Positions 1 to 35,061 of a DNA stretch of 35,061 bases are shown here, in pieces. Source of the DNA: an uncultured Prevotellaceae bacterium (GTDB lineage Bacteria; Bacteroidota; Bacteroidia; Bacteroidales; Bacteroidaceae); assembly GCA_945833925.1 (NCBI GenBank), contig CAMAFX010000021.1:1-35061 (forward strand), in the 5' to 3' direction. A program made the position numbers and the translations under genes. Within the stretch, counting starts at the first letter, position 1, and every line of letters starts with the position of its first letter. Below the pieces are notes generated by a model, which made no database searches, was not told the origin of the DNA, and saw only the letters and a list, made by a program, of their open reading frames with translations.

Positions 1-2
1 AT

Positions 3-143
3 CTTCGGTTAACATGCCTGGTGGGCTATCCACGGACTTCCGCACCTGAGCCAAAATATGTCACTTATATAGGAGCATATGAACAACAGGTTTCTGCGCT
101 GTATACTCCGAAAGGTTTAATAAAAGAAGCATTCTACTTATAA
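3..143 (+). CDS. possible 3' end of a gene entering from the left edge
   Basis: One frame stays open from the window edge for 46 codons and ends in TAA at 141-143. The translated tail (for example YVTYIGAYEQQVSALYTP) looks protein-like, but no family is recognised. It has no start inside the window, and a 46-codon open frame can arise by chance, so this is only a possible C-terminus of an upstream plus-strand gene. The rest of the stretch up to 181 shows nothing else. Confidence 0.22.
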   Translation, partial: LRLTCLVGYPRTSAPEPKYVTYIGAYEQQVSALYTPKGLIKEAFYL

Positions 144-181
144 CAACAGACTTAGCATGTTCATCTTTTTTCTTCCATTTA

Positions 182-213
182 TTTGGTCGTTTTCCATAAA
201 AACTCTATTTTTG
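182..213 (+). promoter_or_regulatory. Bacteroidota-type promoter for the Rpn-like gene
   Basis: TTTG at 182-185 and TATTTTTG at 206-213 match the Bacteroidota -33 (TTTG) and -7 (TAnnTTTG) elements with a 20-bp spacer. Transcription would start around 220, giving a ~30-nt A-rich leader to the ATG at 250. Confidence 0.7.
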
Positions 214-249
214 CAGAAAATAGATTAAAGACATAAAAAAGAGAATCTT

Positions 250-1173
250 ATGTATACATCCGATAAGTTAGTACGATTTGACTGGGCCATCAAGCGATTG
301 CTTCGCAACAAGGCGGATTACTGTATCGTTGAGGGCTTGCTGACAGCATTGCTTGGCAAGAAAATCTTCATCAAGTCGTTGCTTGAGAGCGAGGGCAACA
401 AGGATACGGAAACCGACAAGTTTAATCGTGTGGACATACTTGCCGAGGACGAGAATGAGAATCTCTACATCTTTGAGATTCAGAACAACCGCGAGCTGGA
501 CTACTTCCATCGTATGGCATACGGAACGTCCAAATGTATCTCCGAATATATGAAGCAGGGCGAGCCTTATGAAAAGATACGCAAGGTATACTCCATCAAT
601 ATCGTCTATTTCTCGCTCGGCCAGGGCAAGGACTATGTTTATAAAGGAACCACAAAGTTTGTCAGCCTTCATGACGAAAACGACGAACTGGTGTTGTCAC
701 AGGCGCAGAAGGATGCGTTCCACTGTGATGCTCCTTCAGAGATATTCCCCGAGTATTATCTCTTGCGTATTGATATGTTTGACCAGGTTGCTACCACCCC
801 TCTCGACGAGTGGATAAGTTTCCTCAAGACTGGTGACATCCCCATCACAGCCACGGCTCCTGGACTGCAGGAAGCTCGCGAGCGTCTGCGCGTAGATCTC
901 CTCAACGACGCCGAGAAGAACGACTACTATCGTATGATGGAGAACTTACGTTATCAGCGAAGCGTAATAGAAACCGGACGTGCAGAGGGACGTGCAGAGG
1001 GACGAGCAGAGGGACGAGCAGAGGGACGAGCAGAGGGACGAGCAGAGGGACTTGCAGAAGGTGCAGCTCAAGCCAACCTTGCCAATGCGAAGTCTATGAA
1101 AGCATTGGGGGTTGACGTCAACATTATCTCGCAAGTTACGGGACTTTCTGCTGATGCCATCAGTGCACTCTAA
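250..1173 (+). CDS. Rpn family PD-(D/E)XK nuclease / putative transposase
   Basis: A 307-residue protein of the Rpn (recombination-promoting nuclease) / PD-(D/E)XK transposase-like family common in multiple copies in Bacteroidota. The nuclease core is visible: D62 in RVDILAEDENENLYIFEIQ, then the E76-x-Q78 signature, with E29 in the preceding helix as a likely additional acidic residue. Known E. coli Rpn proteins are Mg-dependent DNA endonucleases that stimulate RecA-independent recombination; activity here is inferred. Residues ~243-270 are a run of RAEG/LAEG tetrapeptides encoded by a 12-bp tandem repeat, followed by a C-terminal helix ending TGLSADAISAL, which resembles the short helical motif closing many family members. 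The start at 250 lies ~35 nt after the -7 element. The gene is full length; no inverted repeats or target duplications mark it as a mobile element, so it is probably a resident domesticated copy. Confidence 0.85.
   Translation: MYTSDKLVRFDWAIKRLLRNKADYCIVEGLLTALLGKKIFIKSLLESEGNKDTETDKFNRVDILAEDENENLYIFEIQNNRELDYFHRMAYGTSKCISEYMKQGEPYEKIRKVYSINIVYFSLGQGKDYVYKGTTKFVSLHDENDELVLSQAQKDAFHCDAPSEIFPEYYLLRIDMFDQVATTPLDEWISFLKTGDIPITATAPGLQEARERLRVDLLNDAEKNDYYRMMENLRYQRSVIETGRAEGRAEGRAEGRAEGRAEGRAEGLAEGAAQANLANAKSMKALGVDVNIISQVTGLSADAISAL
976..1059 (+). repeat. in-frame 12-bp tandem repeat (7 copies) encoding RAEG
   Basis: Six copies of GGACG(T/A)GCAGAG run head to tail from 976 to 1047, followed by a diverged seventh copy (GGACTTGCAGAA) to 1059. 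The unit is a multiple of three, so copy-number change lengthens or shortens a charged linker (GRAEGRAEG...) without shifting the frame. The near identity of copies points to recent expansion by slippage. Confidence 0.95.
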
Positions 1174-1198
1174 AAAGTATTGAGTACGTTATCGACTC

Positions 1199-3499
1199 AT
1201 GAACTCTAAACTACGGCATTTATCTTTCTTACTACTCTGGCTGTGTAGCATAACAAGCATCACAGCTAAGGATTTTATCGTATCATCACGCACACAGCTA
1301 AAGGTCTTTGTGCCGAGGGTGGAGCGACCTGTGACGCAGACTGCCCTCACGATGTTCTGTGAGGATGCACACCACGTCTTGTCGTGTGAGGTGAAGACGG
1401 TCAAAGCACAGAAGAAGGCAGACATCATCCTGACTGTTGATTCTACATTGCCGCGCGAGGGGTTCCGCATCACTGTCACCGACGGAAAACTGCACATAGC
1501 CGGAGCCGACGAACACGGACTGGCATACGGAGTGCTGGAGATATCCCGCAAGATGGGGGTAAGTCCGTGGGAATACTGGGCAGACTGCACGCCTCGCAAA
1601 CTCAACGAATTCATTCTGAAGGAAGGACTGGACGAGCAACAGGGTCCAGCCGTGGCATACCGAGGCATCTTCATCAACGACGAGGACTGGGGACTCAACC
1701 CATGGGCAACACAACAAGAACCCGAGGCGTGGACCGTCAGCAAGGGACACATCAAGGGAGCCATCGGACCGAAAGTGAACGAGCGAATCTTCCAACTTAT
1801 GCTTCGACTTCGTGCCAACTACTACTGGCCCGCCATGCACGAGTGCTCACAACCGTTCTTCACCATCGAGGGCAACCGTGAGGTGGCTGCCCGCTACGGC
1901 ATCTACATTGGTGGCTCGCACTGCGAACCAATGGCAACGTCGCCTGCTGCCGAATGGGAAATTAGCGGAGATGGCGACTACAACTACGTCACCAACAGCG
2001 AGTCGGTAAGACGCTTCTGGCAGAAACGTCTCGACGACGTCAAGGACCAGGAAATAGTGTATACACTGGGTATGCGTGGCGTACACGACGGTTCGATGCA
2101 GGGCGTGAAGACGGCAGACGAGAAGGTGCGCTATCTGCAGAAGGTCATCGACGACCAGCGCCAGATGCTCGCAGGCACTCACCCACGAGGCACGGATGTG
2201 CCGCAAGTCTTCGTGCCATACAAGGAGGTGCTCGACATCTACAGGTCAGGACTCCAGGTGCCCGACGACGTCACCCTTATGTGGACCGACGACAACTACG
2301 GTTACATACGACACTTCCCCGACTCCGCAGAACGCTGTCGCAAGGGAGGTAACGGCGTATACTATCACGTCAGTTACTGGGGCAGACCTCACGACTACCT
2401 GTGGCTCAACTCGCTGTCACCCAAACTGCTGGAGCAGGAGATGAGTGCTGCCTATGGGCGTGGCATACGCCAGATGTGGATTCTCAACGTAGGCGACATC
2501 AAGCCTTCGGAGTATCAGATAGAACTCTTCATGCAACTGGCATGGGACGGAAAGCCGTATGAAATCGGGGACAAAGAACAAGTGGGGTTCACTGCGAACA
2601 TACCGACTATGCGTCGCATCCCCTTCCTGGAACATTTCGTCGGCAGAGAGTTCGGGACGGAGCATCAAAAGGAGATTATGGATGTGATGTGCACCTACTT
2701 TCGTCTGTCCGAAGAGATGAAACCAGAGCATATGGCTGGCACACGAGTCGAGGAGAGCGACAAGTCATATTGGAGCAAGATTCACCCTATACTTGGCGAC
2801 TGGACCAGAGCCAGGGTTGCAGAACGCGTAAAGGACTATCTAACAATATCCGACAAGGTGGAGGAACTCTCCCAGCATATGCCCGCAGACCGCAGGGATG
2901 CCTTCTTCCAACTTGTCAAATACCCCGTTCAGGCAGCAGCACAGATGAACTTCAAGTTCCTGTGTCCCGACCGTTGCGAAGAGGCCTACGACAGCATACA
3001 GTCACTCACCTATATATATAATAAGGTATGCGCCGGCGGCAAGTGGGATGGCATTATGGATGCATCGCCCCGCCGTCTTCCGGTCTTCCAGAAGGTGACG
3101 GCAGACATGCTGCCCCAGTACCCCGACTCTTCACTGTGGGAAGCGTTGCATCGTGAAACAGACCATGTACTGTTTGATGTAGACAATCCACACGTCTTCA
3201 CTACTCCACTCGGCACAGACTCGGTGACACTGCGCGTGCACCTCAAACCCATCCACCCACGCAAGGGCAACCGCCTTGCCTTCCGCCTATCGGTCGATGG
3301 CGTCCCCACACCCGACGTGGAGTACCAGACCTACGACCGTTCTGAGGAATGGAAGCAGAACGTCATTCGTGGCTATGCCGTGCGCGACATTCGCGTAGCG
3401 GTGGACAGCACGAAAAGCAAGCACCAAATAACATTCGTTCCCACCACGTTTGGAGCAGCACTCCACGACAAGCCCTGCATCTTCATAAAGAAGACATAA
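1199..3499 (+). CDS. GH115 family glycoside hydrolase (xylan alpha-glucuronidase type)
   Basis: A 766-residue exported protein with a hydrophobic signal sequence (residues ~1-23) and the N-terminal half typical of GH115. Family hallmarks include YRGIFINDEDWGLNPW at 154-169 and the YYWPAMHE region of the (beta/alpha)8 barrel. GH115 enzymes remove (4-O-methyl)-glucuronic acid from glucuronoxylan, in the periplasm or at the surface. The C-terminal sequence WKQNVIRGYAVRD resembles the usual GH115 C-terminal beta-sandwich. However, at 766 residues the protein is shorter than most members (about 830-970, from memory), and the stretch between the helical region and the last beta-domain looks abbreviated. 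It starts 25 bp after the Rpn gene and has no clear promoter of its own, so it may be read through from it. No SusC/SusD or other glycosidases are adjacent, so this is an orphan and not part of a visible polysaccharide utilisation locus. Confidence 0.85.
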   Translation: MNSKLRHLSFLLLWLCSITSITAKDFIVSSRTQLKVFVPRVERPVTQTALTMFCEDAHHVLSCEVKTVKAQKKADIILTVDSTLPREGFRITVTDGKLHIAGADEHGLAYGVLEISRKMGVSPWEYWADCTPRKLNEFILKEGLDEQQGPAVAYRGIFINDEDWGLNPWATQQEPEAWTVSKGHIKGAIGPKVNERIFQLMLRLRANYYWPAMHECSQPFFTIEGNREVAARYGIYIGGSHCEPMATSPAAEWEISGDGDYNYVTNSESVRRFWQKRLDDVKDQEIVYTLGMRGVHDGSMQGVKTADEKVRYLQKVIDDQRQMLAGTHPRGTDVPQVFVPYKEVLDIYRSGLQVPDDVTLMWTDDNYGYIRHFPDSAERCRKGGNGVYYHVSYWGRPHDYLWLNSLSPKLLEQEMSAAYGRGIRQMWILNVGDIKPSEYQIELFMQLAWDGKPYEIGDKEQVGFTANIPTMRRIPFLEHFVGREFGTEHQKEIMDVMCTYFRLSEEMKPEHMAGTRVEESDKSYWSKIHPILGDWTRARVAERVKDYLTISDKVEELSQHMPADRRDAFFQLVKYPVQAAAQMNFKFLCPDRCEEAYDSIQSLTYIYNKVCAGGKWDGIMDASPRRLPVFQKVTADMLPQYPDSSLWEALHRETDHVLFDVDNPHVFTTPLGTDSVTLRVHLKPIHPRKGNRLAFRLSVDGVPTPDVEYQTYDRSEEWKQNVIRGYAVRDIRVAVDSTKSKHQITFVPTTFGAALHDKPCIFIKKT

Positions 3500-3602
3500 C
3501 ATACCAGGACCTCGCTGGTGTAGACCAACGAAAGCATACCGACTGAGAGCGACTACCAACTCACCCGATTTAATATTTTTATTCTTTTTATGACGAAAAA
3601 GA

Positions 3603-3634
3603 TTTTGCCATAAAAAAGATTTTGCTTACTTTTG
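3603..3634 (+). promoter_or_regulatory. promoter of the corA leader transcript
   Basis: TTTTG at 3603-3607 and TACTTTTG at 3627-3634 fit the -33/-7 consensus with a 19-bp spacer. The -33 element lies in a 13-bp direct repeat (AAAAAGATTTTGC at 3596-3608 and 3613-3625). The predicted start near 3641 leaves an unusually long leader of about 220 nt before corA. Confidence 0.65.
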
Positions 3635-3640
3635 CAGCCG

Positions 3641-3863
3641 AAATCGCAGACGTGGTTTCCGAGACAAAATAAAACAAGTTAACTACAAACCAAAAGATGG
3701 ACGACTATCACGCGGATAATATGACTGAGTAAGCCTGGAAAAGGAGCATCGGACGAACTCCACCAGGCGATAATTAACCCTGGTGCGAACAACCCCGGAA
3801 CTGCGTTGCGGACTCGCCTCAAAAAAGAGTGCCGCCATGCGTACTGGACAGAAATTAAATTAG
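3641..3863 (+). promoter_or_regulatory. structured corA leader RNA, candidate cis-regulator
   Basis: The ~220-nt untranslated stretch before corA contains several inverted repeats. TGGTTT (3653-3658) can pair with AAACCA (3687-3692). GCCTGG/GGAG (3733-3746) pairs with CTCC/CCAGGC (3758-3768). The strand CCAGG (3763-3767) can alternatively pair with CCTGG (3779-3783). GCGG-CTC (3808-3815) pairs with GAG-CCGC (3827-3835) close to the corA start. An 11-codon ORF stops directly before the GCCTGG strand. The arrangement resembles translation-coupled attenuation or a riboswitch-like leader for a metal transporter. No known Rfam family was recognised by eye, and the regulation is inference. Confidence 0.5.
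3697..3732 (+). CDS. 11-residue acidic leader peptide upstream of corA
   Basis: ATG at 3697 is preceded by an A-rich stretch (CAAACCAAAAG) like other starts in this window. It opens the reading frame MDDYHADNMTE, ending in TAA at 3730-3732. Four of eleven residues are acidic and there is no proline. The stop codon directly precedes the GCCTGG strand of the first leader hairpin, so a ribosome finishing or pausing here would block that strand. Acidic nascent peptides are known in E. coli to destabilise ribosomes at low Mg2+, which would suit a Mg2+ transporter. Whether it is translated is unproven. Confidence 0.4.
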   Translation: MDDYHADNMTE

Positions 3864-4790
3864 ATGCTGACATTCTGGAATACCAATCAAGGTCTGCAGA
3901 CCATCGATAAGTGGGAACCCAAATGCTGGGTTCAGGTAACCTGCCCCTCGCAGGAAGACTGTGACTTTTTGGAGAACAAACTCCACGTACCCGATTACTT
4001 CCTTCCCGACATTGCCGATACTGAAGAGCGTGCCCGCTACGACATCGACGATGGATGGATTCTCATCATTCTTCGTATACCTTATGCGAAGGAGACTAAC
4101 TCGCGTACACCATTCACCACCATACCGCTCGGTATCATTCTGAAGGGCGACGTCTGCATCACGGTGTGCAACTTCGAGACCAGCATGATGATAGACTTCG
4201 TAAGTTACCAGCAGAAGCGCGGCATCGGCTTCACCGACTCGGTGGACCTCACTTTCCGACTCTTCCTGTCGAGCGCCGTGTGGTATCTGAAGCGACTCAA
4301 GCAGATCAGCACCCTCATCGAGCGTGCCAAGCAGAACCTCGACCACAAGGTATCGAACACCGACCTCATCAACTTCTCGCGCCTGCAGGACTCGCTGACA
4401 TACTTCACCACATCCATCCGAGGCAACGAGACGCTCCTCTCGAAACTGAAGTTCAAACTGCCTATCGACGAACTGGACGCCGACCTCATCGAGGACGTCA
4501 ACATCGAGATGAGTCAGGCGCGCGAAACCAGTGTCATATACTCGAACATTCTCGACTCGACGATGGACACCTACGCCAACGTCATCAACAACAACATGTC
4601 GAACGTCATGAAGATGATGACCTCGTGGAGTATCATCCTTATGATTCCTACGCTCGTGTCGAGTTACTTCGGAATGAACCTAATCAACGGCATGGAGTCG
4701 TGGGCGGGAGGTTTCCCCCTGGCACTGATGATATCAGCAGTTCTCATCGTCATCTTCTGGTGGTACTTCAAGCGCAAGTCGCTGTTCTGA
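3864..4790 (+). CDS. corA: CorA family Mg2+/Co2+ transporter
   Basis: A 308-residue CorA-type divalent cation channel. It has an N-terminal alpha/beta cytoplasmic domain (residues ~1-130), long helices forming the funnel (~130-250), and two C-terminal membrane segments (~253-274 and ~284-302). The signature YFGMN sits at residues 268-272, at the end of TM1 where it forms the selectivity loop, and the tail is basic (YFKRKSLF). Length and topology are normal for the family. The protein pentamerises in the inner membrane and admits Mg2+ (or Co2+/Zn2+ in related members); which ion is used cannot be read from the sequence. The ATG at 3864 follows immediately after a TAG that ends a short in-frame ORF, and the gene has a long structured leader, both suggesting control at the RNA level. 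A strong terminator follows at 4861. Confidence 0.93.
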   Translation: MLTFWNTNQGLQTIDKWEPKCWVQVTCPSQEDCDFLENKLHVPDYFLPDIADTEERARYDIDDGWILIILRIPYAKETNSRTPFTTIPLGIILKGDVCITVCNFETSMMIDFVSYQQKRGIGFTDSVDLTFRLFLSSAVWYLKRLKQISTLIERAKQNLDHKVSNTDLINFSRLQDSLTYFTTSIRGNETLLSKLKFKLPIDELDADLIEDVNIEMSQARETSVIYSNILDSTMDTYANVINNNMSNVMKMMTSWSIILMIPTLVSSYFGMNLINGMESWAGGFPLALMISAVLIVIFWWYFKRKSLF

Positions 4791-4860
4791 GTTCACACAA
4801 CCCATACCGGTGCAATCAGCATCATTCCAGGACTCACCAAACAATAACTGACATAAACAC

Positions 4861-4893
4861 AAAGCGCCCCCGGCATGAGGGCGCTTTGCTTGT
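4861..4893 (+). terminator. intrinsic terminator after corA
   Basis: AAAGCGCCC (4861-4869) pairs perfectly with GGGCGCTTT (4879-4887) around a 9-nt loop. The T-run after the stem is short (TTTGCTTGT), but the A-rich 5' flank means it could also act for the opposite strand, where the YpfJ remnant ends at 4920. Confidence 0.75.
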
Positions 4894-4919
4894 AAATATA
4901 TATGTGAGTTGTATAAATG

Positions 4920-5187
4920 CTACAACTGACTCTCGCTTAGTTCGAAGATGCGATCCTGACGCAGGTCGCCCGTCGAGAGTCCGAGTTTAAGGCACCTTGA
5001 ACGCTGCTGACTGGTTCCGTGAGTGAAAGATTCTGGCGTGCTGTATCCGCGCGCCTTCTCCTGCAAGTAGTTGTCGCATATCTTCTTGGCACAGTCCGCC
5101 GCCGCCAGCCATCATCTTGCCACTTCCACCACTTCGACCTCTGCGGTCGTCCACGTTCGTACTCTCTCTTCTTCCGTCAAGTCTCAT
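4920..5187 (-). pseudogene. internally deleted YpfJ-type neutral zinc metallopeptidase
   Basis: Minus strand. The ATG at 5187 opens MRLDGRRESTNVDDRRG, matching the conserved start of YpfJ-like putative neutral zinc metallopeptidases (E. coli YpfJ begins MRWQGRRESDNVEDRR). After about 30 codons the frame changes and the sequence jumps to the family's C-terminus: NYLQEKARGYSTPESFTHGT then SQQR and a degenerate tail, stopping at 4920-4922. E. coli YpfJ has the equivalent PDSFTHGTSQQR about 30 residues before its end. The membrane segment, the HExGH zinc site and everything between (roughly 200 residues) are missing. The junction falls in GC-rich GGCGGCGG sequence around 5093-5105 with a frame change. 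The pieces cannot make an active protease. The 66-codon ORF starting here is therefore a remnant, not a gene. Confidence 0.8.
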
Positions 5188-5407
5188 TGTTGCTATATAT
5201 TATTTTGTCTGCTACGAAGTTAGTTAAGTTTTGCATAAAATGTGTTTGTATAAGTAATTATTTGTCGAAAACATTAGGTTGGTTCAGCATTTTTAGTTTA
5301 TTTTGCAATCCGTAGCGCATTGCACGCGCGTATGCAGGTGCGTACGGCAGCGCATCGTGCGCAAAAGTGAACCGTTAACATAAATCAATTACTAAAAACA
5401 AAGTAAA
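5188..5407 (+). other. intergenic region upstream of the DUF349 gene
   Basis: 220 bp without a gene. The left part is AT-rich and holds imperfect -7-like sequences (for example TTATTTTG at 5298-5305), probably the DUF349 promoter. The right part is strikingly rich in GCGC/TGCG words and includes the hairpin GCGCA-TCG-TGCGC at 5350-5362, which would lie in the 5' UTR. An A-rich stretch then leads to the ATG at 5408. Confidence 0.5.
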
Positions 5408-7258
5408 ATGATTAACCCTGATGAACTGGTCGCTAAGGAGGCAGACCAAGTATTAGAGAACGAGACCCAGGCTATTGAGGAAACAGCCGCTGAGACAACA
5501 GTAGAAGAAACAACCAACGGCGTGAACGAGGACGTTCAGATGCCTATCCTCAAAACAAAGGAGGAGGTAGTGGCACGCGCCAAGGAGATAGCAGCCAGCG
5601 AGGACGGCAGCGACCGCACCGAACTGGACACGCTGAAGCAACTCTTCTACAAGTACCGCAAAGCAGAACAGATGGCAGAGCGCACAGCCTTCATCGAGGC
5701 TGGAGGCGACGCTGAGCAGTTCATGCCTACACTCGACCCCGCCGAGGAGGAGTTCAAGGCTGCCATGCAGACTATCCGCCAGCGCCGTGCCGAGCAGCAG
5801 GCCGAGCAGGACCGCATCAAGCAGGAGAACCTGAACCGCAAGCTTGCCATCATCGAACGCATCAAGGAAATGGCTGCCACTCCCGAAGAGGCTAACAAGA
5901 GCTACGACGAGTTCAAGACTCTGCAGGCAGAGTGGAAGGAGATAAAGGCTGTTCCGGCAGAGAACGCCACAGAGTTGTGGAAGAACTACCAGCTCTACGT
6001 TGAGCAGTTCTACGACCTGCTGAAGATGAACAGCGAGATGCGCGAATACGATTTCAAGAAGAACCTCGAGGCAAAGACACACCTCTGCGAACTGGCTGAG
6101 AAACTTGCCGAGGAGACCGATGTCATCAGCGCATTCAACCAGTTGCAGGGATTACACCAGGAATACAAGGAGATTGGTCCGGTTGCAAAGGAACTGCGCG
6201 AAGAGATATGGAACCGCTTCAAAGCTGCAAGCACCGTAGTCAACAAGCGCCATCAGGACCACTTCCTTGCCATCAAGGAGAAGGAGGAGGAGAACCTCAC
6301 CAAGAAGACCGGTCTCTGCGAGAAGGTCGAGGCTATTGCTACCGACGCACTCAAGAACTTTGCAGAGTGGAATGCCAAGACTGAAGAGATCATCGCACTC
6401 CAGGCTGAATGGAAGACCATCGGATACGCACCACAGCGCGCCAACGCACAGATCTTCGAGCGCTTCCGTGCTGCATGCGACAAGTTCTTCCAGGAGAAGG
6501 CAGAATTCTTCAAGAAGGTGAAGAACGAACTGAACGAGAACCTCGCCAAGAAGACCGCACTCGTCGAGAAGGCAGAGGCACTTATGAACAGCACCGAATG
6601 GCGCTCTGCAAGCGACCAGTTCATACAGTTGCAGAAGGACTGGAAGACCATCGGCAGCATACCTCACAAGTACTCAGAGGAACTCTGGAAGCGCTTCATC
6701 GCTGCCTGCGACCACTTCTTCGAGGAGAAGAACAAGGCTACTGCCGACCAGCGCAACGAGGAGAAGGAGAACATGGCTCACAAGCAGGCTATCATCGAGC
6801 AACTCCAGGCTATCGCAGAGAACCCGACACAGAACGATGCAGCACAGCGCGTACGCGAACTGCAGGCTGAATGGAACGGTGTTGGTCACGTACCTTTCCG
6901 CGAGAAGGACAACCTCTACAAGAAGTATCGCGCAGCATGCGACCAGATATACAAGCAGTTGAACCTCAACGCTCAGTCACGCCGACTCAACAGTTTCAAG
7001 GACAGCCTGAAGACCCGCATCAGCGAGGGAGGCAGCACTCTGAACCGCGAGCACGACCGCATGATGAGAGCATACGAGGCTCTTCGCAGCGAAATCCAGA
7101 CCTACGAGAACAACATCTGCTTCCTCAGCGCAAGCAGCAAGAAGGGCAACACCCTCGTCGACGAGATGAAGCGCAAGGTCGAGAAGCAGAAGGAGGAACT
7201 CAAACTCCTCGCTCAGAAGATCAAGACCGTAGAGCAGGAGATGCGTAACGCAGAGTAA
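5408..7258 (+). CDS. DUF349 domain-containing protein
   Basis: A 616-residue, highly charged, all-helical cytoplasmic protein without signal or membrane segments. After an acidic low-complexity N-terminus (~1-60) it carries several tandem DUF349-type repeats of about 70-80 residues. Each is recognisable by a W-x-x-I/V-G core followed by LW/IF/LYKKY..F...CD.FF/FY (for example LQAEWKEI..., LQAEWKTIGYAP, LQKDWKTIGSIP, LQAEWNGVGHVP). The C-terminal ~80 residues form a Lys/Glu-rich coiled coil. DUF349 proteins are widespread in Bacteroidota and Actinobacteria; no biochemical role can be assigned from sequence. The gene stands alone, followed by a palindromic array and a strong terminator. The ATG at 5408 is preceded by the A-rich leader typical of well-expressed genes here. 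Confidence 0.88.
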   Translation: MINPDELVAKEADQVLENETQAIEETAAETTVEETTNGVNEDVQMPILKTKEEVVARAKEIAASEDGSDRTELDTLKQLFYKYRKAEQMAERTAFIEAGGDAEQFMPTLDPAEEEFKAAMQTIRQRRAEQQAEQDRIKQENLNRKLAIIERIKEMAATPEEANKSYDEFKTLQAEWKEIKAVPAENATELWKNYQLYVEQFYDLLKMNSEMREYDFKKNLEAKTHLCELAEKLAEETDVISAFNQLQGLHQEYKEIGPVAKELREEIWNRFKAASTVVNKRHQDHFLAIKEKEEENLTKKTGLCEKVEAIATDALKNFAEWNAKTEEIIALQAEWKTIGYAPQRANAQIFERFRAACDKFFQEKAEFFKKVKNELNENLAKKTALVEKAEALMNSTEWRSASDQFIQLQKDWKTIGSIPHKYSEELWKRFIAACDHFFEEKNKATADQRNEEKENMAHKQAIIEQLQAIAENPTQNDAAQRVRELQAEWNGVGHVPFREKDNLYKKYRAACDQIYKQLNLNAQSRRLNSFKDSLKTRISEGGSTLNREHDRMMRAYEALRSEIQTYENNICFLSASSKKGNTLVDEMKRKVEKQKEELKLLAQKIKTVEQEMRNAE

Positions 7259-7304
7259 CAGAAACGAAAGGACTTTATTTACCCTTTTTGGAACAAGAAA
7301 AAAA

Positions 7305-7411
7305 TTTTTTCTGGTGCAGAAAAAAAACTTTTTCCGCTACGCGAAAAAAAATTTTCTGCTGCGTAAAAAAAATTTTTCTGCTGCGAAATAAAAAAATCAC
7401 GGTGCGAGGGA
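7305..7411. repeat. phased palindromic array 1 (five units, ~22-bp period)
   Basis: Five short imperfect palindromes with a 3-nt centre follow each other with centres at 7315 (GTG), 7338 (CTA), 7360 (CTG), 7382 (CTG) and 7403 (GTG), that is spacings of 23, 22, 22 and 21 bp. The first is perfect: TTTTTTCTG-gtg-CAGAAAAAA. A/T tracts join the units, and the last unit (AATCACGGTGCG) forms the 5' arm of the DUF349 terminator. The same centre trinucleotides and spacing recur in the array at 29235-29342. Confidence 0.65.
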
Positions 7412-7438
7412 ACATAAAACCTCGCACCGTTTTTCTTT
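7399..7438 (+). terminator. intrinsic terminator after the DUF349 gene
   Basis: ACGGTGCGAGG (7399-7409) pairs perfectly with CCTCGCACCGT (7420-7430) across a 10-nt A-rich loop and is followed by TTTTTCTTTT. This is a canonical strong rho-independent terminator. Confidence 0.9.
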
Positions 7439-7510
7439 TGCTATCTTGTCGCTGCCACGTCGCCCACCGAAAAGGAATGTCATCAACAGCACGCATTTCG
7501 CAGCGACAAT

Positions 7511-7539
7511 AAAAAAGCTCTCAACCACAGTTGAAAGCT
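7511..7539 (-). terminator. intrinsic terminator of tRNA-Gln
   Basis: Read on the minus strand, AGCTTTCAAC (7539-7530) pairs with GTTGAGAGCT (7525-7516), with one U-G pair and a 4-nt loop, and runs into TTTTTT (7516-7511). It begins 6 nt after the tRNA. Confidence 0.8.
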
Positions 7540-7544
7540 CTTTG

Positions 7545-7615
7545 TTGGGCTACCCGGACTCGAACCAGGAAAGGCAGGACCAGAATCTGCAGTGTTACCA
7601 TTACACCATAGCCCA
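7545..7615 (-). tRNA. tRNA-Gln (anticodon CTG)
   Basis: The minus strand folds into a 71-nt cloverleaf. Acceptor TGGGCTA pairs with TAGCCCA, with discriminator A. The D arm is GTGT/ACAC, the anticodon stem GCAGA/CCTGC encloses loop TTCTGGT (anticodon CTG), and the T arm is CCTGG-TTCGAGT-CCGGG. CCA is not encoded (CAA follows). The anticodon stem has an A31-C39 mismatch. It has its own promoter and terminator, so it is monocistronic. Confidence 0.93.
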
Positions 7616-7661
7616 ATCATTGTAAATCTCGTCAGCAGCGTTGCTGTCTTGATTTCGAGTG

Positions 7662-7692
7662 CAAAGTTACTGCTTTTTTCTTTAACTGCAAA
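7662..7692 (-). promoter_or_regulatory. promoter of tRNA-Gln
   Basis: On the minus strand TTTG (7692-7689) and TAACTTTG (7669-7662) are separated by 19 bp, an exact match to the Bacteroidota -33/-7 consensus, ~45 bp upstream of the mature tRNA. Confidence 0.8.
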
Positions 7693-7759
7693 TTTTTCGC
7701 TCAAAAAATGCACGTAAACTCTAAAAAAAAGTGAAAGGACATAGATTTTGAAGGCAAAA

Positions 7760-7791
7760 TTTCAAGTAACTGAGTATTTATAGTATCTTTG
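7760..7791 (+). promoter_or_regulatory. promoter of the rsfS-ftsH-cdsA-metG operon
   Basis: TATCTTTG at 7784-7791 matches TAnnTTTG. TTTC at 7760-7763, 20 bp upstream, is a near match to the -33 element. The expected start near 7798 leaves a ~65-nt A-rich leader before rsfS. Confidence 0.6.
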
Positions 7792-7865
7792 CAAAGATAT
7801 ATACAAACATAAATAATAAATAAGGTATAAGATTAGTTTGAGTACCTGCTTATAACCATTACTTA

Positions 7866-8225
7866 ATGATTGCAACAGAACAACTGGTAAAGAATATCGT
7901 CGAGGGACTTCAAGAGAAGAAAGGACACCGCATAACGACTGCCGACCTGACGGAAATAGATGACACCATCTGCAAGTATCTCGTCATTTGCACAGGCAAC
8001 TCGCCCAGTCACGTGCACACCCTGGCACACAGTGTAGACGACATGGTCTTCAAGGCTGGAGGCGGACATCCCATCAAGGTAGCCGGACTTAACAACAGCA
8101 TCTGGGTGGCAATGGACTATGCCGACGTCATGGTCCACATCTTCCTGCCCGGAGAGAGAGAGTTCTACGACCTGGAACACCTTTGGGCAGACGCCAACCT
8201 GACAGAGATTCCCGACCTTGACTAA
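7866..8225 (+). CDS. rsfS: ribosome silencing factor RsfS
   Basis: A 119-residue RsfS/Iojap (DUF143) protein of normal length. Family features seen are the opening helix, the KYLVICTGNSPSHVHTLAHSV segment of the conserved sheet, and the C-terminal WVAMDYADVMVHIFLPGEREFYDLEHLW signature (split here only by description). RsfS binds ribosomal protein uL14 and blocks joining of the subunits when nutrients are scarce. It is the first gene of the operon, 26 bp ahead of ftsH, an order shared by many Bacteroidota. The ATG at 7866 is the first in frame after the predicted promoter. Confidence 0.93.
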   Translation: MIATEQLVKNIVEGLQEKKGHRITTADLTEIDDTICKYLVICTGNSPSHVHTLAHSVDDMVFKAGGGHPIKVAGLNNSIWVAMDYADVMVHIFLPGEREFYDLEHLWADANLTEIPDLD

Positions 8226-8251
8226 AACAAACAAGACAGAGAAGAAGAATT

Positions 8252-10294
8252 ATGAGCGAAACGAACAATAATAACAGGAACAAGATGCCTCGCTTCAACC
8301 TGAGCTGGGTGTATCTCATCATAGCCGTCGTATTAGGATACCTCTTCCTGACTGGCGACAGCACATCGACACTCGGCACATCCAAGGAGGCAACCTACAG
8401 CGAGTTCCAGGAATACGTGGACAGCGGCTGGTGCAGCCGACTGACCATAAACGAGAAAGACGGACGCCTGAAGATGTTCATTGTTGCAGAGCACGCACGC
8501 GACGTGTTCCGCCACAACGTCGACCCCAAGCGCGAGTCATACCTCGACGTGGTATGTCCGAGCGAGGGCGTTCAGCAGTACATCGACAAGGTGAACAACG
8601 ACTCGACCTACCTGAGCAAGCACGAAAAGGTGAAGGTGGAGTATGAGCAGAGCGACGACACACTGCTAAACCACATCCTACCGTTTGCACCACTTATTGT
8701 AATACTGATCTTCTGGTTCTTCATTATGAACCGCATGGGCGGTGGCGGCGGTTCGAGCATCTTCAGCGTAGGCAGAAGCAAGGCAAAGATGGTGGACAAG
8801 AAGAACGGTCCGAAGGTGACCTTCCAGGACGTAGCCGGACAGGCTGGCGCAAAGCAGGAGGTGCAGGAGATTGTTGAATTCCTGAAGAACCCGAAGAAAT
8901 TTACCGACCTTGGAGGAAAGATACCCAAGGGAGCACTGCTGGTTGGTCCTCCGGGAACTGGCAAGACCCTGCTGGCAAAGGCTGTGGCAGGCGAGGCTGA
9001 CGTACCATTCTTCTCGATGTCGGGCAGCGACTTCGTGGAGATGTTCGTGGGCGTAGGTGCCAGCCGTGTGCGCGACCTCTTCCGCCAGGCAAAGGAGAAA
9101 TCGCCATGCATCATCTTCATCGACGAGATAGACGCCGTGGGACGTGCCCGCGGCAAGAGTCCCGCAACTGGAGGCAACGACGAGCGCGAGAGCACGCTGA
9201 ACCAGTTGCTGACCGAGATGGACGGTTTCGGCACCAACAGCGGTGTCATCATCCTGGCAGCCACCAACCGTGCCGACATTCTGGACAAGGCATTGCTGCG
9301 TGCAGGACGCTTCGACCGCCAGATAAACGTCGACCTGCCCGACCTGCCCGAGAGACAGGCCATCTTCCAGGTTCACCTGAAGAACATCAAGACCGACGAA
9401 TCGCTCGACATAGACTTCCTGGCACGCCAGACACCAGGCTTCAGCGGTGCAGACATAGCCAACGTGTGCAACGAGGCTGCCCTGATAGCAGCACGCCACA
9501 GCAAGGACCGCGTGACGAAGGACGACTTCCTGGCTGCCGTAGACCGCATCATCGGCGGTCTGGAAAAGAAGACCAAGGTGCTGACCGAGGAAGAGAAGCG
9601 CACCATAGCACTGCACGAGGCAGGACATGCCACCATCTCGTGGAACCTGCAATATGCCAACCCATTGGTCAAGGTGACCATCGTGCCACGCGGACGTGCA
9701 CTGGGTGCCGCTTGGTACCTGCCCGAGGAGCGACAGATAACCACCAAGGAGCAGATGCTCGACGAGATGTGCGCACTGCTGGGCGGACGTGCCGCTGAAG
9801 AGGTGTTCACCGGACACATATCGAGCGGAGCGATGAACGACCTGGAACGCGTAACGAAGCAGGCTTACTCGATGATTGCATACATGGGTATGAGCGACAA
9901 ACTCTCAAACCTGTGCTACTACAACAATCAGGAATACAGTTTCCAGCGTCCATACTCCGAGGAGACAGCACGACTCATCGACGAGGAGACAAAGAAGATG
10001 GTGGCAGAGCAGTACGAACGCGCCAAGCAGTTGCTTCGCGAGAAGGCTGCCGGACACAACGAACTGGCACAGTTGCTGGTGGACCGCGAGGTAATCTACG
10101 CCGAGGACGTAGAGAGAATCTTCGGCAAGCGCCCCTGGACAAGCCGCACTGAGCAGTTGCTCGAGGACAACGCACATCTTGCCGGCAAGGACGACAATGC
10201 AGAGGGCACACCTGCCACCAACGGCGAAGTGCCTGCCACCAACGGCGAGGCAACGGCCAATGAAGAGAACAATAGCGACAATTATCAGAAATAA
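8252..10294 (+). CDS. ftsH: ATP-dependent zinc metalloprotease FtsH
   Basis: A 680-residue membrane-anchored AAA+ protease. TM1 spans ~18-35, an extracytoplasmic domain ~36-142, and TM2 ~143-159, followed by a Gly-rich linker. The AAA+ module shows Walker A GPPGTGKT (232-239), Walker B IIFIDEID (287-294) and the second region of homology with [20 protein letters not shown] (338-357). The peptidase domain has the zinc motif HEAGH (455-459) and the third ligand region MNDLERVT (D530). FtsH hexamers extract and degrade membrane proteins and regulators such as lipid-synthesis enzymes. The C-terminal tail is hydrophilic and carries a short PATNGE duplication (about residues 650-665), probably a disordered variable end. 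All catalytic residues are present. Confidence 0.97.
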
Positions 10295-10323
10295 TCATTT
10301 GCTGCACAACCCACAAAACAGCA

Positions 10324-10342
10324 CCTCCCCTTCGAGGGGAGG
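10324..10342. repeat. GC-rich intergenic hairpin (CCTCCCCT/AGGGGAGG)
   Basis: CCTCCCCT (10324-10331) and AGGGGAGG (10335-10342) form a perfect 8-bp stem with a TCG loop, between ftsH and cdsA and followed by ATGAAGGGGG. Related CTCCCC/GGGGAG hairpins occur at 27696-27708 and 27787-27817, suggesting a dispersed repeat. There is no T-run, so full termination inside the operon is unlikely; it may partly attenuate or stabilise the mRNA. Confidence 0.6.
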
Positions 10343-10362
10343 ATGAAGGGGGCCTTAACGTC

Positions 10363-11256
10363 ATGAACAACTTTATTTTACGCACACTGACAGGCGTAGC
10401 ATTTGTGACCGTACTGGTTGGTTGCACAATCTACAGTCCACTGACCTTTGCTGGTCTTTTCTGCATCATATCGATGCTTGCCACACGAGAGTTCTGCACA
10501 CTGATGAACAGTCGCGAGGGTGTGGAGGTGAACACTGTCATAACCACTATGTCGAGCGGACTGCTCTTCATTGCCATGTTTGCCACATGCACAAGCAATG
10601 ACGATGGATTCATCCATTTGGCAAACACGGTACTGCTGTTCCTGCCCTACGCACTTACCATCCTCTACCTTCTCGTGGCAGAACTCTACCTGAAGCACGA
10701 GGACCCCATCAACACGTGGGCATGCACACTGATGAGCCAACTCTACATCGCACTGCCTTTCGCGCTGCTCAACCTGCTGGCATTCAACACCGAGATGTCG
10801 AGCCGCTTCTGGCTCTTCCCACTGAGCACCTTCGTGTTCATCTGGGCAAGCGACACCGGTGCCTACTGCGTCGGTTCGATGCTTCACAACGTGTTCCCTG
10901 CCAAACTCTTCCCTCGCATCTCACCTAAGAAATCGTGGGTGGGCAGCATCGGTGGCGGTGTTATAGCAATGCTTATCGGCACACTGATATGGTTACTGAC
11001 CAACAAGCTCGAGGGCGATGCCGTATGTTCCATCCTGACACTGCCCGAATGGTTGGGCTTTGCACTGGTGGTGACGGTGTTCGGAACCTGGGGCGACCTT
11101 GTGGAGAGTCTCATAAAGAGAACACTTGGCATCAAGGACAGCGGCAACACCCTGCCCGGACACGGCGGCATGCTCGACCGTTTCGACAGTTCGCTGCTTG
11201 CCATCCCTGCCACAGCGGTCTATCTCTACACCATCCTCATGCTCAACATGGAGTAA
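10363..11256 (+). CDS. cdsA: phosphatidate cytidylyltransferase CdsA
   Basis: A 297-residue polytopic inner-membrane enzyme that makes CDP-diacylglycerol from phosphatidate and CTP, the branch point for phospholipids. The complete PROSITE-type signature appears near the C-terminus: SLIKRTLGIKDSGNTLPGH followed by GGMLDR, with the Asp residues that bind Mg2+/CTP. Multiple hydrophobic segments cover residues ~8-50, 58-110, 125-155, 165-240 and the C-terminal helix. An Asp-rich cytoplasmic motif ASDTGAY sits at about 165-171. The gene lies 68 bp after ftsH and 19 bp before metG, so it is probably the third gene of the operon. FtsH adjacency fits membrane homeostasis but does not prove a direct link. 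Confidence 0.94.
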   Translation: MNNFILRTLTGVAFVTVLVGCTIYSPLTFAGLFCIISMLATREFCTLMNSREGVEVNTVITTMSSGLLFIAMFATCTSNDDGFIHLANTVLLFLPYALTILYLLVAELYLKHEDPINTWACTLMSQLYIALPFALLNLLAFNTEMSSRFWLFPLSTFVFIWASDTGAYCVGSMLHNVFPAKLFPRISPKKSWVGSIGGGVIAMLIGTLIWLLTNKLEGDAVCSILTLPEWLGFALVVTVFGTWGDLVESLIKRTLGIKDSGNTLPGHGGMLDRFDSSLLAIPATAVYLYTILMLNME

Positions 11257-11275
11257 AAGAAAATAATACAAGATA

Positions 11276-13342
11276 ATGGAAAAGACATTCAAAAGAACAA
11301 CCGTTACGTCGGCTCTGCCATACGCCAATGGTCCCGTCCACATCGGCCACCTGGCTGGCGTGTACGTTCCTGCCGACATCTACGTGCGCTACCTGCGTCT
11401 GAAGGGTCGCGATGTCATCTTCATCGGAGGTTCTGACGAGCACGGCGTGCCCGTTACCATCCGTGCAAAGAAGGAAGGCATCACCGTTCAGGACGTTGTT
11501 GACCGTTACCACGGCATCATCAAGAAATCGTTCGAGGACTTCGGCATCTCGTTCGACATCTACAGCCGCACCACCAGCGACATCCACCACAAGTTTGCGG
11601 CAGACTTCTTCCGCAAACTCTACGACGACGGCAAACTGGTAGAGAAGGTCGAGAAGCAGTACTGCGACGCCGTTACAGGCGAGTTCCTTACCGACCGCAA
11701 CATCGTGGGCACATGTCCCCGATGCGGAGCTGAAGGTGCTTACGGCGACCAGTGCGAGAAGTGTGGTGCCACACTCTCTCCCACCGACCTCATCAATCCT
11801 ACAAACAAGAACAACCCTGGCAACCCACTCGAGTTGCGCGACACCAAGAACTGGTACCTGCCTCTGGGCGACTACCAGGAGTGGCTGAAGCAGTGGATTC
11901 TGGAGGGTCACAAGGAGTGGCGCTCGAACGTTTACGGCCAGTGCAAGTCATGGCTCGACATGGACCTTCAGCCACGTGCCATGACACGCGACCTCGACTG
12001 GGGTATTCCCGTTCCCGTAGAGGGTGCCGAGGGCAAGGTGCTCTACGTGTGGTTTGACGCACCTATCGGCTATATCTCGAACACCAAGGAGCTCTGCGAC
12101 CGCGAACCCGAGAAGTGGGGCACCTGGCAGCAGTGGTGGCAGGACGACGACACCCGTCTCATCCACTTTATCGGCAAGGACAACATCGTCTTCCACTGCC
12201 TCATCTTCCCAACTATGATGAAGGCTCACGGTGGCTACATCATGCCCGACAACGTTCCTTCCAACGAGTTCCTTAACCTGGAAGGCAACAAGATATCTAC
12301 ATCGAAGAACTATGCCGTTTGGCTGAACGAGTACCTCGAGGAGTTGCCCAACCGTCAGGACGAGCTGCGCTACGTGCTGACAGCAAACGCTCCCGAGACG
12401 AAGGACAACGACTTCACCTGGGCTGACTTCCAGGCACGTTGCAACAACGAGCTGGTGGCTGTATACGGCAACTTCGTGAACCGCGCACTGCAACTTACAC
12501 AGAAATACTACGAGGGTGTAGTGCCTACTCCTGGCGAACTGACCGACACCGACAAGGCTACACTGGCTGAGTTTGCCACCACCAAGGAGCGCGTAGAGCA
12601 GTTGCTCGAGGCATTCAAGTTCCGCGATGCACAGAAGGAGGCAATGAACCTGGCACGCATCGGCAACAAGTACATTGCCGACGAGGAGCCCTGGAAGGTC
12701 ATCAAGACCGACCCAGAACGCGTGAAGACCGTCATCTACGTCTCGCTGCAGCTCACTGCAAACCTCGCCATCGCCTTCGAACCATTCCTGCCATTCTCGA
12801 GTGCCAAGTTGCGCCAGATGCTCAACATGGACAATTTCAATTGGGAGGACCTTGGCAAGACCGACCTTCTGCCATGCGGCAAGCAACTGGCTAAGCCTTC
12901 ACTGCTCTTCTCGAAGATTGAGGACGACGTCATCAAGTTCCAGATGGACAAACTGGAGGCAACCGTCAAGGCAAATGCCGAGGCAAACTACGAGGCTGCT
13001 CCTGTCAAGGAGAATGTTGCTTTCGAGGACTTCCAGAAGATGGATATCCGCGTCGGCACCGTACTGGAGTGCGAGGCTGTGCCAAAGATGAAGAAACTTC
13101 TGAAGTTCAAGATTGACGACGGCACACCAAAGGGCAGAACCATCGTCAGTGGCATCCACGAGTGGTACGAACCCGAACAGCTCGTTGGCAAGCAGGTTCT
13201 CTTCATTGCCAACCTCGCCCCACGTCAGTTCAAGAACGGTTTGGTTAGCGAAGGTATGATTCTCTCTGCTACCGACTGGGACGGCAGCGTAGTAGTCAGC
13301 AGCATTGAGCGCCCTGTAAAGGGTGGCAGCCAGCTGTCATAA
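11276..13342 (+). CDS. metG: methionyl-tRNA synthetase
   Basis: A 688-residue class I synthetase that charges tRNA-Met and initiator tRNA. It has the HIGH motif (22-25), a zinc-binding knuckle with CPRC...CEKC in the connective peptide (~145-165), and KISTS (~340) in place of the canonical KMSKS. The anticodon-binding helical domain follows, with a C-terminal EMAP/tRBD-type tRNA-binding domain (~585-688, beginning [17 protein letters not shown]) that also mediates dimerisation. Length is normal for the long form. It is the last gene of the rsfS operon, closed by the terminator at 13381. The ATG at 11276 lies within AAGATAATGG after an A-rich stretch. Confidence 0.97.
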
Positions 13343-13380
13343 CAGACCGACAATACAGTACCTTACGAGGTGTAGAAACA

Positions 13381-13416
13381 ATAATCCCCGAATGCCGAGT
13401 GGCTTTCGGGGATTAT
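13381..13416. terminator. bidirectional terminator between metG and murI
   Basis: ATAATCCCCGAA (13381-13392) pairs perfectly over 12 bp with TTCGGGGATTAT (13405-13416) around a 12-nt loop. It separates the convergent metG and murI genes and can serve both strands, with A/T-rich ends on each side. Confidence 0.88.
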
Positions 13417-13453
13417 GTTATTAACTAATCACTTGTCCTTTCTTCATAATATT

Positions 13454-14278
13454 CTACCCAAGCGTGATACGCTCGGCGCTGATAGTGGAGTCGCCCATAA
13501 AGATAGAGGCTGAGGAATTGAAGGTAGATGGTTCCTCGGTGGTGAGGAAACGTGTCGTGGAACCTTGCGAGAGTCTCTGCTCCATCTCGGGATGACGGTT
13601 GAGATAGTCCTTCAGACTGCTTGCCACATACTCTCCCTGCGACACTACGCGAACCGTGCGCGGAGTATACTTCAGAATCTTGTCCATAAGGAGAGGATAA
13701 TGTGTGCATCCAAGAATGATAGTGTCTATCTCGGAATCGTGACGAAGCAGGTTGCCAATGCTCTTCTCAACAAAATAGTCGGCACCGGGAGAGTCGAACT
13801 CGTAGTTCTCGACCAACGGCACCCACATCGGACACGCCTCGCCTGTAACCTTTATGTCTGGGTGCAACTTGGCTATTTCAAGAGCGTAGGTGTTGCTCTT
13901 GATGGTACCCGGTGTGGCAACAATGCCTACATGGCGCGACAGTGTTATGTCGCCTATACATTCTGCAGTGGGACGTATGATGCCCAACACACGACGCTCC
14001 GGGTCGATGCCCGGCAGATCGTTCTGCTGAATGCTGCGCAGCGCCTTTGCCGAGGCCGTGTTGCAACCAAGAATGACGAGCTGGCAACCCATGTCGAACA
14101 GTTTGCGTACTGCCTGCAGCGTGAACTCGTAGACGACCTCGAAACTGCGTGTTCCATAGGGAGCACGCGCATTGTCGCCCAAGTACAGATAGTCGTACTG
14201 GGGAAGCATCGCCTTTATCTGACGCAGAATGGTCAGACCTCCGTAGCCGGAGTCGAAAACGCCTATGGGAGACATCAT
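13454..14278 (-). CDS. murI: glutamate racemase
   Basis: A 274-residue cytoplasmic cofactor-independent racemase that makes D-glutamate for peptidoglycan. The N-terminal catalytic motif is GVFDSGYGGLT (D9 and S10 region), with LGDNARAPYG following. The two catalytic cysteines lie in LGCNTASA (~72-79) and in LGCTHYPLL (~192-200). Length is normal. The true start may be the second Met (14275), since family members typically begin just before IGVFDSG. It is the last gene of the envelope operon, 25 bp downstream of the third ompH, and ends at the shared terminator. The bamA-ompH-murI order is conserved in Bacteroidota. Confidence 0.96.
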   Translation of the reverse strand: MMSPIGVFDSGYGGLTILRQIKAMLPQYDYLYLGDNARAPYGTRSFEVVYEFTLQAVRKLFDMGCQLVILGCNTASAKALRSIQQNDLPGIDPERRVLGIIRPTAECIGDITLSRHVGIVATPGTIKSNTYALEIAKLHPDIKVTGEACPMWVPLVENYEFDSPGADYFVEKSIGNLLRHDSEIDTIILGCTHYPLLMDKILKYTPRTVRVVSQGEYVASSLKDYLNRHPEMEQRLSQGSTTRFLTTEEPSTFNSSASIFMGDSTISAERITLG

Positions 14279-14303
14279 AGAGAAATGGTTGCTTTAACTT
14301 GAT

Positions 14304-14933
14304 TTATAACTGAGTGGTGGTGTCTTCCTTGACCTCCTCCACCTTGCCGGCATCTGCTGGCTGTGTGGTGTCGGGTTCCAACACCTCGACAGGTTCTACG
14401 GTGACAGGCTCCACAACCACGGGTATCTCCTTCAGTATGCCGAGCTTTACTCGAACCAGGTCGCTTATGTCGTCGCCCAACTGTGGGTTGACGTAAGGCG
14501 CCGCGTTGTCGTCTGTATTAAGAACAAAGGCATAGCCGTAGTCATCGGCAACAGCCTTGATGGCAGCATTAAGTTCTGCATAGACGTCCTTCATCAGTTC
14601 CTTCTCAGTCTTGTCGAGGAACGCCTGAGCCTCCTTGCGGAACGCAATGCCGCGCTCCATCAGGTCCTGAAGCTCTGCCTGTCGCTTCAGCAGTATGTTT
14701 GCAGGAAAATCCTTCTGCCCCTGAAGGAAATCGGAGAACTTACGCTGGAACTCCTCCTCGCCACGGGTAGCCTCCTGCTCGTACTTACCTTTCAGGTCGG
14801 CCAATTGCTGCTGTGCCTGGGCATAAACAGGCATCTGTATGCAGACATCAGCATAGCTAATATAACCGAACCTGACCTGCGCCACTGCCCATACAGGCAG
14901 CAGCAACAGGACAAATATCAGTTTATTTCGCAT
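14304..14933 (-). CDS. OmpH/Skp family periplasmic chaperone, third copy with acidic tail
   Basis: A 209-residue secreted protein with a signal peptide (~1-18, ending VWAVAQ) and the OmpH/Skp layout: a beta strand (VRFGYISYADV), a long charged coiled-coil hairpin (~35-110), then a short beta region (YGYAFVLNTDDNAAPYV). Skp trimers hold unfolded outer-membrane proteins during transit to BAM. It differs from its two neighbours by an extra ~40-residue Val/Glu/Pro/Thr-rich tail (VVVEPVTVEPVEVLEPDT...) of unknown role, probably disordered. It lies in the operon behind two more ompH copies, which suggests tandem duplication followed by divergence. Confidence 0.85.
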   Translation of the reverse strand: MRNKLIFVLLLLPVWAVAQVRFGYISYADVCIQMPVYAQAQQQLADLKGKYEQEATRGEEEFQRKFSDFLQGQKDFPANILLKRQAELQDLMERGIAFRKEAQAFLDKTEKELMKDVYAELNAAIKAVADDYGYAFVLNTDDNAAPYVNPQLGDDISDLVRVKLGILKEIPVVVEPVTVEPVEVLEPDTTQPADAGKVEEVKEDTTTQL

Positions 14934-14980
14934 AATTGAATACTTGATTGAGTACCAGATAAACTATAAACTACTATGAA

Positions 14981-15478
14981 TTACATACCGAGTGCCTTCT
15001 TGACATCTGCGGTTACGTCGGTGCTGAGAGTAGTGCTTACGAAAGGAATAACACCAGCAGATGTGTCAACGATGTAGATGTAGCCACCTGCCTCACCAAT
15101 CTTCTTGATAGCAGCCATAACGAGTTCCTGAATAGCCTGGAGCTTCTCGTTCTGTACCTTGCTCAGAGCCTGCTGGTTGTCCTGATAACTCTGCTGGATA
15201 CGTGTATAGAGGTCCTGAAGTTCAGCCTCACGACGCTGCTTTACGTTGTCGAGGAGGTTAGCCTGCTCCTTCTGGTACTCGTCGCTCTTCTTCTGCAGTT
15301 CGTCCTGCATACGCTTCATATCGTCGTCGTACTGCTTAGCGAGAGTCTCGATCTCTGCCTGGGCTGCAGTGTACTCCTTCATGTTTGGAATGATGTCTGC
15401 TGAGTTGAAGTGTGCGAACTTCTGAGCGAACATGCTAATTGGTGCCATCAAGAGAATGGCCAAAAGAATCTTTTTCAT
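14981..15478 (-). CDS. OmpH/Skp family periplasmic chaperone, second copy
   Basis: A 165-residue Skp-like chaperone with signal peptide MKKILLAILLMAPISMFAQ, an N-terminal strand (KFAHFNSADIIPNM) and a long amphipathic coiled coil (~38-115). It ends with the typical GGYIYIVDTSAGVIPFVSTTLSTD... region, where the short strand-loop segment precedes the end. Length matches the family. It is 47 bp upstream (in coding direction) of the third copy and 48 bp after the first copy. It probably helps outer-membrane proteins reach BamA, encoded two genes upstream. The ATG at 15478 is preceded by an A/T-rich leader. Confidence 0.9.
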   Translation of the reverse strand: MKKILLAILLMAPISMFAQKFAHFNSADIIPNMKEYTAAQAEIETLAKQYDDDMKRMQDELQKKSDEYQKEQANLLDNVKQRREAELQDLYTRIQQSYQDNQQALSKVQNEKLQAIQELVMAAIKKIGEAGGYIYIVDTSAGVIPFVSTTLSTDVTADVKKALGM

Positions 15479-15526
15479 TTTTGTTTTGTTTTTATTATTA
15501 TTAATTATTATGTATTGCTTGTTTTA

Positions 15527-16042
15527 TCAGTTTGCGTAACCGAGTTTCAGCAGAACCTCGTTGCTGATGTCAATCTTGGGCGATGCGTAGATGATGCCTG
15601 CGTCGCTGGCACGGTCCAGTACCAGCGAGTAGCCCTTCTGGTCGCAGATATCCTTTACGGCGTTGTATATCTCGTCCTGGATAGGTGCCATCAGACTCTC
15701 GCGCTTCTTGAACAGCTCACCCTCGGCACTGAAATACTTGCGCTTCAGTTCGCTTGCCTCTTTCTCCTTGGCAACGATAGCCTCCTCGCGACGACCCTTC
15801 TCCTCCTCGCTGAGGAAGACGGCTTCGCTCTGGTAGTTCTTATAAAGGGTCTGGGCCTCGCTGTTCAGTGCCTCCACCTCAGCCTGCCACTTCTTGCTTA
15901 CCTGATTCAACTGCTCGTTTGCACGCTCGTAGGCAGGAATGTTCTTCAAGATGTATTCCATGTCAACAAGCACGAATTTCTGTGCGCTCATCGACGCTGC
16001 ACATGCCAGCATCAATGCAAAACTCATTAGAATCTTCTTCAT
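15527..16042 (-). CDS. OmpH/Skp family periplasmic chaperone, first copy
   Basis: A 171-residue Skp-like chaperone with a signal peptide (~1-20, ...AASMSAQ), the N-terminal strand KFVLVDMEYILKNIPAY and a charged coiled-coil tentacle (~35-115). The C-terminal domain contains GYSLVLDRASDAGIIYASPK, the strand found in canonical OmpH. It is the copy nearest bamA (34-bp gap) and most like the canonical OmpH next to BamA in other Bacteroidota. Length is normal and no defects are seen. Confidence 0.92.
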   Translation of the reverse strand: MKKILMSFALMLACAASMSAQKFVLVDMEYILKNIPAYERANEQLNQVSKKWQAEVEALNSEAQTLYKNYQSEAVFLSEEEKGRREEAIVAKEKEASELKRKYFSAEGELFKKRESLMAPIQDEIYNAVKDICDQKGYSLVLDRASDAGIIYASPKIDISNEVLLKLGYAN

Positions 16043-16076
16043 TGTCTATGCTTATATTTAAATGATCGTTGTTATG

Positions 16077-18707
16077 TTAGAACTCCTGTCCGAGGATGAA
16101 GTGGAACTGACTTCCCGAGTAAGCCTTGCTGCCGAAGATTGGGTCGAAACCGTAAGCCCAGTCGATACCAAGCAGACCAACCATAGGAAGGAAGATACGC
16201 ACACCGAAACCGGCACTCTTCTTCATATCGAACGGATTGAACTTCTTTATCTTGCTCCATGCGTTACCAGCCTCGAGGAATGTCAGCGCGTAGATGTTGG
16301 TGCTGGCACCGAGCATCAGAGGATAGCGCAACTCGAGGGTGAAACGGTCGTAGGCATAACCAGCATTGCCGTTTGGCGTGAGGGCGCCGTTGTCGTAACC
16401 GCGCAGACCGATGGTCTCGGTGGCATATGTCGTGCTGTAGCCCGAGGTTCCGTCACCTCCCACATAGAATGTCTCGAACGGAGAGAGCTTGTTGGCATTG
16501 TAGTGACCCAACAGACCGAACTCGACGCGTGCCATCAGGACGAGACACTTGCTTCCCGGTGTGAGCGGGGTGAAGACACGTCCCTTGAACTTCCACTTGT
16601 GATATTCAATCCAGCGATACTTCTCCTGCAACTGACTCTGGTAGTTCGATGCGTAGTTGTTGTTGGCAAGGTTTGCGTAATCCTTTCCGTCGAACAGTGA
16701 GTAAGGAGGAGTGAAGGTTGCCTGGAGCAGGAACTCGGAGCCCTTACGTGGGAATATCTGGTTGTCGGTAGATGCACGCGACAATGTGAAGTTGAGGTTG
16801 ATGTTGTTGCACGAACCGTTTGACACGAGGAAGTACTGCCAGTCCTTGAGCATGTAGCGTGTGTACGACAACTCTGTCATAAACTGGAAATAGTCGTCGG
16901 GCCAACGCAGACGCTTACCCCAACCTAACGACAGGCCGACGAGTTTCACGAACTTGTCTGGGTCGTAGAAGTTCTGGTAGTAGTTGTAACCGTTCGAACC
17001 GTAACCATAGAGGTAACTGTTATAGTAACTGTTATAATAAGCTGAGTTATAGTAGTTGTCGCTGACATCGGTCTGCTTAGAGAAGAAGGCACTTACCGAC
17101 AACTGGTTGGGACGCTTGCCTCCAAACCATGGGTTGACGTAGGACACGCTGTACGCCTGGTAGTAGCGTCCGTTGGTCTGACCGCTGATGCTGAACGTCT
17201 CGCCATTACCCTGAGGCATAACACCACGACGCAGACCATCCTTCTTGAAGAGGTTGGCAAGACAGAAGTTGCTGAACTTCAGACCAATCTTTCCGATGAC
17301 ACCAGTCTGTCCGTAACCGAGCGAGAACTCAATCTGGTCGTTCGACTTTGGCGTGAGTCCCCATCCGAGGTCCACCGTACCGTCCTCTGCGTTGGGCTGT
17401 ATGTCATAGTTGATACTCTCTGGGTCGAAGTGTCCCATTGATGCAATCTCACGGTAAGAACGCTCGAGTGCCTCCTTGCTGAAGAGGTCGCCCGGCTTGT
17501 TGCGCAGTTCACGACGTATGACATTCTCGTAGACACGCTCGTTACCCATAATCTTCACGTGGCTGAGGTGTGCCTGGATGCCTTCGGTGATACGCATCTC
17601 GAGGTCGATGGAGTCGCCTACGATGTTCATCTCGCGCGGGTCAAGACGGTAGAACACATATCCGTTGTTGTAGTAGAGGTTGCCGATGGCATCGTCGTCC
17701 GACGACAGACGCTCGTTGAGCAACTTCTGGTTGTAGATGTCGCCCTTGTTCATTCGGAGCATATACTGCAGGTAGTCGGTGGTATACAGTGTATTACCCA
17801 CCCATGTTATGTTGCGGATGTAGTAGCGGTTGCCCTCTTCGACAGTAAGATACACATCCACGCTCTTCTCGTCGTGCGGAACCACCGAGTCGGCTATGAT
17901 GAGGGCGTCGCGGTAACCCAGTTCACCGTACTTGTCAATAAGGTTGTCCTTTGCCTCCTTGTACTTGGCGTCGGTGAACTTCTTCGAGCGGAACCAACTG
18001 CCAATGTTGTGGCGCTCGTGGATGCTCTTCAAGGCACCCTTCTTTATCAGCGTACCCTTTATCTCCTTCTCAGAAAGGTTGCTATTACCATTTATATATA
18101 TATGGTTAACCTTAACCTTGCTCTTCTTGTCGATGTTGACGTCCACGATGACCTTGCCTGGCTGTGCCACATCGTCGCGCTGAACGATGTTTATCTCTGC
18201 ATTCTTGAAACCCTTCTCGTCGAAATACTTCTTTGCGAGAATCTTGGCGCGGTCTATCATGTTTGGAGTTAACTGGTTGCCCTCCACCAGACCGAGCTTT
18301 GCCTGCATGTCCTCGCGCTCGCTCTTCTTCAGACCGGGATAGTTGATCTGCGAAATCTTTGGTCGCTTTGTCAGTTCGATGTGCAGGAAGGCAGAGTCGC
18401 TGACAAGGCTGTCAACACTGATCTTTACATTCGAGAAGAGTCCGTTCTTCCAGTAGCGCTTGATAGCCTTCGTGATATCGTCGCCTGGGATGGTGACACG
18501 CTGGCCAACGCTCAAGCCCGACAAACCTATCAGCAGGTATTCGTCGTAGTTGTTCACACCACCCACGCTGATGCCTCCGATGGTGTATGTTCGGGGCGTT
18601 CGCGAGTAGTCAACCTGCGGTTTCACCTGTACGGTCTGTGCCACAACCAGCGCAGGCATTATACATGCCAGAAACAAAACTGTTAATATGCTATATATTC
18701 TTTTCAT
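16077..18707 (-). CDS. bamA: outer-membrane protein assembly factor BamA
   Basis: An 876-residue essential outer-membrane insertase. The signal peptide (~1-23, ending LVVAQ) is followed by the POTRA region to ~440. Successive repeats are recognisable by a helix followed by G-Y/F and paired strands, such as GISVGGVNNYDEYLLIGLSG, INGNSNLSEKEI and WVGNTLYTTDYLQ. The 16-stranded barrel covers the rest. It contains a Tyr/Asn-rich loop (NSAYYNSYYNSYLYGYGSNG), the conserved LRGY motif in ETIGLRGYDN on the loop that folds into the barrel lumen, and the C-terminal aromatic end (FHFILGQEF) typical of outer-membrane proteins. Length is in the range for Bacteroidota BamA. It sits between uppS and the ompH chaperones that deliver its substrates. 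Confidence 0.96.
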   Translation of the reverse strand: MKRIYSILTVLFLACIMPALVVAQTVQVKPQVDYSRTPRTYTIGGISVGGVNNYDEYLLIGLSGLSVGQRVTIPGDDITKAIKRYWKNGLFSNVKISVDSLVSDSAFLHIELTKRPKISQINYPGLKKSEREDMQAKLGLVEGNQLTPNMIDRAKILAKKYFDEKGFKNAEINIVQRDDVAQPGKVIVDVNIDKKSKVKVNHIYINGNSNLSEKEIKGTLIKKGALKSIHERHNIGSWFRSKKFTDAKYKEAKDNLIDKYGELGYRDALIIADSVVPHDEKSVDVYLTVEEGNRYYIRNITWVGNTLYTTDYLQYMLRMNKGDIYNQKLLNERLSSDDDAIGNLYYNNGYVFYRLDPREMNIVGDSIDLEMRITEGIQAHLSHVKIMGNERVYENVIRRELRNKPGDLFSKEALERSYREIASMGHFDPESINYDIQPNAEDGTVDLGWGLTPKSNDQIEFSLGYGQTGVIGKIGLKFSNFCLANLFKKDGLRRGVMPQGNGETFSISGQTNGRYYQAYSVSYVNPWFGGKRPNQLSVSAFFSKQTDVSDNYYNSAYYNSYYNSYLYGYGSNGYNYYQNFYDPDKFVKLVGLSLGWGKRLRWPDDYFQFMTELSYTRYMLKDWQYFLVSNGSCNNINLNFTLSRASTDNQIFPRKGSEFLLQATFTPPYSLFDGKDYANLANNNYASNYQSQLQEKYRWIEYHKWKFKGRVFTPLTPGSKCLVLMARVEFGLLGHYNANKLSPFETFYVGGDGTSGYSTTYATETIGLRGYDNGALTPNGNAGYAYDRFTLELRYPLMLGASTNIYALTFLEAGNAWSKIKKFNPFDMKKSAGFGVRIFLPMVGLLGIDWAYGFDPIFGSKAYSGSQFHFILGQEF

Positions 18708-18770
18708 CTAAATATGCTTGAGTATCCAGAATGTGCAATGACGCGTCGGCGGGCATTGTACATTCACTCT

Positions 18771-18829
18771 TCATTCTGTACCTGTAGACTTATTCTGTGC
18801 CCGTGGACCTATTCTTCATTCTGAACCTG
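18771..18829 (-). repeat. short duplication at the 3' end of uppS
   Basis: The uppS terminal codons for QVQNEE (18829-18812) recur 44-45 bp further on (around 18785-18768), again followed by a stop. On the plus strand this appears as TTCATTCTGAACCTG and TTCATTCTGTACCTG, with a 19-bp unit ATTCTGT(A/G)CC(T/C)GT repeated at 18773 and 18792 between them. The stretch lies in the uppS-bamA gap and looks like a small tandem duplication that has drifted. Confidence 0.6.
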
Positions 18830-19552
18830 CGCACTGGTCTTGCCGAAACGACGCTCGCGCTGCTGGTAATCGACGATTGCCTTGTAGAGTTCCTCCTCGA
18901 GAAAGTCGGGCCAGAACTTGTTGGTGAAATAGAACTCGCTATATGCGCACTGCCACAGGAGGTAGTTGCTGATTCGGTATTCACCACCGGTGCGGATGAG
19001 TAACTCTGGATCGGGCATGAAGCTGGTCTGCAGTGCACCTGTCAGCGTGCTCTCGTCTATCGTCTCGGGGTCGAGTTTACCATCCTTGACCTGCTGCGCA
19101 ATGTTCTTCATTGCGTCGGTCAACTCCCAGCGCGATGAGTAACTGATGGCGAGCACCAGTGTCATGCGGTCGTTGTTCTTGGTGTCCTCGATAATCTTGT
19201 TCAGGTGGTTCTGCACTGCCTCTGGCAGACGGCCGAAGTCGCCGATGACACGCAGGCGCACGTTGTTCTTGACGAACACCTCTTCGTGCAGACGGTCCAG
19301 GATGAGTTGCATCAGTGCCTGCACCTCGAACGACGGACGGTTCCAGTTCTCTGTTGAGAATGTATATAGTGTAAGATACTTGACACCCAGACGTGTACAC
19401 TCCTCTGTGATGCGTGTAACTGTCGACACGCCCTCCTGGTGACCTGCCGTACGCGGCAATCCCTGTGCTTGCGCCCAGCGTCCGTTGCCGTCCATGATGA
19501 TGGCAATGTGCTGTGGTATGCGCTCGAAATCTATTTGTTCCTTATAACTCAT
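18809..19552 (-). CDS. uppS: isoprenyl (undecaprenyl diphosphate) synthase
   Basis: A 247-residue cis-prenyltransferase making the C55 lipid carrier for peptidoglycan and O-antigen from FPP and eight IPP. The catalytic Asp (D21) is in the hallmark [14 protein letters not shown], with R-T-AGHQEG following. The substrate-binding segment [14 protein letters not shown], the conserved RIGGE-like [15 protein letters not shown] and AYSEFYFT near the end are all present. Length is normal. The ATG at 19552 lies 3 nt after the stop of the DUF6089 gene, so translation is probably coupled. Gene order DUF6089-uppS-bamA is the typical Bacteroidota arrangement. Confidence 0.96.
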
Positions 19553-19555
19553 ATC

Positions 19556-20311
19556 TTAGTTGTTACATTTTCTATATTTTGGGCAAAGGTCGTATGTTAT
19601 GAAAAACATAAGACACGAATAGCAGTCCTTGTTCTTGAAACCCGAACTCTGTATGTTGTAGGGCTGGTTCAACTGCGGCGCTGTATTCGGTGCATCCAGT
19701 TTGTCGGATGTGGTGAAGCGTACAGTCCACTCGGCTCCCACGTTCAGTCGGTGTGCTATCTTGTATTTCACTCCCGCTCCCAATGGGACGTTGAAGGCGA
19801 AATCGGTTCCGCCCTTCGTGGCGAGCGTGAATCCTGCACCTGCAACGGCGTAGGGCGTGATGCGGCTGTGCTGCTTGTAACCTCCTCCTTCGCCGTAGCC
19901 CCAGAAGTTGAATTCGAACTGGGCGCCGAAGTCCACCAGGTTTCTGCTGAAACTCACCGTCGTAGGCACTCCTCCTGCAGGCGACTTGTCGGTAGCATCT
20001 GTCGGGATGAAGAATCCGTCGGACGAACCGGAGATGTGTCCGACTGCCAGATTGCCCTTCAGCACCATCCTCGGGTTGAAGACGCGTCGTGCAACTACGC
20101 CTCCTATGGCTCCGGGATGCTTGAAAGGCTTGCTGCTGACATCGCCCAGATAGAAGTCGGTTCCCAGACAGGCACCCAACTCCAACTTGTACTCCAGTTC
20201 CTGAGCCACCATCGTCAATGGCAGCATCAACAGGGTCAACATCACTACTCTTGCCAGTCTCACTCGTTCGGTCTTTGTTCTGTTATCAATCAACAGCCCG
20301 CACTGGGGCAT
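19556..20311 (-). CDS. DUF6089-like outer-membrane beta-barrel protein
   Basis: A small exported beta-barrel protein of the kind encoded just before uppS and bamA in Bacteroidota (DUF6089-like). A signal sequence (VRLARVVMLTLLMLPLTMVAQ) precedes alternating amphipathic strands: YKLELGACLGTDFYLGD, VVARRVFNPRMVLKGNLAVG, ITPYAVAGAGFTLAT, NVPLGAGVKYKIAHRLNVGAEW. The barrel probably has 8 strands, and the function is unknown. The ATG at 20311 lies 3 nt after the preceding stop, but it puts 23 residues in front of the signal core. A GTG at 20263 (giving an MRLARVVM start) or the ATG at 20242 would give a more normal signal peptide, so the start is uncertain. Co-transcription with envelope genes suggests an outer-membrane biogenesis role. 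Confidence 0.75.
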   Translation of the reverse strand: MPQCGLLIDNRTKTERVRLARVVMLTLLMLPLTMVAQELEYKLELGACLGTDFYLGDVSSKPFKHPGAIGGVVARRVFNPRMVLKGNLAVGHISGSSDGFFIPTDATDKSPAGGVPTTVSFSRNLVDFGAQFEFNFWGYGEGGGYKQHSRITPYAVAGAGFTLATKGGTDFAFNVPLGAGVKYKIAHRLNVGAEWTVRFTTSDKLDAPNTAPQLNQPYNIQSSGFKNKDCYSCLMFFITYDLCPKYRKCNN

Positions 20312-20314
20312 GGA

Positions 20315-21685
20315 TTATTTCTTATTGAAGGCAACACGGTTGAGGCGTCCTCGCCATGTCTCCTTGCCTGCCACAATCCAGATGAAGCCCTCTGCGTCGA
20401 CCGTTGCCGACAGTTCTGCCTTGGTCGACTTCAACTCAGCAGGAACGCAAAGTTTTTCCATGGGCATCCAGGTGATGCCGTAGTCCGGACTGTAGTGTAT
20501 GGTGTCCATTGCCTCTGCAGTTGCGTCGACACCAGCACCGCCGAAGGCTATCAGTCCGTCGTCGTATGGGAAGACGAACAGCGGCTTTCTGTCGGGGCAT
20601 GCATTGCGGCTGTCAGAGTTGTGCGAGAAGTACATCCACTTCGACTTCTCCTCGCCTCCTGCCGATGACAGGGGCTTCGACCACAACTCGGCACTCTTGT
20701 CCGTGTTCTCGACAGAAGAACCAGCCATAACCAGTCGCTTGCCACCGTTTTTCATCTCCATAACGCACAGGTTCACGTTGCTCTCTGGCAGACATGTGGC
20801 ATCGTCGTCGAGCAGTTCCTTGCACTCGTTTCCGCCAGCCATGTCATAACTTACCACCGACTTGCCGGCTGTGTCTATCGTATATATTCGCTTCTCGCTG
20901 ACGCCGGCAAACAGGCGGTTTGCCTTTGCAGGAAGAAGTTCGGTCCAGTTGATGCCGTCGAGGCTCTTCACCACGCTGCCGTCCTTGCAGCCCATCATGA
21001 GGGTGCCGTCGGCGGTCTGCTTCAGTGTCTCTGTACATGGCTCGGCAAGAGACACACTGCTCAGTGTCCAGGTGCCAGCGTCCGCTGTGCGCTTTGCGCA
21101 TACCACGTTGCCCATACCGTCCTTGGCCATCATCACGAGCATGCCGTCCTTACCAGCCACTATGCCACGGCTGGCGAGTCCCTCTATCGAGGCTTCGCTC
21201 TCCATCATCTTCCATGTCATGTCATTCTCGTCCTGCTGATGCACATTGACCTTGACGGTATAGATGCGGCTGCCCGACCCATCCGTGGGATAGATCTGGA
21301 ACTTGAGAGGCTGACTGAAGTTGAGCGAATCCTGTGCGCTGTAGTTGTACCAGGTGATGTCGTCGTAGGTGTAGGTTGCCAGTCCGGTAAACGAAACGTT
21401 GGCAAGTATGGCGTCGACATGCGTGTGGCACGGCAGCGAATCGGTGTTGGCGATTGTCAACGAACGCTGGTCAATCACCATGGGGAAAGCAGCACCGTTG
21501 AAGGTTACGGTGTAGAAACTGTCCTCGCTAAGGTAGATGTCGCGCTTGAGAGTGCCAAGCGAGAAACCGGAAATATAGCACAATGGGCTTGTCTCGCCTA
21601 CCTCCTCCTCCGAATTACAAGATGGCAGGAGCGACGACACTATCACAGCCATGAGGACGGGAATGAAAAATGATTTTATCTTCAT
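20315..21685 (-). CDS. DUF6242-like lipoprotein (beta-propeller type)
   Basis: A 456-residue exported lipoprotein. I chose the ATG at 21685 (MKIKSFFIPVLMAVIVSSLLPSC) and not the more upstream ATG at 21742, because it gives a clean type II signal peptide with lipobox LPSC (Cys23). An N-terminal beta-sandwich region (~30-165) contains a structured YTVTFNG...VDQRSL...TVKVNV pattern. It is followed by repeated blades with Trp/Asp/Gly motifs (SLDGINWTELLPA, SPDYGITWMPMEKL, GFIWIVAGKETWRGRLNRV) like a kelch or BNR-type propeller. It resembles the DUF6242 family restricted to Bacteroidota; the role is unknown. It is the first gene of the envelope operon, and the next gene begins 3 nt after its stop. 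Confidence 0.72.
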   Translation of the reverse strand: MKIKSFFIPVLMAVIVSSLLPSCNSEEEVGETSPLCYISGFSLGTLKRDIYLSEDSFYTVTFNGAAFPMVIDQRSLTIANTDSLPCHTHVDAILANVSFTGLATYTYDDITWYNYSAQDSLNFSQPLKFQIYPTDGSGSRIYTVKVNVHQQDENDMTWKMMESEASIEGLASRGIVAGKDGMLVMMAKDGMGNVVCAKRTADAGTWTLSSVSLAEPCTETLKQTADGTLMMGCKDGSVVKSLDGINWTELLPAKANRLFAGVSEKRIYTIDTAGKSVVSYDMAGGNECKELLDDDATCLPESNVNLCVMEMKNGGKRLVMAGSSVENTDKSAELWSKPLSSAGGEEKSKWMYFSHNSDSRNACPDRKPLFVFPYDDGLIAFGGAGVDATAEAMDTIHYSPDYGITWMPMEKLCVPAELKSTKAELSATVDAEGFIWIVAGKETWRGRLNRVAFNKK

Positions 21686-21761
21686 ACTTTTTGCAGTCTT
21701 CTGTTTCGCCGACGTACGCTTGTGCACACAACATTTACGCACGCGCGAATTTTCAAAGGTG

Positions 21762-21794
21762 CAAAATTACTCTTTATTTTTACAAATCGGAAAA
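21762..21794 (-). promoter_or_regulatory. probable promoter of the envelope operon
   Basis: On the minus strand TAATTTTG (21769-21762) matches TAnnTTTG. TTTTCC (21794-21789), 19 bp upstream, is only a partial -33 element. The predicted start ~70 nt before the ATG at 21685 fits the AT-rich gap 21743-21931, which otherwise contains no gene. Confidence 0.45.
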
Positions 21795-21931
21795 AATCGG
21801 GCTGCTTTCTTACTTTTTTTGGAAAATTTTTAGACTTACACAAAGGACGCGTTCGCTTTTTCACACTTTTTATGAGTATAAACGACGGTTAAAAGGCTAC
21901 CTCATGCCGGTCGGCCGATGGCTTGCCTGCC

Positions 21932-23008
21932 TCACATCTTGCGCCTGAAGCAACGTATCTCGTTGCCGTCTATCGTGTCGGTCGAGACCAGTCTCGCCTC
22001 GGGCAATGAGGGAGCCTTCACTCCGGCGCCCAGCACCACTGGTGCGGTCTCCACCCTTATCTCGTCCCACAATCCTGCCTCGATGAAGCGGCGCAGCACC
22101 TCTGCCCCACCCTCTACCATCAGTGTCTGCACCTTTCTGCCGTAGAGTTCGTCCATCAGGGCATGCAGGTCGTTGTCCTTCCACACCAGTGTCTCTGCCT
22201 CTTCATTGAACAGGGCAAGGGTGGACGGAAGCGAGTCGTGGGTGTCGATGACAACACGCAGCGGGTTCTTGCCGTGCCAACTGCGCACGGTCAGCGAAGG
22301 ATTGTCTGCCAGTGCCGTTCGTCCACCCACCAGTATGGCATCCGAGAGGGCACGCATCCTGTGCACCAGCGTCGTGGTGAGGGCTGTCGAAAAAGCCACT
22401 CTCCTGCCTGCACTGCCATTGGTTCCGTCATTGTCGCCACACTGCTGACTTTTCTTCTGCTCTGCGTTCTGTCCTATTATGCCGTCGCTGCTCTGCGCCC
22501 ATTTCAATGTCACGAACGGACGCTTGCTGGTGTGATAAGTAAAGAAACGGCGGTTCAGTTCCTGACATTCCTTCTCGAGCACTCCCACCACCACCTCTAC
22601 ACCGGCGTCTCTCAGTTTCTTGATACCCAGACCGTCCACCTTCTCGAACGAGTCGCGGCAGCCTACCACGCAGCGCGGTATTCGTTTCTCGATGATGAGG
22701 TCGGCGCATGGCGGTGTCTTGCCGTAGTGTGCACAAGGCTCCAGACTGACATAGATAGTGCTGCGCTCCAGCAGTTCGGGACGTCGCACCGACCTTATGG
22801 CATTGACCTCGGCATGCGGACCGCCGCAACGGCGATGGTAGCCCTCGCCTATTATCTTTCCGTCGCAGACTATCACGGCTCCAACCATGGGGTTGGGAGC
22901 AGCACCTGCCTGTCCGTTTCTTGCCAGTTGGATGCATCTGCGCATGTATTTTTCGTCATTTTTTTCAGTAAAAGCACCGTTTCTTGTCATTTTTTTGTAG
23001 ATTTGCAT
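21932..23008 (-). CDS. ribD: bifunctional riboflavin biosynthesis deaminase/reductase RibD
   Basis: Converts the GTP cyclohydrolase II product by deamination and then NADPH-dependent ribosyl reduction. The N-terminal CMP/dCMP-deaminase-like domain (~22-160) shows NPMVGAVIV, the zinc His in GGPHAEVNAI, and the two zinc Cys in EPCAHYGKTPPCADLI. The C-terminal reductase domain (~175-358) shows RPFVTLKWAQSSDG, SDAILVGGRTALADNPSLT and the VEGGAEVL motif. The longest frame starts at 23008, but family members start close to the EKYMRRCIQLA segment, so the ATG at 22990 (MTRNGAF) is the likelier start. That start also leaves room for the divergent prmC promoter. No other rib genes are adjacent. Confidence 0.94.
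   Translation of the reverse strand: MQIYKKMTRNGAFTEKNDEKYMRRCIQLARNGQAGAAPNPMVGAVIVCDGKIIGEGYHRRCGGPHAEVNAIRSVRRPELLERSTIYVSLEPCAHYGKTPPCADLIIEKRIPRCVVGCRDSFEKVDGLGIKKLRDAGVEVVVGVLEKECQELNRRFFTYHTSKRPFVTLKWAQSSDGIIGQNAEQKKSQQCGDNDGTNGSAGRRVAFSTALTTTLVHRMRALSDAILVGGRTALADNPSLTVRSWHGKNPLRVVIDTHDSLPSTLALFNEEAETLVWKDNDLHALMDELYGRKVQTLMVEGGAEVLRRFIEAGLWDEIRVETAPVVLGAGVKAPSLPEARLVSTDTIDGNEIRCFRRKM
22998..23005 (+). promoter_or_regulatory. possible -7 element for prmC
   Basis: TAGATTTG matches TAnnTTTG and is 22 bp before the prmC ATG. No clear TTTG lies at the right distance upstream. It overlaps the longest possible ribD frame, which is one reason to prefer the shorter ribD start. Confidence 0.4.
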
Positions 23009-23026
23009 TAACTAAGAAGTACGTCT

Positions 23027-23935
23027 ATGAGCATTTATCGCGACTCCATTCAACAACTCTGCACCGTTTTCCCACAGGGCGAGGCTACAGCCATGATGCG
23101 AATCGTTATGGAAGAAAGGTTCGGACTTTCGCAAACCGACCTTTTACTGGGCAAAGATAATGAATTATCTGCAAACGACATCAGCGAACTGCAGATAATT
23201 GTCGGCAGACTGTCGAAAAGCGAACCTTTGCAATACGTTCTGGGCTGCACGGACTTCTGTAATCTCAAGATTCGGGTGGCACCCGGCGTACTCATACCAC
23301 GTCCCGAAACCGAGGAACTGGTGAGGTGGATTGATGAGAGCGAGAAGGATGAAAGAGAAAGGGGTGAGAGTGAAAAGCGGGAGAGAGACGCAGGAGTAAG
23401 AGCAAAGAGTGAAGCCGGCGAGAAAAGCCGGGCGCGGGTTCTCGACATCGGCACCGGCAGCGGATGCATTGCCCTGGCACTGGCATCGCTGGACTTTGAG
23501 GTCGAGGCGTGGGATGTCAGCCAGCAGGCACTGTCCATTGCTCGGAGCAACGCCGAGGCGCTTGGCCTGGACGTCAAGTTCCGTATGGCAGACATACTCA
23601 GCAGTGATTGCACCACTACGAACAATTACGACATTATTGTCAGCAATCCACCATATATCTGCGAGAAGGAGAAGAGCGATATGGACAGTAACGTACTCGA
23701 CCACGAGCCTCATCTGGCATTGTTTGTTCCCGACAGCGACCCACTGCTTTTCTACCGCACAATTGCTCGTTTTGCATCCAAAACACTTAGCAAAGAGGGA
23801 CTAATATTCTTCGAGATAAATCGTGCCTACGCCAACGAAACCATCAGTATGCTACAGCAGGTCGGCTTCTGCGACATCGAACTGAGGCACGACCAGTTTG
23901 GCAACGCTCGCATGATTAAAGCAAGATTGAAATGA
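23027..23935 (+). CDS. prmC: release factor glutamine methyltransferase PrmC
   Basis: A 302-residue SAM-dependent enzyme methylating the Gln of the GGQ motif in RF1/RF2. The N-terminal helical domain (~1-75) is followed by LGCTDFCNL...VLIPRPETEELV, the SAM-binding VLDIGTGSGCIALAL (138-152), and the catalytic NPPY (207-210). Between the PETEELV strand and the SAM motif is a ~30-residue, highly charged insertion (residues ~103-136; 23333-23434) of Glu/Arg/Lys/Ser encoded by purine-rich DNA. This is longer than the usual short linker at this position, although all catalytic motifs remain. The gene overlaps recX by 4 bp (ATGA), implying coupled translation. Confidence 0.93.
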   Translation: MSIYRDSIQQLCTVFPQGEATAMMRIVMEERFGLSQTDLLLGKDNELSANDISELQIIVGRLSKSEPLQYVLGCTDFCNLKIRVAPGVLIPRPETEELVRWIDESEKDERERGESEKRERDAGVRAKSEAGEKSRARVLDIGTGSGCIALALASLDFEVEAWDVSQQALSIARSNAEALGLDVKFRMADILSSDCTTTNNYDIIVSNPPYICEKEKSDMDSNVLDHEPHLALFVPDSDPLLFYRTIARFASKTLSKEGLIFFEINRAYANETISMLQQVGFCDIELRHDQFGNARMIKARLK

Positions 23936-24417
23936 AAAAGATTATTACAGAAACTGAAGCACTGTGCCGCATGACTGCCCTCTGTTCGGCAAGCGAGCAG
24001 TGCGAACACAAGATACGCGAAAAACTGGTGAAGATGGGGCTTGACAACAGCACCATCGAGAAGATTATCCTCTACCTCTACGACGAGCGTTACCTGGACG
24101 AGAACCGCTTTGCCAACGCCTATGCCAAGGACAAACTGCTCTACAACAAGTGGGGACGGGTCAAGATAGGGCAGAACCTGCGGATGCTGCACGTCAGCCA
24201 GCAGTCCATAGCCTCTGCGCTCGACGGACTTCCTGAGACTGAATACACGAGCATTCTGCAGTCTCTGCTGAGCAGCAAGGCGCGCTCTGTCAAGGCTGAC
24301 AACGACTACGAGCGCAACATGAAACTGATACGCTTTGCGCTGGGCAGGGGATTCGAGATGCAAGCCATCCGACAGTGCTTGCCCGACAGCGCCGAAACCG
24401 ACATCTTCGACTTCTGA
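23932..24417 (+). CDS. recX: RecX family regulatory protein
   Basis: A 161-residue all-helical RecX-type protein. Family members bind inside the RecA filament groove and inhibit it. Three tandem three-helix repeats are visible, with motifs such as CEHKIREKLVKMGL, IIEKIILYLYDERYLDENRFANAYAKDKL (described in parts) and WGRVKIGQNL...Q.I. The start overlaps the prmC stop by 4 bp and the ComF gene follows 2 nt after the stop, so the three are probably one transcript. recA is not in the window. Length is typical (about 150-170). Confidence 0.88.
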   Translation: MKKIITETEALCRMTALCSASEQCEHKIREKLVKMGLDNSTIEKIILYLYDERYLDENRFANAYAKDKLLYNKWGRVKIGQNLRMLHVSQQSIASALDGLPETEYTSILQSLLSSKARSVKADNDYERNMKLIRFALGRGFEMQAIRQCLPDSAETDIFDF

Positions 24418-24419
24418 CC

Positions 24420-25109
24420 ATGACTGACGGCGCCCTCAACTCTCTGTTTTCCCAGCATTGCTGCATCTGCAACAATCTGCTGACCAACGCCGACGACTTC
24501 ATCTGTCCGCATTGTCTTGCCTGCGTCCAGACGGCACGCAACGGCAACTATGTCGAGAGCAAGGTGGCAAAACTCTTCTGGGGAAAGACTCAGGTGTGCC
24601 GTGGGGCAAGCATGTGGACTTACTCGAAAGGCTCGCACAGTTCGAAGATACTAGTCGAAATGAAATACGGCAAACGCATCGACATCTGCCGCAAGACAGG
24701 CAGGATGTTTGCCGCATCACTGCTCGACAAGAATTTCTTCTCGGACATCGACGTCATCATACCCATACCTCTCGCAGAGGAGAGAAAGCGCCAGCGCGGA
24801 TACAACCAGGCCGAACAGATATCGCTCGGCATACATGACGCCACGGGACTGCCAGTCAACACCCATTCGCTCGTCAGGGTGGTCAACAACCCCTCGCAGA
24901 CAACGGTTGCAGGAGTGTCCAGAAACGACAACGTGAAGGACATCTTCTCGCTCTCAGAAAATAGTTGCCTGGACAACATGCACATACTCGTGGTCGATGA
25001 CATCCTGACCACAGGAGCCACCATCAATTCTGCCATCCAGGAGATTATGAAGGGAGCCAACAACTGCACTTTCAGCATACTAACCATCGCTCTTTCAGAC
25101 AATTCTTGA
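24420..25109 (+). CDS. ComF family phosphoribosyltransferase-like protein
   Basis: A 229-residue ComF/GntX-type protein. I chose the ATG at 24420 (MTDGALNS), just after the recX stop, over an upstream in-frame ATG at 24375 inside recX. An N-terminal four-Cys zinc finger (HCCICNNLL...FICPHC) precedes a type I PRTase fold with IIPIPLAEERKRQRGYNQAE, and the PRPP-binding loop is ILVVDDILTTGATI. ComF in naturally transformable bacteria helps process incoming single-stranded DNA together with DprA. In most bacteria its role is unresolved. It is the third gene of prmC-recX-comF. Confidence 0.9.
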   Translation: MTDGALNSLFSQHCCICNNLLTNADDFICPHCLACVQTARNGNYVESKVAKLFWGKTQVCRGASMWTYSKGSHSSKILVEMKYGKRIDICRKTGRMFAASLLDKNFFSDIDVIIPIPLAEERKRQRGYNQAEQISLGIHDATGLPVNTHSLVRVVNNPSQTTVAGVSRNDNVKDIFSLSENSCLDNMHILVVDDILTTGATINSAIQEIMKGANNCTFSILTIALSDNS

Positions 25110-25130
25110 AAATAATTCGTTGTTGATAGT

Positions 25131-25159
25131 CAATAATTCATAATTATTGCGTACCTTTG
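25131..25159 (+). promoter_or_regulatory. pyrE promoter -7 element with overlapping palindrome
   Basis: TACCTTTG (25152-25159) matches the -7 consensus. Directly upstream, CAATAATT (25131-25138) and AATTATTG (25142-25149) form a perfect 8-bp inverted repeat with a 3-bp centre, occupying the -33 to -7 spacer. No good -33 TTTG is present, which would suit an activator- or repressor-controlled promoter. AT-rich palindromes also occur by chance. Confidence 0.45.
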
Positions 25160-25191
25160 CCCTAAGAATCAAAAATTTTTAAGGTATTACT

Positions 25192-25824
25192 ATGAACAAT
25201 CTCGAAAACATTTTTGCCAGCAAGTTGCTGAACGTAAAAGCTATCAAGTTGCAACCAACAAACCCTTTCACATGGGCATCTGGTTGGAAGTCACCCTTCT
25301 ACTGCGACAACCGCAAGACTCTCTCTTATCCTGACTTGCGCAGCTTCGTAAAGATTGAGATAGCACGCATCATCTCTGAGAACTTCCTCGACGTCGACGC
25401 CATCGCAGGCGTTGCAACTGGTGCCATCGCACAGGGCGCCATGGTTGCCGACCTCCTCAACCTCCCATTCGTATACGTACGCAGCAAACCAAAGGATCAC
25501 GGTCTGGAGAACCTCATCGAGGGTGAACTGAAGCCAGGCATGAAGGTGGTTGTTGTAGAGGACCTCATCAGCACCGGCGGAAGCAGTCTGAAGGCTGTAG
25601 AGGCTATCCGCAACAACGGATGCGAGGTAGTGGGCATGGTTGCCAGCTACACCTATGGCTTCCCTGTTGCAGAGAAGGCATTCCAGGATGCTGACGTCAA
25701 ACTGTACACACTTACCAACTACGAGGCTGTCGTAAGCGAGGCTCTCCGCATCGGTTATATCACAGAGAACGACGTCGAGACTCTCAACGAGTGGCGCAAG
25801 GATCCTGCAAACTGGAACAAGTAA
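25192..25824 (+). CDS. pyrE: orotate phosphoribosyltransferase
   Basis: A 210-residue type I PRTase converting orotate and PRPP to OMP in pyrimidine synthesis. The opening LENIFASKLLNVKAIKLQPTN is followed by PFTWASGWKSPFYCDNR (substrate site) and the flexible-loop region FVYVRSKPKDHGLENLIEGE. The PRPP-binding motif is VVVVEDLISTGGSSLKA (~118-134). Length is typical. It has its own promoter-like sequence, is 22 bp ahead of the SRPBCC gene, and is probably co-transcribed with it and argH. No other pyr genes are nearby. Confidence 0.96.
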   Translation: MNNLENIFASKLLNVKAIKLQPTNPFTWASGWKSPFYCDNRKTLSYPDLRSFVKIEIARIISENFLDVDAIAGVATGAIAQGAMVADLLNLPFVYVRSKPKDHGLENLIEGELKPGMKVVVVEDLISTGGSSLKAVEAIRNNGCEVVGMVASYTYGFPVAEKAFQDADVKLYTLTNYEAVVSEALRIGYITENDVETLNEWRKDPANWNK

Positions 25825-25846
25825 ACCATCCGCAGCATTTATTCTT

Positions 25847-26332
25847 ATGACTAAATACGAAAGTACAATCAAGAGCAATCCTGCTCCTGTAGAGCGCGTG
25901 TACGCCAAACTCTCCGACCTCACCAACCTGCAGGTCATCCAGGAGCGTATGTCCGACCCTAACTTCGTCGAGGCTGCCAAGGCGCAGTTCGGCGACAAGG
26001 TCAACCCCGACCAGCTCGAGATGATTCAGCAGCGTGTCAAGGAGATGACGTTCGAGCGCGACTCTGTCACCACACACATCGACCAACTGGGCGCCGACCT
26101 CACACTCCACATCATCGAGCGCGAGGAGCCAAAACTCGTCAAGATGGAACTGCTGGGCTCGCCTGTTGCAGCCAACCTGTGGGTTCAACTTCTGCCAGGA
26201 AACGACGGCGGCACACGCATGAAACTTACCATCGGTGCCGACCTCAACTTCTTCATCAAGCAGATGGTGGGCAAGAAACTGAAGGAGGGCGTAGAACGCT
26301 TTGCCGACATGTTGGCAATGTTGCCATATTAA
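25847..26332 (+). CDS. SRPBCC family (START/Bet v1-like) protein
   Basis: A 161-residue soluble protein without signal sequence. It has the SRPBCC outline: an opening strand YESTIKSNPAPVERVYAKLSDLT, a helix with a DP-rich segment (~30-60), a curved sheet (TFERDSVTTHIDQLGADLTLHI, IEREEPKLVKMELLG, VAANLWVQLLPGNDGGTRMKLTIGAD in parts), and a long C-terminal helix (FIKQMVGKKLKEGVERFADMLA). Such folds bind hydrophobic ligands or act as chaperones; nothing more specific can be said. Homologues are often found next to pyrE in Bacteroidales (from memory). It is followed 20 bp later by argH. Confidence 0.75.
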   Translation: MTKYESTIKSNPAPVERVYAKLSDLTNLQVIQERMSDPNFVEAAKAQFGDKVNPDQLEMIQQRVKEMTFERDSVTTHIDQLGADLTLHIIEREEPKLVKMELLGSPVAANLWVQLLPGNDGGTRMKLTIGADLNFFIKQMVGKKLKEGVERFADMLAMLPY

Positions 26333-26352
26333 CACACTATCCATAACGACAA

Positions 26353-27684
26353 ATGAAACTCTGGGAAAAGAACTTTGAGATAAACAAGGAGATTGAACGA
26401 TTCACCGTAGGACGTGACCGCGAACTCGACCTCTACCTTGCCGAGCACGACGTACTGGGCTCAATGGCGCATATCACCATGCTCCAGAGCATCGGACTCC
26501 TCACCAAGGAAGAACTCGACCTCTTGCTTGCCGAACTGAAGAACATTCACGCCGAGGCAGTAGCCGGCAACTTCGTCATCGAGGAGGGTATCGAGGATGT
26601 ACACTCGCAGGTGGAACTGATGCTTACACGCAAACTTGGCGACATCGGCAAGAAGATACACTCGGGACGCTCGCGCAACGACCAGGTGCTGGTCGACCTC
26701 AAACTCTTCACTCGCCGACAGTTGCAGCACGTGGCAGAGGATGTCAAGTCCCTCTTTGACGAACTCATCAGGCAGAGCGAGAACTACAAGAACGTGCTCA
26801 TGCCTGGCTACACTCATCTCCAGGTGGCTATGCCCAGCAGTTTCGGACTGTGGTTTGGCGCATACGCCGAGAGTCTTGTCGACGACATGCTGTTCCTTCA
26901 GGCTGCATTCAAGATGACCAACCGCAACCCACTCGGCTCTGCTGCCGGATATGGTTCTTCGTTCCCACTGAACCGTCAGATGACAACCGACCTCCTCGGC
27001 TTCGACTCGATGGACTACAACGTTGTCTATGCCCAAATGGGACGCGGCAAGATGGAGCGCAACGTGGCTTTCGCCATGGCTTCCATTGCAGGCACCATCG
27101 CCAAGCTTGCCTTCGACGCCTGCATGTTCAACTCGCAGAACTTTGCATTCGTAAAACTGCCCAACGAGTGTACCACAGGCTCCAGCATCATGCCTCACAA
27201 GAAGAACCCCGACGTCTTCGAACTGACACGTGCCAAGTGCAACAAACTGCAGGCTCTGCCAACACAGGTCACTCTCATCATGAACAATCTGCCATGCGGC
27301 TACTTCCGCGACCTGCAGATCATCAAGGAGGTGTTCCTGCCTGCATTCCAGGAGTTGCGCGACTGTCTACAGATGACCGCCTACATCATCAACAAGATAA
27401 AGGTGAACGAGCATATTCTCGACGACCCACGCTACGACCTCATGTTCTCTGTCGAAGAGGTGAACCGACTCGCCACCGATGGAATGCCTTTCCGCGACGC
27501 CTACAAGAAGGTAGGCCTCGACATCGAGGCTGGCAACTTCAAGCCCGTCAAGGAGGTGCACCACACTCACGAGGGTTCCATCGGCAACCTCTGCAACGAC
27601 CGCATCACAGCCCTTATGGACAGCGTGTGGGGAGGCTTCAACTTCCACCGCATCGAGGAGGCTGAACAGTCGCTGCTGAAGTAA
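26353..27684 (+). CDS. argH: argininosuccinate lyase
   Basis: A 443-residue member of the fumarase/aspartase superfamily, catalysing the last step of arginine synthesis (argininosuccinate to arginine and fumarate). All three conserved regions are present: VELMLTRKLGDIGKKIHSGRS, the MPGYTHLQVAMPSSFG segment with the catalytic His-containing TH pair, and the signature GSSIMPHKKNPD (~277-288) with the catalytic Ser loop. It lacks the extreme N-terminal KLWGGRF form and begins MKLWEKNFEINKEIERF, as in other Bacteroidota. Length is slightly short but complete for this clade. No other arg genes are nearby. Confidence 0.96.
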   Translation: MKLWEKNFEINKEIERFTVGRDRELDLYLAEHDVLGSMAHITMLQSIGLLTKEELDLLLAELKNIHAEAVAGNFVIEEGIEDVHSQVELMLTRKLGDIGKKIHSGRSRNDQVLVDLKLFTRRQLQHVAEDVKSLFDELIRQSENYKNVLMPGYTHLQVAMPSSFGLWFGAYAESLVDDMLFLQAAFKMTNRNPLGSAAGYGSSFPLNRQMTTDLLGFDSMDYNVVYAQMGRGKMERNVAFAMASIAGTIAKLAFDACMFNSQNFAFVKLPNECTTGSSIMPHKKNPDVFELTRAKCNKLQALPTQVTLIMNNLPCGYFRDLQIIKEVFLPAFQELRDCLQMTAYIINKIKVNEHILDDPRYDLMFSVEEVNRLATDGMPFRDAYKKVGLDIEAGNFKPVKEVHHTHEGSIGNLCNDRITALMDSVWGGFNFHRIEEAEQSLLK

Positions 27685-27695
27685 CCACCCCACTC

Positions 27696-27709
27696 TCCCC
27701 CGAGGGGGA
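27696..27709. repeat. short GC hairpin after argH
   Basis: CTCTCCCCCGAGGGGGAATAAGG contains TCCCC (27696-27700) and GGGGA (27705-27709) around CGAG. It is of the same CTCCCC/GGGGAG type as the hairpins at 10324 and 27787. It could attenuate transcription after argH, but there is no T-run. Confidence 0.5.
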
Positions 27710-27753
27710 ATAAGGAAGAAAACGCAAAAAGTAGCAAAGATCGTAAAAAGCAC

Positions 27754-28350
27754 GTGAGAAAGCTAACCAGACATAACAAAGCCATGCAACTCCCCTCCAT
27801 CATACTGAGGGGAGTTGTGGCTTTCCTGCTGCTTGCCACCGCCGCCTGCACAGACATGGTGGTCAGCAACAAGTACTGCAACCTTCCGGCACACTTCACA
27901 TACAGTCCGGTGGTTGCCATCTCACAACTATACTCAGCCTGCAACTCCCAGGGGGAATGGACCACCATAACGGCAAAGAACGAGCAGTTCATCTTCGCCA
28001 ACCTTACAGGCAGCACACCAGTCAACCGCGCACAGCTTGACAACTTCCACGGTTTCTACATGGGTCTGTGCGGCTTCATCGTCGGACTGCCCAACATACC
28101 CGAGATGGGTTCGGACATGGCTGTCATCACCTGCTACGACCTTGCCTGCAGCAACTGCTACAAGGACAAGTCTGTCACACATCCGTTGCAACTACAGCCC
28201 GGTGGCTTCGCCTATTGCAAGTCGTGCGAACGTACGTACAACCTCAACAACCTCGGACAGATAAGCCGAGGCGATGCCGGCATCACCCTCTTCCGCTACC
28301 ACGTCTACTACGGCAACAACACCCTCACCATCAACAACTCACCGAAGTAA
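27754..28350 (+). CDS. lipoprotein with Rieske-like four-Cys C-terminal half
   Basis: A 198-residue protein of unrecognised function. The signal core (IILRGVVAFLLLATAAC) has a weak lipobox before Cys32, suggesting a lipoprotein. From ~125 on, the pattern CYDLACSNC (C132, C135), then a 19-residue loop, CKSCERTYNLN (C155, C158), GQISRGDAG and LFRYHVYYGNNTLTINN follows the layout of Rieske domains (C-x-H...C-x2-H-G...G-P-A...L..Y.V..G..L.I). Both cluster histidines are replaced by Cys, so a four-Cys metal site would be expected instead of a 2Fe-2S Rieske centre. This is inference from pattern. The start may be the ATG at 27784, which is immediately followed by an inverted repeat. It stands alone between argH and tRNA-Leu. 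Confidence 0.7.
   Translation: MRKLTRHNKAMQLPSIILRGVVAFLLLATAACTDMVVSNKYCNLPAHFTYSPVVAISQLYSACNSQGEWTTITAKNEQFIFANLTGSTPVNRAQLDNFHGFYMGLCGFIVGLPNIPEMGSDMAVITCYDLACSNCYKDKSVTHPLQLQPGGFAYCKSCERTYNLNNLGQISRGDAGITLFRYHVYYGNNTLTINNSPK
27787..27817. repeat. perfect 11-bp inverted repeat at the start of the lipoprotein gene
   Basis: CAACTCCCCTC (27787-27797) and GAGGGGAGTTG (27807-27817) form a perfect stem with a 9-nt loop, beginning directly after the ATG at 27784. It shares the CTCCCC/GGGGAG core of the hairpins at 10324 and 27696. It encodes the first part of the signal peptide (QLPSIILRGVV). Confidence 0.85.
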
Positions 28351-28375
28351 GGCAATATCTGCCAATGCCATAGTA

Positions 28376-28406
28376 CAAAGCCAATTGTTCCTGATTGATG
28401 GCTTTG
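28376..28406 (+). terminator. possible terminator hairpin after the lipoprotein gene
   Basis: CAAAGCCA (28376-28383) pairs perfectly with TGGCTTTG (28399-28406) across a 15-nt loop, 25 bp after the stop. There is no T-run on the plus strand, so it is a weak candidate. Confidence 0.35.
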
Positions 28407-28486
28407 ACTGAGTAAAAAACACGCCTATTTTACCCCATTTACAAAAATATTTTGCCAATAGTAATCGGTTATTCGTAATTATTCCT

Positions 28487-28494
28487 TATCTTTG
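28487..28494 (+). promoter_or_regulatory. -7 element of the tRNA-Leu promoter
   Basis: TATCTTTG matches TAnnTTTG and lies ~46 bp before the tRNA. No clear TTTG is seen 19-21 bp upstream. Confidence 0.55.
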
Positions 28495-28540
28495 CACCCG
28501 CAAAGGCGATCCTCCCGAGGAAAGACCACGCAACAAGGCT

Positions 28541-28628
28541 GCCCAGATGGTGGAATTGGTAGACACGAGGGACTTAAAATCCCTTGGCCATTGCGGCCGT
28601 ACGGGTTCGAGTCCCGTTCCGGGCACCA
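28541..28628 (+). tRNA. tRNA-Leu (anticodon TAA), CCA encoded
   Basis: A class II tRNA of 88 nt including CCA. The anticodon arm is AGGGA-CTTAAAA-TCCCT (anticodon TAA). The long variable arm is GGCC-ATTGC-GGCC and the T arm ACGGG-TTCGAGT-CCCGT. Acceptor GCCCAGA pairs with TCCGGGC except for an A5-C68 mismatch. The D region GGTGGAATTGGTAGACAC is typical of leucine tRNAs. Confidence 0.96.
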
Positions 28629-28634
28629 AAGAAA

Positions 28635-28672
28635 ATGGTTGGTAACAAACACGTTGCCAACCATATTTTTTT
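28635..28672 (+). terminator. intrinsic terminator of tRNA-Leu
   Basis: ATGGTTGG plus AAC (28635-28646) pair with GTT plus CCAACCAT (28653-28664), followed by ATTTTTTT. It starts 6 nt after the tRNA CCA end. Confidence 0.85.
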
Positions 28673-28685
28673 GAGAATCTGAAAA

Positions 28686-28893
28686 CTATTGAAGGAATCG
28701 AGCCTCGAGGGTGATGACACGCTCGTCGTCCATGCATTTGCGCCACTGTTGAGTGGAGGTCTTGCCTATCTCAACCTCACAGTAGCTATTGGTCTTAGTA
28801 AGATGTCAGTTTACCACTCTCTGCTTCATATTTCGCCGCATTTGCCACAATTGCGCAAAGGAGCAACAACAGCACAACGACTCGTCTCTTCAT
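28686..28893 (-). pseudogene. frameshifted small secreted-protein gene
   Basis: On the minus strand an ATG at 28893 opens a good signal peptide (MKRRVVVLLLLLCAIVANAA), then KYEAESGKLTSY and a stop. In the next frame, coding-like sequence continues (TKTNSYCEVEIGKTSTQQW... DDERVITLEARFLQ) to TAG at 28686-28688. The two halves join smoothly if one or two bases are restored near 28795-28805. The product would be a ~68-residue secreted protein with no recognised family. Alternatively the 32-residue N-terminal peptide is a chance ORF. The overlapping plus-strand ORF here shows no protein-like features. Confidence 0.45.
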
Positions 28894-29234
28894 TCTTATT
28901 TCTTGTTAATTTGTATTACACACGCTAAGCTACACTTTTTCATGTTTTATCTACACATTTTCCTTTAAAAAAATGTTAATCCTACGAAAAAGTCAAGGAT
29001 GAGTCTCAACACCAACAACACAGCGATAAGCAAACACATGCAAATGTTGAAAGAACAATGATGCTGGTGTAAATGTTTTTCGGAATAAAAGAAGAAAGGG
29101 AAAAGACGGCGTGAGGCTTACGGAAAGCCGTTACCACGAGCAAAACAGAAGGGCAAGTGCTCAAGAATAAAATTCCTATCAACTTGATTCACATGCAGTT
29201 ACATCATATAACAAAAGACCCGAGACAAGGTCAA
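28894..29234. other. non-coding AT-rich stretch
   Basis: 341 bp with no supported gene, RNA or terminator. A 50-codon stop-free minus-strand stretch (about 29040-29190) lacks an ATG and any recognisable pattern. Confidence 0.5.
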
Positions 29235-29342
29235 AAATCACGCAGCGTAATTTTAAAAATCACGGTGCGTGATTTCAAAAATCTCGGTGCGTGATTTGGT
29301 CAACTCACGCGCCGTGATTTTCCGACTCACGCTACGTCGCTT
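29235..29342. repeat. phased palindromic array 2 (five units, 22-bp period)
   Basis: Five palindromes with 3-nt centres lie at 29235-29253, 29257-29275, 29279-29297, 29302-29320 and ~29324-29342. Their centres are 29244, 29266, 29288, 29311 and 29333 (spacing 22, 22, 23, 22). Unit 2 is perfect: AAATCACG-gtg-CGTGATTT. Units 1, 3 and 4 each have one mismatch, and unit 5 is degenerate (ACTCACG-cta-CGTCGC). The array lies ~420 bp beyond the 3' end of the RAYT-like transposase and shares centres and spacing with the array at 7305-7411. Confidence 0.85.
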
Positions 29343-29536
29343 CAGAATAGTTCCTGCGAGTCCGATTTTGCGCCTTGTCGTGTAAAGTAATTTCGCATAA
29401 AGAAGCAATAGAAACAGAAGAAAAAGATTTTCCCCCACTCCCCCTTTATAAAAAGAAGAAAAAGACAAAGAAGAAAGGGGAGGGGAGGAGTGCGCGCGTG
29501 TACGCACGAGGTTTTGGCGCTATGCGCTATGTATAT

Positions 29537-29553
29537 CCCCCCCCCCTTTTTTT
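29537..29553. repeat. homopolymer tract C10-T7
   Basis: Ten C followed by seven T, preceded by TATGCGCTATGTATAT, in a 420-bp gene-free stretch (29343-29763). The rest of that stretch is purine-rich (29400-29490) or AT-rich and shows no gene. Such a tract is prone to length change. Confidence 0.9.
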
Positions 29554-29763
29554 AGTAAATGTTTGTAGAAATGCTAAGCTTCCTGATTTTTTTCGATAAA
29601 TTTCCGTACGAAAACAGAAAATGGTGGTATAATTGTAAGTGAATAGTTTTTTGAATCAAAAAAAGAATCTTTATATGGCTATGGAAAACAAGGAGCATGC
29701 AACAATTGAATATGGTTTTCAGAAGGCGGAGTACACGCCGAGAGACGCAGTGGGAGAGACATT

Positions 29764-30948
29764 CTACTTCCACCAATCATCACTCACGCCACTGATGATG
29801 CGAACCAATTCATTCATCGCAAGACACATCTCACGACTGATGGAGGGGATGCGCCCACCATGCTCGTCACGTTGCTCGGGCTGATACTCGTACTTCCAAC
29901 ACGTCATCTGCACATGGCGGTTTTCTGCCGTCGAATAAAAGGCCTTGCCTCCAGGCTTGTAACGGTCACTGAAACCGTTATCCATAAGTTCGATGAAAGG
30001 CAACTGCTCCTGCATCAGTTGTTTCATGATATCACGCTCCTTGGGACTGACGAATGCGCTTACCACCACAGCCCCTTCACGTGCCACCCGCATAACGGAT
30101 TCTTTCTGCTGTTCGAAAAAGGCAGCATCAGCACGATGACAGATGAGCGACACCTTACGTTCGGCAGACAGCAAGGCACGATTGCCCACATAGTCAAGAG
30201 CAAGAAGCCGGGAATCTCCAGGCTGGCGCTTAAGACGCTGGCTCACCTTGCCCTGCAACGACAGGCACTTCTCGGGATTACACCCAATCCTGGGATCTGC
30301 AGCGACGGCAGCAAGGGCGCGCTCTAATGTCCAATTCCAGGACTGTCCATTACGCACAACACGGAAGCGATCAGGCCTGGATCGTGTAACAAGGCGTTTA
30401 CGAGGATTGTCGCGTATGTACTGACGCTTTATCTCTATCTCCTCTTCTGTCACCGCCTCCACATCGTTATAGCCACGCACCATGAGGGCAGGACCACGGA
30501 AGGAACGCGTGTGGTCCTTGTCCTGCCATTCCGGCGCACGAGCGCCTTTTACATATGTCATCTCGCGCCACGGTATGCCCAGCGTGTCCCAATAGCCATG
30601 CGTGCATCCAACCATGAATCCACAAACGATTTGTCCAAGATGCTTCTTGTTCTCTGCTTTCAGATGTACCAATCCATGCACGTGCTCTGGCATTACTTGA
30701 AACTCTATGTTTTCTATCCCTGGATATATAGAAGGGCTACGTTTCCAACTCTCTTCTACTTTTCGTCCCAGTTCTGTCAGTACACACCGTGGGGCATTCT
30801 CGCTGCCATCTTCTGCATTGTGGTCGCCGGTGATGTATCCTAATACTGGGGCTTCTCCTCTTGTGTTTAGGGTTATATGAAACCACCCCTCTGTGTAATC
30901 GTTGAGGGGATTGCGCTTTAGGGCATCGGGAGTTGCTGCCTCTTTCAT
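29764..30948 (-). CDS. HUH/Y1 (RAYT-like) transposase fused to a DprA/LOG-like Rossmann domain
   Basis: A 394-residue intact protein. The N-terminal half (~15-200) is a Y1_Tnp/REP-associated tyrosine transposase-like domain. GWFHITLNTR is the first strand, the HUH metal motif is MPEHVHGLVHL (H89, H91), and the catalytic Tyr (Y177) lies in the family motif QYIRDNPRKR. Such enzymes nick single-stranded palindromic DNA through a 5'-phosphotyrosine. The C-terminal half (~250-394) is unrelated to known RAYTs. LDYVGNRALLSAERKVSLICHRA, REGAVVVSAFVSPKERDIM and LPFIELMDNGFSDRY follow the DprA/LOG Rossmann pattern (GN-x2-LL, strand-loop, VVSGF/VSAF, nucleotide or ssDNA pocket). The longest ATG start is 30948. 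Coding-like sequence extends 16 codons further to an ATA at 30996 (INKSLSLTPEQIAKIR), perhaps a lost start. No terminal inverted repeats are visible, so it is probably single-copy and domesticated. Confidence 0.8.
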   Translation of the reverse strand: MKEAATPDALKRNPLNDYTEGWFHITLNTRGEAPVLGYITGDHNAEDGSENAPRCVLTELGRKVEESWKRSPSIYPGIENIEFQVMPEHVHGLVHLKAENKKHLGQIVCGFMVGCTHGYWDTLGIPWREMTYVKGARAPEWQDKDHTRSFRGPALMVRGYNDVEAVTEEEIEIKRQYIRDNPRKRLVTRSRPDRFRVVRNGQSWNWTLERALAAVAADPRIGCNPEKCLSLQGKVSQRLKRQPGDSRLLALDYVGNRALLSAERKVSLICHRADAAFFEQQKESVMRVAREGAVVVSAFVSPKERDIMKQLMQEQLPFIELMDNGFSDRYKPGGKAFYSTAENRHVQMTCWKYEYQPEQRDEHGGRIPSISREMCLAMNELVRIISGVSDDWWK

Positions 30949-31140
30949 GCGTATCTTGGCTATTTGTTCTGGAGTTAGTGACAGCGATTTATTTATGTTT
31001 TATTGAGGGATGATGATAATTTCTCATTGTTTCTGGATATTTGTTTTGGTCGGAACAACGCACTGCCGGAGACTCTCTGGCAAAAGTAATATGATCCAAG
31101 AGACATAGCATACACTAAACCAGAGACATAACGGGCGATG

Positions 31141-31171
31141 CAAAAGTACTAAATATGAACGAATCCGCAAA
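31141..31171 (-). promoter_or_regulatory. promoter of the transposase gene
   Basis: On the minus strand TTTG (31171-31168) and TACTTTTG (31148-31141) are 19 bp apart, an exact -33/-7 match. The start near 31134 would give a ~140-185-nt leader, depending on which start codon is used. Confidence 0.65.
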
Positions 31172-31451
31172 AATATAAAATACATTTCTTGCTTATGACT
31201 GGAACACAAAGAACAAGCCAATGGACCATCCGGAGTGAGAATGCAGACAGCCGAAAGGCAGACAAACGCAAATACAGGCACTTTTGACAAGGCGATGTTG
31301 CAAAGACACGCGCCAAACTGTTAAAAATCTGTTAAAAGAGAGCCGGCAAGCAAAGGAAGACAGATTAAGGAATAATTTTGCGATATGATATTAAAATGAT
31401 ATCAGAAACAGACGCGACAATCAATACTCAAAAGAAGAAAAAAGAGAACAC

Positions 31452-31600
31452 AACAAGCAGAGAAGTAACGCAACAATAAGAAAAAAAAAAAAACAAGCAG
31501 AGAAGTAACGCAACAATAAGAAAAAAAAAACAAGCAGAGAAGCAACGCAACAATAAGAAAAAAAAAGGCAAAGAAGCAACGCAACAGCAAGAAAGAAAAC
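31452..31600. repeat. A-rich tandem repeat, ~4 copies of 35-40 bp
   Basis: The unit AACAAGCAGAGAAG(T/C)AACGC plus AACAATAAG and an A-run starts at 31452, 31492 and 31529, with a diverged fourth copy at ~31564. Periods of 40, 37 and 35 bp differ only through the A-run length (12, 9-10, 8). It lies 55-200 bp upstream of the SPFH gene. The minus-strand Leu/Phe-rich ORF across it is an artefact of the repeat. Confidence 0.9.
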
Positions 31601-31653
31601 AAAAGAGTTTGCAATAAAAGAACCAAAGAATATAATATTTAATAATTTAGACT

Positions 31654-32610
31654 ATGGAAACAAACAACAAAGAATTTGAGTACAAGAGTGGTTATCTGAA
31701 TGGCTTCCTGATGATCATCATCGACCTGATGCTGTGGGGACTGACTATTTTCACCTTTGTGAGAGCCATACAACTGACAGAAACCCCCGATGCCAAGGAT
31801 TGGTTGTTCGGCGTGGCTGCCACGATGTTCGTTGCCTGCATCATCTTCAGTTGCGGTTTTTCGATGCTGGAGCCAAACGAGGCTAAGGTGATGACCTTCT
31901 TCGGCAAGTATGTAGGAACATTCCGCAAGAACGGTTTCTACTGGCTGAACCCATTCATGAGCGTGAAGAACGTGAGTCTGCGTGCACGCAACCTGAACGC
32001 CGAGCCCATCAAGGTGAACGACAAGACCGGTAATCCTATACTTATAGGTCTGGTAGTAGTATGGCGACTGAAGGACACTTACAAGGCAATCTTCGACATC
32101 GACACCAATGTAGATGCTGTGGGCAACACCGCCGCAGCACGTATGAACAAGTTCGAGAAGTTCGTGTCGATACAGAGTGATTCGGCTCTGCGCGAAGTGG
32201 CAGGAATGTACGCCTATGACAACGAAAGCGACAACGACGGCGACAGACAGGTAACGCTGCGCGATGGAAGCGCCGAGATCAACGAGGTTCTGACCAACAA
32301 ACTGAACGAGCGTCTGGCAATGGCTGGTCTGGAGGTTGTCGAGGCACGCATCAACTACCTGGCCTACGCACCCGAGATTGCAGCCGTGATGCTCCGTCGC
32401 CAGCAGGCAGCAGCCATCATCACAGCACGCGAGAAGATTGTGGACGGTGCGGTGAGCATGGTAAAACTTGCTCTTAACAAACTGTCGGACGAGGACATCG
32501 TGAATCTGGACGAAGAGAAGAAGGCAGCCATGGTGAGCAACCTGCTCGTAGTGCTCTGTGCCGACGAACCTGCTCAGCCTGTCATCAACTCAGGTACTCT
32601 GAATCACTAA
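31654..32610 (+). CDS. SPFH/Band 7 domain membrane protein
   Basis: A 318-residue stomatin/prohibitin-type scaffold. Two N-terminal membrane segments (~16-40 and ~49-68) are followed by the SPFH domain (~70-235: [60 protein letters not shown]) and a C-terminal helical region rich in Ala ([20 protein letters not shown]). It probably oligomerises in the inner membrane in microdomain-like rings. The client is unknown. A 55-residue Arc-like protein starts 4 bp after the stop, and this pair seems to be a unit. The ATG at 31654 follows an A/T-rich leader. Confidence 0.9.
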
Positions 32611-32614
32611 AAGA

Positions 32615-32782
32615 ATGGCAAAAGAGAAGGAAAATACGAAAAGTTTTGTGCTGCGACTGGACGCCAAGACGATGAGCGCCCTCGAGGCATGGGCTGCCGA
32701 TGAGTTCCGCTCCACCAACGGCCAGATACAGTGGATACTGACCGAGGCGCTGAAGAAGGCTGGCAGGATGAAGAAGAATTGA
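32615..32782 (+). CDS. Arc-like ribbon-helix-helix protein (55 aa)
   Basis: A 55-residue protein starting 4 bp after the SPFH stop. The sequence fits a ribbon-helix-helix (Arc/MetJ) fold. A basic arm (MAKEKENTK) is followed by a beta strand with alternating residues (SFVLRLD, ~10-16), helix A (~17-31, KTMSALEAWAADEF), a turn with STNGQ, helix B (~36-50, IQWILTEALKKA) and a basic tail. RHH dimers bind DNA through the strand. With no toxin adjacent, it may instead be a small SPFH partner or autoregulator. The Asn-Gly-Gln turn plus Leu/Ile spacing is good support despite the short length. The gene is followed by a strong terminator. Confidence 0.78.
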   Translation: MAKEKENTKSFVLRLDAKTMSALEAWAADEFRSTNGQIQWILTEALKKAGRMKKN

Positions 32783-32839
32783 TCCGCTCTCAGGCAAAAG
32801 ATATTTTCAGCAACAGACATCTACCATCAAACAAACAAC

Positions 32840-32871
32840 AAGGTGTAGTTCCGTGAAAGGAACTACACCTT
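32840..32871. terminator. bidirectional terminator between the Arc-like gene and pnp
   Basis: AAGGTGTAGTTCC (32840-32852) pairs perfectly over 13 bp with GGAACTACACCTT (32859-32871) around GTGAAA. It is followed by ATTTATATATA on the plus strand and TTGTTTGTTTG on the minus strand, serving both convergent transcripts. Confidence 0.9.
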
Positions 32872-32934
32872 ATTTATATATATACTATAGAGAGGATGAA
32901 TCTCTATGGCATCTGTCAGTATAGGCTTGCAGAA

Positions 32935-35061
32935 TTACTCTGCTGCTGGAGCCTCGGGAGCAGGCTGCTCGCCTTCCTCACGACGTGGGCGACGATCGCC
33001 ACGGTCGCGACGCTCACCGCGGTCACGACGCTCGCCACGCTCTGGACGTGGACGACGCTCGCGCTCTACATAACCCTCGGGCTTCTCGAGAAGCACGCGG
33101 CGAGAGAGCTTGAACTTGCCGGTCTTAGGATCGATGTCAACAAGCTTAACCTGAAGCTTGTCACCCTCCTTGATGCCAGCCTCCTCGACAGTCTCAAGAC
33201 GCTTCCAGTCGATCTCAGAGATATGGAGCAGACCGTCCTTGCCAGGCATGAACTCTACGAAGCAACCGTAAGGCATGATGCTGCGAACGGTACCGTCGTA
33301 AACCTCGCCTATCTCTGGGATGGCAACGATAGCCTTGATCTTAGCCATTGCAGCGTCGATAACGTCCTTGCAAGGGCCGCTTACCTGAACCTTGCCTACG
33401 CCGTCTTCCTCGTCGATGGTGATGGTAGCACCAGTCTCTTCCTGTATACCCTGGATGATCTTACCGCCAGGACCGATGACAGCACCGATGAACTCCTTAG
33501 GAATGATGATCTGCTCGATGCGTGGTACATGAGGCTTGAGTTCTGGACGTGGAGCGTCGAGAGTCTTCATCATCTCAGCAAGGATGTGCTCGCGACCAGC
33601 CTTTGCCTGCATGAGAGCCTTCTCGAGAATCTCGTATGAGAGACCGTCGCACTTGATATCCATCTGTGTTGCTGTAAGACCCTTAGGAGTACCTGTGGTC
33701 TTGAAGTCCATATCGCCAAGGTGATCCTCGTCGCCAAGGATATCGCTGAGCACTGCATACTTGTCCTCGCCTGGGTTCTTGATGAGACCCATGGCAATAC
33801 CGCTGACAGGAGCAGAGATGGGCACACCGGCATCCATCAATGCAAGGCAGCCAGCACATGTACTAGCCATAGAACTTGAACCGTTAGACTCGAGGATATC
33901 GCTTACCACGCGGATGGTGTAAGGAAAGTCAGCAGGAATCTGACCCTTCAGACCGCGCCATGCCAGGTGGCCGTGACCAATCTCGCGGCGTCCTACGCCA
34001 CGCTGAGCCTTAGCCTCGCCGGTTGAGAATGGAGGGAAGTTGTAGTGGAGAAGGAAACGCTGGTAGCTCTTGTCGAGAACGTCGTCGACGAGCTTCTCGT
34101 CGAGCTTGGTTCCGAGAGTACAGGTAGCGAGCGACTGAGTCTCACCACGTGTGAAGATAGCGCTTCCGTGAGGCATTGGCAGAGGACTTGCCTCGCACCA
34201 GATAGGACGGATGTCGGTAGTCTTACGACCATCGAGACGTGTACCCTCGTCGAGGATACAGCGACGCATGGCGTCCTTCTCTACATCGTGATAGTAGCGG
34301 TCGATGAGAGCGTTCTTCTCCTCGAGCTCGTCGGGAGTAAGGTCGGCATGAGCCTCAGCGTAGCTAACCTTGAAGTCCTCGCGAATCTTCTCGAATGCCT
34401 CGAAGCGAGCGTGCTTCTCGAGAGCCTGCTTTGTAACGTCGTATGCTGGCTGGTAGCACTCCTTCTTGACCTGCTCGCGGAGGTCCTCGTCGTTAACCTC
34501 GTGGCAGTACTCACGCTTAACGTCAGTACCCAGTTCCTTAGAGAGTTCCTTCTGCAGGCGGCACATTGGCTTGATAGCCTCGTGAGCAGCCTTCAGTGCG
34601 TTCAAGAGGTCAATTTCCTGAACCTCCTTCATCTCACCCTCAACCATCATGATGTTCTCCTCGGTAGCACCGACCATAAGGTCCATGTCTGCCTGCTTGA
34701 GCTGCTCGAATGTTGGGTTGATGACGAACTCTCCGTTGATGCGAGCTACGCGAACCTCCGAAATAGGAGCCTCGAATGGTATGTCGCTGGCAGCCAGAGC
34801 TGCAGAAGCTGCGAAACCAGCCAATGCATCAGGCATATCCACGCCATCGGCAGAGAAGAGGATAACGTTAACATAAACCTCTGCGTGATAGTTGCTTGGG
34901 AACAGTGGACGCAATGCGCGGTCCACAAGACGACATGTCAGAATCTCGTCGTCGTTTGCTTTACCCTCACGCTTTGTAAAACCACCGGGGAATCTTCCGG
35001 CTGCATAATACTTCTCTCTGTACTCTACCTGCAAGGGCATGAAATCTGTTCCGGGAACGGC
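32935..35061 (-). CDS. pnp: polynucleotide phosphorylase (5' end outside the window)
   Basis: The frame stays open to the window edge (7 codons beyond the first internal Met: AVPGTDF before [15 protein letters not shown]), so roughly the first 50 residues are missing. Two RNase PH-like domains surround the helical linker: [11 protein letters not shown] and DRALRPLFP in the first, then [32 protein letters not shown] and [17 protein letters not shown] in the second. A KH domain ([20 protein letters not shown]) and an S1 domain ([20 protein letters not shown] to LSRR) follow. The enzyme degrades RNA 3'-5' phosphorolytically and acts in the degradosome. After S1 comes an Arg/Glu-rich tail ([20 protein letters not shown]...) of ~45 residues, encoded by a short repeat, perhaps an RNA- or protein-binding extension. 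Confidence 0.97.

What the first reader, a model, noticed from the sequence alone, without database searches (positions are those of the whole stretch)
29764..30948. RAYT-like HUH transposase fused to a DprA/LOG-like domain
Seen: one intact frame carries the HUH motif (HVHG), the YIRDNPRKR tyrosine motif and, after ~50 linker residues, a GN-x2-LL...VVVSAF... Rossmann-type segment. Known: RAYTs nick REP palindromes on ssDNA; DprA binds ssDNA and loads RecA. Inference: the fusion could couple palindrome cleavage with ssDNA binding or RecA loading, or use a LOG-type nucleotide pocket to control transposase activity. I recall similar long transposase-annotated proteins in Bacteroidales, but not a described function.
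Basis: partly seen in the sequence, partly recalled or inferred. Interest (0 to 1): 0.75.

Follow-up and report, generated by a model that had tools for sequence, protein, structure and literature searches.

The report
Palindrome-cutting transposase fused to DprA-like domain
A bacterium, probably of the gut order Bacteroidales, carries one of a whole family of genes that join a transposase domain of the kind that cuts DNA hairpins to a domain resembling DprA, a protein that binds single-stranded DNA; both halves are conserved, so the protein likely nicks a single strand with one half and is predicted to hold it with the other, a pairing we found no description of.

The parts
29764..30948 (-). 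Fused RAYT/DprA-like gene, 394 aa
30379..30900 (-). HUH-Y1 (RAYT-like) half, about residues 17-190; H89, H91 and Y177 invariant in 90 of 90 (A1)
29767..30375 (-). DprA-like half, structural match residues 192-394; G255, E304, N379 invariant in 90 of 90 (A1), R272 in 89 of 90
30205..30351 (-). About 50-residue, mostly helical insert (about residues 200-248) before the GN motif, present only in the longer members
   Evidence: alignment; model
29236..29319 (+). Array of four 17-bp palindromes (AATCACG-NNN-CGTGATT type), 22-bp period, 3' of the gene; possible substrate, not shown
   Evidence: folds as ssDNA hairpins, z -7.6
29410..29640 (+). Repeated module between array and gene, also beside the arrays on contigs C7 and C9

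Best explanation
The gene encodes a two-domain protein of a Bacteroidales family in which an HUH-tyrosine (RAYT-type) domain likely nicks and rejoins single-stranded DNA at hairpins while a C-terminal DprA-like domain, which ends before the dimer and RecA surfaces of DprA, is predicted to hold the cut or flanking single strand. Shown: the fusion, both folds in a confident model, conserved HUH/Y residues, a conserved DprA-like core, purifying selection on both halves, full-length matches only within one order in the surveys made, and one branch for the 42 fused N halves tested. Inferred: the chemistry (metal-dependent nick with a 5'-phosphotyrosine at Y177, recalled from known RAYTs and IS608), ssDNA binding by the C half (R272 aligns with DprA R115; R372 with K202), and the substrate (arrays of short palindromes are a candidate in this genome). 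It would act as a resident, domesticated ssDNA editor rather than as a self-copying insertion sequence.
For: Intact frame. AlphaFold model pLDDT 87.5, pTM 0.76; N half to RAYT 4er8 and IS608/ISDra2 TnpA, C half to ShosA and DprA. C-half profile vs stand-alone Smf/DprA-SLOG family: 98.3%, E 2.4e-14 (repeated), itself a sub-threshold PF02481 match. Unfiltered set A1 (90 rows): H89, H91, Y177, G255, E304, N379, R372 90 of 90, R272 89 of 90. Diverse set A2 (42 rows): Y177, E304, N379 42 of 42, R272 38 of 42, R372 35 of 42; H89, H91 and G255 are also 42 of 42 but its frames were picked with an HxH and a GN/GD filter. dN/dS: N half 0.06-0.16 in 7 of 8 pairs (the eighth saturated), C half 0.05-0.14 in 8 of 8. 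N halves on one branch, 100/99, against 18 one-domain RAYTs. The four intact copies in the genome are only 25-39% identical, unlike an active insertion sequence.
Against: I found no biochemistry on it. The direct profile match of the C half to canonical DprA is weak (hhalign probability 5-16%, E 0.002-0.0003); it reaches 73% only with the stand-alone family added. The GSR and GID signatures of DprA are changed to CHR/CSR and (P/G)(K/G)E. The WQ motif found in 18 of 18 one-domain RAYTs is matched in only 2 of 42 fused proteins, so catalysis or target choice may differ. The palindrome is absent, or at a single site, in all 20 other genomes with window-clade genes. In the stand-alone relatives R372 falls on a glutamate, and hhalign does not pair N379 with their RN asparagine, though MAFFT does. 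dS is near saturation (pS 0.49-0.78), so the ratios are rough. Catalytic geometry in the model was not measured. Two of the 21 named-genome loci (L040, L041) have no open frame over the match.
Confidence: 0.55

Rival explanations
1. The C half is a sensor: an SLOG-type pocket that binds a nucleotide or a protein partner and switches the HUH nuclease on or off, without itself holding DNA.
For: The best fold match is ShosA, a DprA-like antitoxin; PADLOC PsyrA matches 2 of 42 members (best E 4e-4) and the stand-alone relative (3.2e-8). In E. coli TnpA-REP the authors suggest a regulatory role for the last C-terminal residues (PMC8266576 section 24).
Against: The DprA ssDNA-contact arginine is kept in 38 of 42. 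No toxin-like partner was seen to recur within 5 kb (25 copies; neighbours compared by BLAST, only 6 of them scanned against Pfam).
Confidence: 0.25
2. One reading: the C half is a full DprA that delivers cut ssDNA to RecA.
For: DprA-like fold.
Against: The sequence ends before the SpDprA dimer residues 249-275 and at least E265 of the RecA-binding triad (PMC4066776 passages). The genome has its own full DprA on contig C22.
Confidence: 0.05
3. Defence-type or mobile-element-borne ssDNA nuclease: the protein cuts and holds invading or replicating foreign ssDNA, with the DprA-like half as detector.
For: DprA homologues act as antitoxins in shosTA and other toxin-antitoxin systems, and a DprA-phosphoribosyltransferase pair protects against phages (passage in PMC9122126). 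A Vsr nickase gene starts just downstream in L022 and L024. DUF3987/BT4734-like genes lie within 5 kb of 4 of 25 copies (two of them syntenic) and Bro-N (phage antirepressor type) genes near 3 of 25. Patchy distribution.
Against: No conserved operon: Vsr beside 2 of 25 copies examined. No PADLOC match for the window protein at E<=0.1.
Confidence: 0.12
4. Dead relic or selfish one-off without function.
For: One of five copies in the genome (C9) is a remnant; L040 and L041 have no open frame over the match.
Against: dN/dS about 0.05-0.16 in both halves; conserved catalytic residues in 90 of 90.
Confidence: 0.03

Closest known systems
RAYT / TnpA-REP (class 2 Y1 HUH, e.g. E. coli 4er8)
   Same: Fold of the N half, HUH, Y-x-x-N-P, few non-identical copies per genome
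   Different: E before HxH in 18 of 42 (D in 22, N in 2), WQ motif lost, 200-residue DprA-like C half; no subclass in the table passage and section 11 that I read of PMC6006769 (median lengths 148-325 aa) has such a domain
Short stand-alone Smf/DprA-SLOG proteins (about 158 aa, PF02481-like, e.g. P0160 of Gracilimonas amylolytica)
   Same: Same domain by profile (98%); G, CxR and E positions shared
   Different: Stand-alone, not joined to a nuclease; I know of no tested function
DprA (S. pneumoniae, H. pylori)
   Same: Rossmann-type fold, GN..LL lead-in, ssDNA arginine, N of RNR
   Different: No GSR/GID, ends before the dimer/RecA segment, no further C-terminal domain
ShosA / PsyrA DprA-like antitoxins
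   Same: Closest solved fold (ShosA 8zva)
   Different: No toxin partner gene seen, fused to a nuclease
IS200/IS605 TnpA
   Same: HUH-Y1 fold
   Different: No near-identical copies, much longer

Membership tests
RAYT / TnpA-REP | Y1-type HUH fold | tested here: met
RAYT / TnpA-REP | HxH motif and catalytic Tyr followed by NP | tested here: met
   H89, H91, Y177 90 of 90 in unfiltered A1; in A2 Y177 42 of 42, N181 35 and P182 34 of 42
RAYT / TnpA-REP | Conserved W[QE] motif | tested here: not met
   Pattern in 18 of 18 one-domain RAYTs, 2 of 42 fused
RAYT / TnpA-REP | Curated profile cut-offs (PF01797, NF047646) | tested here: not met
   Window 12.2 of 23 bits and 16.8 of 80 bits; at E<=0.1 NF047646 matches 38 of 42 members (best 1.6e-11) and PF01797 22 of 42
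RAYT / TnpA-REP | Flanking REP palindromes dispersed in the genome | tested here: inconclusive
   3 of 5 loci in this genome, 1 of 49 elsewhere; palindrome dispersed only here
RAYT / TnpA-REP | Cleaves and joins cognate ssDNA hairpin | not testable with these tools
   needs biochemistry
DprA | Rossmann/SLOG fold | tested here: met
DprA | ssDNA-binding arginine of the GSR motif | tested here: met
   R272 aligns with SpR115; 89 of 90 and 38 of 42
DprA | Dimer residues 249-275 and RecA triad E235/D243/E265 of SpDprA | tested here: not met
   Protein ends at equivalent 224 (profile) or 247 (last structural pair); E235 and D243 are absent only by the profile alignment
DprA | PF02481 match | tested here: not met
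   Not among the matches (window, E<=10) or (42 members, E<=0.1)
Short Smf/DprA-SLOG domain family | Profile similarity and G / CxR / E / N signature | tested here: met
   98.3%, E 2.4e-14; G, C, R, E positions agree in both aligners, N only in MAFFT
IS200/IS605 insertion sequence | Near-identical multiple copies | tested here: not met
   25-39% identity between the four intact copies

The most novel reading that the evidence does not exclude
A new class of RAYT in Bacteroidales that carries its own DprA-derived ssDNA clamp: one protein that recognises palindromic hairpins, cuts one strand, and keeps hold of the freed strand until it is rejoined, spreading and shaping 22-bp-period palindrome arrays specific to each species.
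Probability: 0.25. Interest if true: 0.78.

Novelty: new variant of a known kind. Interest (0 to 1): 0.6.

Why it matters
What RAYTs, domesticated bacterial transposases, do for the cell is open. A family with a DprA-like domain built in, under purifying selection, gives a direct handle: separable domains, named residues (H89, H91, Y177, R272, E304, N379), and several divergent copies plus candidate palindromes in one genome. It also gives a fused context to the numerous short Smf/DprA-SLOG proteins (2657 relatives), and would suggest that they work on single-stranded DNA.

Tried and rejected
RecA loading by a full DprA domain: rejected for the missing segment. LOG-type nucleotide enzyme: no LOG-family structure appeared among the rows shown, which says little; nucleotide sensing is left open as a rival. 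APS kinase match (E 0.024) and SPT5, LacI and S3 matches: weak, judged chance. Palindrome as a family-wide substrate: 1 of 49 copies outside this genome (L058, 5' side, 27-bp period) has an array within 800 bp, against 5 of 387 control ORFs (Fisher p 0.51); within this genome 3 of 5 (p 5.5e-5, but post hoc, and window and C9 share one module, so not independent). The array detector allowed at most 60 bp between units, so the 65-bp CRISPR-like array beside L038 was not counted. One of 19 one-domain RAYT loci (L143) had an array. The second pattern, TACGATANNTATCGTA, has 9 and 9 matches against 9 and 9 for its control; only the four units at C12 form an array. De novo search for hairpin families in G151, G152 and G153 (about 408, 413 and 242 kb sampled): no type in more than 4 1-kb bins, and none of the listed bins of the recurring types lies in the gene locus; the same method on 400 kb of G000 saw its own known family in only 2 bins, so power was low. 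Conserved operon: none found; recurring neighbours are DUF3987/BT4734-like (4 of 25), Bro-N (3 of 25), Vsr (2 of 25) and genes shared by L031 and L035, which look syntenic; a few further families recur in 2-3 loci and were not identified. Not used: the second structure job, the viral fold library, two paper searches. Print searches; of these I saw listings (at most 20 rows each) and, in papers, the passages and sections cited; no listed paper was seen to describe this fusion. The library lacks most subscription papers.

Rows dropped: A1 took 89 of the 120 listed homologues, chosen by hand mainly for full cover, plus the window. A2: 52 loci examined (21, 29, and 2 stretches of the own genome), 47 frames passed a filter for at least 300 aa, HxH and GN or GD; 6 near-duplicates were then left out. 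Checked afterwards: L028, L030 and L035 were lost only because GN reads GA, GS or GF; their frames are intact and by eye keep the HxH, Y and C-half positions; L040 and L041 have no open frame over the match; L065 is cut short (frame of 149 aa).

Full report
Observation. The minus-strand frame 29764-30948 encodes 394 aa without a stop. Pfam and NCBIfam give nothing above their cut-offs; the best is REP_Tyr_transpos at 16.8 of 80 bits. The first protein search found 695 clusters at E<=1e-3; the 120 listed are mostly full-length, and the two that carry a name are 'hypothetical protein'.

Sequence bridge. A profile of 40 C halves (A3) searched in 296 genomes of the phylum matched 2 at E<=1e-6: the own genome (5 places) and G358, where the match is a stand-alone 158-aa protein, E 9.5e-13. 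That protein is a PF02481 match below cut-off (24.2 of 29.6 bits), has 2657 relatives at E<=1e-5, several of the 120 listed named DprA/Smf by their sources, and its profile matches A3 at 98.3%, E 2.4e-14 over 105 columns (98.7%, E 3.5e-15). In a joint MAFFT alignment G255, C270, R272, E304 and N379 fall on G9, C23, R25, E58 and N119; hhalign agrees for the first four but not for N379. Against 29 canonical DprA proteins the C half alone is weak (probability 5% and 16%, E 0.0022 and 0.00034), and 73%, E 3.7e-6 when pooled with the stand-alone family; the N half gave no match.

Residues. The register puts R272 on SpDprA R115, R372 on K202 and N379 on N209 of RNR. R115 and its equivalent HpR52, and the basic patch with K202 (HpK137), bind ssDNA (passages of PMC4066776 and PMC4489622). 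In A1, picked without a motif filter, H89, H91, Y177, G255, E304, R372 and N379 are 90 of 90 and R272 89 of 90. In the diverse A2, Y177, E304 and N379 are 42 of 42, R272 38 and R372 35 of 42; H89, H91 and G255 are 42 of 42 too, but its frames were filtered for HxH and GN/GD. Three of the loci lost to the filter keep H, Y, G, R, E and N by eye. In the stand-alone family R372 falls on E, so R372 is the weaker link. The protein ends at SpDprA-equivalent 224 (profile) or 247 (last structural pair), before the dimer residues 249-275 and E265 of the RecA triad.

Selection and spread. Nei-Gojobori dN/dS for 8 pairs: N half 0.06-0.16 (7 pairs; 1 saturated), C half 0.05-0.14 (8 pairs); synonymous sites are near saturation, so the values are rough. 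In 151 genomes of the family 30, the own one included, have matches at E<=1e-20. In 295 genomes of the order 13 have matches at E<=1e-28; in 12 of them, from 7 families, the match includes the C half, while G618 matches only in the N half. In 296 genomes of the phylum 119 match at E<=1e-10; the matches listed outside the own genome stop by residue 228, in frames mostly of about 130-280 aa (one of 523): one-domain RAYTs (the list is cut, sorted by E-value). The N halves of 42 fused proteins and 18 one-domain RAYTs (from 19 loci; 1 gave no frame that passed my filter, which asked for HxH and a Y motif) separate on one branch with 100/99 support, compatible with a single fusion, not proof of it. 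The W[QE] pattern is in 18 of 18 one-domain and 2 of 42 fused. The table passage and section 11 of PMC6006769 list no subclass of this length with such a domain.

Own genome. Five loci: window, C12, two on C2, and a remnant on C9 that keeps only the end of the N half and the C half. The four intact ones are 25-39% identical.

Palindromes. AATCACGNNGCGTGATT with at most 2 mismatches: 69 and 74 matches by strand in the genome, control 0 and 0, in arrays of 22-bp period; the 18 places that I examined (one a single palindrome) all lie outside the ORFs called by a simple rule. The family is confined to this species in the samples: with 1 mismatch 41 and 41 here against 0-1 per strand in 138 other genomes of the genus, 150 of the family and 20 genomes that hold window-clade genes; the samples overlap. 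An array lies 3' of window, C9 and C12; the C12 array is a different palindrome found as an array only there, and AATCTCGGTGCG half-sites also lie 3' of C12. In flanks: 4 arrays at 54 copies against 5 of 387 control ORFs (p 0.016); in this genome 3 of 5 (p 5.5e-5); outside it 1 of 49 (p 0.51). These tests were chosen after seeing the data. The array folds as ssDNA with z -7.6. So the palindromes are a candidate substrate here, not a family hallmark.

Neighbours. Of 25 copies examined within 5 kb (some cut by contig ends), 2 have a Vsr nickase gene just downstream, 4 a DUF3987/BT4734-like gene and 3 a Bro-N gene (one or two members of each group were scanned, the rest grouped by BLAST); the last two kinds are, as I recall, common on phages and mobile elements, so some copies may sit in such regions.

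Mechanism. From known RAYTs (PMC8266576, abstract and section 24) the N half is expected to cut folded ssDNA with the tyrosine. The C half adds a DprA-type core that keeps an ssDNA-contact arginine but not the dimer/RecA part. I therefore prefer cut-and-hold over RecA loading. The regulatory-sensor rival remains serious, because the nearest solved fold is an antitoxin (ShosA) and a regulatory role has been suggested for the C-terminal tail of E. coli TnpA-REP.

Noticed in passing
L022:1843-2604 and L024:7354-7956: A Vsr mismatch-nickase gene (PF03852, E 4.4e-30 and 1.5e-32) starts 13 bases past the last codon of two close homologues (82-83% identical); none was seen beside the window copy.
   Followed up: partly
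L038, about 480-1460 bp 5' of the gene: CRISPR-like array: 16 copies of a CGCCCCTCACGTAGGGGCG palindrome at about 65-bp spacing.
   Followed up: no
L234:1483-1959: Stand-alone DprA-like gene lies between a gene without PADLOC match and a candidate-defence gene (PDC-S18, E 2e-153).
   Followed up: partly
L094:3500-3740 (contig C2): About five direct repeats with a 47-bp period overlap the 3' end of one paralogue.
   Followed up: no
L157, L164, L166, L177, L181, L201: Unrelated palindrome arrays in the sampled Bacteroidales genomes: 6 of 8 also have a period close to 22 bp (about two helical turns), cause unknown.
   Followed up: partly
L036:5033-5776, L030:1776-2267, L031:2286-4514: Bro-N and DUF3987/BT4734-like genes recur near some copies of the family.
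   Followed up: partly
window 28541-28628: tRNA-Leu (taa) about 600 bp from the palindrome array.
   Followed up: no
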